Below, one piece after another: positions 1 through 64,000 of a stretch of DNA of 64,000 nt. Made by a program: the position numbers and the translations under genes. The notes below the pieces were generated by a model. It was not told the DNA's origin and searched no databases. It saw nothing but the letters and a program-made list of their open reading frames with translations. Positions within the stretch are counted from its first letter, which is position 1. Every line of letters begins with the position of its first letter. The stretch is from Chryseobacterium sp. POL2 (lineage in GTDB: Bacteria; Bacteroidota; Bacteroidia; Flavobacteriales; Weeksellaceae): assembly GCF_011058315.1 (NCBI RefSeq), contig NZ_CP049298.1:62001-126000 (forward strand). Direction: 5' to 3'.

Positions 1-660
1 TGGTGCTAAAGGGAAATCAAAAACGTATTACTACTATCATTGTCATTACAAGTGTGGTTTTAGATTTGACTCTGATAAATTGAATGAACTTTTTGAAACA
101 GAAATCTCAAAATTAGAGTACAATCCAATCATCAAAGACTTGATGAAAGAAATACTTTTAGACAATTATAAACAATTCACTTTTGATATTGATTCGAAAA
201 GAAAATCTATTTCAAAAGAGATTAATTTGCTTAATGAAAAAGTTGCCAATGCAAGAGATAAATATCTAATTGATAAATTGGATGAGGATGACTATAAAGA
301 GATAAAAAATCTCACAAAAACCCAAATTGAACAGTTGGAATTGGAACTTCAGCATATTGTTGCAGAAAGCAAAGAACTTGACATCAAGACAAAAATAGAA
401 AATGCATTAGATTCAATGGAAAATCTTGTAAACCTCTATCAGCAGGGCGATTTGCAAACAAAAAGGACGATAGGGTGTTTGATATTTCCTCAAAAAGTCG
501 AATTTGACGGAAAAAGTTTTCAAACACCTAAAATGAACATAGTTGCTCAATGTATTTATCAGTATAACAATGGGTTAGGAAATAAAAAAAACCGACATAA
601 GAGAGTAAAATCTACAAATGTCGGTCTTGTGACCTCGACAGGATTCAAACCTGTAACCTT
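1..660. mobile_element. Edge of an integrated element next to tRNA-Arg
   Basis: The recombinase gene abuts and overlaps the 3' end of tRNA-Arg, and ordinary chromosomal genes start at 751. Known behaviour of integrative elements (recombinase next to attL or attR, insertion in a tRNA 3' end) makes this the border of an element that extends to the left of the window. The second att repeat is not visible, so the exact crossover is inferred to lie within about 630-665. Confidence 0.5.
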
Positions 661-664
661 CTGA
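2..664 (+). CDS. Large serine recombinase, C-terminal part (5' end outside window)
   Basis: About 220 codons are visible and the frame is open from the window edge. The start of this part carries a zinc-ribbon-like segment (YYHCHYKCGF, one Cys pair of the ribbon) followed by a long charged coiled coil (roughly residues 60-130), the layout of the recombinase zinc beta-ribbon and coiled-coil region in large serine recombinases. The catalytic N-terminal resolvase domain would lie before base 1. Such enzymes integrate and excise phages and genomic islands. The last 12 codons read into the 3' half of the tRNA-Arg gene on the opposite strand, so the C-terminus is made of tRNA sequence. That placement suggests that the junction between element and chromosome lies here. 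The family call is fairly sure; the exact type of element is not known. Confidence 0.75.
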   Translation, partial: GAKGKSKTYYYYHCHYKCGFRFDSDKLNELFETEISKLEYNPIIKDLMKEILLDNYKQFTFDIDSKRKSISKEINLLNEKVANARDKYLIDKLDEDDYKEIKNLTKTQIEQLELELQHIVAESKELDIKTKIENALDSMENLVNLYQQGDLQTKRTIGCLIFPQKVEFDGKSFQTPKMNIVAQCIYQYNNGLGNKKNRHKRVKSTNVGLVTSTGFKPVTF

Positions 665-703
665 GCCGTAATCAGATGCGCTATTCAGTTGCGCCACGAG
701 GCC
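630..703 (-). tRNA. tRNA-Arg (anticodon ACG)
   Basis: On the minus strand a 74-base cloverleaf is seen. The acceptor arm GGCCTCG (703-697) pairs with CGAGGTC (637-631) with one G-U pair, and the discriminator base is A. The D arm is GCGC/GCGC, the anticodon stem TCTGA/TCAGA has loop TTACGGC with anticodon ACG, and the T arm ACAGG/CCTGT carries TTTGAAT. CCA is not encoded. A minus-strand TATATTTG box lies 15 bases upstream. The serine recombinase on the other strand ends inside the 3' half of this gene, the usual side for integration of islands. Confidence 0.95.
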
Positions 704-715
704 TTGTATTTCGGT

Positions 716-746
716 TTGCAAATATAGCAATATTTTCTTTACTTTG
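716..746 (+). promoter_or_regulatory. Promoter of the binding-lipoprotein operon (predicted leaderless)
   Basis: TTG at 716-718, 20 bases, then TTACTTTG at 739-746 (7 of 8 positions of TAnnTTTG), then 4 bases and the ATG at 751. It overlaps the divergent tRNA-Arg promoter box at 719-726. Confidence 0.5.
719..726 (-). promoter_or_regulatory. -7 box of tRNA-Arg
   Basis: The minus strand reads TATATTTG followed by CAAACCGAAA. The 14 bases CTATATTTGCAAAC are identical to those in front of tRNA-Ser at 58446-58459. Confidence 0.6.
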
Positions 747-750
747 AAAT

Positions 751-1797
751 ATGAAAGCAACTTTTTTAAATTTATTTTGTTTTTTATTTCTTATCTCTTG
801 CCAGAAAAAAAATGAAAAACAACTGGATGATTTCATAACTATTTCAGACAGATTGGGTTATCGCTATGAAGTTTCAGATTTGGTTATTAAAACTGGAAAA
901 TTCGAAAATCGCATCGACACAGAAAAATTAGGTTTAAAAAAAGTGGTTCTTCTCAATTCTTCGCTTTTGGGTTATTTTTCGGAGTTAAATCTGGTTGATA
1001 AAATCATTGGAATCTCTAGTCCCGAGTATATTTTTGATGATAGTATCAGAAATAAAGTTGAAACGGGTAAAATAGCAAATGTAGGAAATGAACAAAAATA
1101 TGATCTTGAGAAAATAATTGCTTTGCAGCCCGACGCGGTTTTTACCAACTACGTTCCGAGTTTCGGAAATACTTATGATATCTTGAGACAATCAAACATC
1201 GAAGTTATTTTCCTAGACGAATATTTGGAAACGTCTCCATTAAGTAAGAGTAAATATTTATTGCTTTTTGGAGAGTTATTTAATGTTAAAAAAGAAGCGG
1301 AAATACGTTATAAAAAGATAGAGGACGATTATCATCAACTGCGAAATCTAGCGCAACAAGCGACGGAACAACCCGTTGTTTTGTGTAACGAAATCTACGG
1401 CAATCAATGGTTTTTGCCTGGCGGAAAATCATCTGCAGCTATTTATTTTAAAGATGCCAATGCTAGTTATATTTTGTCGGATAATCAGGAAGTCAATGCA
1501 ATTCCGTTCAGTTTTGAAGAGGTTTTCAAAAAAGCAGAACAAGCAAAATATTGGGTTAATATTGGGTCTTACCAAAGTAAAAAAGCAATGTTAAATATCA
1601 ACGCAAATTATGCTAAAATGAAGGTGTTCCAAAACGGAAAATTATACATGATAAACAATCGCGAACATGGATTGGCAAACGATTATTTCCAAAGTGGAAA
1701 TGTGCGCGCCGATTTGGTTTTGAAAGATTATATCAATATTTTCCACCCCGAATTGTTCCCGAACGAAAATCTTTATTATTTTAAAGAATTGAAATAA
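751..1797 (+). CDS. Periplasmic-binding lipoprotein, BtuF/iron-siderophore type
   Basis: 348 residues. The signal peptide ends in a lipobox (LISC, lipid-anchored Cys17), so it should sit in the membrane facing the periplasm. The rest matches the helical-backbone type III binding fold used for ferric siderophores, haem and cobalamin. One lobe contains a segment of the form 'EKIIALQPDAVF', typical of this family, joined by a long helix to the second lobe (about 195-345). The ligand cannot be told from sequence. No permease or ATPase gene is adjacent; instead a CPBP protease starts 2 bases downstream, and rdgB and rnz follow in one direction. The leaderless promoter at 716-746 supports this start. 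Confidence 0.8.
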   Translation: MKATFLNLFCFLFLISCQKKNEKQLDDFITISDRLGYRYEVSDLVIKTGKFENRIDTEKLGLKKVVLLNSSLLGYFSELNLVDKIIGISSPEYIFDDSIRNKVETGKIANVGNEQKYDLEKIIALQPDAVFTNYVPSFGNTYDILRQSNIEVIFLDEYLETSPLSKSKYLLLFGELFNVKKEAEIRYKKIEDDYHQLRNLAQQATEQPVVLCNEIYGNQWFLPGGKSSAAIYFKDANASYILSDNQEVNAIPFSFEEVFKKAEQAKYWVNIGSYQSKKAMLNINANYAKMKVFQNGKLYMINNREHGLANDYFQSGNVRADLVLKDYINIFHPELFPNENLYYFKELK

Positions 1798-1799
1798 CG

Positions 1800-2624
1800 A
1801 TGAAATCTACAATACTGCCATTTAATTTTTTTGCCGCCGTCATTTTGTTTTTAGGACTTTTGACTGGACAAATGTTAATCGCTCTTTTGGGCGTAGCTTG
1901 TCTATATTTTTTACATATCGACTATGCGGCATCGCCAGTATTTATGATTGTTGGTTATATTGTCAGCATGGCTTTCCCAGTTTTGTTTTATTATTTATTT
2001 ATTCTAAAACCTCACAAGCTAAAACTACAATTTGATTTTAAAAAGAATTCTTTTTTAGTGTACTTGTTGGCATTCCCATGTATGTTTGGGATGATGTTGA
2101 TGGCAGAATATTTGGTGACTTTTGTGCCAACAACAGGTCCTGTTTTTGGAGAATTGTACAAAAGTTTTGTAATGCAAATGTCGTCGTTGGCAATGGATAA
2201 TGTCACGATGATTTTGTTAACGGTTATTTTAGCACCCATATTAGAAGAAGTATTATTCCGTGGTGTTATTCAAAAATCTATTGTAAAAAATGGGATTAAT
2301 CCCCGAGTTGCAATCCTGATTTCGTCCTTTGTTTTTGGTGCTTTTCATGTCTATCCATGGCAGTTTGTTGGGGCTTTTTTGTTGGGACTTGTCTTGGGAT
2401 TAATCTATGAAAAAACGCAGTCGTTATTGTTGCCAATACTTTTGCATGCTTTTAATAATCTTATTTCAGCTTTGCTAATGATGAAGTATGGCGCAGAAAC
2501 ATCACAAAACATTCTCTCTATTGATCCGATTTATAGTTTTATGATTGGTGCAGGGATTTTTAATGTTTTTATGTTGGCTCTAAATGTTTATTTTAAAAGA
2601 AAAGCTAGTATCTTTGAAGGATAA
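1800..2624 (+). CDS. CPBP family intramembrane glutamic protease
   Basis: 274 residues with about seven hydrophobic segments. It has the CPBP/ABI signature: EEVLFRG with Glu149-Glu150 and Arg154, His183 in GAFHVYP, and His216 with Asn219-220 in LLHAFNN. These residues form the active site of Rce1-type proteases, which cut substrates within membranes (prenyl-protein processing, bacteriocin self-immunity or signalling). The bacterial substrate is unknown here. It starts 2 bases after the binding lipoprotein, so the two are probably cotranscribed. Confidence 0.85.
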   Translation: MKSTILPFNFFAAVILFLGLLTGQMLIALLGVACLYFLHIDYAASPVFMIVGYIVSMAFPVLFYYLFILKPHKLKLQFDFKKNSFLVYLLAFPCMFGMMLMAEYLVTFVPTTGPVFGELYKSFVMQMSSLAMDNVTMILLTVILAPILEEVLFRGVIQKSIVKNGINPRVAILISSFVFGAFHVYPWQFVGAFLLGLVLGLIYEKTQSLLLPILLHAFNNLISALLMMKYGAETSQNILSIDPIYSFMIGAGIFNVFMLALNVYFKRKASIFEG

Positions 2625-2634
2625 TTTATGCGCG

Positions 2635-3213
2635 ATGGAAATATTGGTAGCTACCCATAATCTTCACAAAAAAGAAGAAATTCAACAAATATTAGGATCA
2701 GATTATTTTGTATTAAGTCTTACCGATTATAATCTTAATGAAGAAATTATTGAAGACGGAAACACTTTCGCTGAAAACGCACTGATTAAAGCAAAATACT
2801 GTTTTGAAAAAACTGGAAAACCAAGCCTTGGTGATGATAGTGGATTGGTGGTTGAAGCATTAGATGGTCGCCCCGGAATTTATTCGGCGCGTTATGCAGG
2901 CGATCATGACTTTCAAAAAAACATCAAAAAAGTTTTGGAAGAAATGAAAGAAGAGACCAATCGACGTGCTTATTTTATAACTGTTTTGTGTTTGATGGAC
3001 GAAACTGGCGAACATTATTTCGAAGGACGCGTGTATGGTAATTTGACAAAAGAAGCCTTTGGTGGTGGCGGTTTTGGTTATGATCCGATATTTATGCCAG
3101 ACGATCATAATACCACTTTTGCTGAAATGCTGACAGAAGAAAAAAATAAAATTAGCCACAGAAGCGAAGCGCTTAAAAAATTTTTGGACTACCTTTCTGT
3201 TCATCCTTTGTAA
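2635..3213 (+). CDS. rdgB: Non-canonical purine NTP pyrophosphatase (RdgB/HAM1)
   Basis: 192 residues. The ATG at 2635 is preferred because the open frame from 2584 would overlap the protease gene and add a non-homologous tail, while MEILVATHN is the normal family N-terminus. The enzyme hydrolyses ITP, dITP and XTP to monophosphates and keeps deaminated purines out of nucleic acids. Visible motifs are the N-terminal VATHNxxK, FAENALIKA, LGDDSGLVV (catalytic Asp), GFGYDPIF and the C-terminal SHR. Rnz follows after 9 bases. Confidence 0.93.
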   Translation: MEILVATHNLHKKEEIQQILGSDYFVLSLTDYNLNEEIIEDGNTFAENALIKAKYCFEKTGKPSLGDDSGLVVEALDGRPGIYSARYAGDHDFQKNIKKVLEEMKEETNRRAYFITVLCLMDETGEHYFEGRVYGNLTKEAFGGGGFGYDPIFMPDDHNTTFAEMLTEEKNKISHRSEALKKFLDYLSVHPL

Positions 3214-3222
3214 TTAAAATTT

Positions 3223-4137
3223 GTGAGCACTTATCTTACCATATTAGGATTTAATTCCGCAATTCCGACGATTAATTCTTCACCAACAGCACAACTTTTG
3301 GAGATGGAAGAACGTATGTTTCTCATTGATTGTGGCGAAGGGACGCAAGTGCAATTACGGAAAGCTAAAGCTCGATTTTCAAAACTTAATCATATTTTTA
3401 TATCGCATCTTCATGGCGATCATTGTTTTGGATTACCTGGATTAATCGCTTCTTTCAGACTTTTGGGAAGAACTAATCCTTTGCACATCTACGGGCCGAA
3501 AGGTATCAAGAAAATGTTGGAAACGATTTTTACAATCACAGAAACCTACCGTGGATTCGAGCTTATTTATCATGAATTGGACAAAAAAGTTTCCGAAAAA
3601 ATCTATGAAGACAAAAGAGTAGAAGTTTTTACAATTCCTTTGGACCATCGTATTTATTGCAATGGTTATTTGTTTAAGGAAAAACCAAAAGAACGCCATC
3701 TTAATATGCATGCTATTTCGCAATATTCGGAAATCGAAATTTGTGATTATCAAAATCTTAGAAATGGAAAAGATTTCGTTTGCGAGGATGGAAGTGTAAT
3801 TCCAAATCAAGAATTAACAACTGATCCCAAAGCTTCGGTTTCTTACGCCTTTTGTAGTGATACAAGATATAAAGAAGATATTATTCCTCTTATAAAACAT
3901 GTTGATGTCTTGTATCATGAATCAACATTTCTTCACGAACTGAAAGAAATGGCAGATTATACAGGCCACACAACAGCCCTAGAAGCAGCTACAATTGCGA
4001 AAAAAGCAGAAGTCAGTAAGTTGATTATGGGGCATTTTTCAAATCGTTATGATGATCTTACAGTAATGACTAACGAAGCGCGCCAAATCTTCCCCAATTC
4101 TTATCTTCCAAAAGCTTTAGAACCAATTAAGCTTTAG
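3223..4137 (+). CDS. rnz: Ribonuclease Z
   Basis: 304 residues starting at GTG. The enzyme removes the 3' trailer from tRNA precursors that lack an encoded CCA, which fits the two tRNA genes in this window. The metallo-beta-lactamase signature HLHGDH is at residues 62-67; other metal ligands lie in CSDTRY, HESTF, GHTTA and MGHFSNRY. The length is normal for the short bacterial form. It is the last gene of the 751-4137 cluster. Confidence 0.93.
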   Translation: MSTYLTILGFNSAIPTINSSPTAQLLEMEERMFLIDCGEGTQVQLRKAKARFSKLNHIFISHLHGDHCFGLPGLIASFRLLGRTNPLHIYGPKGIKKMLETIFTITETYRGFELIYHELDKKVSEKIYEDKRVEVFTIPLDHRIYCNGYLFKEKPKERHLNMHAISQYSEIEICDYQNLRNGKDFVCEDGSVIPNQELTTDPKASVSYAFCSDTRYKEDIIPLIKHVDVLYHESTFLHELKEMADYTGHTTALEAATIAKKAEVSKLIMGHFSNRYDDLTVMTNEARQIFPNSYLPKALEPIKL

Positions 4138-4188
4138 CAATTCGGTATTTTCGAAAGAGAAAGTCTCTATTTTACAGCTTTTATTCAA

Positions 4189-4196
4189 TATCTTTG
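4189..4196 (+). promoter_or_regulatory. -7 box upstream of the serine hydrolase
   Basis: TATCTTTG matches TAnnTTTG, 19 bases before the ATG at 4216. No clear TTG is seen at the expected -33 distance. Confidence 0.4.
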
Positions 4197-4215
4197 ACTT
4201 CATAATTTATTAAGT

Positions 4216-5754
4216 ATGAAGAAAAGATTTATGCTAATGTTCGTTTTGGCAACGTCTTCTTTTTGGGCGCAATTGCCAGAAGCCAAGCTAGACGAACTTA
4301 TCAAAAACACCATCACAACTTTCGATGTTCCAGGAATGTCTGTCGGCATTGTAAAAGATGGTCAAGTGGTTTATTCTAAAGGATTCGGTGTACGATCGCT
4401 GAAGAATAATCTTCCTATGGATAGCAACACTTTGGTGGGGATTGCTTCCAATTCTAAAGGTTTTACGGCAACAGCATTGGCTATTTTAGCTGATGAAGGT
4501 AAATTGAATTGGGACGACAAAGTTTCCAAATTTATCCCAGAATTCCAGATGTATGATCCTTATGTTTCGCAAGAAATTACGATTCGTGATCTTATTACCC
4601 ATCGCGCTGGTCTTGGTCTAGGACAAGGCGATTTGATGTTTTTTCCAGAAGGCGGAACACAAACAATCAAAGATATTGTGCACAATGTTCGGTATTTGAA
4701 ACCAGATCATTCTTTCCGCACAAAACTTGAATATAACAACATTATGTTCATTGTCGCTGGAGAAGTTATTACAAGAATTAGTGGACTTTCTTGGGCGGAT
4801 TTTATAGAGCAAAAAATTCTAAAACCAGTGGGAATGACCTCTAGTTTTGGATCTTATAATCGTGCAAAATCTTCATCAAACATCATTGATGCACACGCAC
4901 CAGTTGACGGAAAAGCTATTGCGGTTCCGCATGACTGGAACGAAACAGCCAACGCAGCTGGCGGTATCATGAGTAACATTACAGATATGACGACGTGGGC
5001 AGATTGTCTGTTGAATAATTTTGTTATGAAAAACGGAAAACGTTTGGTTTCTCAGAAAAATGCACATGAGCTTTGGTCTTTGCAAATTTCAGATAAAGTG
5101 GCACCCAAAAATCCTTATGATTCCAAATTTTATGGTTATGGATTGGGTTGGTTCTTGACGGATGTTAAAGGCAAATTACAAGTTCAGCACAGTGGTGGAC
5201 TTATTGGGACGGTAACTTTATTTACTTTAATTCCAGAATTAAAACTCGGTGTTGTGGTGTTGACCAATCAACAATCTGGCGCCGCATTTTCTACGGTAAC
5301 CAATGCTATTAAAGATAGCTATCTCGGTATTGAGGATCGTAATTGGCTCAAAACTTATTCTGAAAGAATGACAAAAGCTGAAGAACGTTTTAACAAACAA
5401 AAGAAAGAGGTGTATAATCAAGTTAAAGTTGCTGAAAAATCAAATATTCTCAAACCAGAACAGTTTGTAGGAGCCTATAGAGATGCGTGGTTTGGCGATG
5501 TTGAAATAAAACAAGAAGGCAAAAAATACCGATTGTATTGCAAATCTTCTCCGCGTTTGAAAGGCGACTTGTTGTCTTACAATAATAATACGTTTGTGGT
5601 CAAATGGGACGACAGAAGTTACGATGCAGACGCATTTTTTGTGTTAAATTTTGATGAAAATGCAAAAGCGACTTCCGCAACGATGAAACCGATTTCTGAT
5701 GTTACCGATTTTAGTTTTGACTTTGGCGATTTGGATTTGAAGAAAGTGAAATAA
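4216..5754 (+). CDS. Exported serine hydrolase of the beta-lactamase (class C-like) family
   Basis: 512 residues with a signal peptide (about 1-19). The serine beta-lactamase/DD-peptidase triad motifs are present: S78-N-S-K81 (nucleophile and general base), Y173-N-N175, and H325-S-G327 in place of KTG, which is usual for esterase or peptidase members. After residue 400 a C-terminal beta-rich domain resembles DUF3471, often found with this fold. The likely activity is hydrolysis of an ester or D-amino-acid peptide in the periplasm; true beta-lactamase activity is not supported by the HSG motif. It is flanked by a hairpin shared with corA. Confidence 0.82.
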   Translation: MKKRFMLMFVLATSSFWAQLPEAKLDELIKNTITTFDVPGMSVGIVKDGQVVYSKGFGVRSLKNNLPMDSNTLVGIASNSKGFTATALAILADEGKLNWDDKVSKFIPEFQMYDPYVSQEITIRDLITHRAGLGLGQGDLMFFPEGGTQTIKDIVHNVRYLKPDHSFRTKLEYNNIMFIVAGEVITRISGLSWADFIEQKILKPVGMTSSFGSYNRAKSSSNIIDAHAPVDGKAIAVPHDWNETANAAGGIMSNITDMTTWADCLLNNFVMKNGKRLVSQKNAHELWSLQISDKVAPKNPYDSKFYGYGLGWFLTDVKGKLQVQHSGGLIGTVTLFTLIPELKLGVVVLTNQQSGAAFSTVTNAIKDSYLGIEDRNWLKTYSERMTKAEERFNKQKKEVYNQVKVAEKSNILKPEQFVGAYRDAWFGDVEIKQEGKKYRLYCKSSPRLKGDLLSYNNNTFVVKWDDRSYDADAFFVLNFDENAKATSATMKPISDVTDFSFDFGDLDLKKVK

Positions 5755-5782
5755 TGCGATTGCAAATTCAATTATTATAATT

Positions 5783-5815
5783 AAAATGGTAAATCAACTG
5801 GTTTACCATTTTTTT
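5783..5815. terminator. Bidirectional terminator, serine hydrolase / corA
   Basis: An 11-base stem AAAATGGTAAA / TTTACCATTTT with an 8-base loop is followed by a T run. It also covers the last codons of convergent corA. Confidence 0.75.
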
Positions 5816-6711
5816 CTTCTGAAATAAATAAATGTTACAATAACAATAAAAGCCATCACGCTCAAAGTTGCAAAATAACCGTAAGGATTCTTGAGTTCTG
5901 GCATGTTTTCAAAGTTCATTCCGTACAATCCTGCAATGAAAGTTAGTGGCAAAAAATAAACCGAAAACATGGCAAGAAGTTTCATCACCTGATTGGCTTT
6001 TTGATCAGACAATGCCAAAAACATCGATATCAAGTTGGTAGTTTGCGCGTTGAGGTGGTCAAAATCTGCTATTGCATCTTTCTGCTTGTCCACAAGGTCC
6101 ATAACTTCCACATCTTCCAATTCCAAAGTATGAAATTTGTTAATCCATTCCGACGAAATATTTAAGATTCTTGTGTTAAGTCCCGATTTGCGTTTTAGTT
6201 TGTAAAGACGACGAATTTGATTGGTTTGGTTGGAGTTTTTAAGAAAAATTTCGTTTTCCATATTGTCCAGAACTTCCAGCAGATGTTGGCTTTCGTCATC
6301 GTAGGTTTTCATGACTTGCAGGGCAAGTTTTAGTGAGAGTTTATCGGGTTTTATTGTATTTTTTAATTCGGGTTTTTTCTCAATTTCTTCGACCACTTCG
6401 CGGATGCTTTTGCTTTTCATACGATGCACGCTGATGATGAGATTCGGTAATACAAAAAGACTTAGCTTGGTACTTACATCACTTATCGAGTTCAGGCTTT
6501 GGCGCTCAAGGTCGGTGTTTTCGCGCATCAAGAAGAATTTTACTTCATCAACTTCTTCATATTTAGGAAGGTGATTCGGGTCTATAGTATCTTCTAAAAG
6601 GAGATTGTTGATGTGATAACGATTGTGCAGAAAAGCTAAATCTTCTTCGGTTGCCATTTCAACATCGAGCCATTCACAAAATTCGTTTTTTAAAATACTT
6701 TCAATTGCCAT
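5803..6711 (-). CDS. corA: CorA family magnesium/cobalt transporter
   Basis: 302 residues. The N-terminal cytoplasmic alpha/beta domain and long helices are followed by two C-terminal membrane segments. The first of these ends in the invariant YGMN selectivity-filter motif (FIAGLYGMNFENMP), and the protein ends with a basic tail (FRRKKW) as in CorA pentamers. It should carry divalent cations, mainly Mg2+, across the inner membrane. The minus-strand box TAGCTTTG at 6723-6716 lies 4 bases before the ATG, so the mRNA may be leaderless. Confidence 0.9.
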   Translation of the reverse strand: MAIESILKNEFCEWLDVEMATEEDLAFLHNRYHINNLLLEDTIDPNHLPKYEEVDEVKFFLMRENTDLERQSLNSISDVSTKLSLFVLPNLIISVHRMKSKSIREVVEEIEKKPELKNTIKPDKLSLKLALQVMKTYDDESQHLLEVLDNMENEIFLKNSNQTNQIRRLYKLKRKSGLNTRILNISSEWINKFHTLELEDVEVMDLVDKQKDAIADFDHLNAQTTNLISMFLALSDQKANQVMKLLAMFSVYFLPLTFIAGLYGMNFENMPELKNPYGYFATLSVMAFIVIVTFIYFRRKKW

Positions 6712-6715
6712 AGCG

Positions 6716-6723
6716 CAAAGCTA
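6716..6723 (-). promoter_or_regulatory. -7 box of corA, 4 bases before ATG
   Basis: The minus strand reads TAGCTTTG, then CGCT, then ATG (6711). No TTG is found at the -33 distance. Confidence 0.45.
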
Positions 6724-6902
6724 AATATTTTTTGTAAAAATTGGTGTTTTTATGTAAAGGATAGTAATTATCATTTATTTAATTAAATGTTGGTTATATT
6801 GTATGATGTGTGTGTTGTTGGTTTAAATTATTTTTAAAATTTTATAAAATGTAAATATTGGTATTAAATTATAAATAAGTTATTATGTAATAAATAAAAT
6901 AT

Positions 6903-6910
6903 TATTTTTG
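6903..6910 (+). promoter_or_regulatory. Possible -7 box of fabH
   Basis: TATTTTTG fits TAnnTTTG 24 bases before the ATG at 6935. The surrounding 6712-6934 is very AT-rich and shows no other structure. Confidence 0.35.
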
Positions 6911-6934
6911 CATAACTATTTGTAAACTTAAAAT

Positions 6935-7957
6935 ATGTTTAAAAGTAAAATTATAGGTGTAGGACATTACGTTCCTGAAAATATAGTAACCAACGATGAT
7001 TTGTCAAAGTTAATGGCAACCAATGATGAGTGGATTACCGAAAGAACAGGTATTAAAGAAAGACGTCACCGTAAGAATAGAAATGACAGCGAAGAAACAA
7101 CCGCTTTTTTAGGTTGTAAAGCCTCAGAAATTGCTATTAAAAATGCTAATCTTACAGCAAAAGATATCGATTATATTATTTTTGCAACTTTATCTCCAGA
7201 CTATTTTTTTCCAGGAAATGGTGTGTTGTTGCAAGAAATGTTAGGTTGCGATAATATTGGCGCACTGGATGTCAGAAACCAATGTTCGGGTTTTGTCTAT
7301 GCAATGAGTGTTGCCAATGCCTTGATCGCTTCAGGAACATACAAAAATATTTTGGTTGTAGGCGCAGAAATTCACTCATTTGGTTTGGATTTTTCAGATC
7401 GTGGTCGTGGCGTTTCGGTTATCTTTGGAGATGGCGCTGGCGCGGTGGTTTTATCGGCCACAGAAGATGAGAATGCTCAAGGTATTTTGGCTGTTAACAT
7501 GCACTCGGAAGGGAAATATGCGGAAGAATTGGCTGTTAAATTCCCAGGATCCAAATTTGGCTGGTCGGATAGATTGTTAACAGAACCAGACGCTATTACT
7601 GCGGAAGATCTTTATCCTGTGATGAATGGGAATTTCGTTTTCAAACATGCGGTGACAAGGTTCCCAGAAAGTATCCTAGAAGCACTTAACAAAGCTGGAA
7701 AAACATTAGACGATTTGGATTTATTAATTCCACATCAAGCTAATATTCGTATTGCGCAATATGTTCAGCAATTGTTAAAATTACCAGACGAAAAGGTGTT
7801 TATTAATATTCAAAAATACGGAAATACAACGGCGGCTTCTATCCCAATTGCTCTAAGCGAGGCTATCCAAGAAGATCGAATGAAACGCGGCGATTTGGTA
7901 TGTATGTCAGCTTTCGGAAGTGGATTTACTTGGGGAAGTGTTTTGTTTGAATATTAA
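6935..7957 (+). CDS. fabH: 3-oxoacyl-ACP synthase III (FabH-type)
   Basis: 340 residues. KAS III condenses acetyl- or branched acyl-CoA with malonyl-ACP to start fatty acid synthesis. The Cys-His-Asn triad is intact: C117 in RNQCSGF, H267 in PHQAN and N297 in YGNTTAAS. The TERTGI segment at residues 35-40 and the glycine-rich GDGAGA and C-terminal GSGFTWGS are typical. The gene stands alone with its own terminator and is not next to plsX or acpP, so it could be one of several paralogues. Confidence 0.9.
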   Translation: MFKSKIIGVGHYVPENIVTNDDLSKLMATNDEWITERTGIKERRHRKNRNDSEETTAFLGCKASEIAIKNANLTAKDIDYIIFATLSPDYFFPGNGVLLQEMLGCDNIGALDVRNQCSGFVYAMSVANALIASGTYKNILVVGAEIHSFGLDFSDRGRGVSVIFGDGAGAVVLSATEDENAQGILAVNMHSEGKYAEELAVKFPGSKFGWSDRLLTEPDAITAEDLYPVMNGNFVFKHAVTRFPESILEALNKAGKTLDDLDLLIPHQANIRIAQYVQQLLKLPDEKVFINIQKYGNTTAASIPIALSEAIQEDRMKRGDLVCMSAFGSGFTWGSVLFEY

Positions 7958-8001
7958 TTTTAAAGAAATTTAGTTTTAATAAAATAGACTTTTTGTAAGT
8001 C

Positions 8002-8031
8002 AAAGTCGGGGAATAATCTTCCGACTTTTTT
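8002..8031 (+). terminator. Terminator of fabH
   Basis: Stem AAAGTCGG / CCGACTTT with an 11-base loop, followed by six T. Confidence 0.75.
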
Positions 8032-8207
8032 GTTTAGATAATATAGTTTAGCATTATTAATTCCATTCAAAAAAGCATACATGATATTTTATGACGAGAA
8101 GATTTATAAAAATTATTTTACCAGACAATCTTTTTATGCTATTACACGTTTTTAGATTTTAAATACTCAACATTAATCGTATATTTAACGACCAAAAAAA
8201 CGAAGCA
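8032..8207. other. AT-rich intergenic stretch before the TonB receptor
   Basis: No ORF, RNA fold or clear TAnnTTTG box was seen. It presumably holds the receptor promoter. Confidence 0.4.
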
Positions 8208-10652
8208 TTGAAAAATTATATTTCCTTATTTCTTTTGATGACGCCTTTGGCTGTTTTCTCTCAAATTAATTTAAAAGTTTTGGACGAAGATGGTAACGCA
8301 GTTGGGCAAGCAAAAGTCACTTATAACAATCAAGAATACCAAACCGATACCAAGGGTTTTATTAAAATTCCTTTAGCAGACCAGGTTACAAGCCTTTCTG
8401 TTGAGAAAGAAGATTTCAAATCTTTTACTAAAAGTATCCCGACTTCTCCAAAAACGCAGAATTTAAATATTTTGTTTTTGCCTGTTAATAAGGTTAATGA
8501 GATCAAAGAAGTGGTGTTTCAAAAAAGAGTTAAACCAAAATCTAATGATCTTAGCTCGATAGAAATTTCGCCTCGTGAAGCTCAAATTGTAGCTTCGCTT
8601 TCTGGAGGTGTCGAAGGATTGATTAAAACTTTACCCCAATTCAACTCCAATACAGAGCTCAGTTCGCAATATATGGTGCGTGGTGGTAACTACGATGAAA
8701 ACCTAATCTACATCAATGATGTCGAAATCTACAGACCTTTCTTGATTCGTAATTCTATGCAAGAAGGGATGAGTATCATCAATCCTGATATGGTGGGATC
8801 TCTTAATGTTTCTGCCGGAGGTTTTGAAGCGCGCTATGGTGATAAGATGTCGTCTGTGCTTAATATCTATTACAGACAACCGAAAGAATTCGAGGTTTCT
8901 GGAGAAGCATCGCTTATTGGTGGACGTTTGACCGTTGGTGGTGCAAGCAAGGATAAAAAGTTTTCTGCATTGGTAAGTGGACGTTATAGAAATACCAATT
9001 TGGTATTGAATACGCTAAATGAAGATACAGACTTCAATCCTCAATATATGGACATACAGTCTTACATCAATTATGATTTTAATGACAAACTAAAATTATC
9101 ATTTTTAGGATATTTTTCTAAAAACGATTACGAGATGATTCCAAAACAAAAAGATGTTGATTTTGGATCATTATTACAACCAATTCGTTTGACGGTGGGT
9201 TACAACGGTAAAGAAGATGACCAGTATAAAAATATGATGGGAACTTTGAGCCTTAACTATAAACCTACAAAAAAATGGAATATTGGGATTGATGCTTTTG
9301 CTTATCAAAACCGTGAGCGCGAATATTACAGCATTGCTTCGGGATATATGTTGCAAGCATTCGATCCAGAAACTGGTGATCCAGTGGCAACTTACGATGC
9401 GGGAGGACAAATCGATCATGCCAGAAATGATCTGAGAGTTCGTACAATGGGCGCGCAGGCGAAAGCACGTTTTTCCCCAAATGTGAATACCGATTTTGAA
9501 GTTGGCGTTAAATTCGAAAAAGAAAAATTACAAGACAATACCAACGAATGGCAATTGGTGGACTCGTTAGGTTATAATGTGCCGAGAGATTTTGTACTTC
9601 CAGGAAGTCTGGATGCATCTTCATTAAAACTAAAATACCTTATCGCAGGCGCTAATAATATCGATGCGACGAGAGTTTCGGCTTATGCACAATATTCTCA
9701 AAAATTTAATTGGGGCGACAACAAAGTATTTGTCAATGCTGGAGTGAGAATGCAAAACTGGAGTTTTAATAAAGAAACCTTGATTAGTCCAAGAGCACAG
9801 TTTGCTATAAAACCGAATTGGGATATGGACATGTTGTTTAAGTTAACCGGAGGTGTATATTACCAAGCGCCTTTCTATAAAGAGATCAAAGACCTTAATG
9901 GAGATTTTAACTCAGACATCAAAGCACAACGTTCTTACCAAATTATTTTAAGCAACGACTACGAATTCCGTTTGGGAAGCAACCGCGATTCAAAACCATT
10001 CAAATTGACAACAGAAGCTTATTATAAGAAATTTGATAATTTGATTCCTTATTATTTAGATAATGTAAGAATTCGTTATTCTGGTAAAAACAATGCGGAA
10101 GGTTATGCTTATGGTCTAGATACGCGATTGTTCGGTGAGTTTGTGCCAGGGGTTGACTCGTGGATTTCCGCAAGTTATGCCAGAGTTTACGAAAATATTG
10201 ATAACAAAGGTTACATTCCAAGACCAACAGATCAGCGTTTCAGATTTTCATTATTCTATCAAGATTATATGCCAAAATTCCCGAGTATGCGGGTTAACTT
10301 GACATTGACGTATGCTAGCGGATTACCTTCTGGGACTCCAGTAATGTTTGATGATAATGGACAACCAGACTATTTGGCAGCCTATAATTATCAAAGAACT
10401 TTACCTGCTTATAAGCGTGTTGACATCGGTTTGACAAAAGTATTTATAGATCAAAAAGACAATAAAGTGGTTGGCGGATTTTGGTCTAACTTCCGCGAGT
10501 TGACGTTGGGTGTTCAGATTTTCAATGCCTTTAATATTAATAATACAGTTGCTAATCAATGGATTAACGATGTTAATAGTACGGGATATTATCCAGTTCC
10601 GGTTCGATTGACAGGACGATTCTTCAATGTGAAATTAGAATTTAAACTATAG
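8208..10652 (+). CDS. TonB-dependent receptor with N-terminal carboxypeptidase-like domain
   Basis: 814 residues, starting at TTG; the next ATG (MTPLAVFSQ) would cut the signal peptide short. Order: signal peptide (1-19, ending FSQ), a carboxypeptidase-regulatory-like beta domain (about 20-95), a plug domain (about 115-225, with YMVRGGNYDENLIYINDVEIYR-like plug features), then a 22-strand beta barrel ending in an aromatic/Leu C-terminus (FNVKLEFKL). It is a gated outer-membrane importer powered by TonB. No SusD partner lies next to it, so the substrate cannot be assigned. A strong terminator follows immediately. Confidence 0.88.
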   Translation: MKNYISLFLLMTPLAVFSQINLKVLDEDGNAVGQAKVTYNNQEYQTDTKGFIKIPLADQVTSLSVEKEDFKSFTKSIPTSPKTQNLNILFLPVNKVNEIKEVVFQKRVKPKSNDLSSIEISPREAQIVASLSGGVEGLIKTLPQFNSNTELSSQYMVRGGNYDENLIYINDVEIYRPFLIRNSMQEGMSIINPDMVGSLNVSAGGFEARYGDKMSSVLNIYYRQPKEFEVSGEASLIGGRLTVGGASKDKKFSALVSGRYRNTNLVLNTLNEDTDFNPQYMDIQSYINYDFNDKLKLSFLGYFSKNDYEMIPKQKDVDFGSLLQPIRLTVGYNGKEDDQYKNMMGTLSLNYKPTKKWNIGIDAFAYQNREREYYSIASGYMLQAFDPETGDPVATYDAGGQIDHARNDLRVRTMGAQAKARFSPNVNTDFEVGVKFEKEKLQDNTNEWQLVDSLGYNVPRDFVLPGSLDASSLKLKYLIAGANNIDATRVSAYAQYSQKFNWGDNKVFVNAGVRMQNWSFNKETLISPRAQFAIKPNWDMDMLFKLTGGVYYQAPFYKEIKDLNGDFNSDIKAQRSYQIILSNDYEFRLGSNRDSKPFKLTTEAYYKKFDNLIPYYLDNVRIRYSGKNNAEGYAYGLDTRLFGEFVPGVDSWISASYARVYENIDNKGYIPRPTDQRFRFSLFYQDYMPKFPSMRVNLTLTYASGLPSGTPVMFDDNGQPDYLAAYNYQRTLPAYKRVDIGLTKVFIDQKDNKVVGGFWSNFRELTLGVQIFNAFNINNTVANQWINDVNSTGYYPVPVRLTGRFFNVKLEFKL

Positions 10653-10656
10653 CAAT

Positions 10657-10693
10657 AAAAGCTTCGAAACATTTTCGAAGCTTTTATTTTTTT
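10657..10693 (+). terminator. Terminator of the TonB receptor gene
   Basis: A 13-base perfect stem AAAAGCTTCGAAA / TTTCGAAGCTTTT with loop CATT, then ATTTTTTT. Confidence 0.85.
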
Positions 10694-10852
10694 GGGCATA
10701 TCCTCGCTCGGTAACTTCCGGCGCTTGCTACGCCGCGCCTCCAGTTCCTCACTCGGTCGGGCTGTCCGCTGTATCTTTTTTGTCACTCGGTCGGCTCCGC
10801 TTCGCTCCGCCACCTCGTTCCAAAAAAGGATGCCGCTTCCATCCCTTATGCG
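10694..10852 (-). repeat. GC-rich intergenic repeat element, copy 1
   Basis: About 160 bases of much higher GC than the surroundings. Read on the minus strand it runs: GGATGGAAGCGGCATCC, a T run, a GC-rich middle with two copies of GACCGAGTGA, AAAAAAGATACAGCGG and GCCCGACCGAGTG, then CCGAGCGAGGA and TGCCC. The blocks 'GAxxGAAxCGGCAT...CTTTTTTG' and 'AAAGATA.AGCG' recur in the copy at 56251-56355. From general knowledge this type of sequence is scattered between genes in flavobacterial genomes; its role is not known to me. Open frames across it are a by-product of its base content. Confidence 0.6.
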
Positions 10853-10903
10853 AAAAGTGAAATATTCCTGATGTAATTGAATCATATTCCCGAAATTTGT
10901 GCT

Positions 10904-10961
10904 TAGGAATTAGGAACAAGGAACAAGAAATTAGAAACAAGAAATTAGAAACAAGAAATTA
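10904..10961 (+). repeat. Short tandem repeat before pepE
   Basis: The 14-base unit AAATTAGAAACAAG occurs at 10928-10941 and 10942-10955 and as a partial third copy; related degenerate units lie upstream. It sits just before the pepE start at 10982. Confidence 0.7.
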
Positions 10962-10981
10962 CATTTTAGAAAAAAATAAAA

Positions 10982-11674
10982 ATGAACATTATATTAGCAT
11001 CGACGTCAACCTTGTATGGAGACGAATATTTAGAGTATTTAAGATCAGAATTAGAACAGCTTTATCAAGATGTCACCGACATCCTTTTTGTGCCATTTGC
11101 CCGTCCAGGTGGAATATCGCATGAAGATTACACTGCAAAGGCCGCTGTTTTTTTTGAAACGATTGGTAAAAAAGTAAAAGGACTTCACGAGGTTAATGAC
11201 AAAATCGAAGCCATTAATAGCGCCCAAGCTTATTTTACTGGAGGAGGAAATACTTTTCTGTTGGTAAAAAACTTACATGAAAACAACCTCATGTCCGTTC
11301 TTATGCAAAATGTAAAATCAGGAAAGCCTTATTTAGGTTGTAGCGCAGGAAGCAATATTGGCGGTGTTAATATGAGAACAACCAACGATATGCCGATTGT
11401 CTATCCATCGAGTTTTGACTGTATGGGATTGGTACCTTTCAACATCAATCCACATTATTTGGATCCAAATCCAGATTTGCATCACAATGGTGAAACCAGA
11501 GAAACGCGTATCCTCGAATTTTTAACACAAAACGATTTGAAAGTTGTCGGACTCCGCGAAGGCAACTGGATTCGTCGTGTAGGAGACAAGATAACAGTAG
11601 AAGGTACACATCTGACAAGGATTTTTGAACAAGGAAAAATGCCGTACGAAATTGAAGTTGGAACTGAATTATAA
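10982..11674 (+). CDS. pepE: Dipeptidase E (peptidase S51)
   Basis: 230 residues. This serine peptidase cleaves dipeptides with an N-terminal Asp in the cytoplasm. The predicted nucleophile elbow is GCSAGS (Ser121), with Asp136 in TTNDMP and His158 in NPHYLD; these line up with Ser120, Asp135 and His157 of the E. coli enzyme. The N-terminal FVPFARPGG and TGGGNTF segments are also typical. The HD-domain gene starts 6 bases after its stop, so the pair is probably an operon. Confidence 0.92.
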   Translation: MNIILASTSTLYGDEYLEYLRSELEQLYQDVTDILFVPFARPGGISHEDYTAKAAVFFETIGKKVKGLHEVNDKIEAINSAQAYFTGGGNTFLLVKNLHENNLMSVLMQNVKSGKPYLGCSAGSNIGGVNMRTTNDMPIVYPSSFDCMGLVPFNINPHYLDPNPDLHHNGETRETRILEFLTQNDLKVVGLREGNWIRRVGDKITVEGTHLTRIFEQGKMPYEIEVGTEL

Positions 11675-11679
11675 AAAAA

Positions 11680-12273
11680 ATGAAACTACAAAAAGAAATC
11701 GATTTTATCCTAGCTGTTGACGCACTCAAAAATGTTAACAGAAGAAATTATAACGCTGACGACTCGCGGCGGGAAAACACGGCAGAACACAGCTGGCAAA
11801 TCGTGATTCTTGCGCAGATACTTTATCCTTATGCGAAAGACAAGGGAAATGTCGATTTGCTACGGGTGATTCGTATGTTGTCGATTCATGATCTTGTGGA
11901 GATCTATGCTGGCGATACTTTTTTGTTTGATGAAAATGCCATGGAAGGCAAGTTCGAACGTGAGAAAATTGCGGCACGCAAGATTTTTGGCATTTTAGGA
12001 GAACATTTAGCAGATGAGTTTTACAATCTTTGGATAGAGTTCGAGGAAGAACAGACGCCAGATGCTATTTTTGCTTGTTCGATAGATCGTATTATGCCTT
12101 TTATACTTAACACGCATACTTCCGGGAAAAGCTGGACAGAAGCCAATGTTAAAGAAAATCAGGTTCGTCATATGTTGGAAGATGCCATCAAAAAAGCGTC
12201 CGACGAAATGGGCGAGGCTTTTGATATTTTGTTGCAGAAAGCTTTGGATCAAAATCTATTAATTCAGGAATAA
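11680..12273 (+). CDS. HD-domain phosphohydrolase (YfbR-like)
   Basis: 197 residues. The HD metal-site residues are visible: His37 in AEHSW, His70-Asp71 in SIHDLVEIYAGD, and a later Asp in SIDRIMPF. The order H...HD...D and the EIYAGD segment match the 5'-deoxynucleotidase YfbR/HDDC2 group, which dephosphorylates deoxynucleoside monophosphates. That substrate is inferred from the family. It follows pepE by 6 bases. Confidence 0.82.
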   Translation: MKLQKEIDFILAVDALKNVNRRNYNADDSRRENTAEHSWQIVILAQILYPYAKDKGNVDLLRVIRMLSIHDLVEIYAGDTFLFDENAMEGKFEREKIAARKIFGILGEHLADEFYNLWIEFEEEQTPDAIFACSIDRIMPFILNTHTSGKSWTEANVKENQVRHMLEDAIKKASDEMGEAFDILLQKALDQNLLIQE

Positions 12274-12434
12274 ATATTGTTCTTATTTCTAATCCATTTT
12301 TGTTTAAATAATATTAAGATTTAAACTATTGATTTATAGAGTTTTAATAAAATAATTGATGTTCGCAGTATGCTTTTGTATTTCCTTCTAAATAGGGTTT
12401 AAAAAAAATTAACAAGCTTTAACTATAAAAATAG

Positions 12435-12464
12435 TTGTACGAATAAAAAATTAGTTTACATTTG
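12435..12464 (+). promoter_or_regulatory. Promoter of the blaI-blaR1 pair
   Basis: TTG at 12435-12437, 19 bases, then TACATTTG at 12457-12464: an exact fit to the Bacteroidota -33/-7 consensus. The predicted start point falls inside the dyad that follows directly. Confidence 0.75.
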
Positions 12465-12486
12465 TATTACTAAGAAATTAGTGATA
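12465..12486 (+). promoter_or_regulatory. Dyad operator, probable BlaI-type repressor site
   Basis: TATTACTAA, 4 bases, TTAGTGATA: 8 of 9 positions are symmetric. It sits on the predicted transcription start, just upstream of the BlaI-family repressor gene, so autorepression is the natural reading. Confidence 0.65.
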
Positions 12487-12517
12487 TAAGATTGATTGAC
12501 TTTTAAAAGAACTGACT

Positions 12518-12877
12518 ATGACTAAATTAACAAAAGCCGAAGAACAAGTAATGCAATATTTGTGGCACATCCAAAAAGGTTTCTTAAAAGATATTTTGGA
12601 ACTTTTTCCAGAACCAAAACCGCATACCAATACGGTGTCTACCATTTTGAAGATTTTGTTGGAGAAAGGTTTTGTCGATTATACAACCCACGGACGTCAA
12701 CACGAATATTTTGCAGTGATTACCAAGGAACAATACAGTGGCAGAAGCATCAAAAGTCTGGTGAAAAACTACTTTGAAGGTTCTTACAAAAACGCGGTTT
12801 CTTTTTTGGTTGAAAAAAACGAAATAAGTGTTGAAGATTTAGAACACCTGTTAGACGAACTCAAAAACAAGGACTAA
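12518..12877 (+). CDS. BlaI/MecI/CopY family transcriptional repressor
   Basis: 119 residues, the usual size. A winged-helix DNA-binding domain (about 3-75, with LTKAEEQVMQYLW and HTNTVSTILKILLEKGFV, the recognition helix region) is followed by a C-terminal dimerisation helix bundle that ends in acidic repeats. In the model system the repressor is cut by the paired BlaR1 protease, which relieves repression. Its last base overlaps the first base of the M56 gene, and an operator dyad lies over its promoter. Confidence 0.9.
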   Translation: MTKLTKAEEQVMQYLWHIQKGFLKDILELFPEPKPHTNTVSTILKILLEKGFVDYTTHGRQHEYFAVITKEQYSGRSIKSLVKNYFEGSYKNAVSFLVEKNEISVEDLEHLLDELKNKD

Positions 12878-14901
12878 TGGACGCTTTCTTACTTTATCTC
12901 ATCAAGATGATGGTCTGCTCTGCGGTGATGTACGCTTATTATCTGTGGTTTCTGAAAGATAAAACCTTTCATCATTACAATCGTTTTTATCTTTTGTTGA
13001 CGGTCTTTATTAGTTTCAGTTTGCCGTTGTTAAAGTTGTCTTACTTTACCATTGATATCAACCCGAAATTAATGTTTTTAATACAAAATTTACAAGAATC
13101 TCAAACAACTTCTACAGAACATGGTTTCCATATTTATCAAATTTTTTATGCTATTGTTGGATTGGTTTCAATCCTATTTTTAGCAAAACTTCTTTTAGGT
13201 TTATTAAGAATTAATCATATCAAAAAATCTTTTCCTCATGAGGAATTGCAAGGCATTAAGTTTTATCAAACCAATTTGGAAGAAGCACCATTTTCGTTTT
13301 TTAGGAATCTATTTTGGAAAAATTCTATCCAAATGGAATCTGCTGTTGGACGACAGATTTTAAAACACGAAATGGTCCATATCGAACAAAAACACACTTG
13401 GGACAAACTCTTCATGCAAATTGCGAAATCTATATTTTGGATGAACCCTTTGTTCTACATAATCAACCGAGAAATCAATCTTATACACGAATACTTAGCG
13501 GACAACAAAGCTGTAAAACGTTCTGACACCAAAGCATTTGCGCAGATGCTTTTGGAAAGTCACTTCCCGGGAACGACAATTCCAGCTACAAGTCCATTTT
13601 TATCATCTAACCTCAAAAAAAGATTAAAAATGCTTACAAAAAGTAAAACCAAATACAGTTATGCGCGCAGGATTTTTGCTTTGCCGCTACTGTTTATGCT
13701 ATCTTTCGCGTACCTCGTAAATGCGAAAAACAACGAAATTAAAACAACCAATCTACAAATTGATAAAGCTGTTGACCAAATTAAAAAAGATACAGCCATT
13801 GTAGTGGAGACCAACATCTTGCCCGACAAAGTTAACCAAGCCCATGACGGATTGAGAGAAACCACAAAACAGATTTCTAAGGATAATCAAATGATTGCGG
13901 ATATCAATAAAAAAATTGCTGATAAAAATAAAGCGATTAACGAATTGATTAAAAATAAAAAAACCGATACGCAAGAATTTGTTGATAAAGAAAAAGAAAT
14001 TGATTTTCTAAATCTGCAAGCGGATAATATTATTAATTCTGAGCGTTATCAAAATCTTTTGAAGCAATCTGACGAATACGGAAAACAAATCGATGATTTT
14101 TATAACTCAGCAGAGTGGATCAATAAAGTGGCAGCAATAGAAAAAAATGCGGCGGAGATGGAAGCCAAATACAACTCTCCAGAATGGAAAAAGAAAGTAG
14201 CAATTATGGAGAAACGTGCGGCTGAGATGGAAGCCAAATATAACTCTCCAGAATGGAAAAAGAAAGTGGCGGCTATGGAGAAACGTGCTTCAGAAATTGA
14301 AAAACGCGTCAATTCTTCGGAGTTTAAAAAGAAAATTGAAGAAGCTAAAAAAAGCGGAAACAATGTTTATTTCTTTAACGATGCTAATCTAGCAAAGGCT
14401 TTTGAATTGAAAGATATCAATTTTGATGATTTTAAATTTAATAATGAAGAAGTTAAAAAATTATTAAAAGACTTACCAACTTTTGAATTGAAAGACATTA
14501 ATTTTGGAGATGTTGCTTTCGGTAGAGAAATGACGCCAAAAGAAAAACGTCAGTACGAAAAGCGGAAAAAAGAAGTCAAAGAACTTCAGAAAAAACTCAA
14601 CGAAAAACGTAAAGAACTTGGTGCTAATAATTTGATTGTTGATCGTCCTTGGATTGTTTCTAATGCTAAGGCCATGACAATTCCGAGATTTAATAACGGT
14701 ATTTCGATTAATAAAAATGATAGCAAATCTGAGATTAATGGCAGCGATTTTAGAAATTATACTTCCGGAGATATGAAGTTTTTTATAAATGGTAAAGAAG
14801 TTTCTAAATCTGAAATGGACAAAATAAGTCCAAAAGATATCAAAAGTGTGAACGTCAACAAGTACAATGACAAAGGTGAAATAAAAATCGAAACCAAATA
14901 A
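12877..14901 (+). CDS. M56 family (BlaR1-like) membrane metalloprotease with coiled-coil sensor region
   Basis: 674 residues. Membrane segments are near 7-25, 36-55, 85-110 and 265-283. The gluzincin site is H164-E-M-V-H168 with Glu205 in HEYLAD, on the cytoplasmic loop. After the last membrane segment there is no penicillin-binding domain. Instead the exported part is a charged coiled coil with four 23-residue repeats (about 409-490) and a C-terminal NGKEVSK-type domain. By analogy with BlaR1 it would cleave its partner repressor after an envelope signal, but a beta-lactam signal is not supported. It shares one base with the repressor gene (TAATGG junction). Confidence 0.85.
   Translation: MDAFLLYLIKMMVCSAVMYAYYLWFLKDKTFHHYNRFYLLLTVFISFSLPLLKLSYFTIDINPKLMFLIQNLQESQTTSTEHGFHIYQIFYAIVGLVSILFLAKLLLGLLRINHIKKSFPHEELQGIKFYQTNLEEAPFSFFRNLFWKNSIQMESAVGRQILKHEMVHIEQKHTWDKLFMQIAKSIFWMNPLFYIINREINLIHEYLADNKAVKRSDTKAFAQMLLESHFPGTTIPATSPFLSSNLKKRLKMLTKSKTKYSYARRIFALPLLFMLSFAYLVNAKNNEIKTTNLQIDKAVDQIKKDTAIVVETNILPDKVNQAHDGLRETTKQISKDNQMIADINKKIADKNKAINELIKNKKTDTQEFVDKEKEIDFLNLQADNIINSERYQNLLKQSDEYGKQIDDFYNSAEWINKVAAIEKNAAEMEAKYNSPEWKKKVAIMEKRAAEMEAKYNSPEWKKKVAAMEKRASEIEKRVNSSEFKKKIEEAKKSGNNVYFFNDANLAKAFELKDINFDDFKFNNEEVKKLLKDLPTFELKDINFGDVAFGREMTPKEKRQYEKRKKEVKELQKKLNEKRKELGANNLIVDRPWIVSNAKAMTIPRFNNGISINKNDSKSEINGSDFRNYTSGDMKFFINGKEVSKSEMDKISPKDIKSVNVNKYNDKGEIKIETK
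14101..14340 (+). repeat. Four 69-base tandem repeats inside the M56 gene
   Basis: Units start at 14101, 14170, 14239 and 14308 (last one diverged). Each encodes a 23-residue unit of the form YNSPEWKKKVAxMEKRAAEM. Units 2 and 3 are nearly identical at DNA level, so copy number could change by recombination. Confidence 0.85.
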
Positions 14902-14923
14902 TCACATTAAATTTACAATAATC

Positions 14924-14959
14924 AGCCTCATTAGTTAATTTTAAATGGGGCTTTTTTTA
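14924..14959 (+). terminator. Terminator of the M56 gene
   Basis: Stem AGCCTCATT / AATGGGGCT (one G-U pair) with a T run. The in-frame ATG at 14945 lies inside this hairpin, which argues against it as the start of the next gene. Confidence 0.65.
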
Positions 14960-14977
14960 ACCCATTTTACAGAATAC

Positions 14978-15808
14978 ATGAAATCAGTTTTCTTAGCTTT
15001 TAGTTTTTTGATGAGTTTAAATTTACTTTCTCAAAATCAACGCTACATTTACGAATACAAATTAATAAAAGATTCTACGAACAAAACCAGTCAGCGCACC
15101 GAAATAATGTACCTCGACACCTCGAAAGAAGCTTCCAATTATTATAGTTATACCGCTTTTCATTCAGATTCTTTAGTTCGGGCCAATCTGGAAATGCAGC
15201 TGAAAGCTACGGGCGTTATTAACATCAAACCAAATATGAGAGTAGATGCAGAACGTTATTCGGTTTCAAAAACTTATCCAGATTTCCGAACAGAATTACA
15301 TACACGAATTGGAATGGATGCTTACAAAATTCTTGAGAATCGAAAAATGAATTGGAACATTCTCCCCGAAAAACATCAAATAGGGAAGTGGCAAACGCAA
15401 AAGGCGACTTTGGATTTTGGTGGAAGACATTGGAAGGCTTGGTTCGCGACAGAAATTCCGTTGCAGGATGGACCTTACAAGTTTGCTGGACTACCAGGAC
15501 TTATTGTTAAAATTGAAGACCAAACGCAATCTCATATTTTAGAATTAAAAGGTATTAAGAATCTGAGTTCTGAGGAATTTAGTGCGGTTCGAAAACCAAG
15601 AAATGAAATTTCGCTTAGTTTAAAACAATATCAAAAGTTGTTAGCCGATTATGCAAAAGATCCAACACTAGGTTTGAAACAAGCGACGATGGGTGCTGTT
15701 GTTATGATGGGTGCAGAAGGCGATAATAAAAAATGGATAAAAGAGCGCGAAGCCAAAATGAAAGAAGATCTTAAAAAAGATAATAATAACATCGAGTTAA
15801 GTTTTTAA
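14978..15808 (+). CDS. GLPGLI family exported protein
   Basis: 276 residues from the ATG at 14978, which gives a clean signal peptide (MKSVFLAFSFLMSL...); the earlier in-frame ATG at 14945 is within a terminator hairpin. The family signature is visible as FAGLPGLIVKIED near the middle. This is a Bacteroidota-specific periplasmic family whose function is not established. No partner gene adjoins it on the same strand. Confidence 0.85.
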   Translation: MKSVFLAFSFLMSLNLLSQNQRYIYEYKLIKDSTNKTSQRTEIMYLDTSKEASNYYSYTAFHSDSLVRANLEMQLKATGVINIKPNMRVDAERYSVSKTYPDFRTELHTRIGMDAYKILENRKMNWNILPEKHQIGKWQTQKATLDFGGRHWKAWFATEIPLQDGPYKFAGLPGLIVKIEDQTQSHILELKGIKNLSSEEFSAVRKPRNEISLSLKQYQKLLADYAKDPTLGLKQATMGAVVMMGAEGDNKKWIKEREAKMKEDLKKDNNNIELSF

Positions 15809-15814
15809 TAAATA

Positions 15815-15846
15815 AAAAGCCAAAGTTCAAAACTTTGGCTTTTTTT
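15815..15846. terminator. Bidirectional terminator, GLPGLI gene / transaldolase
   Basis: A 13-base stem AAAAGCCAAAGTT / AACTTTGGCTTTT with loop CAA, then a T run. Confidence 0.85.
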
Positions 15847-15863
15847 ATCAATGTTAGGATTAA

Positions 15864-16517
15864 TTATCCCATTTTTTTAGCGTCTGCTACAAATTGCGCA
15901 AGTCCACTATCTGTTAAAGGATGTTTTAACAAATTAAGAATTGAAGCTATTGGCGAAGTGATAACATCAGCACCTATTTTAGCACAATTAATAATATGAA
16001 TAGGGTTTCTGATAGATGCTGCTAGAATTTGAGTGTCAAAAAGATAATTGTCATAGATTGTTCTAATATCTTGGATAAGCTCGATACCATCTACAGAAAT
16101 ATCGTCTAATCTTCCTAAGAAAGGCGATACATAAGTTGCACCAGCTTTAGCTGCTAACAAAGCCTGACCTGCTGAGAATACTAATGTACAATTGGTTTTT
16201 ATACCTTTATCAGAGAAGTATTTTAAAGCTTTTACACCATCTTTTATCATTGGGATTTTAACAACGATTCTTTCGTGTAATGCCGCAAGTTCTTCTCCTT
16301 CTTTGATCATTTCATCATAAGTTGTAGAAAGTACTTCAGCTGATACATCACCATCTACAATGTTGCAGATATCCACATAATGTTTGTTGATAGCTTCTTT
16401 ACCAGCAATTCCTTCTTTTGCCATTAACGAAGGATTGGTTGTAACACCATCCAAAATTCCCAAATCTTGAGCTTCTTTAATCTGCTCTAAGTTGGCAGTG
16501 TCGATAAAAAATTTCAT
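15864..16517 (-). CDS. fsa: Transaldolase / fructose-6-phosphate aldolase family enzyme
   Basis: 217 residues, the size of the short transaldolases (TalC/FSA/MipB). The N-terminus [10 protein letters not shown], the motif GVTTNPSL and the Schiff-base Lys87 in VVKIPM are seen, followed by [11 protein letters not shown] and [11 protein letters not shown]. Members either transfer dihydroxyacetone in the pentose-phosphate pathway or cleave fructose 6-phosphate; sequence alone does not settle which. A TATCTTTG box lies 27 bases upstream. Confidence 0.88.
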
Positions 16518-16543
16518 TTATTTAGTTTTAATAATCTTAGTTA

Positions 16544-16551
16544 CAAAGATA
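16544..16551 (-). promoter_or_regulatory. -7 box of the transaldolase gene
   Basis: The minus strand reads TATCTTTG with a 26-base gap to the ATG at 16517. Confidence 0.45.
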
Positions 16552-16572
16552 GTTTAAATATTCTGTTATACT

Positions 16573-16600
16573 AAAATTGGAAGCCGAGGCTCCCAATTTT
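16573..16600 (-). terminator. Hairpin after the TPR gene
   Basis: An interrupted stem AAAATTGG and AGCC pairing with GGCT and CCAATTTT, just past the TPR stop codon. Confidence 0.6.
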
Positions 16601-16602
16601 TT

Positions 16603-17985
16603 TTATTTTTTAAGTTCTGCTTCTTTAGCTTTGAACTCATTAAATTTCGCAGTGTTTTGCGTTGCGTTGTAAAAGGCTTTGAGAAGTGAAACCATGTCAG
16701 CATCTTTTGGGTCTAATGCATAGGCTTTTTCCGCGTATGGAATAGCCTTTGCAAATCTTGCACGTCTTTGTTCCATTACTTTATTAGCTTCATCGATTTT
16801 CTTGGCTTTTCTTAATTCGTTGTAAGAGTTAATTGCTTTTTCGTCATCTCCCATAATTAAATATACCATATTGGTAAAGGCTGTTCTATTAGTAGGATCT
16901 ATGCTGATTGCTTTATTAAAAGCTTCTTCAGCTTCTTTTTGTTTTGCTGGATCTTTGCTATAGATAACCCCTAGATTGTAATAAGCAATAGCATCGTTAG
17001 GATTTTTACTAATTTGAGATTTTAAACTTGTAACGAACTCTTCAGTTTTGCCAGCTTTGTAATAAGCGAGTCCTAGCGTATTTGCTAATTTAGCATTATT
17101 AGGGAATTTTTTTAATCCTTTTTGCGTAACTTCAATAGCTTCGTTATATTTTTCTAACTCCATTAATAAAGCCGATTGGATATCATAAATCTCTTCTTCT
17201 TTACTTGCTGTTCTCTCTTCTTTGAAGTCTGTATAATCGCTCGTAGCTCCCATCTTTTTGTAAAGATCGAAGGTGGTTTTATCTAAATTATCAATCGTGT
17301 TTGACTTTTTGCTTTTTGCGGTGTAAATAGTTTCTACACCAGTAAAATTCATTGCAATTAACTGATCAAAAATTTTAGAAGATTCCTCTTTTTTATTTCC
17401 TTGAGCATAGGCAACAGCTGATGAATACAACAGATTTTGATTTTCAGCACCAGCGGCTTTGGATAAAAAATAAGCTTCTTCGAACAACTTAGCAGCACCA
17501 GCGAAATCTTTTGCTTGGTATAAATCGTAGGCTTGCTTGTTGGTAGATTGATAAGAAGCGTTAAGTTGATTTCCTAGTTTGCTAGCCAAAGAAGGTGTGT
17601 ATTTTTCTTCTTTTAGAGAAAGTCCAGCTCCAAATTTGTCAGCTGCTTCTTTACCTACAAAATAGACTTTCTTCTTGTCATTGTCTTTTCCTGTGTAGAT
17701 TGTTGCTTTTCCTAAATCACTTATTTTTGACAAAATTTGTGCGCCTTCTGCAATTTTTCCAGATTTTACAAGACCTAAACCTTTTGCATAATAGTATTGT
17801 TCTTGTAAAGACGGTTCTAATAAATAAATTTTATCTCCAAAAATAGCTTCTGCTTTAGAAATTTCTGAGGCAGTTGTATTGGCATCACCTTGATCTGCCG
17901 CTTTAACAGCATTAGAAATTTCCTTTTTTTGAGCATAAGACAGCGAGGCTGCTATAATTGTTAAGCTTAAAAATAGTTTTTTCAT
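16603..17985 (-). CDS. Exported tetratricopeptide-repeat protein
   Basis: 460 residues with a signal peptide ending in SYAQ (about residue 18). Several TPR units are recognisable, best between residues 280 and 385 (for example AKLANTLGLAYYKAGK and AIAYYNLGVIYSKDP). TPR arrays are protein-docking scaffolds; the partner is unknown. It follows gyrA by 16 bases on the same strand, so it is probably transcribed with gyrA, although no functional tie is evident. Confidence 0.82.
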   Translation of the reverse strand: MKKLFLSLTIIAASLSYAQKKEISNAVKAADQGDANTTASEISKAEAIFGDKIYLLEPSLQEQYYYAKGLGLVKSGKIAEGAQILSKISDLGKATIYTGKDNDKKKVYFVGKEAADKFGAGLSLKEEKYTPSLASKLGNQLNASYQSTNKQAYDLYQAKDFAGAAKLFEEAYFLSKAAGAENQNLLYSSAVAYAQGNKKEESSKIFDQLIAMNFTGVETIYTAKSKKSNTIDNLDKTTFDLYKKMGATSDYTDFKEERTASKEEEIYDIQSALLMELEKYNEAIEVTQKGLKKFPNNAKLANTLGLAYYKAGKTEEFVTSLKSQISKNPNDAIAYYNLGVIYSKDPAKQKEAEEAFNKAISIDPTNRTAFTNMVYLIMGDDEKAINSYNELRKAKKIDEANKVMEQRRARFAKAIPYAEKAYALDPKDADMVSLLKAFYNATQNTAKFNEFKAKEAELKK

Positions 17986-18001
17986 ATGATTATATTAAAA
18001 T

Positions 18002-20566
18002 TTATTCTTCGTTATTGTTATCTTCTATATTGTCTAGGCTTTCTGTATTAGTCGGGTTTTCTGAGTTATCTTTTACTTCTTCATGTTCTGATATTTCTCC
18101 TTCGTCTTCTACATCTTTATCCATTTCGACTTTTGCAATAGCCGCAATCTCATCATTAGACTTAAGATTGATAAGTCTTACACCTTGTGTATTTCTACCC
18201 ATAACACGAAGTTCTGAAGTATTCATACGGATGGCAACACCAGAACGGTTAATAATCATTAATCCATCTTCGTCTGTTACGGATTGTATCGCAATAAGAT
18301 CCCCAGTTTTTTCAGTGATGTTAAGGGTGATAACACCTTTTCCACCACGGTTGGTTATACGGTAATCTTCCACTGCGGTACGCTTACCATATCCTTTTTC
18401 TGAAACTACTAATACGGTGTCATTCTCCAAGTCGTTAACTACAATCATCCCGATAACTTCATCTTTATCAGCGAGATCGATACCTCTAACACCAATAGAT
18501 GTTCTACCTACAGCTCTTACTTTTTCTTCAGGGAAGCGGATACATTTACCAGCTTTTGTTGCAATCATGATTTCAGAATTTCCATTAGTCAATTTTGCAC
18601 CAAGTAGCATATCGTCTTCACGGATTTCAATAGCGTTAACACCATTGGTTCTTGGTCGTGAGTAAGCTTCCAAAGATGTTTTCTTGATGGTTCCGTTTTT
18701 CGTAATCATCACAACATTCATCTGGCTTGTGTAGTCTTGGTTTTTCAAATCCTTGGTACGGATATAAGCTTTGATTTTGTCGTCCGGCTCTATGTTGATA
18801 AGGTTTTGGATAGCTCTACCTTTTGCTGTTTTTGAACCTTCTGGAACTTCGAATACTCTTAGCCAGAAACATTTTCCTTTTTCTGTAAAGAATAATAAAT
18901 ACTCGTGGTTGGTTGCTGACACGATGTATTCTAGGAAGTCTTCATCACGTGTTGTTGCGCCACGGTTACCTACGCCACCTCTAGATTGTACTTTGTATTC
19001 TGAAAGTAAAGTTCTTTTGATGTAACCAGCATGGGAAATTGTTAATACAACTTTTTCGTCTGGAATAAGATCTTCGATAGACATTTCGCCACCTGAGAAA
19101 TCGATTTCTGAACGTCTTTCGTCGCCATATTTTTCTTTAACTTCTTGTAGCTCGTCTTTAATGATTTGGTATCTTCTGGGCTCGTTGGTTAAGATATCTT
19201 CCAAGTCGTGGATCAAAGCCATGATTTGTTCGTACTCATCACGGATTTTGTCCAATTCCATACCTGTAAGACGTGCAAGTCTTAGATCAAGAATGGCTTG
19301 TGCTTGGATTTCACTTAGTTCAAAAGCTTCGATTAATCCTTCTTTTGCAGCTTGTGGATTGGCAGAGTTACGAATGATTGCGATGGCTTTATCTAGGCTT
19401 TCTTTGGTTGCAATAACCTTCATGAAACCTTCTAAAATGTGCGCTCTTTCACGTGCTTTTTTCAGTTCGTATTCAGTACGTCTTACAATCACTTCGTGTC
19501 TGTGATCTACAAAGTGAAGTATGATCGATTTTAAATTAAGCTGCTCTGGACGACCTTTAACTAACGCAATATTGTTAACACTGAACGATGTTTGTAATGC
19601 TGTGTATTTGTAAAGAAGGTTGAGAACGACATTAGGAATAGCATCATTTTTAAGTTCGTAAACAATGCGTAGACCATTTCTGTCAGACTCGTCGCGGATC
19701 TCGTAGATACCAGGGATTTTTTCGTCCTTAACCAATTCAGCAGTACGTGCAATCATTTCGGCCTTGTTAACTTGGTAAGGAACTTCGGTAACGATAATCG
19801 CATTACGATTTCCGATTTCTTCAAAACCAACTTTAGCTCTCAAAATAATGCGTCCACGACCTGTATGGAAAGCATCTCTAACACCATCGTAACCGTAGAT
19901 AATACCACCAGTTGGGAAGTCAGGCGCAATAATATGCTTCATCAATTCATCAATTGTAATTTCACGATTATCGATGTATGCGCAGATGGCATTAATACTT
20001 TCTGTTAAGTTGTGGGGAGCCATATTTGTCGCCATACCAACGGCAATACCAGATGTTCCGTTAACCAAAAGATTAGGGATTTTGGTTGGTAAAACTGTTG
20101 GTTCTTGCAAAGAGTCGTCGAAGTTGTTTTGGAAATCAACCGTTTCTTTATCAAGATCAGCAAGAATTTCGTCAGAGATTTTTTTCAGTCTTGCTTCTGT
20201 GTAACGCATTGCTGCTGGCGGATCACCATCCATCGATCCGAAGTTACCTTGCCCATCAACCTGTTCGTAACGAAGACTCCAAGGTTGTGCCATACGCACC
20301 ATCGCATCGTAAACAGATCTGTCGCCATGTGGGTGATATTTACCCAAAACATCCCCAACAATTCTGGCAGATTTCAAATATTTTCTATTGGAAAAAACGC
20401 CCAAACCATACATCCCATAAAGGACTCTTCTGTGTACAGGTTTTAGTCCATCTCTTACATCTGGTAAAGCTCTCGAGACAATTACCGACATCGAGTAGTC
20501 GATGTAAGATGTTTTCATTTCATCAACAATGTTGATAGGAATTAACTTTTCTCCTTCTGATCTCAT
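18002..20566 (-). CDS. gyrA: DNA gyrase subunit A
   Basis: 854 residues. It is the breakage-reunion subunit of gyrase, which introduces negative supercoils in the cytoplasm. The catalytic Tyr122 is in AMRYTEARL. The C-terminal half shows beta-pinwheel repeats including the GyrA-box-like segment QSRGGVGN (near 530), and the protein ends in a long acidic tail. In the quinolone-determining region the sequence is HPHGD-R83-S-V-Y-D87; E. coli has Ser at 83. The codon is AGA (bases 20318-20320 on the minus strand), one base away from AGT or AGC. The TPR gene follows. Confidence 0.97.
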
Positions 20567-20738
20567 CTATATTCTTTAAAATTAATCGGGAAAATTCCCT
20601 ATTTTTCTTTAATTAAAATTTGTTTTTAAATACTTTTTTGCTAAAAATCTTTATTAGCAAACGCATCTGCTAAAATACGAAAATTTTGCCTAATATTGCC
20701 TACAGAATTCAACTAATTATCTAATCAAAATCAAATAA

Positions 20739-21053
20739 ATGAGTATTTTAAGTATTACTTTTCACACCACGGAAAACAGAATTACAGAATGGGATGATTA
20801 TTGTGTGAATGAGCTACATACAATGATCGAAAATCTTATGGATGTTGACAAGTATATTTTGTCAGAAGTCCATTCGGACATGGTTAATGAGGGGCGCAAT
20901 ACCAATCTGTTATTGGTGTTTGCTAATGGTGATTTGCGATCCGATTTTTTACTTAGTGAGCTTCCTAATATAGAAGAAAGAGTTATGAAAAATTTTGGGC
21001 AAGAAGTTATGATTTTCCCAACCATGCTAAATCCAAAAAGGCTCAGATTTTAA
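20739..21053 (+). CDS. DUF4286 family protein
   Basis: 104 residues, small and soluble, with no signal peptide. The N-terminus (MSILSITFHTTENR) and the segment VMKNFGQEVMIFPTMLNP match a short conserved Bacteroidota family of unknown function, recalled as DUF4286. It is divergent from gyrA, and its last codons form one arm of its terminator hairpin. Confidence 0.7.
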   Translation: MSILSITFHTTENRITEWDDYCVNELHTMIENLMDVDKYILSEVHSDMVNEGRNTNLLLVFANGDLRSDFLLSELPNIEERVMKNFGQEVMIFPTMLNPKRLRF

Positions 21054-21073
21054 CATCCGAGCCTTTTCTTTTT
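21035..21073 (+). terminator. Terminator of the DUF4286 gene
   Basis: Stem AAAAGGCTC / GAGCCTTTT, with the left arm inside the coding end, then TTCTTTTTT-like sequence. Confidence 0.65.
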
Positions 21074-21088
21074 TATATAGCGATTTGA

Positions 21089-21769
21089 TTAATCCTTTCT
21101 ACTCATCAAAATTCTTAAAATATACCAAAACAGTAACATAATAGATGCGAATAGTTGCAAGGATGCGCCAACATATTGGTTGGTAGCATAGACATCTTTT
21201 AGTTTGCTGGTTTCGTACAAAATGCTGGCAGAGGCAATTAAAACCATTCCAACAGAAAACCACAATCCTAAATTGAAACCGAAAATTGCGCCCGCAACGA
21301 TTAATCCTAAAGCCACAAATCCACCGATGACAATAATTGATCTTAGAAAAGAAAAATCGGTTTTGCTAAAAAAAGCATAAGCGGTTAATCCAACAAATAA
21401 TGCTAAAGTCAATACTGCAGCTTGATAGATTACTTCGAGTCCTGTATAGGCGACAGCGATATAGATTAAAGGAAGAAAAATAAGGGCTTCTAAGACGATA
21501 TAAAAACCGAGTCCTAAATATTGGGTAGAACGACTTTGGGACAAAGTCCATTTGTTAGCCAACATAGATGCTAGCCAAAAAGCACCCAAGATAAATAACC
21601 ATAAGAATTTTCCCGAAACCATAGCTACGATATATTGTTCAGGAACAATATTGATTAAAAAGCTTTCTACGGCAATAAAAATTAAAATCGCCAAAGCGAC
21701 GTGTCCATAAGTTTTTTTGTAAAATTCCGCTTTTTCAACTTCGGAAGCTTGTGAAACAAGTGTTTGCAT
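21089..21769 (-). CDS. Bax inhibitor-1/YccA family membrane protein
   Basis: 226 residues with about seven membrane helices over nearly the whole length, ending in a short basic tail (RILMSRKD). The pattern of helices and the segment ASILYETSKLKD, with the pH-sensing Asp region near the end, fit the BI-1/TMBIM family. Bacterial members behave as pH-gated calcium leak channels in the inner membrane; the role here is inferred from the family only. Confidence 0.85.
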   Translation of the reverse strand: MQTLVSQASEVEKAEFYKKTYGHVALAILIFIAVESFLINIVPEQYIVAMVSGKFLWLFILGAFWLASMLANKWTLSQSRSTQYLGLGFYIVLEALIFLPLIYIAVAYTGLEVIYQAAVLTLALFVGLTAYAFFSKTDFSFLRSIIVIGGFVALGLIVAGAIFGFNLGLWFSVGMVLIASASILYETSKLKDVYATNQYVGASLQLFASIMLLFWYILRILMSRKD

Positions 21770-21824
21770 ATTGAGATGTTTTGTATTCTTTTTTCGAATA
21801 TAGAAAAATAAAGTTTTGTAACAA

Positions 21825-21852
21825 AAAAAGAATCCCGATCGAGATTCTTTTT
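21825..21852 (-). terminator. Terminator of the DedA gene
   Basis: A 10-base stem AAAAAGAATC / GATTCTTTTT with an 8-base loop between dedA and the BI-1 gene. Confidence 0.75.
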
Positions 21853-21873
21853 GATGATATTTTTAATTAAAAA

Positions 21874-22560
21874 TTATTCTGTAGGACCTTTTGGTTCTTT
21901 TGCTGGTCCACCAAAAAAGAACTTAATAACCACCGGAAGCGTTGTAATCAAAACGATGATGATAATGATCCATTCTAGATGAGACTTCAAATCTATTCCC
22001 AATTGGTCTTTGAAAAATTTGTCCAAATAATGTCCGGCAAATACCAAACTAAATGACCAAAGTACAGCACCAATAATGTTATCGATTAAAAAACGTTTTT
22101 TATCCATTTTTACAATTCCTGCAACGATAGGGGTGAAGGTTCTCACCACCGGTAAGAATCTCGCCATAATCACCGCAAGACTTCCGTGTGTTTCGAAGAA
22201 ATCGTGTGCCTGGTAAAGATATTTTTTCTTAAAAAGCATCGAGTCTGGACGTTTGTACAAAGCAGGCCCAGTTTTAACACCGAAAAAGTATCCCACTTCG
22301 TTACCGATAATAGCTGCTAAAGAAATACAACTTGCAAGGATGGTCGTGTCCAGAAGATCGTTGCCAGTTCCGCCAAAAGTTTCCTTAATAATTTCAACGG
22401 CATAAATCCCTGATACAAAAAGCAAAGAATCCCCTGGCAAAAAGAACCCAACGAAAAGTCCTGTTTCTGCAAAAACGATGAATAATATTAGCCAAAATCC
22501 ACCCATTTTGATATAAAACTCAGGGTTTAATAAATCTTTCCAACTTTCGAAGTGTTCCAT
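21874..22560 (-). CDS. DedA family membrane protein
   Basis: 228 residues. It contains the DedA/SNARE-associated (VTT) domain, with ETGLFVGFFLPGDSLLF at about 31-47, a re-entrant loop motif, and ARFLPVVRTFTPIVAG at about 133-148 with the conserved Arg. DedA proteins are scramblase or flippase-like proteins for undecaprenyl phosphate or phosphatidylethanolamine in the inner membrane. It has its own box TATATTTG 16 bases before the ATG and a terminator. Confidence 0.88.
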   Translation of the reverse strand: MEHFESWKDLLNPEFYIKMGGFWLILFIVFAETGLFVGFFLPGDSLLFVSGIYAVEIIKETFGGTGNDLLDTTILASCISLAAIIGNEVGYFFGVKTGPALYKRPDSMLFKKKYLYQAHDFFETHGSLAVIMARFLPVVRTFTPIVAGIVKMDKKRFLIDNIIGAVLWSFSLVFAGHYLDKFFKDQLGIDLKSHLEWIIIIIVLITTLPVVIKFFFGGPAKEPKGPTE

Positions 22561-22576
22561 AATAATTTTTGTGGCA

Positions 22577-22584
22577 CAAATATA
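22577..22584 (-). promoter_or_regulatory. -7 box of the DedA gene
   Basis: The minus strand reads TATATTTG, 16 bases before the ATG at 22560. Confidence 0.45.
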
Positions 22585-22644
22585 CTTAAATGATTAATTT
22601 TATCTATTAATAAGGGCGTTAATTTTAGTTAAAATTTATCGCTC

Positions 22645-23754
22645 TTAAAACTGATTTTCGTCAGTTTCTGCTTGGCCTTCCGCCATAAGGAAGGATTTTA
22701 GAAAACCTGTAATATTTCCATTCATAACCGACTCTACATCAGAAGTTTCGTAACCAGACCGTACATCTTTTACTAATTTGTATGGATGCATTACATAATT
22801 TCGAATTTGACTTCCCCATTCAATTTTCATTTTATTGGCTTCAATTTCGTTTCGGGCGCGCATTTTTTCTTCGAGTTCTATTTCATAAAGACGCGATCTC
22901 AAAAGCTGCATGGCTTTTTCTTTGTTCTGAAGCTGGGAGCGCGATTCGGAATTTTCTATAATAATTCCTGTTGGTGCATGGCGCAGTCGTACTGCGGTTT
23001 CTACTTTGTTAACGTTTTGACCACCAGCACCAGAAGATCGCATGGTTTCAAAACTGATGTCTGCTGGGTTAATATTAATTTCTATAGTGTCGTCCACCAA
23101 AGGATAAACATAGACGGAAGCAAAACTCGTGTGACGTTTGGCATTGCTGTCGAATGGCGAAATTCTCACCAATCTGTGGACGCCGTTTTCACCTTTCAGA
23201 TAACCAAAAGCAAATTCGCCTTCGATTTCTAAAGTTACTGTTTTGATACCCGCAACGTCGCCTTCCTGGAAGTTGAGTTCTTTGACTTTGTAAGCTTGCT
23301 TTTCTGCCCACATGATGTACATGCGCATCAGCATGCTCGCCCAGTCGCAACTCTCTGTGCCGCCTGCGCCAGATGTAATTTGGAGTACTGCGGAGAGTTC
23401 GTCGCCTTCGTTAGAAAGCATGTTTTTAAATTCAAGGTTTTCGATTTTTTCAACCAATTTTGGGAAATTGTCGTCCAATTCTTTTTCGCTTTCAGGATCT
23501 TCTTTTGCAAATTCTAATAAGACTTGCAAATCCTCAAATTCGGTGAAAATATCTTCGTAATCTTCAACCCATTTTTTTTTGGAACGAAGTTGTTTTAAAA
23601 AAACTTCTGCTTCTTTTGGATTGTCCCAAAATTCTGGCGCAGCAGTTTTTTCGTCATCATTGCTGATTTCGATTTTCTTTTTTTCGATTTGAAGATATTT
23701 GTATAAATCTTGAATTCTTGCGTTGACTTCTTTGATTTGGTCGTTGTTAATCAC
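22645..23754 (-). CDS. prfB: Peptide chain release factor 2
   Basis: 369 residues from a GTG start. RF2 releases the finished peptide at UGA and UAA codons. The stop-reading tripeptide SPF (RISPFDSN) and the catalytic GGQ in SGAGGQNVN are present. The gene is one uninterrupted frame: where E. coli has the programmed +1 shift (YL then CUU-UGA), this gene reads TAT CTT CAA ATC straight through, so the usual RF2 self-regulation is absent. A TAATTTTG box lies 22 bases upstream. Confidence 0.95.
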
Positions 23755-23776
23755 TGGAATTTGAAAATTTGTTTTG

Positions 23777-23784
23777 CAAAATTA
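23777..23784 (-). promoter_or_regulatory. -7 box of prfB
   Basis: The minus strand reads TAATTTTG, 22 bases before the GTG start. Confidence 0.4.
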
Positions 23785-23819
23785 GACATTAAGAGCTACA
23801 AATAATAATTTTAGGCCAA

Positions 23820-25175
23820 CTAATTATTGTATGGGTGTTCTTTATTAAATCCAATGCTTCGCATAGGCTCTTCTTTTTTTATGTAAAATTGAAGTTCGTC
23901 TTTAAGTGTTACAATTCTCTTGTAAAATTCTTCTTCCGAGTTGATGCTGACTTCTTCTAAAAAAAGTAGAACGCTGTTGAGGTATTCTTCGGTTAATTTG
24001 CCTGTCGCTTCTTTCAATGCGGCATCCAGAAGGCTTTGGTCAATTTTTAAACTTATAACTTCTTTTTTAAGATAAAGATTTCGGATTCTCTTTTTCAAAC
24101 TTTGGGTAAAGTCGATAATCATCGTGTTTGAAAAAGCTTTCATCTTTTGTGCGCTTTCTCGCCAGAAGGGTAATTGGTCTGCTTTGTTGAATTTCAGAAC
24201 TTCTAAAAGTGTGGCATCTTGCGTTAAATTTTGTAACATATAATACAAAATCATTTCGGCGCGTTCCTGTGGATTGGGTGGGAATATCGGAATCATCATG
24301 TCAAATCGGCCAGGCGCTAGAATTTCTGGATCGATGTCTGATACGTTTTTTGCCGCGCCAATCATTAATATCTGTTCTTTCTCAAACTTGTCAATGGTAT
24401 GGAGAATAATATTTTTTGTTTCTTTAAGCTCCCAGATATAATCTTCTTTTTCCTCTTTTTCTTCCATGATAACATCGAAATCATCAAGAAATAATAAGAC
24501 TTTTTTCTGTTTCATGATCGATACCAAAAAGTCGTTGAAGTCTGATTTTTCGTGGTCGAAAAAGTTGGTTTTTAAAAATGATTTTCGGATCGCCTCAAAT
24601 TTATATTTAATAATATCTGCAATACGTTTTGCCCAAAATATTTTGCCACTTCCTGGAGGTCCATACAAGATGATCCCCGCAGCGCGATGGATTCCCCAAT
24701 TGTTGAGTTGGTTTTCATCTGTAAAGGGTTCTAGCATGTCTATAATATAAAAATACAAATCGCTGTAACCGATAAAATCCTTTTGACATAAAGGCGATTT
24801 TTTTCCGAAATAATCGTAAACGAATCGATAATCGCCACCCAATTCTCGATCGATATTAAAACTGGAAATCGAGGTTTTGTAAGGTCCATTGTCAAAAATG
24901 TTTGTATATTCTTTTTTGATGAGGTCTTCAACATCTTTAGATGGTTTTTGTATCGTGTTGGCAATGTCTTCGGTTGATTTTTCTTTTTCTAAATCTTCGC
25001 TGTATTTGGAAAGAAAATCTTTTTGCTCTTTGACAAATTTTGTGAATTCTGGGGTGACATTCATTTCGTTCGTTATTACAGAACTGAGGCTTAATTCAAA
25101 ATCTTGCACGAATTTTTTTAAATTTTCGGTCGGTATGTTGATGTCTTTAGCAAGACTCGAAAAATCTTTTAGCAT
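23820..25175 (-). CDS. AAA family ATPase with altered Walker motifs
   Basis: 451 residues. A charged helical N-terminal part (1-110) precedes an AAA core (about 155-310) and a helical C-terminal part. Walker A reads GPPGSGK178-I179: the Ser/Thr that binds magnesium is replaced by Ile. Walker B reads LLFLDD232 with Asp where catalytic Glu is usual. APGRFDMM matches the sensor/arginine segment of the AAA family. The fold is clear, but ATP turnover may be weak or lost. The DNA was checked: codon ATA follows AAA. No partner gene adjoins. It could act as a nucleotide-sensing scaffold; that is inference. Confidence 0.78.
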   Translation of the reverse strand: MLKDFSSLAKDINIPTENLKKFVQDFELSLSSVITNEMNVTPEFTKFVKEQKDFLSKYSEDLEKEKSTEDIANTIQKPSKDVEDLIKKEYTNIFDNGPYKTSISSFNIDRELGGDYRFVYDYFGKKSPLCQKDFIGYSDLYFYIIDMLEPFTDENQLNNWGIHRAAGIILYGPPGSGKIFWAKRIADIIKYKFEAIRKSFLKTNFFDHEKSDFNDFLVSIMKQKKVLLFLDDFDVIMEEKEEKEDYIWELKETKNIILHTIDKFEKEQILMIGAAKNVSDIDPEILAPGRFDMMIPIFPPNPQERAEMILYYMLQNLTQDATLLEVLKFNKADQLPFWRESAQKMKAFSNTMIIDFTQSLKKRIRNLYLKKEVISLKIDQSLLDAALKEATGKLTEEYLNSVLLFLEEVSINSEEEFYKRIVTLKDELQFYIKKEEPMRSIGFNKEHPYNN

Positions 25176-25230
25176 GTTTTTGTTTTGTTTAAAATTATCA
25201 AAAATTATACAAAATCAATTTTTAAGTAGT

Positions 25231-25261
25231 TTGTTTAAGTAATTTATTCGCTTTAATTTTG
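25231..25261 (+). promoter_or_regulatory. Promoter of ung (predicted leaderless)
   Basis: TTG at 25231-25233, 20 bases, TAATTTTG at 25254-25261, then 4 bases and the ATG at 25266. There is no room for a ribosome-binding site. Confidence 0.65.
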
Positions 25262-25265
25262 TGAA

Positions 25266-25907
25266 ATGACATGGGAAGAAGTTTTAGCACCAATTAAAGA
25301 AACCGAGTATTTTAAAACATTATGGGAAAATGTAACCTATGAATATAGTGTTAATAAATGTTTTCCTCCGAAAAATCAAATTTTCAGAGCTTTGAAGGTG
25401 ACGCCTTTTGATGTTATAAAAGTTGTAATTATCGGCCAAGATCCCTATCATAATGACGGCCAGGCCAATGGTTTGTCTTTTTCTGTTGCAGAAGGTGTGA
25501 AAGCACCACCTTCGCTTAAAAATATTTTTCTCGAACTAAAGTCGGATCTCGGCATTGAACGTTCCCGAACCGATCTTGAGGATTGGGGAAAACAAGGTGT
25601 TTTGATGCTGAATGTAAGTTTAACGGTTAAAGCGCATGAGCCAAATTCTCACAAATACCTAGATTGGTCAAGGTTTACAGATTTTATTATTCACCAAATC
25701 TCGGACCGAGGTGAGCATGTTGTATTTGTACTTTGGGGCGCATTTGCACAAAAAAAAGCAGCGTTAATCAACCCTGCCAAGCATTTTATTTTGACATCCG
25801 CACACCCGTCACCATTTTCGGTACATCGAGGTTTTTTTGGAAGTCAGCCTTTTTCTAGAATTAATCAATATCTTGAACAGCATTCAAAATCGTCAATTAA
25901 TTGGTAG
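25266..25907 (+). CDS. ung: Uracil-DNA glycosylase (family 1)
   Basis: 213 residues. It removes uracil from DNA as the first step of base excision repair. The water-activating motif GQDPYHNDGQANGLSF and the C-terminal HPSPFS loop with the minor-groove insertion segment (HRGFFGSQPFS) are intact, as is the uracil-recognition segment VFVLWGAFAQKK. The length is slightly below the E. coli enzyme. The promoter suggests that the mRNA starts at or next to the ATG. Confidence 0.96.
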   Translation: MTWEEVLAPIKETEYFKTLWENVTYEYSVNKCFPPKNQIFRALKVTPFDVIKVVIIGQDPYHNDGQANGLSFSVAEGVKAPPSLKNIFLELKSDLGIERSRTDLEDWGKQGVLMLNVSLTVKAHEPNSHKYLDWSRFTDFIIHQISDRGEHVVFVLWGAFAQKKAALINPAKHFILTSAHPSPFSVHRGFFGSQPFSRINQYLEQHSKSSINW

Positions 25908-25910
25908 TTT

Positions 25911-26369
25911 TTATTCTGTTTTTGTGATGTCGATTAAAATGTTTTTTTGTGCCTCATTTTGTTTTCCTGATTCTTTTGGATAGGGATTTACGGATTTTAA
26001 AGTAAAATTATAACCATAGACATTTTCTGTGTTTTTCAGATTTCGGCTAGGCAAATCCATAGTTGCCAACTGGATCGTTCTTGGGCGCGACGATGGTGTC
26101 ATCACTTCGATCTCGACAATGGCAACGCCAGCCCACACACAAGTTACACCTTCTGGACATCGGCTATCTTCTATAATTTCTTTAAAAGTAATATTGATTT
26201 TTCCATCGGCGATTTGGGTGTCTTTTCCTTGCAGAATTTCTACATTTTTATACATATTGCTTTGTGAAGTTTGCTTTGGTGTATCATTATTTTGCACCAT
26301 TGTTTTTTGTGATTCGCAGCTTAGTAAACTTGCTAAAATCATTGTTGTAATAATCGTGGGACGTATCAT
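25911..26369 (-). CDS. Small lipoprotein of unknown function
   Basis: 152 residues with a lipobox (LLSC, Cys18). The mature part is beta-rich and has a conserved pair of cysteines in RCPEGVTCVWAG, which looks like a disulfide loop. Similar exported proteins with this C-W-A-G segment are common in Bacteroidota, but I know no function. It follows the DUF456 gene by 12 bases on the same strand, probably an operon. Confidence 0.65.
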   Translation of the reverse strand: MIRPTIITTMILASLLSCESQKTMVQNNDTPKQTSQSNMYKNVEILQGKDTQIADGKINITFKEIIEDSRCPEGVTCVWAGVAIVEIEVMTPSSRPRTIQLATMDLPSRNLKNTENVYGYNFTLKSVNPYPKESGKQNEAQKNILIDITKTE

Positions 26370-26381
26370 AATTTATTTTAT

Positions 26382-26870
26382 TTAAAAGAAAGCATAATAA
26401 AGTACTACCAAAAACATGGCCAATCCAATCATAAAGCTAAAACCTGCGCCATATATAAAGCCGATGAAAGCACCTTTCATAGAATTAAAAGCTTTTTTCT
26501 TGTCGCTGATGTCGTGCAAAAGCTCGCCAAGGAAAACGCCTAAAAGCATCCCAATAAGAAAGCCAAAAGGAATAGGGATTAAAAATATACCAGCTATAGT
26601 TCCGATAAAGGAGCCAATGCTTCCCCAGCGTGTTCCGCCATATTTTTTGTTGGTTCTTGCAGGAATGATATAATTAAGAATGCCTGAAATAATCGTTAAA
26701 CCCGAAAAAATCCAAACATATAACATTGGCATTTCTGAGTCGGTCCCGAATTTAAAAATTAAAAGTCCAGCAAGACTCACCACCAAACCAGGTAAAACTG
26801 GTAAAAAAGTGCCGAGAAGCCCAATAATTAATAAAATGATACTGAGTAAGCTAATCAGTCCAACATCCAT
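26382..26870 (-). CDS. DUF456 family membrane protein
   Basis: 162 residues with four or five hydrophobic helices and glycine-rich segments (GTFLPVLPGLVVSLAG and GTRWGSIGSFIGTIAG), typical of DUF456. It is an inner-membrane protein of unknown function. It sits upstream of the small lipoprotein and is divergent from the channel gene at 26939. Confidence 0.75.
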   Translation of the reverse strand: MDVGLISLLSIILLIIGLLGTFLPVLPGLVVSLAGLLIFKFGTDSEMPMLYVWIFSGLTIISGILNYIIPARTNKKYGGTRWGSIGSFIGTIAGIFLIPIPFGFLIGMLLGVFLGELLHDISDKKKAFNSMKGAFIGFIYGAGFSFMIGLAMFLVVLYYAFF

Positions 26871-26925
26871 ATTTTTATATTTGATATAAAAGTAAGGATT
26901 TTCGGTTAGGTGAAAAATAAATTGT

Positions 26926-26933
26926 TAATTTTG
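26926..26933 (+). promoter_or_regulatory. -7 box of the MscS gene, 5 bases before ATG
   Basis: TAATTTTG, then TCAAT, then the ATG at 26939. No clear TTG upstream. Confidence 0.45.
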
Positions 26934-26938
26934 TCAAT

Positions 26939-28204
26939 ATGAAAGACGAGTTGGACGATACCAAAGATTTTTTGCAAAATATCAGTGATCAGATTAATGT
27001 CTTTTTTGATCAGTATTTCCGCGGAGATATCGCTTGGATTTTTCAGGTGACCTGCAAGATTTTGGTTCTTTTGGGCTTTTTGTTTTTGATGGATTTTTTA
27101 ATAAAATTGGCTTTTAAACTGGTGTCCAACTATTTTTCGAAGCCCGAAAAATATCCATTTATTTATTCCTTATTCAAGGCGAAGTTTTTTAATTCTATTG
27201 CACATATTATTGCTTTGGGGCTTTGTACGTTTGCTTTAGATTCGATTTTTTATGCAGGTATGCACAGGATTACCAAAGGGGTTTTGGACAAGATTGTGGA
27301 TGTCGGCCAAGTGGTTGTTATCGCGGGATTGGGGCTTCGACTTTATAACGCCGTCGAAAATTATTATATCTTAGTCAAAGACAGTTACAAGTTGATCGCT
27401 TTTCGTGCAATTTCTCAAACGCTAAAGATTTTTGGAGGCGTTGTATTGCTTTTTATTGCGATAAAAATTATTTTCAATATCAGTTCGGGGACTATTTTAG
27501 GAAGTCTAGGGGCGATAACTGCGATGTTGGTTTTGGTTTTTAGAGATACCATTTTGGGCTTTGTAACGGGGATTCATGTGGCAACTTCCAGAAGTCTGAA
27601 AGTAGGCGACTGGATCGGAATTCCAAAATATAACCTCGAAGGAAATGTGATGGAAATAAGCCTACTGACAACTAAAATTTTGAACTTCGATAAAACCATT
27701 TCTACAGTTCCGACTTACGATTTGATGACCACAGAGATTCGAAATTATCAAGTAATGACCGAAGGTAATCTTCGTCGTATAAAGCGTTCAATGATTTTTA
27801 ATATTAAATCTTTCCATTTTTTGTCAGAAGAAGATCTTGATCGTTTAGAAAAAGTAAACTTAATTGCTGATTATATCAAATTAAAACGTTCCGAAATCGC
27901 CAAAGAACTTAATGATTATCATAATCCAGAAAATGATCTTAACCGCCAACAATTAACAAATATTGGTGTTTTTAGAAAATACGTCGAAACTTATCTCAAG
28001 CATAATCCTGATATCGAACAGAAAGAAATTATCCTCGTTCGACAACTAGAAAATACGCCGCAAGGTCTTCCATTGGAGATTTATTGCTTTACTATTTATT
28101 CGAATCTTGCGGATTATGAGCGTGTACAGTCCGATATTTTTGATCATCTTTTGGTAGGTGCTCAGGATTTCGGTTTAGAAATTATGCAAGTCAATAAAAT
28201 TTAA
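26939..28204 (+). CDS. Mechanosensitive ion channel, MscS family (YbdG-like)
   Basis: 421 residues. Four or five N-terminal membrane helices (about 30-200) lead into the pore-lining helix and the beta domain with [21 protein letters not shown] (about 191-211, split here for description), the classical MscS TM3 region. A long C-terminal cytoplasmic domain follows. These channels open under membrane tension and release solutes during hypo-osmotic shock. PdxJ follows after 22 bases in the same direction. Confidence 0.87.
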
Positions 28205-28226
28205 TCTTAATTATTTTAAACTTAAA

Positions 28227-28949
28227 ATGACAACAAAACTTAGTGTCAATATTAATAAAATAGCCACTTTGCGAAATGCTAGAGGGGGCGATGTGCCAAG
28301 TGTTACTCAAATTGCGGTGGATGCTCAAAAATTTGGCGCGCAAGGCATCACCATTCATCCACGTCCAGACGAAAGACACATCACGAGAAAAGATGTTTAT
28401 GATCTAAAGCCTTTGGTGACGACAGAGTTTAATATCGAAGGTAATCCGCATCCAGACTTTATCAAAATGGTTTTGGACGTGAAGCCAGAACAAGTCACGC
28501 TAGTGCCCGATGCTGATGATGCTATAACTTCTAATGCTGGTTGGGACTGCAAAACGCATTTGGATAAGTTGACGGATATTGTTGCTCAGTTTAAAAATGC
28601 GGGCATCCGTACATCCATTTTTTTGGATCCAAATCCAGAAATGGTGGAATGGGCGGCCAAAACAGGAACCGAGCGTATCGAACTTTATACCGAAGCTTAT
28701 GCAAAGCATTATCTAGAAAATAAAGAAGCTGCGATTAAAGATTATTACGAAACGGCTGTTAAAGCAACCGAATATAACTTGGGCATCAATGCTGGACATG
28801 ATTTGAGTTTAGAAAATTTAAAATATTTTTCAGATAATATCCCGAATCTTTTAGAAGTCTCTATCGGTCATGCTTTGATTTCTGAAGCTTTGTATATGGG
28901 ATTAGAAAACACGATACAAGCTTATCTGAAGCGTTTGGCGAAATGGTAA
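28227..28949 (+). CDS. pdxJ: Pyridoxine 5'-phosphate synthase
   Basis: 240 residues, full length. PdxJ joins 1-deoxyxylulose 5-phosphate and 3-amino-1-hydroxyacetone phosphate in the DXP-dependent vitamin B6 pathway. Visible are [17 protein letters not shown] at the N-terminus, HPRPDERHI with active-site His and Arg, the central Glu in NIEGNPH, and [10 protein letters not shown]-like [11 protein letters not shown] near the C-terminus with the second catalytic His. It probably shares a transcript with the channel gene. Confidence 0.95.
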
Positions 28950-28956
28950 ATTGTTA

Positions 28957-28982
28957 AGTTAGAAGTTAGAAGTTAGAAGTTG
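28957..28982 (+). repeat. Heptamer tandem repeat AGTTAGA
   Basis: Three full copies and a partial one between pdxJ and the hydrolase gene. It resembles the TTAGAA-rich repeat before pepE. Confidence 0.75.
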
Positions 28983-29027
28983 AAAATTCGGTTTTGAAAT
29001 TCAGAATCAAAAATTTAAAATCAAAAA

Positions 29028-29807
29028 ATGGAAATTTTACATTCAAAAATATATGGAGAAGACAAATCTGGAACGCCGCTTTTGGTATTGCATGGTTTGT
29101 TTGGGATGTTAGACAATTGGGGAAGTTTTGGAAAAGAATTTGGAGAGCTGATGCCAACACATTTGTTGGACCTTCGCAATCATGGACGCAGCTTCCATTC
29201 TCAGTCGATGACACACGATGATTTAGCGAATGATATTATGAATTACATGCAAGCGCATCATATCGAAAAAGTTTATCTGCTAGGGCATTCTTTAGGAGGA
29301 AAAGCCGTGATGCAATGTGCGATAAATTTCCCTGAAAAAGTTGAAAAATTGATTGTTGTTGATATTTCGCCAAAAGCTTATCCGCCACATCACCAAGGTA
29401 TTATAAAAGCCTTACAAACGGTTGATTTTTCTAAAGTAGAATCGCGTCATGATGTAGAAGAAGTGTTGAAGCAGTATATTCCAGAAACTTTTGTTATTCA
29501 GTTTTTGATGAAAAATTTGTATTGGAATGATGACAAAAAATTGGATTGGCGTTTTAACCTACAGACTTTAGCAGATAACTATACAGAATTTGTTTCTAAT
29601 GCTATTAAATTCGGTGTTTACAACGGACCAACATTATTTATTAAAGGGTCAAAATCCAATTATATTTTGCCTCAAGATGATTTTTTAATCAAGCAACAAT
29701 TCCCGAACTCTAGTTTGGCGGAAATTGCCAATGCGGCACATTGGGTACAAGCGAATAATCCTGTGGATTTTGCAACAGCGGTTAAGACATTTTTGTTTGA
29801 TAAATAA
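29028..29807 (+). CDS. Alpha/beta-fold hydrolase (YbfF-like esterase)
   Basis: 259 residues. The nucleophile elbow is GHSLGG (Ser about 90), the oxyanion segment is LHGLFGM, an acid lies in the cap-to-core region, and the catalytic His is in NAAHWVQA near 240. The segment LDLRNHGRS places it with YbfF/ABHD11-type acyl-CoA or general esterases. The physiological substrate is unknown. It starts 78 bases after pdxJ, behind a heptamer repeat. Confidence 0.83.
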   Translation: MEILHSKIYGEDKSGTPLLVLHGLFGMLDNWGSFGKEFGELMPTHLLDLRNHGRSFHSQSMTHDDLANDIMNYMQAHHIEKVYLLGHSLGGKAVMQCAINFPEKVEKLIVVDISPKAYPPHHQGIIKALQTVDFSKVESRHDVEEVLKQYIPETFVIQFLMKNLYWNDDKKLDWRFNLQTLADNYTEFVSNAIKFGVYNGPTLFIKGSKSNYILPQDDFLIKQQFPNSSLAEIANAAHWVQANNPVDFATAVKTFLFDK

Positions 29808-29834
29808 GAAATTTTAATTTAGAGTTTCAATGCG

Positions 29835-29842
29835 TATCTTTG
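29835..29842 (+). promoter_or_regulatory. -7 box of the epimerase-ligase operon
   Basis: TATCTTTG, 29 bases before the TTG start at 29872. Confidence 0.45.
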
Positions 29843-29871
29843 TCGGGATTTGATTAATTAATAACAACAGA

Positions 29872-30900
29872 TTGGAGGCACATCCACAAGATCAATTTAT
29901 TTTAGTAACGGGAGCAACAGGCATTTTGGGGCGCGTTATTGTTTTGGAACTTCTGAAACAAGGTAGAAAAGTACGAGCTACAAAACGTCCTAATAGCGAT
30001 ACAAAAGACGTGTTAAACTCGTTTAAGTTTTACACAGAGCAGCCCGATTTTTATTTTAATCAAATTGAATGGATTGATACCGATTTTAATGATGTTTTTT
30101 CTTTAGAACAAAGTCTACAACAAGTTTCCGAAGTTTATCATTGTGCTGCAAAAGTCAGCTTTCATCCGAAAGATCGCGACAAAATGTACAAAACCAATAT
30201 CGAAGGCACCAAAAATCTTTTGTATGCCACTCAAGATTCTTCGGTTGAGAAGTTTTGTTTTGTGAGTTCCATCGCAGTTTTGGATGGTTTTAATGAAGAT
30301 GGTTTTCAGGACGAAACTTGCGATTATAACTCTAAGTTCGAGCATTCTTCTTATGCCAAGTCCAAGCATTTTTCTGAAATGGAAATTTGGCGTTCCGCGG
30401 CAGAAGGCCTTAATGTGGTGATTGTCAATCCAGGAATTATCATAGGTTCTGGAAACTGGAAATCGAGTAGTGGTGAGATGTTTGGACAATTGGCGAAATC
30501 AAATTTTTCTACAGAAGGTTCGTCGGCTTATATCGATGTTCGCGATGTTGCTAATATTGCCATTTGTCTGATGGATTCTAATGTTTTTAGTGAGAGATTT
30601 GCTTTGGTTTCAGAAAATGTTAAAAACGAAATTGTTGCAAATAAAGTACGGCACACCGTTGGAAAATCGTCCGTTAGCATTATTTCTAAATCGATTTTAA
30701 ATATTGGAAAAGCGCTTAATTTTCTTTTAGGATGGCTTATACCAAGCCTTAAAATGGCCAATAAAGTCAACATAGAAGCCATAACTTCCGAATCCAAAAT
30801 CAGCAACAAAAAAATTAAAAAACAATTGGATTATCAGTTTATTCCAGTCATGGAAAGCCTCGATTTCCATTTGAAAAATTATATACAAGATCAACGATGA
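29872..30900 (+). CDS. NAD(P)-dependent epimerase/dehydratase family protein
   Basis: 342 residues, starting at TTG (no ATG lies before the nucleotide-binding motif). It is an extended short-chain dehydrogenase: TGATGILGR binds the cofactor, CAAKVSF follows, and YAKSK carries the catalytic Tyr and Lys. The last four bases overlap the acyl-CoA ligase start (ATGA), so the two are translated together. The pairing suggests that it reduces or isomerises a lipid or isoprenoid intermediate; this is inferred from context only. Confidence 0.82.
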   Translation: MEAHPQDQFILVTGATGILGRVIVLELLKQGRKVRATKRPNSDTKDVLNSFKFYTEQPDFYFNQIEWIDTDFNDVFSLEQSLQQVSEVYHCAAKVSFHPKDRDKMYKTNIEGTKNLLYATQDSSVEKFCFVSSIAVLDGFNEDGFQDETCDYNSKFEHSSYAKSKHFSEMEIWRSAAEGLNVVIVNPGIIIGSGNWKSSSGEMFGQLAKSNFSTEGSSAYIDVRDVANIAICLMDSNVFSERFALVSENVKNEIVANKVRHTVGKSSVSIISKSILNIGKALNFLLGWLIPSLKMANKVNIEAITSESKISNKKIKKQLDYQFIPVMESLDFHLKNYIQDQR

Positions 30901-32657
30901 ATATTGCGAATTTCCTAATAACGAATGCACAAAACTATCCTTTAAAACAAGCGATTGGCTTCAAAAGTGGCGCCGGTTGGTCGCATATTACATGGCGGAA
31001 ATTCAAAACGGTGGTTTTCAAAACCGCAAATGCTTTGAAGGAGGCTGGCATCCAGAAAGGAGATCGCGTGGCAATCTATTCCGACAACTCAGCGGAGTGG
31101 ATTACGATGGATTTGGCAATTCTCGCCATAGGTGCGGTTACGGTACCAATCTATGCGACCAATACGAAGGATCAGGCAAAATACGTGGTTCAGGATAGTG
31201 GTGCCAAAATGATTTTAACGGGCAACAAAGAGCAATATGACAATGCTATTGCGATGTTGGAAGAATGTCCAAATTTGGAAAAAATCATTGTTACCAAAAC
31301 CTACGAACGTCTTATCCATGAGCAGAGTTTTCATCTTCAGAAGTTTATATTAAAAGCCAGCGAGCAATTGGAAATCGAAGATATGGCAGAAGATGATATC
31401 GCAACCATTATCTACACATCGGGGACAACTGGCGTTCCGAAAGGAGTTGTGTTGATGCATTCTAATTTTGTGAAAGCTTTTGATGCCCATTTTGAATTTT
31501 TTAAATTTAAAAATTTCGAGGATGAACATTCGTTTGCATTTTTGCCATTAACACACGTTTTTGAAAGAAGCTGGACATTGCTATCCTTGTATGGTGGTGC
31601 TAAAGTTTCGTTTTTGACAAATACCAAAACGATTGCAGAAGAACTTCCGATTGTAAAACCAACGATGATGTGTTCTGTTCCTAGATTTTATCAGAAAATT
31701 TACATTAAAATTCAGGAAACCATCAAAAATTCTTCACCAGCCAAACAGAAGATTTTCAATTGGGCATTGGCTATTGGGGCAGAATATCACGAATTAAAAC
31801 GATTAGAAAAGTCAATTCCATTGGGATTGTCTGTAAAATATAATGTTGCCAACAGCTTAGTTTTCAAAAAAATTAAAAACCAACTAGGTGGGAAACTTTG
31901 GTTTATGCCATGTGGCGGCGCTTCGATATCGCCTGAGATTGCTAAGTTTTTTGACGCGTTGGGCATTCATTTAACCATTGGCTACGGTTTGACAGAGACT
32001 ACGGCAACTTTGGCGCTTTATCCATTAACCAACTTTGTTTATGGAACAACTGGACGTGCTTTGCCTGGTGTTCAACTTAAAATTGGGGACAATGAAGAAA
32101 TTCTTGCAAAAGGTAATGGTATTATGAAAGGTTATTACAACCGTCCCGAAGAGACAGCAGCGGTTTTCACAGAAGATGGCTGGTTCCGCACGGGCGATTG
32201 CGGAACGATTGACAAAGATGGAAATCTAACAATTACAGACCGCATCAAGGATTTGATGAAGACATCCAACGGAAAATACATTTCGCCACAAGCTATCGAA
32301 AACCTTTTGACCAACGATGCTTTTGTACAGCAAGCAGTTCTTGTTGCGGAAGGACGCTCGTATGTAACCGCGATTATTGTTCCGAATTTTGAGACTTTGG
32401 ATGACATGGCAAAACAGCAAAATATTACATGCTCGTCGCACGAAGAACTGATTGAAAATCCCAAAATCATTGAATTTTATAATTCAAAAATTAATGAGCT
32501 TCAAAAGGATTTGGCGGATTACGAAAAAATCAAAAAAATAACATTATTACCTCGAGATTTTCAAATGGATTTGGGAGAAATGACTCCTACTCTTAAAGTA
32601 AGACGAAAAGTCGTTTTGGAAAAATACAGCAAGCTTATCGAAAAAATGTATAACTAA
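30897..32657 (+). CDS. Long-chain fatty acid-CoA ligase (AMP-forming)
   Basis: 586 residues. ANL superfamily: the phosphate loop YTSGTTGVPKGV (near 174), GYGLTETT, WFRTGDCG and DRIKDLMKTSNGKYISP, in which the late Lys region governs adenylation. It would activate fatty acids to acyl-AMP and then acyl-CoA, in the cytoplasm or at the membrane. Its ATG overlaps the stop of the epimerase gene. The length and the WRKF N-terminal segment match bacterial FadD15-like ligases. Confidence 0.9.
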   Translation: MNIANFLITNAQNYPLKQAIGFKSGAGWSHITWRKFKTVVFKTANALKEAGIQKGDRVAIYSDNSAEWITMDLAILAIGAVTVPIYATNTKDQAKYVVQDSGAKMILTGNKEQYDNAIAMLEECPNLEKIIVTKTYERLIHEQSFHLQKFILKASEQLEIEDMAEDDIATIIYTSGTTGVPKGVVLMHSNFVKAFDAHFEFFKFKNFEDEHSFAFLPLTHVFERSWTLLSLYGGAKVSFLTNTKTIAEELPIVKPTMMCSVPRFYQKIYIKIQETIKNSSPAKQKIFNWALAIGAEYHELKRLEKSIPLGLSVKYNVANSLVFKKIKNQLGGKLWFMPCGGASISPEIAKFFDALGIHLTIGYGLTETTATLALYPLTNFVYGTTGRALPGVQLKIGDNEEILAKGNGIMKGYYNRPEETAAVFTEDGWFRTGDCGTIDKDGNLTITDRIKDLMKTSNGKYISPQAIENLLTNDAFVQQAVLVAEGRSYVTAIIVPNFETLDDMAKQQNITCSSHEELIENPKIIEFYNSKINELQKDLADYEKIKKITLLPRDFQMDLGEMTPTLKVRRKVVLEKYSKLIEKMYN

Positions 32658-32733
32658 TTGTAGTTTGACTTTACGAAGTCGAAGCCACAATACAACGATA
32701 AGGAAAATCAATAATTAAAATAAAATAGAAAAA

Positions 32734-33792
32734 GTGGAAAGCCAATTTTTAGGAAATAAAGATTTTAAAATTACTAACCAAAACGTGACAGAATCTTGTC
32801 CTTCGAATATTGCGATTATTAAATATTGGGGAAAATATGAAAATCAAATTCCAGCTAATCCCAGCATTAGTTATACTTTGAATCATTGCAAAACCAATAC
32901 TTCAATGGAGTTTGTGGCTGGCGAAGCTTTTTCTGTTCAGACTTTTTTATCAGGAAACGAAGAGAAAAAATTCGCTGAAAAAATAGAAAAATATTTTAAA
33001 AGTATTGAAGTTTATCTTCCGTGGATTCTTCAAGGAAAATACATTATTAAGACCGAAAATACATTTCCACACAGCTCGGGAATTGCAAGTTCTGCATCAG
33101 GTTTTGGTGCCATTGCAAAATGTTTGATGACTTTGGATGAAGTGTTTAATCCAGAAGCTTATTCATTAGAATTCAAAATCCAGAAAGCGTCTTTTTTAGC
33201 AAGATTAGGAAGCGGAAGTGCTTGTCGTAGCTTGTATAACGGACTAGTTGTTTGGGGAAAAACGCAGGAACTTGCGACGAGTTCTGATCTATTTGCAGTG
33301 GCATATCCGAATGAGGAAATTCATCCAATATTCAAAAATTTTAATGATTGGGTATTGTTGATTCATGAAGGTGAAAAAAGCGTATCCTCAACGGTTGGAC
33401 ATGGTTTGATGACTACCAATCCTTATGCAGAAAGACGTTTCCAAGAAGCGCACGAAAATTTTGAAAAACTGAAAAGTATTCTAGCAACTGGAGATTTGGA
33501 AGCGTTCATAAAATTAACAGAGCATGAGGCTTTAACGCTTCACGCGATGATGATGATGAGCGATCCTGCTTTCATTTTGATGAAAACGGGGACTTTAGAA
33601 GTCATTAATAGAATTTGGGATTTCCGTAGAATTACTGGTTTGCCGTTATTTTTTACCTTGGATGCAGGGGCAAATGTCCATTTGTTATTTCCGAACGATT
33701 TGCAACAAGACAAAATTGAAAATTTCATCAATCAAGATTTATTACAATTTACCCAAAAAGGTGGCGTTGTAAAAGATGTGATGCAGTTTTAA
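32734..33792 (+). CDS. mvaD: Diphosphomevalonate decarboxylase
   Basis: 352 residues from a GTG start. It converts mevalonate diphosphate to isopentenyl diphosphate with ATP, the last step of the mevalonate pathway. The signature IKYWGK is at about 29-34, the GHMP-kinase glycine loop is SSGIASSASGFGA, the catalytic Asp lies in FTLDAGANVH, and GSGSACRS is the other conserved loop. Flavobacteria make isoprenoids by this route, so the gene supports the assignment of the organism. It probably has its own promoter. Confidence 0.94.
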   Translation: MESQFLGNKDFKITNQNVTESCPSNIAIIKYWGKYENQIPANPSISYTLNHCKTNTSMEFVAGEAFSVQTFLSGNEEKKFAEKIEKYFKSIEVYLPWILQGKYIIKTENTFPHSSGIASSASGFGAIAKCLMTLDEVFNPEAYSLEFKIQKASFLARLGSGSACRSLYNGLVVWGKTQELATSSDLFAVAYPNEEIHPIFKNFNDWVLLIHEGEKSVSSTVGHGLMTTNPYAERRFQEAHENFEKLKSILATGDLEAFIKLTEHEALTLHAMMMMSDPAFILMKTGTLEVINRIWDFRRITGLPLFFTLDAGANVHLLFPNDLQQDKIENFINQDLLQFTQKGGVVKDVMQF

Positions 33793-33801
33793 TCCTAGTT
33801 T

Positions 33802-34179
33802 TTAATGGGAGTATCCACTTACAAAACTAATAATCATGATGCAGAGAACGATTGCCGAAATAATAACGTAAGTGTAATCTTTCTCTTTCAAGTAACCGAT
33901 TAGCGCAAAAATAATTCGCATCAACGGTGTAAGAATTAAAATTAATATTCCGAGTTGGATAATGCCAATTCCTTCAAAATTGGTTAAAGATGTCCAAAAA
34001 GTTTGCCATACATGATCTGTTGGCGTGCTAAGATCTTTATAATTTTCAGGCATTTTGAAGCCTTCCAGATACAATTTTATAAAACCAATTAATGACGTTA
34101 TAACTGACAAAATAACCCCAAGACGGAGCAGATTGCCAACAGAACGATTAAGGTCGATGTCTGTAAATTCTTTTTTCAT
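33802..34179 (-). CDS. DUF1634 family membrane protein
   Basis: 125 residues with three hydrophobic segments. DUF1634 genes commonly sit beside TauE/SafE permeases, as here, where the start overlaps the end of the permease gene by four bases. The function is unknown; it may be an accessory subunit of the permease. Confidence 0.8.
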   Translation of the reverse strand: MKKEFTDIDLNRSVGNLLRLGVILSVITSLIGFIKLYLEGFKMPENYKDLSTPTDHVWQTFWTSLTNFEGIGIIQLGILILILTPLMRIIFALIGYLKEKDYTYVIISAIVLCIMIISFVSGYSH

Positions 34180-35006
34180 TTAAAATTATTAGTTACACCG
34201 TTATACATCATATATATTGACAAAATTGTAATGACAATCGCGAAAAAAGTTTTCAGTTTTTTAGTTTTAGAAACCATCAAAGTTTTAGAACCAATAAAAC
34301 TTCCTACAACAACGCCAATAAGAACAGGCGCTACAATTACAGGAATAATTTCCCCACGTTGAAAAAAGATTAAAGCACCGGCTACAGCCGTTACGCCAAT
34401 CATAAAATTACTCGTCGTGGTAGAAACTTTGAAGGGCAATCTCATCATATTATCCATGGCTAAAACCTTCAACGCGCCAGAGCCAATTCCTAAAAGTCCA
34501 GACATAGCACCTGCGAACATCATCATAAAAAATCCTGGAATTGTATGTCGGGCCGAATATTTTTTAATAACGCCTTTATCAGGAAAAGTGCCATAAAGTT
34601 TTAGTTTGTGTTCTAGACTGCCTTCGATAAGTGGTTCCTGATGGTCGGGCTTTCCTTTAAGATTTAGAATAACTGTTAAAATCAAAATACTTGCGAAGAT
34701 GATTCCTATGGTATTGGGATTTAACATTCCTGATACCAAAGCTCCCAAAATAGCGCCCGCGGTTGTGGCAATTTCTAAGAACATCCCAATCCGCATATTT
34801 GTAAAACCTTCTTTTACAAAAGCTACGGCTGCACCAGAAGATGTTCCGATGACTGATATCAAAGAAGCGCCAATCGCATAATGCATAGGTACGCCGAAAC
34901 CTAATGTTAAAAGCGGGATAATAATGACGCCGCCGCCTAATCCTGTTAACGATCCCAAAAGTCCTGCTGCGACCGCGCCTAAGAATAAAATGATGATTTC
35001 CGTCAT
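34176..35006 (-). CDS. TauE/SafE family sulfite or anion permease
   Basis: 276 residues with about eight membrane helices in two halves. The repeated motif GSLTGLGGGVIIIPLL (about 18-33) and GLLGIGSGALKV (about 168-180) is the TauE family hallmark. Such permeases export sulfite or related sulfur or carboxylate anions across the inner membrane. It forms an operon with DUF1634 (ATGA overlap) behind a well-formed leaderless promoter. Confidence 0.88.
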   Translation of the reverse strand: MTEIIILFLGAVAAGLLGSLTGLGGGVIIIPLLTLGFGVPMHYAIGASLISVIGTSSGAAVAFVKEGFTNMRIGMFLEIATTAGAILGALVSGMLNPNTIGIIFASILILTVILNLKGKPDHQEPLIEGSLEHKLKLYGTFPDKGVIKKYSARHTIPGFFMMMFAGAMSGLLGIGSGALKVLAMDNMMRLPFKVSTTTSNFMIGVTAVAGALIFFQRGEIIPVIVAPVLIGVVVGSFIGSKTLMVSKTKKLKTFFAIVITILSIYMMYNGVTNNFK

Positions 35007-35010
35007 GCCA

Positions 35011-35041
35011 CAAATATAATTCTAATGCTTTGTTTTTACAA
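35011..35041 (-). promoter_or_regulatory. Promoter of the TauE-DUF1634 operon (predicted leaderless)
   Basis: On the minus strand: TTG at 35041-35039, 20 bases, TATATTTG at 35018-35011, then TGGC and the ATG at 35006. Confidence 0.7.
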
Positions 35042-35091
35042 GATAATCGGGATTTTTCTCAGGGAAACTTTAGGTTCTTGTTTTTCTTCGG

Positions 35092-35099
35092 TATATTTG
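35092..35099 (+). promoter_or_regulatory. -7 box of the YjdM-purK pair
   Basis: TATATTTG, 26 bases before the ATG at 35126. Confidence 0.45.
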
Positions 35100-35125
35100 G
35101 GCTACAAATTTTAAAATTCTAAAAA

Positions 35126-35458
35126 ATGAGCGATACACATATTTGCCCAAAATGTCAGTCGGAGTACACTTATGAAAACGGAAATCTTATGACTTGTTCA
35201 CAATGTTTCCACGAATGGGATCCCGCAGAAATTGATATGGAAAGCAAAATTCTCGATGCCAATGGAAACGAATTACAAAATGGAGACTCTGTCGTTGTTG
35301 TAAAAGATCTTCCCGTAAAAGGTGCTCCAAAACCTGTGAAAGCAGGAACTAAAGTGAAAAATATTCGCCTTAATCCAGATAGCGATCATAATATCGATTG
35401 CAAAATTGATGGTTTCGGATCCATGGCTTTGAAGTCAGAATTTGTCAAAAAAGCTTAA
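35126..35458 (+). CDS. Zinc-ribbon protein YjdM (PhnA) family
   Basis: 110 residues. An N-terminal zinc ribbon with two Cys pairs (CPKCQSEY and CSQCFHEW) is followed by an SH3-like beta domain ([14 protein letters not shown]). It was historically named PhnA for alkylphosphonate genes, but it is not a phosphonoacetate hydrolase and its function is uncertain. PurK starts 36 bases downstream. Confidence 0.88.
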
Positions 35459-35494
35459 GAATTCTTTTAAATCAAATAAAAAGTAAAAAGTAAA

Positions 35495-36604
35495 ATGAAA
35501 ATCGGAATTCTTGGAGGCGGACAACTGGGACGTATGTTTATACAAAATGCTTTGAAATATGACGACGAATTTTATACAATAGATCCCTCTGCTGATGCGC
35601 CTTGCCACAATATTTCTTATTTCACGAAAGCTAGTTTTAATGACTATCAATCGGTTTTGGATTTCGGAAAAGATAAAGATGTTGTCACCATAGAGATAGA
35701 ACATGTTAATGCGCTTGCTCTGGAAGAATTGGAAAAACAAGGTGTAAAAGTGGTTCCTAATTCTCAAATTATTAAAACCATTCAGCAGAAAATTCTTCAA
35801 AAAGAATTTTACAAAATACATGACATTCCATCGCCAGATTTCGAAATTATGGATGGCACTTCCGATGAAATAAAAATGCCTTTTCCTTTCGTGCAAAAGC
35901 TTAACACAGGAGGCTATGATGGCAAAGGGGTTCAGCTGATCAAAGATGCTAACGATTTGGCAAAGCTTTGGGTGGAAGATTCTGTTTTAGAAAAATTGGT
36001 CGATATTGATAAAGAATTATCAGTAATTGTGGCTAAAAATGAGAATGGTGAAACCAAAACTTTTCCCGTAACAGAAATGGTTGCCGATCCAAAATTGAAT
36101 TTGCTGGATTTTAATATTTGTCCAACCAACATTAGCGACGATGTAGCAAGGCAGATAGAAGCGATTACTGAAAAATTCTTAGCAGTTGTCGATTCGCCAG
36201 GACTTTTCGCCATCGAGTTATTTTTGGACACGGAAGGCAAAGTTTGGGTTAACGAAACCGCGCCAAGACTTCATAATTCGGGACATCAAAGTCAAGAAGG
36301 AAATGCCAATTCTCAGTTTGAGCAGATGTACCGCGTGGTGACCAATGCGCCTTTGGCAGATACCGACACGTTTGGTTTTTCGGGCATGTTAAACCTTGTC
36401 GGTGCAGAAAATTTTTCAGGAAAAGTCATTTATGAAGGTTTGGAAAATGTTCTCAAAATGCCGAAAACTTATGTTCACCTTTATGGAAAAACGGAAACAA
36501 AACCTGGACGAAAAATGGGACATATCAATGTTTTGGCGGATTCTCGTGAAGAATTGTTGGAAAAACTGATTCAGATTAAAACAATGATTAGGGTAAAAGC
36601 TTAG
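35495..36604 (+). CDS. purK: 5-(carboxyamino)imidazole ribonucleotide synthase
   Basis: 369 residues. PurK uses ATP and bicarbonate to convert AIR to N5-CAIR in purine synthesis; its partner PurE is in the same window at 49670. The ATP-grasp fold shows MKIGILGGGQLGRM at the N-terminus, QKLNTGGYDGKGV in the ATP lid, and the metal-binding NETAPRLHNSGHQSQ. A 14-base-pair hairpin follows it. Confidence 0.95.
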   Translation: MKIGILGGGQLGRMFIQNALKYDDEFYTIDPSADAPCHNISYFTKASFNDYQSVLDFGKDKDVVTIEIEHVNALALEELEKQGVKVVPNSQIIKTIQQKILQKEFYKIHDIPSPDFEIMDGTSDEIKMPFPFVQKLNTGGYDGKGVQLIKDANDLAKLWVEDSVLEKLVDIDKELSVIVAKNENGETKTFPVTEMVADPKLNLLDFNICPTNISDDVARQIEAITEKFLAVVDSPGLFAIELFLDTEGKVWVNETAPRLHNSGHQSQEGNANSQFEQMYRVVTNAPLADTDTFGFSGMLNLVGAENFSGKVIYEGLENVLKMPKTYVHLYGKTETKPGRKMGHINVLADSREELLEKLIQIKTMIRVKA

Positions 36605-36630
36605 ATAAAATTCTAAATCATAAAATAATA

Positions 36631-36666
36631 AAAACGAGTTCAAAAAATGTTTGAACTCGTTTTTTA
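36631..36666. terminator. Bidirectional terminator, purK / copper receptor
   Basis: A 14-base perfect stem AAAACGAGTTCAAA / TTTGAACTCGTTTT with a 5-base loop between convergent genes. Confidence 0.88.
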
Positions 36667-36675
36667 TTTGTAAGC

Positions 36676-38703
36676 TTAAAAGTTGAGGAAAACACCCAAA
36701 TTAAAACTTCGGCCGCGTTCTAAAATCCGTTGTTGCGTATTGTCGCTCAAAGTTCTTGAAAGATGTTCCGCATAAGCGCGATTAAACAAATTGCTAACTT
36801 CAAACTGGAATTGAATGTTTGAATTTAATTTAAAATTCGAATACCAATCAAACACCGAAAAATCTTTGGTTTTCAGTTCTCCAAACTCTGGATGAATGCG
36901 GTTTTGTTTTCCAGAAAATCGATAATTTAATCCTAAAATAAGTTTCGAATATTGCGCTTCCAGATTCCATTTTATATTAATCGGAGCAATTTCTGCCAAT
37001 GGCGTTTTCTTTTCTAAATCTTCTGCATAAGTGTATGCCACCGCCAAATCGGTTTTATAATTCGGTAAAAATTGCCAATGTGCTCTCGATTCAAAACCTG
37101 TTTTCATGGCTTTTTTAATATTCTGAATTTGTCGTACCGTCGGATTTTGCATAGATCCAGTTATCAAGTCACTTCTAAGAACGCCGCCAATATAATTTTG
37201 CATCAAAGCATAAAAAACGTCCGCTTGAAAATGAAAATTATCGGTATGAAACGTATAAATAATGTCCGCCTGATTATTAGTTTCGGGTTTTATATGCGGA
37301 TTTCCTACCACTTCATAACTGTCGTTTCCCACCGCAAAACGATTGATAAAACGCTCTGTTAAACTTCCACTGCGTTGTCCACGTCCCACCCAAATGGCAA
37401 AATCCGAATGCGAGGCCAATTGCTTTTGAAAACCTAAACTAAAACTATGATTAATCTGCTCGCTATCAGCTTTTCCGTACAGTCTTTCAAATAATTTGGA
37501 CAAATCTTCGGCGTTTGCAGTATTGTAATCCATTCGGTAAGAAGCGGTCAATTTGCTATTTCCAAAGCTTTTAGTAAACTCATTAAACCAACCTAATTGA
37601 TTGATATGTGAATCTTGCCAACTGCTTCCATCGCGTGGCATCATTGGCATTTTCGAGGTCATAGAAAGACTTTTTGCCTCTTCATGTTTAACATCAAGAC
37701 CAGAAAAAAGTTGCCAAGTCGATTTTTTCCAAAAGCTTTCTATACGTCCGCCATAAGTTTTAGAAGAAACATTGCTCACCATATTTCGGTTGGGCGATCC
37801 CATGGAATGGTCAACATTTGTGAGGTAGGCAGCGTAAGAAATTTCTTTTAAAACCGAATTTCTAAAATTTGTTTTGTGTTGCAATTGCGCCATCCAAGTT
37901 TTGTCATAAATAAGATCCATTTTTAAAGCCGCAAATTCTACATTTCTTCCTTGATTGGTTGTTACATTCAGGCTCGTAACATTATTTTCATTCCATTGAT
38001 ATTGCACTTTTGTCCCCACAGAATAGCGTTTGAAGGCTGCTCGAACTTCGTCGCCGTTGCCATCTTTGTATCTGTCGCCATCGTTGTAACTGGCGAAAAT
38101 ATCAAGATTGAATTTCTTTGAAGTTAATTGACTTAACCATTCATTTTTAAAAATGCTACCATTGCTGTCGTAACTGCTAGAAAAACGGTTTCTAAGTTTT
38201 AAACTGTCGTTGAACTTTGGCTTTTCTGATACAAAATTAATGGTGCCGCCCACAGCAGGACCAAAACGAAATTGATAAGGTCCTTTGTAAATGTTCGCTT
38301 CTTTTACGGTATTCATATTAATCTGCGAAATAGAAGGATCCATGCGGCTCGGACAAGCGTTGATGGCGTAGGTGGAACCATCTGTTACGATATTGAGTTG
38401 CTCGTATTTGAAACCACGCAAAACGGGATCTGTGCCGAAGTTTCCAGCTTTTTTAACTCCTGAAAATTCTGGAAGCGTTTTTAGGAAATTTCCCGCATCG
38501 TGATCCAAAAGTTGGTTGGAACTTACCTTGATTTGTTTAGAATTTTGATGGTTTTTTGATGTGAATTTTGTGAGTTTTACGACTTCAATATTTTGTATTT
38601 GAAGGCTGTCATTTTGTTGTGCATGAAGAAAATTAAGGCCAGCAATACTGCAAAAAAGACCTAGGCTAATCTTCGGAAAAGCTTTTATAATTGTATGAGA
38701 CAT
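36676..38703 (-). CDS. TonB-dependent copper receptor, OprC/NosA-like
   Basis: 675 residues from the ATG at 38703, which puts the signal peptide (to LHAQ, about 28) at the N-terminus; an earlier in-frame start at 38748 gives a poor leader. Plug domain at about 50-165, then a beta barrel ending in a C-terminal Phe. Two motifs stand out: C117-P-S-R-M121 in the plug and H299-S-M301 in the barrel. The outer-membrane copper receptor OprC binds copper with CxxxM and HxM about 180 residues apart; here the spacing is 182. Copper uptake is therefore the best call, and fits the nearby nirK, whose enzyme needs copper. It is downstream of the Cys-rich gene, same strand. Confidence 0.82.
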   Translation of the reverse strand: MSHTIIKAFPKISLGLFCSIAGLNFLHAQQNDSLQIQNIEVVKLTKFTSKNHQNSKQIKVSSNQLLDHDAGNFLKTLPEFSGVKKAGNFGTDPVLRGFKYEQLNIVTDGSTYAINACPSRMDPSISQINMNTVKEANIYKGPYQFRFGPAVGGTINFVSEKPKFNDSLKLRNRFSSSYDSNGSIFKNEWLSQLTSKKFNLDIFASYNDGDRYKDGNGDEVRAAFKRYSVGTKVQYQWNENNVTSLNVTTNQGRNVEFAALKMDLIYDKTWMAQLQHKTNFRNSVLKEISYAAYLTNVDHSMGSPNRNMVSNVSSKTYGGRIESFWKKSTWQLFSGLDVKHEEAKSLSMTSKMPMMPRDGSSWQDSHINQLGWFNEFTKSFGNSKLTASYRMDYNTANAEDLSKLFERLYGKADSEQINHSFSLGFQKQLASHSDFAIWVGRGQRSGSLTERFINRFAVGNDSYEVVGNPHIKPETNNQADIIYTFHTDNFHFQADVFYALMQNYIGGVLRSDLITGSMQNPTVRQIQNIKKAMKTGFESRAHWQFLPNYKTDLAVAYTYAEDLEKKTPLAEIAPINIKWNLEAQYSKLILGLNYRFSGKQNRIHPEFGELKTKDFSVFDWYSNFKLNSNIQFQFEVSNLFNRAYAEHLSRTLSDNTQQRILERGRSFNLGVFLNF

Positions 38704-38771
38704 GATTAATTTATTAATAATTAAACGGAACTTGATATATGAAACCAAGCTTAATAAATCTTAGAAAAAGT

Positions 38772-39131
38772 CTATACAGTTGGCGGTTCTTCCGCGATTT
38801 CAAAAGATGGAGAAATATAAATTTGGTTTTGGAAAATATTTACATCACGATTTTGTAAAGTGAAAGAAACTTTTTCTTCAAAATTGATGATTTTTGGACT
38901 AATAAAACTGTAATCGAAACAAATTTTCAGAAGTTGAGAATTGGCAATATTGGGATTTTCGGTTTGTGACATTTGACATTTTCCATGACAATCGAGCTCT
39001 GGTTGGTCTTTGTTCTCACAATGCAATTCGTAGAAATCTTGGTTAACGGCATAATCCAACTGTAGCAATGCAGATTGGCTGCTGCAAAGCAAAATTAAGC
39101 TAGAATATAGTATGGAAAACCAAAGTTTCAT
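38772..39131 (-). CDS. Small exported Cys-rich protein upstream of the copper receptor
   Basis: 119 residues with an N-terminal hydrophobic signal segment (to about residue 20). A cluster of possible metal ligands, HCENKDQPELDCHGKCQM (about 37-54), has three Cys, two His and one Met. Similar short proteins precede TonB receptors in many Bacteroidota; I know no tested function. Copper handling is inferred from the ligands and from the receptor 68 bases downstream. Its promoter is among the clearest leaderless ones in the window. Confidence 0.65.
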   Translation of the reverse strand: MKLWFSILYSSLILLCSSQSALLQLDYAVNQDFYELHCENKDQPELDCHGKCQMSQTENPNIANSQLLKICFDYSFISPKIINFEEKVSFTLQNRDVNIFQNQIYISPSFEIAEEPPTV

Positions 39132-39135
39132 AGCC

Positions 39136-39166
39136 CAAATGTAGCCTCTATTCTCAATAATTTCAA
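39136..39166 (-). promoter_or_regulatory. Promoter of the Cys-rich/copper-receptor operon (predicted leaderless)
   Basis: On the minus strand: TTG at 39166-39164, 20 bases, TACATTTG at 39143-39136, then 4 bases and the ATG at 39131. Confidence 0.7.
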
Positions 39167-39403
39167 TATGACTTTTATCTTACATTATTAAATATAGAAT
39201 TGTGATTTGTTGAATACTAAATATAAAAAACTGGATATTAGTGTGTTATGTTATTACTTTAAGATGTTTTATTCAAAATATTGAAATTTTAATAGCACAT
39301 TTTATTCAGGCTGAAATTTATCATATTAAAATAAAATACCTTTTAGTCTTTTATTATTTAGATTTACATGTTTTTAAAATTTAATCATTAAAAATTCAAA
39401 ATC

Positions 39404-40051
39404 ATGAAACGTATCATTCTCTTATCAGGTTTTTTGTGTTTCGGAATGACAAGTGCCCAAGTTCCGCAAGGGACTCAGTTTATTTCTGGACAAATAGGCT
39501 TTTCAAACACCAAAGATCATTCTAAAAACAGCAGCATGGAATCCTACAAGTTTTTGCCGACTTATGGATATTTTTTTGCGCCCAATTGGGCAGTTGTGCT
39601 GAGTGCAGGTTATAAGCAGGACATCGACAAATCGCAATCTCAGAATGCAACATTGGATGTTCTTAGTTTAGAAAACAAAACTTCGGCTTTCGTTGTGACA
39701 CCTTCTCTTAGAAAATTTTGGGTTCTGGATTCTAAATTCAGTTTGTTTTGTCAATTAGATTTTCCTTTAGAATTTGGAAATGTAAAACACACAACAATTT
39801 CTAACAATGGAGTAGGTGATGCACAAAGCAAAAATTCGTATTCTAGTTTTGGTGTAAGCATAAAACCCGGAATTGATTATTTTTTGAGTCCACGTTGGAA
39901 AATTGCGGCAAGTATCGGTGAAATTGGATATTTCAATACGAATTATAAAGAGAGCGATGCTAGTAAAAATCGTTTCAATATGGAAGCTAATTTGGCCAAT
40001 ATCCAATTGGGAGTGAAGTATATTATTCCCGCAAAAAATAAAGCTGATTAA
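39404..40051 (+). CDS. Outer-membrane beta-barrel protein (porin-like)
   Basis: 215 residues with a signal peptide ending in TSAQ (about 19). The mature part alternates hydrophobic and polar residues with aromatic girdles, as in eight-stranded OprF/OmpX-type barrels: opening strand GTQFISGQIGFSN, closing strand ANIQLGVKYII. Function not assignable. The 270 bases upstream (39132-39403) are AT-rich and show only the divergent promoter. An Rrf2 regulator gene follows 78 bases later. Confidence 0.72.
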   Translation: MKRIILLSGFLCFGMTSAQVPQGTQFISGQIGFSNTKDHSKNSSMESYKFLPTYGYFFAPNWAVVLSAGYKQDIDKSQSQNATLDVLSLENKTSAFVVTPSLRKFWVLDSKFSLFCQLDFPLEFGNVKHTTISNNGVGDAQSKNSYSSFGVSIKPGIDYFLSPRWKIAASIGEIGYFNTNYKESDASKNRFNMEANLANIQLGVKYIIPAKNKAD

Positions 40052-40101
40052 AGTCATATCCAAATAAAAGAGTTTTTTATCTTTTATTGGAGAATTAGAT
40101 T

Positions 40102-40109
40102 TAACTTTG
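40102..40109 (+). promoter_or_regulatory. -7 box of the rrf2 gene
   Basis: TAACTTTG, 20 bases before the ATG at 40130. Confidence 0.45.
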
Positions 40110-40129
40110 TCATAGAAAAAAGAAAGAAT

Positions 40130-40561
40130 ATGTTTTCCAAAACTTGTGAATACGCTTTGAGAGCCTTAATCTACATCACTCAGCAGACGAAAGATGGCGG
40201 AAGAATTGGTATTAAGGATATTGCAAGCGGAATAGATTCTCCTGAATATTTTATCGCAAAAATATTGCAGGATCTCAGCAGAAAAGGTTTCGTACAATCT
40301 GCAAAAGGACCAACAGGCGGTTTTTATTTAGATAGTATTAGTCTTAACCGTTCTTTAGCAGAAATTGTAAAAGAAATGGATGGCGACAAAATTTTTACAG
40401 GTTGCGCCTTAGGATTGAAAGAATGTTCAGAATCGCATCCTTGTCCAGTTCATAATGAGTTTAGGCATATCAGAAATAATTTGCAAAATATGCTGAATGA
40501 AATGAAAATTGGAGATTTTGTTAGCCAATTAGAAGCTCAGAAAATATTTTTAAGAAGATAG
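40130..40561 (+). CDS. Rrf2 family regulator, NsrR-like
   Basis: 143 residues. N-terminal winged helix (EYALRALIYI; recognition region SPEYFIAKILQDLSRKGFV) and a C-terminal segment with three cysteines, Cys92, Cys99 and Cys105, spaced as in Fe-S binding Rrf2 proteins (NsrR, IscR). NsrR senses nitric oxide through its cluster and derepresses NO-detoxifying genes. Its position just before nirK and the ric-norB genes supports an NO-sensing role. The three-Cys match is seen; the ligand and target genes are inferred. No operator was found by eye. Confidence 0.8.
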   Translation: MFSKTCEYALRALIYITQQTKDGGRIGIKDIASGIDSPEYFIAKILQDLSRKGFVQSAKGPTGGFYLDSISLNRSLAEIVKEMDGDKIFTGCALGLKECSESHPCPVHNEFRHIRNNLQNMLNEMKIGDFVSQLEAQKIFLRR

Positions 40562-40707
40562 AGAGAAATCTATTTTTCACATAAAAAAAGATAAAAATAT
40601 ATTATAGTATTTAATTAAATAAATTAAAGTTCAGTTATTCTTTATTAGTCTTAATTCAAATAAATAAAATAAAAATTACAACCGTTCACTATTAAATGTA
40701 AACCATC

Positions 40708-41745
40708 ATGAAAAAGTACATTTTCCCCTTAGCCATTTTACTTGCAGGACTTTCGATTAATGCATGTAAAGAAAATACATCAGGAGCAGCTTCGAAATCT
40801 GCTGATACAGAAAATATCGCAGTTGCAGGAGAAGCAGAAGAAGCAAAATTGACAGAAGCTCCCAACGTTCCTGCTCCCATCGGAGATCGTGCTGCCAAAA
40901 AACTCATCGTTCGTCTTGAAACTATTGAGAAAACAGGAGAGTTAGCGGACGGAACGCAATACAATTTCTGGACATTCGGTGGTTCGGTTCCAGGAAGTTT
41001 TATCCGTGCAAGAGTAGGTGACGAAATTGAATTTCACCTTAAAAATAATGAAAACTCAGTTTTCCCTCATAATATCGACCTTCATGCGGTAAATGGTCCT
41101 GGAGGTGGTGCAGAAGCTACTTTCGTGGCACCCGGAAAAGAAGCGGTGTTTAATTTTAAAGCTTTAAATCCTGGATTGTATGTGTACCATTGTGCCACTG
41201 CACCAGTTGGAATGCACATCGCCAACGGAATGTATGGTTTGATTTTAATTGAACCTGAAGGAGGTCTTCCAAAAGTGGATAAAGAATTCTACATTATGCA
41301 AGGTGATTTCTATACCAAAGGAAAATTTGGAGACAAAGGATTGCAAGAATTTGATATGGATAAAGCCATTGCAGAACATCCAGATTATGTAGTGTTCAAC
41401 GGACATACAGGTGCTTTGCTAGGTAAAGGAGAATTGGAAGCCAAAGTAGGCGAAACAGTAAGATTCTTTGTAGGAAACGGTGGTCCAAACATGACGTCTT
41501 CTTTCCACTTAATCGGGGAAATTTTCGATAGAGTATATGTTGAAGGTGGAAGCTTAATTAATGAAAACGTGCAAACTACTGTAATTCCTCCTGGAGGCGC
41601 TGCCATTGCAGAGTTTAAAGCAACTGTTCCTGGTGAATATGTGATTGTTGACCACGCTATTTTCAGAGCTTTCAACAAAGGCGCTTTGGGTAAAATTAAA
41701 ATTACTGGGCCAGACAACCATAAGGTTTTTAAATCAAATAAATAG
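40708..41745 (+). CDS. nirK: Copper-containing nitrite reductase (lipoprotein)
   Basis: 345 residues with a lipobox (INAC, Cys20), so it is probably tethered to a membrane. It reduces nitrite to NO. Two cupredoxin domains carry all ligands. Type 1 copper: His121, Cys162, His170, Met175. Type 2 copper: His126, His161, His316. The catalytic Asp124 lies in HNIDLH and the catalytic His267 in SSFHLIG. The segment between Cys and Met ([14 protein letters not shown]) is of the longer NirK type. Genes for a NirV-like protein, Sco and cytochrome c follow in the same direction. Upstream 40562-40707 is AT-rich with no clear box. Confidence 0.96.
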
Positions 41746-41801
41746 CTCCATAGTAATAGTTTTTTAAACTTTTGATAACCATTGAGTGGTTCACTTTTAA
41801 A

Positions 41802-42626
41802 ATGAAAAATTGGATTTACATAGTATTTGTTTTGTTATTGTTTTCTTGCGGAGAGTCGTCTAAATCTTCACAACAAAAGCAAGAGCAGCCTAAGTTGGCA
41901 TTCATTTCCAGCCATAAAAAAATGCAAAAAATTGACGGCGGTTACTACAAAGCATTTGTTGGAAAAGAAAACGATAGCCTAACCTACGTGAAATCCTTTT
42001 ATCTGGACGAAACAGCCATAACTAACAATGAATACTTAGAATTTTTAAAAGCGAATCCTCAATGGGTCAAAAGTAAAATTATTAAACTCTATGCAGACAG
42101 CACATATCTCCATCATTGGAAAGGGGATTATGAGTTGCCAGCCGATGTAAGTCCCGATGCACCAGTTACCAATGTTTCTTGGTACGCCGCAAAAGCTTAC
42201 GCCGAAAGTGTCGGAAAACGATTACCAACAGTGGATGAATGGGAATATGCAGCCAGAGCCAGTGAAAATCTAAAAGATGCAACCGAAGATCCTGATTTTA
42301 CAGTGAAGATTTTGAATCTCTATCAACAAAAATTGTGGTATAAAAAACCTGTAAAACAGCACGCACCAAACGCTTGGGGAATTTACGATATGTACGGAAC
42401 CATTTGGGAATGGACAGAAGATTTCAGCTCGGTGATGATTACAGGAGAATCCCGAAAAGACAATGCCGCCAACGAAACTTTGTTTTGTGCAGGTGCGTCG
42501 GTAACGTCATCGGATCTTAGGAATTATGCAGCCTTTGTTCGCTTTGCAATGCGAGGAAGTATGCAAGCCAATTATACGGTTAACAACCTCGGATTCCGTT
42601 GTGCAAAAGATAATATTGAAAAGTAA
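41802..42626 (+). CDS. nirV: SUMF1/formylglycine-enzyme-like lipoprotein (NirV-like)
   Basis: 274 residues from the ATG at 41802, which gives the lipobox FSCG (about Cys16); the earlier in-frame start at 41772 would bury it. The SUMF1 fold is clear: TNNEYLEFL, PVTNVSWYAAKAYAES, KRLPTVDEWEYAAR, MYGTIWEWTEDF and the closing NNLGFRCA. Only one cysteine remains at the C-terminal site where true formylglycine enzymes have two, so it is probably not an oxidase of this kind. NirV of this fold accompanies nirK in other bacteria; its role in NirK maturation is unproven. Confidence 0.82.
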   Translation: MKNWIYIVFVLLLFSCGESSKSSQQKQEQPKLAFISSHKKMQKIDGGYYKAFVGKENDSLTYVKSFYLDETAITNNEYLEFLKANPQWVKSKIIKLYADSTYLHHWKGDYELPADVSPDAPVTNVSWYAAKAYAESVGKRLPTVDEWEYAARASENLKDATEDPDFTVKILNLYQQKLWYKKPVKQHAPNAWGIYDMYGTIWEWTEDFSSVMITGESRKDNAANETLFCAGASVTSSDLRNYAAFVRFAMRGSMQANYTVNNLGFRCAKDNIEK

Positions 42627-42632
42627 GAAATC

Positions 42633-43214
42633 ATGAAAAATATATTTAAAACCATCGCAATAGCTTGTATTTCAGTCCTTATTTTGGGAAGCTGCAGCAA
42701 GCAAAAAACTGAAAACTTAGATCCCAATTCTATTTTCAATTTAAGTTCAAAATGGGAGCAACCCGATGGAACAAAAATTCAACTGGAAGATTTGAAGGGT
42801 AAAGTTCTTACAATGGTCATGGTTTACACCTCTTGCAAAACGGCATGTCCGAAATTAACCTTAGACATGAAACAAATTGAAGCCAAGGTAGCTCACAAAA
42901 ATCCAGATGATTTGCGCTATGTTTTTATTTCTATTGATCCAGAACATGATACACCAGAAAAAATGCAAGAGTTTTTGAAAACTTATAAGCTAGACGGAAA
43001 ACAATGGCTTTTCTTACGAAGCAGCGAAGCCAATACCCGCGAACTTGCCAACGTGTTGGCGATGAAATACAAACAAATTTCACCAATGGACTTTTCGCAC
43101 TCCAATATCATCAGCGTTTACTCAAAAGATGGACTTTTGGTTCATCAAAAAGAAGGTCTTAATATCGACATCGATAATACAGTAAATGCCATTAAAAAAG
43201 AATTGAATAATTAA
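42633..43214 (+). CDS. SCO family copper chaperone / thiol protein (lipoprotein)
   Basis: 193 residues, lipobox LGSC (Cys21). Thioredoxin-like Sco fold with copper ligands Cys68 and Cys72 in SCKTACP and the distal His156 in FSHSN. The FISIDPEHDTPEKM segment is the usual family mark. Sco proteins load or reduce copper sites such as CuA; here the gene lies six bases after nirV and next to nirK, so a role in loading NirK is likely but inferred. Confidence 0.9.
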   Translation: MKNIFKTIAIACISVLILGSCSKQKTENLDPNSIFNLSSKWEQPDGTKIQLEDLKGKVLTMVMVYTSCKTACPKLTLDMKQIEAKVAHKNPDDLRYVFISIDPEHDTPEKMQEFLKTYKLDGKQWLFLRSSEANTRELANVLAMKYKQISPMDFSHSNIISVYSKDGLLVHQKEGLNIDIDNTVNAIKKELNN

Positions 43215-43247
43215 AATTAAATAGTAACATATAATAACAAAAACATC

Positions 43248-43652
43248 ATGAAAAAGTTAATCTTAACAGGAATGCTAGCATCTTTAGTTATTGTGTCTTG
43301 TTCAAAAAAAGAAGCTACTGCAGAAGTACCCCAACAAGAATCTAACGTTATGTTAGAAGAACCAACTGAAAAAGCAGAAGCTGCTGTAGCAATGTCACCA
43401 GAAGAAGAAGGTAAACAATTGGTAGAAGGTACAGACTGTATGTCTTGTCATAAAATTGATGCCCAATTGGTAGGTCCTTCTTACCATGATGTCGCAGCTA
43501 AATATACTGAAGCCGACATCGATATGTTAGCCAATAAAATTATTGAAGGAGGAAAAGGAAATTGGGGGGAAATCCCAATGACTCCTCACACAGGATTAAG
43601 TCCAGAAAACGCAAAATTGATGGTGAAATATATTCTATCACAAAAAAAATAA
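43248..43652 (+). CDS. Small lipoprotein cytochrome c
   Basis: 134 residues, lipobox IVSC (Cys18). An acidic, Ala/Glu-rich linker (about 20-52) leads into a class I cytochrome c domain. The haem is attached at Cys64 and Cys67 with His68 (CMSCH), and the likely axial Met is Met111 in EIPMTPH. Probably the electron donor to NirK, inferred from position at the end of the nirK operon. A long hairpin terminator follows. Confidence 0.88.
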   Translation: MKKLILTGMLASLVIVSCSKKEATAEVPQQESNVMLEEPTEKAEAAVAMSPEEEGKQLVEGTDCMSCHKIDAQLVGPSYHDVAAKYTEADIDMLANKIIEGGKGNWGEIPMTPHTGLSPENAKLMVKYILSQKK

Positions 43653-43659
43653 TTAACTT

Positions 43660-43735
43660 AGCTGTTCTAGAACTTGTTTTTTAGGTTAACATACTCCAAC
43701 TATGTTTATTTTTTAAGATCTAGAGCAGCTTTTTT
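43660..43735 (+). terminator. Terminator of the nirK operon
   Basis: 16-base arms AGCTGTTCTAGAACTT and AAGATCTAGAGCAGCT pair at 14 positions around a 39-base loop, then TTTTTT. It separates nirK-cytochrome from ric-norB. Confidence 0.7.
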
Positions 43736-43781
43736 CGCTTAAAAAATTTTACAACAATAAAGGATAAAAAAGTATTTTATT

Positions 43782-44507
43782 ATGAACACAAAAACAGATT
43801 TAATAGGGGATATGGTTGCTGAAGATTTTAGAACAGCAGCTGTTTTTAAAAAGTATGGTATCGATTTTTGTTGCAAAGGTGGCAGAACCATCGAAGAAGC
43901 TTGTGAGAAAAAAGATTTAGACCAAAATAAAATTTATGCTGAATTGGAAAGCCTTCCAAAAGCAGGCGCTTCTGGCATCGATTTTAAATCTTGGCCTTTG
44001 GATTTATTAGCGGATTATGTGGAAAAAACACACCACCGTTATGTAGAGGAAAAAACACCCATTATTCAACAGTTTTTAGACAAACTTTGTAAAGTACACG
44101 GTGGAAGACACCCAGAATTGTTCGAAATAACCAATCTTTTCAATGCTTCTGCACAAGATTTAGCAGCGCATTTAAAGAAAGAAGAAATGATTTTGTTCCC
44201 TTTCATTAGAAAAATGGTAAATGCAAAAATTTCTGGTCAAGCTATTGAACAACCTCATTTCGGAACGGTAGAAAATCCTGTAGAAATGATGAAACACGAG
44301 CACACAGTAGAAGGAGAAAGATTAGAAAAAATTGCAACATTAACGGATGGCTATACACCTCCAGCAGATGCTTGTAATACTTATCGTGTCACTTTTGCTA
44401 TGCTTCAAGATTTTGAAAACGACTTGCATACGCATATTCATTTAGAAAATAATATTCTTTTTCCAAAATCTATAGAACTTGAAAAACAGTTTTCAGTAGC
44501 TAACTAA
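43782..44507 (+). CDS. ric: Iron-sulfur cluster repair di-iron protein (Ric/ScdA/YtfE)
   Basis: 241 residues. The N-terminal ScdA domain has the family motif GIDFCCKGG with paired Cys30-Cys31; a hemerythrin-like di-iron domain with spaced His and Glu (KKTHHRYVEE region, KVHGGRHPE, AHLKKEE, MMKHEHTVEGE, LHTHIHLENNILFP) follows. It repairs Fe-S clusters damaged by nitric oxide and nitrosative stress. NorB starts 12 bases later, so the two form an NO-defence operon. Confidence 0.93.
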   Translation: MNTKTDLIGDMVAEDFRTAAVFKKYGIDFCCKGGRTIEEACEKKDLDQNKIYAELESLPKAGASGIDFKSWPLDLLADYVEKTHHRYVEEKTPIIQQFLDKLCKVHGGRHPELFEITNLFNASAQDLAAHLKKEEMILFPFIRKMVNAKISGQAIEQPHFGTVENPVEMMKHEHTVEGERLEKIATLTDGYTPPADACNTYRVTFAMLQDFENDLHTHIHLENNILFPKSIELEKQFSVAN

Positions 44508-44519
44508 AAAATAAAAACT

Positions 44520-46763
44520 ATGACACCTAAAAAACTATGGGGCTGGTTAGCATTTGTCATCATTGCTTCCTTTGCCGTGCTTATCTTCTATGGCGTTGAT
44601 ATTTACCGAAAAGTACCGCCAGTACCAGAAAAAGTGGTTACCACAGACGGAACATTACTCTACACAGGTCAAGATGTTAAAGATGGTCAAAATGTCTGGC
44701 AATCTATTGGTGGACAAACTGTTGGTAGTATCTGGGGACACGGGGCTTATATCGCTCCCGACTGGAACGCCGATTATCTTCACCGCGAATCCTTGCTTCT
44801 TCTTGATGAATTGGCTCTTAAAGACGGAAAAGTTTACAAAGACCTTCCCGATGAGGAGCAAGTGAAGTATCAACACTTACTTAAAAAAGAGCTTCGCACC
44901 AATACTTTAGACGAAACTACGAATACCATTACGTTCTCACCAGAACGTGCTAAAGTTCAAGCAAAATTAGCAGATTATTATACCAAGCTTTTCATGGATG
45001 TGGCTTCCATGGCTGAACTTCGTGATAATTATGCGATTCCGAAAAATACCGTGAAAGACAAGGAAAGAATGGACAAAATGAACGCCTTCTTCTCTTGGAC
45101 CACTTGGGTGTGTATCACCAATCGTCCTAACGATGATGTGTCCTACACTAACAACTGGCCACACGATCCAACGGTAGGGAATATTCCTTCTAGTTCATTG
45201 CATTTATGGTCTGGTTTCAGTGTTTTAATGCTTTTGGTGGGTGTTGGCGCTTTGGTTTTCTATCATGCTAAAAACAGAGAAGAAGAAATATCTGAAGCAC
45301 TTCCTTTGGAAGATCCAATGAGGAATATGAAGCCTACGCCTTCCATGCGTGCTACTTTAAAATATATTTGGGTAGTTGCTTTATTGATTCTTGTTCAAAT
45401 GTTGGCGGGCGTTGTAACAGCGCATTATGGTGTGGAAGGAAGCGCATTTTATGGACTCCCTTTGGATGAAATCTTACCGCAACAAGTTTCCCGAAGCTGG
45501 CACGTTCAGTTGGCTATTTTCTGGATTGCAACTTCTTGGCTGGCAACAGGATTGTACATTGCACCTGCAGTTTCTGGCTACGAACCAAAATATCAAAAAT
45601 TAGGTGTCAATATTCTATTCGGAGCGTTGTTAATTGTTGTTTTTGGATCATTAACGGGACAATGGTTTGGTGTGATGCAAAAATTAGGATATGTAGATAA
45701 TTTCCTTTGGGGGCATGCAGGATATGAGTATATTGAACTGGGTAGAGTTTGGCAAATTTTATTGCTTGTTGGATTAGTTCTTTGGTTGATTTTAATGCTG
45801 AGAGCTTTGATGCCAGCGTTAAAACGCAAAGATGAAAACCGTCACATGCTTACCTTATTCGTAATTGCTTCTGTTGCTATTGCAGTATTCTACGCATCTG
45901 GATTAATGTACGGAAGACAAACGCACTTAGCCATTGCTGAATATTGGAGATGGTGGGTGGTTCACCTTTGGGTAGAAGGTTTCTTCGAGGTTTTTGCGAC
46001 CGTTGTAGCAGCGTTCTTATTCACAAGATTAGGTTTATTAAGAATTAAATCGGCAACAGTTTCGGTATTATTCTCCACCATTATTTTCCTTGCAGGAGGT
46101 ATTTTAGGAACGTTCCACCATTTGTATTTCAGTGCTACACCAACAGCGGTTTTAGCTTTGGGAGCTACTTTCAGTGCATTAGAAATTGTTCCTTTGGTAT
46201 TAATTGGTTACGAAGCTTATCATAACTATCAAATTTCAAAATCTACAAAATGGATTAAAGCTTACAAATGGCCAATCTATTGTTTCATCGCGATGTGTTT
46301 TTGGAACTTCTTAGGGGCAGGAATCTTCGGATTTGCCATTAACCCACCCATTGCATTGTATTATATTCAAGGCTTAAATACCACTGCAGTTCACGGTCAC
46401 GCCGCATTATTTGGAGTGTACGGAATTCTAGGAATTGGTTTAATGCTTTTCATCTTGAGAGGGTTGTACCCAGATAGAGAATGGAATGATAAATTAATTG
46501 GATGGGCATTTTGGCTAACAAATATCGGATTGTTTGTGATGACTACCATTAGTATTCTCCCAATCGGAATTATGCAGGCGGTAGCTTCTATTCAAGAAGG
46601 ATATTGGTATGCACGTTCCGCAGAATTTATGCAAACCGAAATCATGCATTTCCTAAGATGGATGCGTGTTCCAGGAGATATTTTACTGGCCTTGGGTGAA
46701 TTATTACTCGTAATTTTCATCATCGGATTAAAATTCGGTTGGTCAAATAAAGAAAAAAGATAA
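44520..46763 (+). CDS. norB: Quinol-dependent nitric oxide reductase (qNOR)
   Basis: 747 residues. It reduces two NO to N2O at a haem b3/non-haem iron site, taking electrons from quinol. After the first membrane helix there is a large periplasmic domain (about 35-215, a fused NorC-like part without a CxxCH haem site), the mark of the quinol type. About 13 more helices follow. Haem and FeB ligands lie in HLWSGFSVLM, SRSWHVQLAIFW, WVEGFFEVFATV and TFHHLYFSA. It follows ric by 12 bases. Confidence 0.95.
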   Translation: MTPKKLWGWLAFVIIASFAVLIFYGVDIYRKVPPVPEKVVTTDGTLLYTGQDVKDGQNVWQSIGGQTVGSIWGHGAYIAPDWNADYLHRESLLLLDELALKDGKVYKDLPDEEQVKYQHLLKKELRTNTLDETTNTITFSPERAKVQAKLADYYTKLFMDVASMAELRDNYAIPKNTVKDKERMDKMNAFFSWTTWVCITNRPNDDVSYTNNWPHDPTVGNIPSSSLHLWSGFSVLMLLVGVGALVFYHAKNREEEISEALPLEDPMRNMKPTPSMRATLKYIWVVALLILVQMLAGVVTAHYGVEGSAFYGLPLDEILPQQVSRSWHVQLAIFWIATSWLATGLYIAPAVSGYEPKYQKLGVNILFGALLIVVFGSLTGQWFGVMQKLGYVDNFLWGHAGYEYIELGRVWQILLLVGLVLWLILMLRALMPALKRKDENRHMLTLFVIASVAIAVFYASGLMYGRQTHLAIAEYWRWWVVHLWVEGFFEVFATVVAAFLFTRLGLLRIKSATVSVLFSTIIFLAGGILGTFHHLYFSATPTAVLALGATFSALEIVPLVLIGYEAYHNYQISKSTKWIKAYKWPIYCFIAMCFWNFLGAGIFGFAINPPIALYYIQGLNTTAVHGHAALFGVYGILGIGLMLFILRGLYPDREWNDKLIGWAFWLTNIGLFVMTTISILPIGIMQAVASIQEGYWYARSAEFMQTEIMHFLRWMRVPGDILLALGELLLVIFIIGLKFGWSNKEKR

Positions 46764-46780
46764 TTTAAATTTAATTTGTT

Positions 46781-46815
46781 ACCCCATCGTTTTTTAGGAA
46801 ATGATGGGGTTTTTA
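46781..46815 (+). terminator. Terminator of ric-norB
   Basis: Stem ACCCCATC / GATGGGGT followed by TTTTT. Confidence 0.8.
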
Positions 46816-46836
46816 ATTCTATAAAATTTAAAAAAA

Positions 46837-47289
46837 ATGAAAAGAAACGAAAACATCGTTGAGCTGTCTCGCGATCATCATTTTGGATTGCTTTGTTCAT
46901 GGAAAATCCGCCAAGGCTTAAAGAAAAATATTGATGCAGAACGTATAAAAAAATATATAGACTATTTTTGGAATTACCATTTAAAAGAACATTTCCGTGA
47001 GGAAGAAGAAATCCTTTTTCCTTATTTAAAAGACGAAATGTCGGAGCGTATTGCCCAAGAACATTTGGAAATTAAAAATTGGGTTCAGAAAATTGTCAAC
47101 GAAAATGAAGTTTCCAATTTTGAAAATCTCGCTGAGGTTTTAGAAAAGCATATCCGTTTCGAAGAACGAGAATGGTTTCCGCATTTGGAGAAAAACCTCA
47201 ATGAAAATCAACTTTCAGAAATTGGAAAAGCTTTACAAGAAATTCATTCCCAGGAAAAAGATGATTATCAGGACGAATTTTGGAAGTAA
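46837..47289 (+). CDS. Hemerythrin-domain protein
   Basis: 150 residues, a four-helix bundle with the di-iron pattern: His14-His15 (RDHHFG), NYHLKEHFREEEE, AQEHLEIKNW and KHIRFEEREWFPHLE. Such soluble proteins bind O2 or NO at a di-iron site or donate iron. The gene lies directly after norB behind a terminator and may serve the same NO response; this is inferred. Start chosen at the first ATG. Confidence 0.85.
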   Translation: MKRNENIVELSRDHHFGLLCSWKIRQGLKKNIDAERIKKYIDYFWNYHLKEHFREEEEILFPYLKDEMSERIAQEHLEIKNWVQKIVNENEVSNFENLAEVLEKHIRFEEREWFPHLEKNLNENQLSEIGKALQEIHSQEKDDYQDEFWK

Positions 47290-47339
47290 ATTTTATTTTT
47301 TGATAGTTCAATTGTTATAGGTTGGTGATTAATTAGTAT

Positions 47340-47347
47340 TATTTTTG
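47340..47347 (+). promoter_or_regulatory. -7 box of the small lipoprotein gene
   Basis: TATTTTTG, 26 bases before the ATG at 47374. Confidence 0.35.
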
Positions 47348-47373
47348 AATACTTAAAAAAAAATAAACGAGTT

Positions 47374-47754
47374 ATGAAAAATCTTGTATTGATGTTGGCT
47401 TTAGGAAGCTTAGCTGCTTGTAGTACACCAAAAATGATAGGAAACGATAAAGACAGTCACGGTTGCAAAGCTTCTGCAGGACAAACTTGGAGCGAGTTGA
47501 AACAAAATTGTATTCAGGTTTTTAACGAAGGAACAAGACTGAATCCTATTGATTTTCAAAAAGATGAAGCTATTATCAGTGTATTTTTGGTTTTTAATGG
47601 TGATCAATCCAAAGCTGAATTGTTTTTATCTGATAAACCTAATGTAATTTTGAATAAAATTCAAGACGGAAATTTTACAGCTGGAAAATATGTATATAAT
47701 TCTTCGGAATCTACTTTATACATTGATGGAAAAGCTGTTTACAAAAAAGAATAA
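47374..47754 (+). CDS. Small lipoprotein of unknown function
   Basis: 126 residues, lipobox LAAC (Cys16). The mature protein opens with DSHGCKASAGQTWSELKQNCIQVF, here described in two parts: a Cys near 30 and a Cys about 17 residues later, followed by a small beta sheet. This GC..SAG..WS pattern recurs in Bacteroidota lipoproteins without a known function. The DUF488 gene follows by 13 bases. Confidence 0.7.
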   Translation: MKNLVLMLALGSLAACSTPKMIGNDKDSHGCKASAGQTWSELKQNCIQVFNEGTRLNPIDFQKDEAIISVFLVFNGDQSKAELFLSDKPNVILNKIQDGNFTAGKYVYNSSESTLYIDGKAVYKKE

Positions 47755-47767
47755 ATATTAAGCAATC

Positions 47768-48118
47768 ATGAAAATTCTTCTCAAAAGAGTTTACGAAGAT
47801 GCTTCACCGCAAGATGGTTATCGAGTTTTGGTGGACAGATTGTGGCCAAGAGGAATGTCTAAAGAACATGCCGATATTGATGAATGGAACAAAGATTTGG
47901 CACCTTCTACAGAATTGCGCTTGTGGTTTCATCACGATGTTTCTCGTTGGGAAGCGTTTTCTGAAAAATATTTAAAAGAACTTCAAGACAATAATTTTGG
48001 TCCAGATTTTCTAAAACGTTTACAACAACAAGAAATTGTAACATTAGTTTACGCCGCCAAAGATGAAAAACATTGTCATCCTTTGGTTTTAAAAGAATAT
48101 TTGGAAAATTTGATGTAA
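47768..48118 (+). CDS. DUF488 family protein (YeaO-like)
   Basis: 116 residues. The family signature VLVDRLWPRGMSKE and DLAPSTELRLWFHHD is clear. Members are small cytoplasmic proteins with a conserved Arg-Trp-Pro-Arg patch, function unproven; the gene is often near nitrogen-oxide or stress genes. It is the last gene of the nitrogen-oxide block. Confidence 0.88.
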   Translation: MKILLKRVYEDASPQDGYRVLVDRLWPRGMSKEHADIDEWNKDLAPSTELRLWFHHDVSRWEAFSEKYLKELQDNNFGPDFLKRLQQQEIVTLVYAAKDEKHCHPLVLKEYLENLM

Positions 48119-48121
48119 TCT

Positions 48122-48283
48122 TTAATTGCGATCAAATAAAGATAAATCCGAATAATTATAGGCATGCACAGCTTTCGCATAATGTAAAGCCTTCGATTCT
48201 GATCTTTGGAAAATAGAGCCTAAACATTGTGGTGTTTTGATATGGCAATGCTGAAAAACAGGCAAAAAAGTAACACCGTACAT
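48122..48283 (-). pseudogene. Possible small ORF or gene remnant in the 48.1-48.5 kb gap
   Basis: The gap between the DUF488 gene and the next gene holds one minus-strand frame of 53 codons from an ATG at 48283 (open 9 codons further upstream). Its product has an even amino-acid mix with Cys, His and aromatic residues (for example FQHCHIKTPQCLG and LHYAKAVHAYNYS) and looks like coding DNA. I do not recognise it, and no promoter or ribosome-binding site is evident. It may be the tail of a decayed gene. The rest of the gap (48284-48470) is AT-rich and featureless. Confidence 0.3.
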
Positions 48284-48518
48284 AAACCACGGAAAGTTTT
48301 TCGAATTTCAACATTCGGTAATATCTTCTAACAACAACTAGATTAATTCCCCTACGTACTAATATTTTTATCTTTTTTTATTATTAATTTGTTATAGTTT
48401 TTAAGATGGGAGGTTACAAAGAATTATAGATAATGTTAATTTTTTCTAAAACTTTCATTTGTAAGATAGCTTGATAAAAGCAGTTAAAAATTCTAAATTT
48501 AACGTTCTTTATATTAAT

Positions 48519-49622
48519 ATGTGGAATCCTTTTAAACGAAAAAAGAAAATGAAGTTTGATTTTGATTTTCAGACATTTAAGAATTTATTTAACCACCTTC
48601 AAAATGAAGAAAATCCTGTAGTAGTCTTAGTCGGTGGGCAGGAAGGAGAGTCGGAAATGACTTGGTATGAGTTCCCAGGTTCTTATGAAGATTCTGATGA
48701 TGATAAAAAAGTTTTGAAAGAACGCGGCTTCAAGAATTTTTATGAATTACTAAATGTGCTTCACGAAAAAGCGGGAATCAGTCCAGTCGATATTAATCGG
48801 GATCTCGAAGTTAATGAACAATATAATTTGATGATTTTCAATTATTATGTTCCTCCAACAGCCGAAGAAAAATCTTTTTTTAAAAGTATAAAATGCAGTT
48901 TTTATTTATTTTTTGTTTGCGAAAACGAAGCCGAGGAAGTTAATGCTTTTAGAATTTTTTATTCAAAAGGGCTTGATTACAGAATTAGTGATCTGCTGGA
49001 CGCTCAATTTTTAGTAGATATTAACAATCCTGACTTAAAAGATGAATTTTATATTGCAGAATTAGAGAAACTTGTCGCGGCGCTGGCTACTAAAACCGAA
49101 GTGGAAATAAATTCTGAAATTTTGAAGAAGCATCCAAAAGCTTTGTTGTCATCTGAGGTTTCAAAGAAAGATTTTTTAGAAGCTTTGGATTATCTTAATT
49201 TTTGGAAATTAGCAGATGTCGAGGAGAAGGCGCAAAAGTTTTATGAGCAATGGACGAAAGATTGGTCAGAGCTTTTTGAAGAAGATACTTATTACGATGA
49301 CGCTTATTTTCCTTTGAGATTCGAATTTTTTAATGACGATAATACATGGCATAGCGATTGGAAATTCGATCCCGAAGATTTGGAAGGTATAGTTGCCCAT
49401 ATTTTGAATGAAGAAGATTGGACGTTCCAATATCCCGAAGAAACTTATAGTGACGATTTATTTCCTTATGTCCAAAAAGCATTGTCGGAGCGCGGTTTTG
49501 AACTTATGCAAATGAATACTTTGGGCGACTCTTACCAGTTTTTTATTACCAAAAAAGAAAATGTGCTACCACTGTTACATATCTCCAACAAATTAAAACT
49601 TGGCGTAGAGCAATTGATGTAA
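48519..49622 (+). CDS. Acidic protein of unknown function
   Basis: 367 residues from the ATG at 48519 (MWNPFKRKKKMKF). An in-frame TTG at 48471 would add a 16-residue tail and cannot be ruled out. The product is soluble and strongly acidic, with a basic start, no signal peptide and no membrane helix. Its first half (about 12-175) resembles what I recall as the DUF6630 domain, but this is weak. The second half has repeated acidic-aromatic runs (EEDTYYDDAYFPL, EEDWTFQYPEETYSDD). No operon partner. Confidence 0.6.
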   Translation: MWNPFKRKKKMKFDFDFQTFKNLFNHLQNEENPVVVLVGGQEGESEMTWYEFPGSYEDSDDDKKVLKERGFKNFYELLNVLHEKAGISPVDINRDLEVNEQYNLMIFNYYVPPTAEEKSFFKSIKCSFYLFFVCENEAEEVNAFRIFYSKGLDYRISDLLDAQFLVDINNPDLKDEFYIAELEKLVAALATKTEVEINSEILKKHPKALLSSEVSKKDFLEALDYLNFWKLADVEEKAQKFYEQWTKDWSELFEEDTYYDDAYFPLRFEFFNDDNTWHSDWKFDPEDLEGIVAHILNEEDWTFQYPEETYSDDLFPYVQKALSERGFELMQMNTLGDSYQFFITKKENVLPLLHISNKLKLGVEQLM

Positions 49623-49640
49623 GCATTCTGCAATTTCTGT

Positions 49641-49648
49641 ATCTTTGA
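49641..49648 (+). promoter_or_regulatory. -7 box of purE
   Basis: TATCTTTG, 21 bases before the ATG at 49670. Confidence 0.45.
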
Positions 49649-49669
49649 CGTTCTAATAAAAAATTAAAC

Positions 49670-50170
49670 ATGATAGGAATAATTATGGGAAGCCAAAGCG
49701 ATCTTCCAATTATGGAGCAAGCCGCAAACTTCCTACAAAGTCTAGACATCCCTTACGAATTGACCGTGGTGTCGGCGCACAGAACACCAGAAAGAATGTT
49801 AGATTATGCAAAAACCGCAAAAGAACGTGGTCTGAAAGTCATCATCGCAGGCGCAGGTGGCGCGGCACATTTGCCAGGAATGGTCGCGAGTTGCACCACA
49901 CTTCCCGTAATCGGTGTTCCTATTTTGTCCAGCAATTCTATAGATGGTTGGGATTCTGTATTGTCAATTTTGCAAATGCCAGGCGGTATTCCTGTCGCGA
50001 CAGTCGCGTTAAATGGCGCGCTGAATGCCGGGATTCTAGCCGCAAAAATCTTAGGCGCAGCAGACGAAAATATTGCTAAGAAAATGCAAAACTACCAAGA
50101 TACTTTAAAAGAAAAAGTATTGGGAACGGTAGATGACATTAAAAAATTGCACCCAAACAAATTCGATTGA
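49670..50170 (+). CDS. purE: N5-carboxyaminoimidazole ribonucleotide mutase
   Basis: 166 residues, class I PurE size. It moves the carboxyl group of N5-CAIR to give CAIR in purine synthesis, after PurK. The N-terminal GSQSDLPIM (phosphate and nucleotide binding) and SAHRTPERM (catalytic His) motifs, and GAGGAAHLPGM, are intact. It is separated from purK by 13 kb, so the two are not in one operon. Confidence 0.95.
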   Translation: MIGIIMGSQSDLPIMEQAANFLQSLDIPYELTVVSAHRTPERMLDYAKTAKERGLKVIIAGAGGAAHLPGMVASCTTLPVIGVPILSSNSIDGWDSVLSILQMPGGIPVATVALNGALNAGILAAKILGAADENIAKKMQNYQDTLKEKVLGTVDDIKKLHPNKFD

Positions 50171-50171
50171 T

Positions 50172-50179
50172 TATATTTG
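50172..50179 (+). promoter_or_regulatory. -7 box of the HU-like gene
   Basis: TATATTTG, 27 bases before the ATG at 50207. Confidence 0.4.
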
Positions 50180-50206
50180 AGATACTAACTTTTAAAACAC
50201 AATATT

Positions 50207-50593
50207 ATGCCAGTTATGTATTCTCTAAGTGAAAAAGGAATCCCCGGTAATCCCACTGCTCCAAAAAAATTCTATGCCACGGCAAAGTCTTCTGGCGAGG
50301 TAAGCTTCCGTAGTCTAAGTAAAGAAATTGCCGCAAGCTCTACCACCGTTAGCGATACAGATGTGCTTGCTGTTCTTAATGACCTTAGCAAAGCTTTGTC
50401 CAGACATCTTTCGGAAGGCAAAATTGTAAGATTTGGTGATTTTGGATCCTTCCAAATTAGCCTTAGCAGCGAGGGGGCAGATGTGGCTGCAAAGTTTAAT
50501 CCTACACTTATTAAGAAAAGTAAAATCCTTTTCCGACCAGGGATAGACCTGCGCGAGATGCTCGCTATTGTAAAATATGAAAAGTCCAAATAA
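50207..50593 (+). CDS. HU-like histone-family DNA-binding protein
   Basis: 128 residues, longer than classical HU (about 90). It matches the Bacteroidota HU-like group, with a helical part (SFRSLSKEIAASSTTVSDTDVLAVLNDLSKAL in two helices), the beta-arm region GKIVRFGDFGSFQIS and a C-terminal extension. It should bend or coat DNA. The repeat-containing terminator region at 50642-50730 follows. Confidence 0.85.
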   Translation: MPVMYSLSEKGIPGNPTAPKKFYATAKSSGEVSFRSLSKEIAASSTTVSDTDVLAVLNDLSKALSRHLSEGKIVRFGDFGSFQISLSSEGADVAAKFNPTLIKKSKILFRPGIDLREMLAIVKYEKSK

Positions 50594-50641
50594 CAGGTCG
50601 CAAAAGCCCTTTGTTAAAGCTTTTGTACAAGTGTATAAAAT

Positions 50642-50730
50642 CATCGAGATCTTTTACTAAAAAGGTCTCGATGGTTTTATAAAAAGGTCTCGATGATTTT
50701 GTGAAAAGATCTCGATGTTTTTGTAAATTC
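50642..50730 (+). repeat. One inverted arm facing three 22-base direct repeats, terminator-like
   Basis: The arm CATCGAGATCTTTT (50642-50655) pairs with three downstream copies: AAAAAGGTCTCGATG at 50659-50673 and at 50681-50695, and AAAAGATCTCGATG at 50704-50717 (a perfect complement of the arm). Each copy is followed by a T-rich stretch. It follows the HU-like gene, so it can act as terminator with alternative 3' arms. Confidence 0.7.
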
Positions 50731-50841
50731 ATCATTATGATTAAAGAAAGCCCAACAGACCCGCCTTTTGTAATTCTCGACAATAATCATTTTTTAGTAA
50801 AAGGATTACCTCTTTGTTAGGCTTTTTGAAAGAGGTTTCTG

Positions 50842-50849
50842 TATTTTTG
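50842..50849 (+). promoter_or_regulatory. -7 box of dgt, 4 bases before ATG
   Basis: TATTTTTG, then CCTT, then the ATG at 50854. No TTG at the usual -33 distance. Confidence 0.45.
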
Positions 50850-50853
50850 CCTT

Positions 50854-52212
50854 ATGGATCTTAACCAACTTTTTACCAACCAGCGTACAGGAAATCACCA
50901 ATCGAATTTTGTTTCGAGAACAGATTTCCAAAGAGATTTTGACCGTATTATTTTTTCGTCGGCTTTTCGAAGATTGCAAAACAAAACCCAAGTTTTTCCT
51001 CTGCCAGGAAGCGTCTTTGTACACAACCGTTTGACACATTCTCTGGAGGTTGCCTCGGTTGGTCGTAGTTTGGGAAGTTTGATCGGCGATTTTATTTCAA
51101 AAAAATACCAAAACGATTTGTCGGAGGTTTCGACCAACTTTTACCAATACCAACTAAGTGACGTTATTGCGGCAGCTTGCCTTTGCCATGACATCGGGAA
51201 TCCCGCCTTTGGACATTCTGGCGAAGATGCTATTGCCAGTTATTTTGAGCAAAATGAAACCTCTATAAAATCGCTTTTCAATGAAAAAGAATGGGCAGAT
51301 CTTGTCAATTTTGAAGGCAATGCCAATGCCATTCGCGTGTTGACACATCAACAGCAAGGCAAAGATGAAGGCGGGCTACAGTTAACTTATTCTACTTTAG
51401 CGAGTATTGCCAAATACCCTTGCGAAGCGATTGCAAGAAAAAAAACAATTATCCATCGTAAGAAGTTTGGTTTCTTCCAAAACTCAAAATCCAATTTTCT
51501 AGATATTGCAACATCTACAGGAATGCAACGCGAAAGCGACGATCCTATTATCCACAAAAGACATCCTTTTGTTTGGTTGGTAGAGGCGGCGGACGACATC
51601 TGTTACAGCATTATCGATATGGAAGATGCACACCGTTTGGGAATTGTTAACTCCAAAGATTGTGAAGAATTGTTTATTGATTTGATAAAATCTGTAAATC
51701 CTGACGATCTGAAACGCGTGAAGGACAAACTCGATATTATTTCGAACCCAAATGAGCGGGTTTCTTATCTAAGAGCAAAAGTCATTAATTCTTTAATTAA
51801 TAAATCGGTTTCGGTTTATCAGTCGAATTTTGATAAGATTATTGCGGGCAATATGGACATGGCTTTGTTGGATATTTTCAAACAAGAAAGTTCTTCTTTA
51901 ACAGAAATCGAACGTTTTTCCATTGACAAAATTTACAATCATAAAGCGGTTATCGAAATAGAAAATGCGGGTTACAATGTGATGTATGAGTTGTTGGATC
52001 ATTTTATTCCATCCATTATTTTAGAAAAACCAGCGCGTAAAAATTATGATAAAATGGCACTGAAACTGATTCCAAAACAATTTGTTTATGAAGAGGGAAG
52101 TGCTTATGACAAAGTCTTGGGCGTTCTCGATTTTGTGTCTGGGATGACGGATAATTACGCAACGGATCTTTACAGAAAAATCAAAGGTATTGATATTGGA
52201 ATGACGGTTTAG
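50854..52212 (+). CDS. dgt: dNTP triphosphohydrolase (Dgt-like)
   Basis: 452 residues. HD-domain enzyme that splits dGTP or other dNTPs into deoxynucleoside and triphosphate. HD-site residues are visible in NRLTHSLEVA, CLCHDIGNPAFGHSGE (the HD pair) and VEAADDICYSIIDMED. The N-terminal RTDFQRDFDRIIFSSAFRRL is the usual family opening. These enzymes tune dNTP pools and can restrict phage; here the gene looks like a housekeeping copy. Confidence 0.92.
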   Translation: MDLNQLFTNQRTGNHQSNFVSRTDFQRDFDRIIFSSAFRRLQNKTQVFPLPGSVFVHNRLTHSLEVASVGRSLGSLIGDFISKKYQNDLSEVSTNFYQYQLSDVIAAACLCHDIGNPAFGHSGEDAIASYFEQNETSIKSLFNEKEWADLVNFEGNANAIRVLTHQQQGKDEGGLQLTYSTLASIAKYPCEAIARKKTIIHRKKFGFFQNSKSNFLDIATSTGMQRESDDPIIHKRHPFVWLVEAADDICYSIIDMEDAHRLGIVNSKDCEELFIDLIKSVNPDDLKRVKDKLDIISNPNERVSYLRAKVINSLINKSVSVYQSNFDKIIAGNMDMALLDIFKQESSSLTEIERFSIDKIYNHKAVIEIENAGYNVMYELLDHFIPSIILEKPARKNYDKMALKLIPKQFVYEEGSAYDKVLGVLDFVSGMTDNYATDLYRKIKGIDIGMTV

Positions 52213-52232
52213 ACATTTAATACATTATAAAT

Positions 52233-52262
52233 AAAAACGACTTCAGAATAGAAGTCGTTTTT
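52233..52262. terminator. Bidirectional terminator, dgt / lipB
   Basis: 12-base arms AAAAACGACTTC / GAAGTCGTTTTT around the loop AGAATA between convergent genes. Confidence 0.88.
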
Positions 52263-52267
52263 GTTTT

Positions 52268-52981
52268 TTAAACCAATTCGCAACCGAAAACCTCTACGAA
52301 ATGTTTTTTAATTTTCTGTTTTACTTCTTCCACATCGACTTCGTGTTCCAGCTCGTTTTTAAGAGAAGTTACCTGTTTGTCGGTAATTCCACAAGGTACG
52401 ATGTAATCGAAATATTTCATATTGGTGTTGACATTAAGCGCAAATCCATGGATGGTTACCCAGCGTGATGCCTTCACGCCCATGGCGCAAATCTTTCTGG
52501 CGTAAGGTTTTCCGACGTCTAGCCAAACGCCAGTTTCGCCTTCCGACCTCGTGCCGTGAAGTCCATATTCTGCAATTGTTCTGATGATAACTTCTTCCAA
52601 ATCGCGCATATAACGGTGGATGTCTGTATAGAAATTTTCCAAATCCAAAACTGGATAACCTACAATCTGCCCGAATCCGTGATAGGTAATGTCGCCGCCG
52701 CGGTTGACTTTTACATAAGTAGCCTCAATTTCTTTAAGTTTTTCGGCATTGGCCAACATGTTTTCCTCGTGACCACTTTTTCCTAAAGTATAGACATGTG
52801 GATGTTCTACAAAAAGTAAATGATTCTTGGTTTCTGTTTGTTCTTCAGGTGCGGTATCTCTGTTTTTTACTTTGATATCGAGGTTTTCTTTCATCAATTC
52901 CTCTTGGTAATCCCAAGCTGGCATATAATCTCGAGTGCCCAAATCTTCGAAACGTACCTTTTTATTTAGTTTGTGGTTCAT
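52268..52981 (-). CDS. lipB: Lipoyl(octanoyl) transferase
   Basis: 237 residues. It moves octanoyl groups from acyl carrier protein to lipoyl domains. The RGGDITYHGFGQ motif and HGFALNVN are intact, the acyl-carrying Cys is in IVPCGI and the Lys in TSLKNE. A TAAATTTG box lies about 19 bases upstream on the minus strand (53008-53001). Confidence 0.94.
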   Translation of the reverse strand: MNHKLNKKVRFEDLGTRDYMPAWDYQEELMKENLDIKVKNRDTAPEEQTETKNHLLFVEHPHVYTLGKSGHEENMLANAEKLKEIEATYVKVNRGGDITYHGFGQIVGYPVLDLENFYTDIHRYMRDLEEVIIRTIAEYGLHGTRSEGETGVWLDVGKPYARKICAMGVKASRWVTIHGFALNVNTNMKYFDYIVPCGITDKQVTSLKNELEHEVDVEEVKQKIKKHFVEVFGCELV

Positions 52982-53000
52982 GTTCTAATTTATCTAAATA

Positions 53001-53008
53001 CAAATTTA
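53001..53008 (-). promoter_or_regulatory. -7 box of lipB
   Basis: The minus strand reads TAAATTTG, 19 bases before the ATG at 52981. Confidence 0.4.
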
Positions 53009-53124
53009 AGTTTAATTTCTTGATTTTAGAAATAGGCTTTGTTCTAGTTTTTTTGATTTTGTCATGGATAAATTCTTAATTTTAAATATTTTAAAAAAAC
53101 AAAATTCTAATACACCAATTTTAT

Positions 53125-53751
53125 ATGATGAGATTTTTATTATTTAGTCTGCTAATAAGCCTTAATATAGCTTTTGGCCAAAAGTTTAGCAAGGAAGAAC
53201 TTAGCATTATTAGACAAGGAAAAACCACTACAGCTTTGCCAATCTACCAGACGAACGTGGAAGCAGAGCATAAAAGTTTATTAAAAAGTTCGACAGACAT
53301 TCAGGTTTTTGATAAAAATACTGAAATATTGATTAACCGAATGAAGTTATCATTACTCGCTTCTGGCGGGGTTGGTATTGCAGCGCCACAAGTTGGAGTC
53401 AATCGTAATGCTATTTGGGTGCAGCGCTTTGACAAACGAAATTCACCTTTTGAGTATTTTATTAATTCTAAAATTTTATGGAAATCGGAGATTCTTAACT
53501 TTGGTTTGGAAGGTGATTTGTCGATTAAAGACTATAAAAATATGTTTTACAGAAGTCAGGTTATACAAGTGCAATATCAAGATCTGAAAGGAAAAAAATA
53601 TACAGAAATTGTGGAAGGTTTTACAGCAGTTATCTTCCAACACGAAATAGATCATCTTTTCGGTATTTTGATCGAAGATAAAGCCAACTCTGAGACCGAC
53701 TCTACTGTTATAAAAGTCGAAGCTTACAAAAGAATACCTGTACAGAATTAG
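53125..53751 (+). CDS. Exported peptide-deformylase-like protein with an altered metal site
   Basis: 208 residues. The first 18 form a signal peptide (ending AFGQ), unlike cytoplasmic deformylases. Deformylase motif I is present (G82-V-G-I-A-A-P-Q89) and motif III is intact (H173-E-I-D-H177). Motif II reads E129-G-D131-L-S where the metal-ligand Cys of EGCLS should be. The codon is GAT, two changes from a Cys codon, so a read error is unlikely. Asp could still bind a metal; the substrate and activity are unknown. No partner gene. Confidence 0.78.
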   Translation: MMRFLLFSLLISLNIAFGQKFSKEELSIIRQGKTTTALPIYQTNVEAEHKSLLKSSTDIQVFDKNTEILINRMKLSLLASGGVGIAAPQVGVNRNAIWVQRFDKRNSPFEYFINSKILWKSEILNFGLEGDLSIKDYKNMFYRSQVIQVQYQDLKGKKYTEIVEGFTAVIFQHEIDHLFGILIEDKANSETDSTVIKVEAYKRIPVQN

Positions 53752-53808
53752 ATTTTCAGCGAGTTTTTTGTATCTTTCCTAGTGTTTAACCCATAAATAA
53801 AGTAAACT

Positions 53809-54150
53809 ATGAGATTAATAATTAACCTTCTTATCACTGCGGTTTCTGCATTTTTATTGAGTAAAATTTTGTCAGGCGTTCATTTTGAGGACTTTGGATC
53901 CACCATAATTTTTGCTATTGTTTTAGGAATTCTGAATTTGTTAGTACGTCCAATTTTAGCGATTCTGTCATTACCTATTACAATTCTTACATTAGGATTG
54001 TTTTCATTGGTTATCAATGCAGCAATTATTTTGTTATGCGATAATTTTATGGACAGCATGACGGTAGATGGCTTTTGGTGGGCTTTCTTATTTAGTATTT
54101 TACTTTCAATAGTTACCTCTGTTGTTGGTGCGCTTTTCGGGAAAGATTAA
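53809..54150 (+). CDS. Four-helix membrane protein of the phage-holin-IV-like family
   Basis: 113 residues with four hydrophobic helices and almost no loops, matching the family PF04020 (mycobacterial four-TM phage holin). Despite the name, most members are chromosomal and have no shown lytic role. The TATCTTTC near 53771 is a weak -7 box. It is followed by a shared terminator. Confidence 0.8.
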   Translation: MRLIINLLITAVSAFLLSKILSGVHFEDFGSTIIFAIVLGILNLLVRPILAILSLPITILTLGLFSLVINAAIILLCDNFMDSMTVDGFWWAFLFSILLSIVTSVVGALFGKD

Positions 54151-54172
54151 AAGTGATTTTAAATAAGAGCAT

Positions 54173-54203
54173 AAAAAATCCGTAGAATTTCTGCGGATTT
54201 TTT
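54173..54203. terminator. Bidirectional terminator, holin-like gene / permease
   Basis: 10-base arms AAAAAATCCG / CGGATTTTTT with an 11-base loop between convergent genes. Confidence 0.82.
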
Positions 54204-54225
54204 GATTTTTAATTAAAACTAAGAT

Positions 54226-55635
54226 TTACTTTATCGATCTTCTATTAATAATAAAATATATTGGCAAACCTATTAATATTAATCCAAGTCCTGGCCAAGT
54301 ATATTGCGGTTTGTAAATGAATAGTAAAACGCAAAATGAAATTCCTATGATTAAATATAAAATGGGTGTAATTGGATATAACCAAGTTTTGTAGTCGCGT
54401 TGGAGTTCTGGCTTTTTGATGCGAAGATAAATCACGCCAGCCACGGTTAGCATATAAAATAAAACGATAACAAACGAAATCATATCCAACAAATCACCAT
54501 ATTGTCCACTAAGACAGAGCAAACTTGCCCAGATGCCTTGCATCCATAACGCGTTTTCGGGAACTTCAAAACGATTGTTTCTAATAGCTGATTTCAAGAA
54601 AAGCCCGTCCTTGGCCATCGTTTGGAAAACACGTGCGCCAGCCAAAATAATTCCGTTAACACAACCGAATGTTGAGATCATTACCAAAATCGCAACAATG
54701 GCTGTACCCGCGCTACCAAAGATGTTCTCAGCCGAAGCCACTGCGACACGATCATTAGCTGCAAATGCAATCTGATCGCGATCCAAAGTGTTGAGATAGA
54801 CAAGATTAACTAATAGATAAAGTGCCATTACAGAAATGGTTCCGATAATCATAGCGCGAACAATATTTTTGCGAGGATTTTCAATTTCACCTGCCACAAA
54901 GGTTACATTTTCCCAAGCAACAGAACTAAATACGGAGCCAACCATAGCCGCAGCAATGCCTCCAAGAACTGTTGTTCCAGAAATACTGAGCCAACTAACA
55001 GTTTGTTTTTGACCATTAACTTCGATACCGAAATTTTGAAAAGCCTCCCATCCAAACTGAAAGTTATTTGCAAATTGAGAATGTTCCACAAGAACAAAAC
55101 CTAAAATAATAAGCCCTAAAAGTGCAATAATTTTTGAAGATGTAAATATATTCTGTAGCAACTTACCACTTTGGACGCCTCGTGTGTTGATAAAAGTTAA
55201 AACCAAAATCACCAATATTGCTAAAAGCTGTATCCATGTTATTTTGAAAGTTCCACTTTGGAGGAGTGGCGCAGCATTGTTAAGACTTGGGATGAGGTAA
55301 GCGGTAAACTTACCAAAAGCAACAGCTACTGCGGCAATTGTGCCTGTTTGTATAACACTGAACATGCCCCAACCATAAAGAAAACCCATCATTTTTCCAT
55401 AGATTTCGGTGATGTAAGTGTACTGCCCACCAGCTTTCGGAAACAATGCGGAAAGCTCGCCATAGCTAATGGCTGCGGCAACGGTCATAAGAGCGGTAAT
55501 GAGCCATACGACAATCAGCCAATATCCCGAACCTAAATTGCGCATAATATCCGCACTCACAATAAAAATTCCGCTGCCAATCATAGATCCCATAACAATC
55601 ATTACAGCATCCCAAAGTTTAAGCTTTTTCTTCAT
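54226..55635 (-). CDS. Amino acid permease (APC superfamily)
   Basis: 469 residues with 12 predicted membrane helices. The first helix has the substrate-binding GSMIGSGIF motif of the LAT/APC group, and helix VI region holds SVFSSVAWENVTFVAGEIENP. It would import or exchange amino acids; the substrate is not decided. A TATATTTG box lies 14 bases upstream (55657-55650, minus). Confidence 0.88.
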   Translation of the reverse strand: MKKKLKLWDAVMIVMGSMIGSGIFIVSADIMRNLGSGYWLIVVWLITALMTVAAAISYGELSALFPKAGGQYTYITEIYGKMMGFLYGWGMFSVIQTGTIAAVAVAFGKFTAYLIPSLNNAAPLLQSGTFKITWIQLLAILVILVLTFINTRGVQSGKLLQNIFTSSKIIALLGLIILGFVLVEHSQFANNFQFGWEAFQNFGIEVNGQKQTVSWLSISGTTVLGGIAAAMVGSVFSSVAWENVTFVAGEIENPRKNIVRAMIIGTISVMALYLLVNLVYLNTLDRDQIAFAANDRVAVASAENIFGSAGTAIVAILVMISTFGCVNGIILAGARVFQTMAKDGLFLKSAIRNNRFEVPENALWMQGIWASLLCLSGQYGDLLDMISFVIVLFYMLTVAGVIYLRIKKPELQRDYKTWLYPITPILYLIIGISFCVLLFIYKPQYTWPGLGLILIGLPIYFIINRRSIK

Positions 55636-55649
55636 AGTTTAATTTGTAC

Positions 55650-55657
55650 CAAATATA
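55650..55657 (-). promoter_or_regulatory. -7 box of the permease gene
   Basis: The minus strand reads TATATTTG, 14 bases before the ATG at 55635. Confidence 0.45.
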
Positions 55658-55798
55658 TAAAACTGTTAAAAATAATTAATAAAAAATGATAAAAATACAA
55701 TTTGTTTGGTTAAAATATAAAGCTATGCTATTAATAATGAATTCTGGAAACTTGAATATTTTTAACTTTAATTAATAGGTTGCCTTACGAATAAGCTC

Positions 55799-55806
55799 TA
55801 AATTTG
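55799..55806 (+). promoter_or_regulatory. -7 box of the HAD-like gene
   Basis: TAAATTTG, 21 bases before the ATG at 55828. Confidence 0.4.
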
Positions 55807-55827
55807 TTTAAATCAATAAAAAATTAA

Positions 55828-56229
55828 ATGGAATTAGAATACAAAGATCACCTAAGTCCCGTCTTAAAAGATGGTGTGAAGAATTACCTTATTGATATCG
55901 ATGGTACTATTACCGAAGATGTCCCGAACGAAGAGCCAGAGCGTATGTCCACTTGTGAGCCTTTTGCCGATGCCTTGGAAACGATTAATCGTTGGTATGA
56001 CGAAGGCCACCAGATTTGTTTTTTTACTTCCAGAACCGAGGATTTGAAAGCCATTACAGAAGAATGGCTGAATCGCCATGGTTTCAAATACCATAGTATT
56101 TTGTGTGGAAAACCGCGTGGTGGCAACTATCATTGGATTGACAATCACCTTGTTAAGGCTACGCGTTATCGAGGCAAATTCACAGATTTGGTGGAGAAAA
56201 ATGTTAAAATTCAAGTTTTTAAAGATTAA
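55828..56229 (+). CDS. Small HAD-like phosphatase
   Basis: 133 residues. HAD motif I is YLIDIDGT (nucleophile Asp), motif II FFTSRTED, and a late HWIDNHL takes the place of the acidic motif. It is shorter than most HAD enzymes because the cap domain is absent. In databases such proteins carry the name phosphoheptose isomerase, but the visible fold is HAD, so the name is doubtful. The GC-containing repeat element at 56251 follows. Confidence 0.75.
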   Translation: MELEYKDHLSPVLKDGVKNYLIDIDGTITEDVPNEEPERMSTCEPFADALETINRWYDEGHQICFFTSRTEDLKAITEEWLNRHGFKYHSILCGKPRGGNYHWIDNHLVKATRYRGKFTDLVEKNVKIQVFKD

Positions 56230-56250
56230 ATTCCCAATTGATAACCTAAG

Positions 56251-56355
56251 TTTTAGCCCCGATTGAACGGCATGTCTGAGCTCATCTTTTTTGAAAGGGA
56301 AAGTTGTGGCGAAAGATAGCGAGTAGTGAAAGCGGGAAAAAGCTTCTAAAAAAAA
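56251..56355 (+). repeat. GC-containing intergenic repeat element, copy 2
   Basis: Starts with AGCCCCGATTGAACGGCAT, then a T run, AGTTGTGGCGAAAGATAGCG, GAAAGCGGGAAAAAGC and an A run. The order of blocks matches the minus-strand element at 10694-10852, and the two are of the same type though quite diverged. It sits in the space before serA. Confidence 0.6.
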
Positions 56356-56366
56356 TATGTATTTAT

Positions 56367-57323
56367 ATGAAAATTTTAGCAAATGACGGTTTGACCAAAA
56401 GTGGTGTAGATGCCCTTACAGAGAAAGGTTATACCGTTATTACCAACAAAGTTCCCCAGGAAGAATTAACGGATTACATTAATCGTGAAGCTATTAAAGT
56501 TCTTTTGGTACGCAGTGCAACTAAAGTAAGAAAAGATATGATTGATGCGTGTCCAGGTTTGGAAATTGTTGGGCGCGGTGGTGTTGGTATGGATAATATT
56601 GATGTGGAATATGCTCGTGAAAAAGGCATACATGTAATTAATACACCTTCGGCATCGTCGGAGTCGGTTGCAGAGTTGGTGTTTGCTCATCTTTTTGCAG
56701 GATGTCGATTTTTGCAAGAATCAAATCGTGCTATGCCAATGGAAGGACAGACGACTTTTAATGCCTTGAAAAAATCCTATGAAAAAGGCATCGAACTTCG
56801 TGGAAAGACCATTGGTATCGTTGGTATTGGACGCATAGGTCAGGAAGTTGCACGGATTGCGCTAGGACTTGGGATGAAGGTGATAGCTTCTGATACCCGA
56901 ATCGGAAAAGCGAGTGTCCGTGTGGATTTTTATAATAAACAATTCATAAATGTTGAAATAGAAACCGAACCTTTGGAAGATTTGATAAAACATGCGGATT
57001 TTGTAACCTTACATGTGCCAGCGCAAGATGGCGCTATTATCGGTGCAAGAGAAATCGAAATGATGAAATATGGCGCCGCGATTGTTAATTGCGCGCGTGG
57101 TGGCGTGGTGGACGAAGTCGCGCTGATTAAAGCTCTAGATTCTGGCAAGTTGGCATTCGCAGGTCTTGATGTTTTTGAGAACGAACCGACTCCTTCGGAA
57201 GAAATTCTTAAACATCCTAAAATATCATTGACACCACATACAGGTGCTGCAACGCTGGAAGCGCAAGATAGGATAGGTACAAGTCTAGCAAAACAAATTG
57301 ATAGTATATTCCATGCACAATAA
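56367..57323 (+). CDS. serA: D-3-phosphoglycerate dehydrogenase-like enzyme
   Basis: 318 residues from the ATG at 56367; the earlier in-frame start at 56304 lies in the repeat element. D-isomer 2-hydroxyacid dehydrogenase: GKTIGIVGIGRIGQEVA binds NAD, and the catalytic Arg-Glu-His are in CARGGVVDE, FENEPTP and LTPHTGAAT. It lacks the C-terminal ACT domain, as do other short phosphoglycerate dehydrogenases. Serine synthesis is the likely role, but other 2-hydroxyacids are possible. A terminator follows. Confidence 0.85.
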   Translation: MKILANDGLTKSGVDALTEKGYTVITNKVPQEELTDYINREAIKVLLVRSATKVRKDMIDACPGLEIVGRGGVGMDNIDVEYAREKGIHVINTPSASSESVAELVFAHLFAGCRFLQESNRAMPMEGQTTFNALKKSYEKGIELRGKTIGIVGIGRIGQEVARIALGLGMKVIASDTRIGKASVRVDFYNKQFINVEIETEPLEDLIKHADFVTLHVPAQDGAIIGAREIEMMKYGAAIVNCARGGVVDEVALIKALDSGKLAFAGLDVFENEPTPSEEILKHPKISLTPHTGAATLEAQDRIGTSLAKQIDSIFHAQ

Positions 57324-57330
57324 GATAATC

Positions 57331-57361
57331 AAAACTCAGTTTTCGAACTGAGTTTTTTGTT
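57331..57361 (+). terminator. Terminator of serA
   Basis: 11-base perfect arms AAAACTCAGTT / AACTGAGTTTT, loop TTCG, then TTTGTTTTTT-like sequence. Confidence 0.85.
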
Positions 57362-57383
57362 TTTTGGAATTGGGAATATTGTT

Positions 57384-57391
57384 TATTTTTG
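57384..57391 (+). promoter_or_regulatory. -7 box of ansA, 4 bases before ATG
   Basis: TATTTTTG, then AGCC, then the ATG at 57396. The nearest TTG is 17 bases upstream. Confidence 0.5.
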
Positions 57392-57395
57392 AGCC

Positions 57396-58418
57396 ATGAA
57401 AAGAAAAGTGCTTATCATCTACACAGGCGGTACCATTGGTATGGAAAAAGATTATAAAACGGGAAGTTTGGTACCTTTTGATTTTTCAAATATTTTTAAA
57501 CGAATGCCAGAAATGAACCTTATGGAATGTGAGGTTTCTGTGAAATCTTTTGATTATCCCGTGGACTCGTCCGACATGGGACCGAAACAATGGCAAGGCA
57601 TTGCGAAAATTATTAAAGAAAATTATGAAACTTTTGATGGTTTCGTTATTCTGCACGGGACAGATACCATGTCTTACACCGCATCAGCGCTTAGTTTTAT
57701 GCTTCGGAATCTTAACAAACCTGTTGTATTGACGGGATCACAATTGCCTATTGGGGATTTGAGAACGGATGCCAAAGAAAATCTTTTGACGAGTCTTTAT
57801 TACGCCAGCCTATACGAAGATGATGAAGCCGTAATTCGTGAAGTGACGCTTTATTTCGAATATAAATTATTGCGTGGCAACCGAAGTTTAAAAGTTTCCG
57901 CGGAATATTTTGATGCCTATCAAAGTCCAAATTATTCGATATTGGGACAATCTGGCGTCCATTTGAATATTGATAAAGAAAGTTTGCTAAAACCTAAAAA
58001 TACTGATTTTGAAATCGATTTGCATCTCGATGAAAATGTATTGTTTTGGCGTATTTTTCCAGGAATGAATTTTGATTTTTTACTTGAGGTAACTTCTGTT
58101 AAAGTTATCATTCTTCAGGTTTTTGGGTCGGGAACGATTTTTAATAACGAAAAAACAGCGCGTGTTTTGGAAGAATTGCGCAACAGAAATGTTGAGATTG
58201 TCGTTATCAGCCAATGTGTTTCTGGTGGAATTAGTTTTGGAAAATATAGCAATAGCAACATTTTTAGTCAGGTTGGTGCTATTAATGGAAAAGATATGAC
58301 TGCGGAAGCTGCGATTACCAAAGCCATGCATCTGCTTAATAACCCTTATTATCCGGGAGGTTTTGCAAGTAATTTTAATAAGGATTTGTGTGGCGAAGTA
58401 AGCAAAGATTTTCACTGA
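57396..58418 (+). CDS. ansA: Type I L-asparaginase
   Basis: 340 residues, no signal peptide, as in the cytoplasmic type I enzyme. The two nucleophile motifs are seen: IYTGGTIGM (first Thr) near residue 10 and ILHGTDTMSYTA (second Thr and Asp) near 90. It hydrolyses asparagine to aspartate and ammonia. The mRNA may be leaderless. A tRNA-Ser gene follows 47 bases later. Confidence 0.92.
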   Translation: MKRKVLIIYTGGTIGMEKDYKTGSLVPFDFSNIFKRMPEMNLMECEVSVKSFDYPVDSSDMGPKQWQGIAKIIKENYETFDGFVILHGTDTMSYTASALSFMLRNLNKPVVLTGSQLPIGDLRTDAKENLLTSLYYASLYEDDEAVIREVTLYFEYKLLRGNRSLKVSAEYFDAYQSPNYSILGQSGVHLNIDKESLLKPKNTDFEIDLHLDENVLFWRIFPGMNFDFLLEVTSVKVIILQVFGSGTIFNNEKTARVLEELRNRNVEIVVISQCVSGGISFGKYSNSNIFSQVGAINGKDMTAEAAITKAMHLLNNPYYPGGFASNFNKDLCGEVSKDFH

Positions 58419-58446
58419 AAAGATTAGTAGACTTCAAATATTTGTC

Positions 58447-58454
58447 TATATTTG
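58447..58454 (+). promoter_or_regulatory. -7 box of tRNA-Ser
   Basis: TATATTTG, followed by CAAACTGAAA and the tRNA 11 bases later. The stretch CTATATTTGCAAAC is shared with the tRNA-Arg promoter. Confidence 0.6.
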
Positions 58455-58465
58455 CAAACTGAAAA

Positions 58466-58552
58466 AGAGAGGTGTCCGAGTGGTTGAAGGAGCTAGCCTG
58501 GAAAGTTAGTATAGGGGTAACTCTATCGAGGGTTCGAATCCCTTCCTCTCTG
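58466..58552 (+). tRNA. tRNA-Ser (anticodon GGA)
   Basis: An 87-base cloverleaf with a long variable arm. Acceptor AGAGAGG pairs with CCTCTCT (discriminator G); anticodon arm CTAGC-CTGGAAA-GTTAG gives GGA; variable arm with TATAGGGGTAACTCTATC; T arm GAGGG-TTCGAAT-CCCTT with one G-U and one weak pair. CCA is not encoded. Foreign-looking genes begin downstream of its 3' end. Confidence 0.95.
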
Positions 58553-58601
58553 CAATATCGACTGATTATCAATGGTTTATGATAATTACAGCCAAAAATA
58601 C

Positions 58602-58630
58602 AGCCAAAACTTATCAAGTTTTGGCTTTTT
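58602..58630 (+). terminator. Terminator after tRNA-Ser
   Basis: 11-base perfect arms AGCCAAAACTT / AAGTTTTGGCT with loop ATC, then TTTTTG. The left arm is part of a direct repeat TACAGCCAAAA at 58588-58598 and 58600-58609. Confidence 0.8.
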
Positions 58631-58699
58631 GTTTTTTATGAGATTGTTTGATACTCAAAAGAAGATATAACGTAAAATACTAAATGTATCAAATTTTTA

Positions 58700-59899
58700 C
58701 TACTTTAATACAACCTGCATTTTACCAATATCATATTTATAATTCACGATATTACCATTCATAAACAAATCGATTACTGTATTTATTTCCTCTAAAGGAA
58801 CAGAAAACCATTCTCTGGGAATGTATCGATTGTCTTGTTTATCATACAAATCAATATTCAAACAAGCTTCAGCAAAGAAACGATGAATTAGATTTTCAAA
58901 TTGATGAATATTGAGATTGTAACAAGCAAAAGAATCTACAATTTCTACATCAGCAAAAAGATAAGTAGCTTCTTTCTTCGCATTCTTTATTCTTTCTTTC
59001 ACTGGTAATTTAGAAAATCCAATTTTATAAAGATTGCGAATGTTTTGGATTTCTTTATTTTCTGATTTCGATTTTAAAATATAAATCCAACCACTTTCAA
59101 CATCTTCTTCTTTTACAATTCCAGCATTTTCAAATAATTGCTTTTCGATATTCTCATCAGGATTGGTAATCAGCTTACCATTCTTTTGAATAGCTTTACC
59201 CAAGGAACGAAACAGCATATTGGAAATGGTTGCATTCTCAAATATCGTTACAGTACGACCTTCCAATCTCATTCTGTCACCTGATTTATTTTCTCGAAGT
59301 ACCTTTTCTGCTTTGGAAACTTTCAAATAACAAAGTAAACCATCTACTAAATAGAAATTGCCTTCCATCAAATTATCTTCAGCATTTTTAAATTCTAAAA
59401 ATTTACGCTTGCCTTCTTTTAATTCACGATGGACTTGCCTGAACATCAGATCATATCTAGCGAATTCCGCTTCCGACATCGATTGCCTTTGTGCAACATA
59501 ATCTGCTTTATCACGACTTCCGCTTTTGGGCGTATGTTTAAATTCAAAAATAGATGTATCTCCGCCGTTATCTAACAATCCTAAATCATCATCATTTAAG
59601 ATATCGTCCAAACTTTCTATTTTCGTTTCAATTTTGCCAAGCAGGTTATGGCGGTCGAAAGTTTTCAAAAACGCTTTTCTATTTTCATTGGCTTTAAATT
59701 CCTTCAAGCGTGAAAACAGTGCATATTCTGACATGGACGCTTGCTTTGGTTCGCGTTTGTTTTTCTCAAAAAAATCGTTTATTTCTTCAAAAGATTCAAT
59801 AAGACGATCTTCATCTGTTTTGATTTCAGATTTTTGAATTTTAGCATCTAAAAGTCCAAATTCATCATCATTTAAAATATCATCTAGACTCTTAGCCAT
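58700..59899 (-). CDS. GIY-YIG (T5orf172-type) nuclease with repeated acidic motif
   Basis: 399 residues. A catalytic GIY-YIG domain near the C-terminus (about 268-385): WIYILKS, YKIGFS, an Arg at about 303, Glu335 in HQFENLIHRFF and the closing REWFSVP. This matches the T5orf172/Mug113 type, which cuts DNA. The N-terminal half is unusual: SLDDILNDDEFGLLD (residues 4-18) is repeated as SLDDILNDDDLGLLD (96-110). The two acidic copies frame a basic helical part. The gene overlaps the end of the helicase gene by 8 bases, so the two proteins are coupled in translation. Role inferred: nuclease partner of the helicase. Confidence 0.82.
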   Translation of the reverse strand: MAKSLDDILNDDEFGLLDAKIQKSEIKTDEDRLIESFEEINDFFEKNKREPKQASMSEYALFSRLKEFKANENRKAFLKTFDRHNLLGKIETKIESLDDILNDDDLGLLDNGGDTSIFEFKHTPKSGSRDKADYVAQRQSMSEAEFARYDLMFRQVHRELKEGKRKFLEFKNAEDNLMEGNFYLVDGLLCYLKVSKAEKVLRENKSGDRMRLEGRTVTIFENATISNMLFRSLGKAIQKNGKLITNPDENIEKQLFENAGIVKEEDVESGWIYILKSKSENKEIQNIRNLYKIGFSKLPVKERIKNAKKEATYLFADVEIVDSFACYNLNIHQFENLIHRFFAEACLNIDLYDKQDNRYIPREWFSVPLEEINTVIDLFMNGNIVNYKYDIGKMQVVLK

Positions 59900-62324
59900 T
59901 TTGCGCTTTTCTACGTTTTAAATCTTGAATAAATAATAATGCTTGAGCTAATCTTTGTTCTCTTGGATCATAAGAATTAATATCGGGAGGATTTCCGGTC
60001 TGTTGTTTCCAGCGTTTAATGCCTTCCCAAGATGCAAAAGCTTCTTCCTCAGTCATTTCAATACGGGTAATATTAATACTGTCTTGAATGGATCTCAAAA
60101 CAGAAGTGGTTACGCTTTTAGAAAGGATTTCAAATGCTTTTTGGAAAGGGTTAACGGTATCAATTAAATCAATATTAACATCATCAATATTCACAAAACT
60201 TCCCGCCATACGAATGAATTTTTTAGAACCATGATCTTCGACAGTTCCGTTTTTTATAACTGAATCTACTACGACATGTTGACGAATAGCTTCAATATCT
60301 TCTTCGTTTAAATCAGGATATTTCTCTCGAATTATTTTTGGAATTAAAACCGTATTGATGACTTCGGGTTCAAGATTTCCAGGCATAGCTTTTAGCATGG
60401 TGTCATCTTGCAGAATGGTAGCTTTAAGATCATTCAAATCAGATTCGATAATGTCTTTGGCTCTTTGAGAAGTCGGTTTTTTGAATCCACGGATTTTAAT
60501 AGTGTTTTCATCATCACCTTCATCATCAGGATCATCCATTGGTTTGAATTTGAAATTGGGAGCCAAAACTTGCTCCATCAATAACGAAGCTGTAATTGCT
60601 TTTAGCATGTTATTCACTGCTAATTTCACATCATCATCTACAGCATCGGGTTGTGCAATAAGATTGGTAAACTGTGCATGATTTTTATTGTTGCTGTCTC
60701 TGGTTGCTCGACCAATAATCTGAATTATTTCTGTTAAAGAACCTCGATAACCAATTGTTAAAGCATGTTGGCAAAAAGGCCAGTCAAAACCTTCTTTTGC
60801 CATTCCGAGGGCTATAATAATATCGATATCTTCCTCCGACTTTACCCCTCGTAAATAGGCTACAATTTTATCCCGCTCTTTCTGATTATCATTTACCAAA
60901 TCCGCAACTTTTAAAATGCGTCCTGAACGTTTACTTTTGACATACAAAACGCCTGTTTCGGTATCTTGATATTCTAAAACTCCAAGGCAATCTATAATAT
61001 GATCTACTTCTTGCGTTTTTTCTTTGGAAGATTCGGCTGAATTTACGCTTGGAATGTGAATAATGGTTTTAAGGTTTTCATCTAAAATTTCTTCCAATGC
61101 GGACATGCCTTTTTCATCATCGTGTTTGTAATATCTTCCACGATAAAAATGATAACCTATTCCTAGAGATCTCAAAAATTCATAGCCATTCAACTGATCG
61201 TAATAGTTATAGGTAACATTCGTAAATTTAGCCTCATCCTCTGGAGTTAAAACTGGAACACTATCTCCACGGAAATAAGATCCTGTCATTGCAATAATAT
61301 GCGCATTGGATTTGGACATCATATTTCGCAGCACATTTCCTAAAATATTATCGCCATCAGCAGAAACATGATGAAATTCGTCAATCGCAATCAAACAATT
61401 ATTAAAATCCTCTTCTTTCAATCCTTCAAAAGCAAAACGCAAAGTAGCATGTGTACAAATCAAAATCCTTTCTTCTGATTCTAAAAAATCGTAAAATGCT
61501 TTCACTTTCGATTTATCACTTCCTGCGGTACAAAGGTTATAACGTTGGTTATATTCCCAATTGGTAAAAAACCCATATTTGGATAATTCTGTAGGCGCAA
61601 AAGAATTTCCTATGGAACGTTCAGGAACTGCAACGATGGCTTTTTTAATGCCTTGATTTTGCAATTTATCTAACGCCAAAAACATTAACGCTCTCGATTT
61701 TCCCGATGCAGGTGGTGCTTTTATTAAAAGGTATTGAGCGGTTCGTGCTTCGTAAGCTTTGGCTTGCATTTCACGCATTCCCATTTCATTGGTAGATTTA
61801 CTTTTACCTGTTTGGTCGTAAGTAACATTTACCAAATTGATGGGTTTTATATATTCTGGATGTTTGATTTCCATTGTTGATTTTTCTTTTTTTACTTGCT
61901 CTTTGGATTGTTGAGCTGTGGCATTATGATATTCTTTATCTGATTTTGAATCATATACAATTGATCCTAAAAGCAAATTGATGGTATCAGAAAACAATTC
62001 ATGACCTTTTGGGTCTAATCCATTTGGATAGCCTGATTTATTGATTACCCAACCTTTTAATGTTATCAAAATACGTGGACTATCAGGATTGTACCCTCCT
62101 TGCAACAAAAGATGGGTAATGGGTTTTGGTTCAGCATACTTTCCTCCTTTATCTTTTTTATACAATTTATTCAGATAAAAATCGGTCAAATCTCTGTATT
62201 CTACATTTTTAACACCATTGCGCATTTCATCTATATACACATTTTTAATCGTCATGTATAGTATGTTTTCTTTGCGTAGATTTAGTTCATCTATTGTTTC
62301 TTGCAATTCGGTTGAATATCCCAC
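59892..62324 (-). CDS. ASCH-domain plus DEAD/DEAH SF2 helicase fusion
   Basis: 810 residues from a GTG start. Residues 20-110 look like an ASCH domain (YMTIKNVYIDEMRNG, VEYRDLTDFYLNKL, THLLLQGGYNPDSPRI, LKGWVI), a PUA-like fold that binds RNA or modified bases. A linker and a full SF2 helicase core follow: motif I APPASGKS (203-210), motif II DEFHH (315-319), motif III TGSYFRGD (347-354), motif V near AMAKEGFDW (508-516) and motif VI QIIGRATRD (535-543). The C-terminal part (600-810) has an acidic linker and helical repeats ending in basic KRRK. It resembles the R subunits of restriction systems but has no nuclease domain; the nuclease is the next gene. Confidence 0.82.
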   Translation of the reverse strand: MGYSTELQETIDELNLRKENILYMTIKNVYIDEMRNGVKNVEYRDLTDFYLNKLYKKDKGGKYAEPKPITHLLLQGGYNPDSPRILITLKGWVINKSGYPNGLDPKGHELFSDTINLLLGSIVYDSKSDKEYHNATAQQSKEQVKKEKSTMEIKHPEYIKPINLVNVTYDQTGKSKSTNEMGMREMQAKAYEARTAQYLLIKAPPASGKSRALMFLALDKLQNQGIKKAIVAVPERSIGNSFAPTELSKYGFFTNWEYNQRYNLCTAGSDKSKVKAFYDFLESEERILICTHATLRFAFEGLKEEDFNNCLIAIDEFHHVSADGDNILGNVLRNMMSKSNAHIIAMTGSYFRGDSVPVLTPEDEAKFTNVTYNYYDQLNGYEFLRSLGIGYHFYRGRYYKHDDEKGMSALEEILDENLKTIIHIPSVNSAESSKEKTQEVDHIIDCLGVLEYQDTETGVLYVKSKRSGRILKVADLVNDNQKERDKIVAYLRGVKSEEDIDIIIALGMAKEGFDWPFCQHALTIGYRGSLTEIIQIIGRATRDSNNKNHAQFTNLIAQPDAVDDDVKLAVNNMLKAITASLLMEQVLAPNFKFKPMDDPDDEGDDENTIKIRGFKKPTSQRAKDIIESDLNDLKATILQDDTMLKAMPGNLEPEVINTVLIPKIIREKYPDLNEEDIEAIRQHVVVDSVIKNGTVEDHGSKKFIRMAGSFVNIDDVNIDLIDTVNPFQKAFEILSKSVTTSVLRSIQDSINITRIEMTEEEAFASWEGIKRWKQQTGNPPDINSYDPREQRLAQALLFIQDLKRRKAQNG

Positions 62325-62373
62325 GTTTTTTTTAGTTTTTATTTTCTATTGAGGACTATTTGATCTAGAGTTT

Positions 62374-62483
62374 GTCTAAAAGTTTGTCTAATTCTAAATT
62401 TTTATTTTAGATGTAGTTTAGTCGTTATAAATCAATCAATTAAATGTTTTTAATTTTAATCTTACGTCTAAAAGTATGTCTAA
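62374..62483 (-). repeat. Paired GTCTAA repeats in the helicase promoter region
   Basis: The 18-base sequence GTCTAAAAGTTTGTCTAA at 62374-62391 recurs as GTCTAAAAGTATGTCTAA at 62466-62483. Each holds two GTCTAA elements 12 bases apart, 92 bases between copies. It lies in the 230-base gap upstream of the helicase start; no TAnnTTTG box was seen there on the minus strand. Probably regulator-binding sites. Confidence 0.6.
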
Positions 62484-62555
62484 AGTTAATCTAATTAGAT
62501 AATTATTTAGTCTTTTTAGATAAACTCAAAACCTAATTTATTTTTTTCCATTTTT

Positions 62556-63671
62556 TTACACCCTCACTAATCGCATCAATGGTTCAAAAGAATACAATGC
62601 AGCTCTTCGCCCTGACGCTTCTTCTTTTACAACCAAATAATCATTTTCCACAAGTTTTTTGATAATTAAAACAGCTGTTGCGTTTGGTATTTTTGTATTA
62701 CTTACAAACTTATTATTTCTAAATACAGGATTGGTAAATATATAATCTACAATTTCCATATTCCATTTAGAAGAAAGCAAATCAGAAAATTCCATTTTCG
62801 TTTGTTCATACAAATTTTTGATATTTTCTGCAATTTGTAAATTTTTGACTGCTTGGCTTTCTACTGCTTTTAGAAAAAACTTAATCCAATCATCCCAATT
62901 ATTTTTATTAGAAACTTCCCGCATTTGTTCAATGTATTCATCTTTGTTTTCTTCAAAATAACCACTGATGTAAAAGTGAGGTTGAGACAATATTTTTTCT
63001 CGCCATAAATTAAGTGTAATAAGCATTCTTCCTATTCTACCATTACCATCTTGAAATGGGTGAAGTGCCTCAAACTCGAGATGCATTAAAGCAGTCTTAA
63101 TAAGTGGCGGAATATCTGAATTTTGTAAAAAAGAAAATAAATTATCCAAACCTTCTTCTAATTTTTCTGGATTAATGGGGACAAATTGGATTTCTTTTTT
63201 GCGCTTATCTGCTAAATAATTCTGCTCTTTTTTGAATTCGCCTGGTGATTTACTTGCTCCCCTTCCAAGATACAACAATTGCTGATGCATTTGTTTGATA
63301 AAATTGATAGAAAAAGGATAGCCACTCTCTAAAGCTTCCTGCGCATTCTTTAATGCTCTTTGATACAAAATAGTCTCAATAACATCAGATTTCACAGTAG
63401 TATTTTCAGTACCTTCATGATCTGCTTCATATTGCAAGATTTCATCCATAGTACTAATGGTTCCTTCTATACGAGAAGATATTACCGCTTCTTGATTACG
63501 TAAAGGTGCTAATAAGATTTCGGTATTGTGTAGGTTTTTCAACATTTGGTCAAACCTTGCCAAAGCATCGGTAGCACTCACCAGTTCTTGGATAAAGTGT
63601 ATATAATCCACCTTTTCTGGAGGAAATTTTCCATAGTGATAGCGTACCGCATTGCTCAAATTATACTCCAT
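62556..63671 (-). CDS. Fic family protein (class II, N-terminal inhibitory motif)
   Basis: 371 residues. The active loop HPFQDGNGRIGR (204-215) is complete, so it should transfer AMP from ATP to Ser, Thr or Tyr of a target protein. An inhibitory motif S65-S-R-I-E69-G70 lies in the N-terminal part, matching class II Fic proteins that are kept off until released. A Fic/DOC N-terminal domain (about 15-110) precedes the core, and a winged helix (about 315-360) follows it. Target unknown. Chromosomal Fic proteins of this type are common in Bacteroidota; a place in the island suggests defence or regulation. TATTTTTG box at 63701-63694. Confidence 0.9.
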   Translation of the reverse strand: MEYNLSNAVRYHYGKFPPEKVDYIHFIQELVSATDALARFDQMLKNLHNTEILLAPLRNQEAVISSRIEGTISTMDEILQYEADHEGTENTTVKSDVIETILYQRALKNAQEALESGYPFSINFIKQMHQQLLYLGRGASKSPGEFKKEQNYLADKRKKEIQFVPINPEKLEEGLDNLFSFLQNSDIPPLIKTALMHLEFEALHPFQDGNGRIGRMLITLNLWREKILSQPHFYISGYFEENKDEYIEQMREVSNKNNWDDWIKFFLKAVESQAVKNLQIAENIKNLYEQTKMEFSDLLSSKWNMEIVDYIFTNPVFRNNKFVSNTKIPNATAVLIIKKLVENDYLVVKEEASGRRAALYSFEPLMRLVRV

Positions 63672-63693
63672 AATCCTATTAATTTATTGACTA

Positions 63694-63701
63694 CAAAAAT
63701 A
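63694..63701 (-). promoter_or_regulatory. -7 box of the fic gene
   Basis: The minus strand reads TATTTTTG 22 bases before the ATG. A TTG lies 16 bases further upstream (63720-63718), closer than the usual 19-20. The repeat array begins 6 bases beyond it. Confidence 0.45.
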
Positions 63702-63726
63702 ATAAAAAATCATCATCCAAATACAT

Positions 63727-63898
63727 TTGCTTACAAAATATATTGTTTTTTTGTAAGCAAATATATTTGATGTCAGAAATTGTAAGCAAGCTTTTTTGTT
63801 TACAAAATATTACTTAAAATTGTAAACAAACTTTTTTGTTATCAAGAATTGTAAACAAAAACACTTGCTTCCAAAAATAATGCGTTTATTGTAAGCAA
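63727..63898. repeat. Array of nine TTGTAARCAA 10-mers in both orientations upstream of fic
   Basis: Forward copies start at 63751, 63780, 63820, 63849 and 63889 (spacing 29, 40, 29, 40). Reverse copies start at 63727, 63796, 63836 (one mismatch) and 63865 (one mismatch). Three units have the form forward copy, 6 bases, reverse copy: 63780-63805, 63820-63845 and 63849-63874. It lies between the fic promoter and the stop of the next minus-strand ORF. It could be a multi-site operator or an iteron-type origin. Confidence 0.8.
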
Positions 63899-63903
63899 AT
63901 ATT

Positions 63904-64000
63904 TTATCCTGAAAAATAATTCGCTGAAATATTATTCTCAGACAACCATTCTGAAAGCACATCAAAACAATCTGCTCTGTCTTTCAGCATACTTACTAAG
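63904..64000 (-). CDS. Partial ORF at the right window edge (C-terminus only)
   Basis: The minus strand is open from the window edge to a TAA at 63904-63906: 31 codons ending in DVLSEWLSENNISANYFSG. Codon use looks natural and the stop sits just next to the repeat array. I do not recognise the protein. It may be the gene upstream of fic in the island. Confidence 0.45.
   Translation of the reverse strand, partial: LVSMLKDRADCFDVLSEWLSENNISANYFSG

What the first reader, a model, noticed from the sequence alone, without database searches (positions are those of the whole stretch)
58700..62324. ASCH-helicase and GIY-YIG nuclease operon: candidate modification-dependent defence system
Seen: an SF2 helicase with an N-terminal ASCH-like domain overlaps by 8 bases a GIY-YIG nuclease, in an island beside tRNA-Ser. 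Known: ASCH/EVE PUA-like domains can read modified bases, and modification-dependent restriction couples such readers to NTP-driven motors and nucleases. Inference: the ASCH part finds modified phage DNA or RNA, the helicase translocates and the GIY-YIG protein cuts. I do not recognise this pairing as a named system.
Basis: partly seen in the sequence, partly recalled or inferred. Interest (0 to 1): 0.78.

Follow-up and report, generated by a model that had tools for sequence, protein, structure and literature searches.

The report
DnmA-YeeB-YeeC restriction system with ASCH add-on
The two genes are the motor and cutter of a widespread but little-studied three-gene DNA restriction system whose DNA-marking enzyme lies just beyond the window, and this copy carries an uncommon extra domain, possibly a reader of modified bases, that has been added to such restriction machines more than once.

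Summary
In detail: an SF2 helicase with an N-terminal ASCH-type domain overlaps a GIY-YIG (T5orf172) gene by 8 bp beside tRNA-Ser. The interpretation misses the main component. An MmeI-family DNA N6-adenine methyltransferase starts about 190 bp beyond the window end, with a Fic gene nested between it and the helicase. All 80 species-level helicase relatives retrieved are followed by the GIY-YIG gene, and all 72 with enough upstream sequence have the methyltransferase. This is the DnmA-YeeB-YeeC cluster noted in Bacillus subtilis, best read as a type I-like restriction-modification system. In every helicase-linked methyltransferase examined the fused MmeI nuclease motif is lost; in an independent sample, all 35 MmeI proteins with an intact motif lack helicase and GIY-YIG neighbours. 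The ASCH domain is an uncommon accessory, absent from most relatives. The same subfamily is fused to YeeB in seven systems seen here, fused to YeeC's C-terminus in one, and encoded beside HsdR in two genomes. That suggests a second, modification-reading input on ATP-driven restriction machines; its ligand is unknown. Verdict: new variant of a known kind.

The parts
58700..59899 (-). YeeC-like protein, 399 aa: N-terminal half with two copies of an acidic SLDDILNDDxxGLLD motif, C-terminal T5orf172/GIY-YIG nuclease domain (about 266-380)
   Evidence: Pfam T5orf172 E 8e-13, MUG113 E 1e-13. GIY-YIG residues G270, Y273, K292, G294, R303, E335 and H339 are 100% conserved in 112 aligned sequences.
59892..61844 (-). 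YeeB-like SF2 helicase core (residues about 161-810)
   Evidence: Pfam DEAD, ResIII, Helicase_C. Walker A APPASGKS at 203, IDEFHH at 314, motif VI QIIGRATR at 535; motifs kept in 123-124 of 126 relatives.
61915..62324 (-). ASCH/PUA-like N-terminal domain of the helicase (residues about 1-130), GxKxxExR motif at 37-44; a linker (about 131-160) follows
   Evidence: Model pLDDT 84, best Foldseek hits ASCH structures. Motif and relatives. Present in 6 of 296 same-family genomes as a YeeB fusion.
62556..63671 (-). SoFic-type Fic AMP-transferase gene, nested between methyltransferase and helicase; optional cargo
   Evidence: PADLOC SoFic E 1e-112; Pfam Fic and Fic_N; active-site HPFQDGNGRIGR and inhibitory SSRIEG motifs intact.
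63718..63905 (.). Three tandem palindromic repeats (69-bp spacing, TTTGCTTACAAA..TTTGTAAGCAAA type) directly upstream of the Fic gene; possible operator
   Evidence: the repeat finder family D1, L082:6719-6906, sequence.
58466..58553 (+). tRNA-Ser(gga) flanking the insert; conserved synteny with relatives ends at its 3' end
   Evidence: ARAGORN; homology in 39 of 40 genomes searched and break point.

Best explanation
This is a three-protein, type I-like restriction-modification system derived from an MmeI-family (type IIL) enzyme. The methyltransferase (DnmA-like, about window coordinates 64193-66886, outside the window) recognises a short asymmetric site and methylates one adenine to mark self DNA. 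Its own fused PD-(D/E)xK nuclease has been lost. When it meets unmethylated sites on incoming DNA it recruits or licenses the YeeB helicase, which translocates on DNA with ATP, and the GIY-YIG protein YeeC makes the break. The nested Fic gene is optional cargo, as RhuM, AlbA_2/Schlafen-like and HigBA genes are in relatives; a back-up or abortive role is a guess. The ASCH domain on this YeeB is a recruited accessory, most likely a reader giving the motor a second input, for example modified bases that would hide phage DNA from the methyltransferase. Shown here: gene content, co-occurrence, motif loss and motif retention, nuclease exclusivity, ASCH fold and its repeated recruitment. Inferred: restriction activity, order of events, ASCH ligand, Fic role.
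For: GIY-YIG partner directly downstream in all 80 relatives from many phyla plus this locus. Methyltransferase upstream in all 72 relatives with room; the 8 without it are cut by the contig end. The methyltransferase has all five MmeI Pfam domains and aligns to MmeI 5hr4 over its whole length, E 2e-186. MmeI nuclease residues D70/E80/K82 are replaced in every alignable relative, none intact. In an independent sample of the phylum, 35 MmeI proteins with intact D-x9-E-x-K have no helicase or GIY-YIG neighbour, while the 4 with both neighbours all lack it (by hand, Fisher p about 1e-5, ignoring relatedness). GIY-YIG catalytic residues invariant, helicase motifs kept, NPPY kept in 87 of 100 methyltransferases with mostly NPPF otherwise. 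A 7.7-kb Pediococcus plasmid has only these three annotated genes. MmeI specificity positions 806/808 alternate among KD, ER and RD, as expected of a restriction system changing targets. Literature: Type I-like RM suggested for this cluster (PMC7261158, citing Morgan 2009); dnmA and yeeB deletions in Vibrio crassostreae raise sensitivity to some phages (reported in PMC9973331, citing Piel).
Against: In B. subtilis, deleting yeeB or yeeC did not change susceptibility to three phages, and deleting dnmA did not change transformation; the authors call it a non-functional relic (PMC9973331, PMC7261158). No restriction activity has been shown biochemically for the triad as far as I found. The window gene is not itself tested.
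Confidence: 0.72

Rival explanations
1. Modification-dependent (type IV-like) system: ASCH recognises modified phage nucleic acid, the helicase translocates, GIY-YIG cuts, and the methyltransferase is incidental.
For: ASCH-type domain is real. PUA-like relatives (EVE, YTH) bind modified bases, and EVE-GIY-YIG fusions are predicted type IV enzymes (PMC7641849).
Against: The methyltransferase is present whenever the contig allows it. ASCH is missing in nearly all relatives, so it cannot be the general targeting part.
Confidence: 0.08
2. Hybrid: methylation-guided restriction plus a modification-dependent mode added by ASCH, so that both unmethylated and hypermodified DNA are attacked by one motor and nuclease.
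For: The same ASCH subfamily sits on YeeB's N-terminus in seven systems seen here, on YeeC's C-terminus, and beside HsdR. A dual model of this kind was proposed for type I systems with EVE proteins, and ASCH is fused to HsdS in Methanohalophilus (PMC7641849).
Against: No ligand known; association only. ASCH relatives also include enzymes (YqfB) and DNA or RNA binders without base-modification specificity.
Confidence: 0.3
3. Relic: only the methyltransferase still acts, as an orphan regulator of gene expression, as concluded for B. subtilis.
For: B. subtilis data (PMC9973331, PMC7261158).
Against: Here all three genes are intact with catalytic residues kept; the trio is conserved across phyla and on plasmids; the V. 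crassostreae phenotype cited in PMC9973331.
Confidence: 0.12
4. BREX/DISARM-like: methylation marks self, and the motor blocks foreign DNA replication without cutting; YeeC is a scaffold or processing factor.
For: Methyltransferase plus SF2 motor is the common plan; weak PbeA and DrmMI profile similarity.
Against: GIY-YIG catalytic residues are invariant, and loss of the fused nuclease coincides with gain of YeeC.
Confidence: 0.08
5. ASCH as integrated decoy or anti-inhibitor: phage-encoded ASCH proteins of the same subfamily act on restriction motors, and the fused host copy protects against or senses them.
For: Same-subfamily ASCH genes lie next to NinG in Riemerella phages and a prophage-like locus.
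Against: No functional data on the phage proteins; the free phage proteins are also distant (about 26-29% identity).
Confidence: 0.07

Closest known systems
DnmA (YeeA)-YeeB-YeeC cluster of Bacillus subtilis (PMC7261158, PMC9973331)
   Same: Order methyltransferase, SF2 helicase, T5orf172/GIY-YIG; methyltransferase homologous to MmeI but without its endonuclease motif; found in defence-rich regions.
   Different: Here YeeB carries an N-terminal ASCH domain and a Fic gene is nested between the first two genes. YeeB and YeeC core catalytic motifs are intact, whereas the B. subtilis copies were reported to lack stretches of their C-terminal domains.
Type IIL/IIG MmeI family
   Same: All five MmeI domains, NPPY catalytic motif, same specificity-residue code at 806/808.
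   Different: The fused PD-(D/E)xK nuclease motif is lost; cutting is assigned to a separate GIY-YIG protein together with a helicase.
Type I restriction-modification (HsdRMS)
   Same: Methyltransferase that doubles as target finder plus ATP-driven SF2 motor; an ASCH gene of the same subfamily beside HsdR in two genomes.
   Different: Single-chain methyltransferase with its own TRD instead of HsdM plus HsdS; nuclease is a separate GIY-YIG protein, not fused to the motor.
EVE/ASCH-linked restriction systems predicted by Bell et al. 2020 (PMC7641849)
   Same: PUA-like domain attached to restriction machinery, including ASCH on HsdS and standalone EVE/ASCH with type I operons.
   Different: I found no report there of ASCH on the YeeB helicase or YeeC nuclease (searched passages only).

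Membership tests
DnmA-YeeB-YeeC cluster | MmeI-homologous methyltransferase lacking the PD-(D/E)xK motif | tested here: met
   MmeI domains, 5hr4 alignment, D70/E80/K82 replaced.
DnmA-YeeB-YeeC cluster | SF2 helicase and T5orf172/GIY-YIG protein downstream in this order and orientation | tested here: met
   a Fic gene is inserted before the helicase.
DnmA-YeeB-YeeC cluster | Direct sequence similarity to the B. subtilis YeeB and YeeC proteins | not tested
   B. subtilis protein records were not at hand; only the MmeI_TRD family was seen to match in the B. subtilis control genome.
DnmA-YeeB-YeeC cluster | Single-strand m6A at an asymmetric site | not testable with these tools
   Needs SMRT or nanopore data. 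E/R at positions equivalent to MmeI 806/808 predicts C as last base (rule from PMC4081073).
Type IIL MmeI restriction enzyme | Active PD-(D/E)xK nuclease in the same polypeptide | tested here: not met
   All three catalytic residues are replaced in the MmeI alignment; none of the alignable relatives is intact.
Type I RM | Separate HsdS subunit and nuclease fused to the HsdR motor | tested here: not met
   TRD lies inside the methyltransferase; no nuclease domain found in the helicase; GIY-YIG is a separate gene.
Type IV modification-dependent restriction | No partner methyltransferase | tested here: not met
   Methyltransferase always present where the contig allows it to be seen.
Type IV modification-dependent restriction | Cuts only modified DNA | not testable with these tools
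   Needs a cutting or phage assay.
ASCH superfamily (N-terminal domain) | GxKxxExR motif | tested here: met
   GVKNVEYR; K39, E42 and R44 invariant in nine aligned sequences.
ASCH superfamily (N-terminal domain) | PUA-like beta-barrel fold | tested here: met
   Model pLDDT 84, pTM 0.78; top Foldseek hits are ASCH structures at probability 0.98-1.00; VIA Z up to 6.9, all modest.
ASCH superfamily (N-terminal domain) | Reaches the Pfam ASCH cut-off | tested here: inconclusive
   Window protein no hit; five free-standing relatives have ASCH as best hit at 15.8-20.0 bits against a cut-off of 21.2.
Named PADLOC defence system | Helicase and GIY-YIG match models of one system | tested here: not met
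   Only weak cross-hits (PbeA, Cas3, PDC-S57); methyltransferase scores as REase_MTase_IIG.

The most novel reading that the evidence does not exclude
A PUA-like ASCH reader has been recruited repeatedly to ATP-driven restriction machines (YeeB N-terminus, YeeC C-terminus, gene next to HsdR), creating dual-specificity systems that attack both unmethylated DNA (through the methyltransferase) and hypermodified phage DNA (through ASCH) with one motor and nuclease.
Probability: 0.28. Interest if true: 0.75.

Novelty: new variant of a known kind. Interest (0 to 1): 0.5.

Why it matters
The strict either/or between a fused PD-(D/E)xK nuclease and a YeeB-YeeC pair supports a nuclease-swap origin and predicts ATP-dependent restriction. 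The ASCH-bearing copies give a direct test of whether a PUA-like reader can extend a restriction-modification machine to modified phage DNA, which would join type I-like and type IV logic in one complex.

Tried and rejected
(1) Stand-alone two-gene system: rejected after extending beyond the window and surveying relatives. (2) Match to a named PADLOC system: weak cross-hits only. (3) Literature search for a modern name of the triad: only DnmA-YeeB-YeeC papers found. Morgan 2009, Makarova 2011 and Piel 2022 are not in the library and are quoted second-hand. (4) Clean empty site: a same-genus genome lacks the 8.7 kb, but the two flanks lie about 70 kb apart there, and no exact repeat of 15-40 bases of the tRNA 3' end was found in the window or the flanking locus, so an att site was not identified. 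(5) Scans of viral contigs with the ASCH domain itself or a close free-standing relative gave nothing; the phage ASCH query gave 10 loci. (6) A profile search of PDB sequences with the ASCH alignment gave no significant match. (7) A Porphyromonas ASCH query against a phylum sample found only the window's genome, so wider counts rest. (8) YqfB-type amidohydrolase activity: considered; from my own knowledge its catalytic Thr is replaced by Glu42 here, so thought unlikely, not tested.
Full report
Observation. Pfam confirms DEAD, ResIII and Helicase_C in the first and T5orf172/MUG113 in the second. The N-terminal part of the helicase has no Pfam hit. It matches phrog_625 and small phage proteins, and free-standing relatives hit Pfam ASCH as best family just below the cut-off. 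It carries the ASCH motif GxKxxExR as GVKNVEYR. A model (pLDDT 84) has ASCH structures as its best Foldseek matches; VIA Z-scores are modest and mix ASCH, YTH and other PUA-like folds. The ASCH call is therefore supported.

The missing part. It has the N, helicase-spacer, methyltransferase, TRD and C-terminal domains of MmeI and aligns to MmeI 5hr4 over its whole length.

Survey. In all 80 genome loci the GIY-YIG partner follows directly, split into two ORFs in a few. The methyltransferase is upstream in all 72 loci with room; the other 8 are cut by the contig end. In 35 of the 72 it is directly adjacent; in 37 there is an insert, most often RhuM (13 proteins), HATPase_c_4/AlbA_2 (10 and 9) or Fic (5) among 69 nested proteins scanned. 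A 7.7-kb Pediococcus plasmid carries only the three genes as annotated features, and an E. coli plasmid shows the same trio.

Known name. This gene trio is the dnmA-yeeB-yeeC cluster. Nye et al. (PMC7261158) showed that DnmA makes m6A at GACGAG in B. subtilis, noted its 38% identity to MmeI and, citing Morgan 2009, that it belongs to MmeI homologues lacking the endonuclease motif and flanked by yeeB- and yeeC-like genes, for which a Type I-like system was suggested. The 2023 mBio paper (PMC9973331) found the cluster conserved and linked to defence genes, found no effect of yeeB or yeeC deletion on three phages in B. subtilis, and reported that dnmA and yeeB deletions in Vibrio crassostreae increase sensitivity to some phages. 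I did not have the B. subtilis proteins for a direct comparison; the B. subtilis control genome matches the MmeI_TRD family.

Nuclease swap. MmeI's catalytic residues D70, E80 and K82 are replaced in every alignable methyltransferase of helicase-anchored loci. As an independent test I took 40 regions with MmeI_TRD from a phylum-wide sample not chosen by helicase. Among proteins with a readable N-terminus, 35 have an intact D-x9-E-x-K and none of these has a helicase or GIY-YIG neighbour; 4 have helicase and GIY-YIG downstream and none of these has the motif. Two N-terminally incomplete proteins were set aside. Fisher's exact value worked out by hand is 1/82251, about 1e-5, without correction for relatedness. 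GIY-YIG catalytic residues are invariant in 112 aligned YeeC sequences and helicase motifs are kept. Residues equivalent to MmeI 806/808, which set the last base of the target (rule in PMC4081073), alternate KD 49, ER 32, RD 16 of 100; the window's enzyme has E/R, predicting C.

ASCH as accessory. In the loci brought in by the helicase core only this system, G035 and Porphyromonas somerae carry ASCH on YeeB; on a core tree they sit in one small clade with three ASCH-less members. In 296 same-family genomes the fusion occurs in six; the four new ones are complete methyltransferase, cargo, ASCH-helicase, GIY-YIG systems. In genome G225 an ASCH domain is instead fused to the C-terminus of YeeC (blastp E 5e-5 to the window domain, motif GEKKIEYR). 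Free-standing proteins of the same subfamily (44-50% identity) lie directly after HsdR in two genomes, and others lie beside NinG in phages or prophage-like DNA. Repeated attachment to restriction motors and nucleases suggests a shared function. Bell et al. 2020 (PMC7641849) proposed that EVE domains let type I systems restrict modified as well as unmodified DNA and noted ASCH on HsdS. That is the model I favour for the domain, at about 0.3, since no ligand is known.

Island. Synteny with relatives runs through the asparaginase-like gene and tRNA-Ser and stops at the tRNA 3' end. In the same-genus genome G001 homology resumes at the far side of the methyltransferase, so the 8.7 kb is absent there. 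The flanks are far apart in G001, so this is a gain next to a tRNA but not a clean empty site.

Verdict. What is new, as far as the searched literature shows, is the quantified nuclease exclusivity and the recurrent ASCH recruitment.

Noticed in passing
window 63718-63905 (L082:6719-6906): Three tandem 69-bp-spaced palindromic repeats directly upstream of the Fic gene, possibly operators for its C-terminal winged-helix-like domain.
   Followed up: partly
L082:6905-7144 (about window 63904-64143): A 79-aa ORF between methyltransferase and Fic; a second overlapping frame upstream suggests it could be a frameshifted small gene.
   Followed up: no
window 58700-59899, residues 4-18 and 95-110: YeeC begins with an acidic SLDDILNDDxxGLLD motif that recurs near residue 96; in L059, L062, L080 and L182 the protein is split into two ORFs near that point, suggesting two modules or docking motifs.
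   Followed up: partly
L182:1286-2509 (-): ASCH domain fused to the C-terminus of the GIY-YIG protein in genome G225.
   Followed up: yes
L246:7154-7762, L247:8525-9052: Free-standing ASCH genes of the same subfamily directly downstream of type I HsdR genes.
   Followed up: partly
L097:4004-4333, L231:957-1367: Small ASCH genes next to NinG in Riemerella phages and in a prophage-like locus; function unknown.
   Followed up: partly
L002-L081, between methyltransferase and helicase: About half of the systems hold nested cargo at this one position (RhuM, AlbA_2/HATPase_c_4, Fic, Bro-N, AAA ATPases, nucleases), resembling cargo in type I operons.
   Followed up: partly
L084, L089, L091 (genome G012): Remnant pieces of the helicase (87-90% identical to the window's) and a separate free-standing ASCH gene in one related genome.
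   Followed up: no
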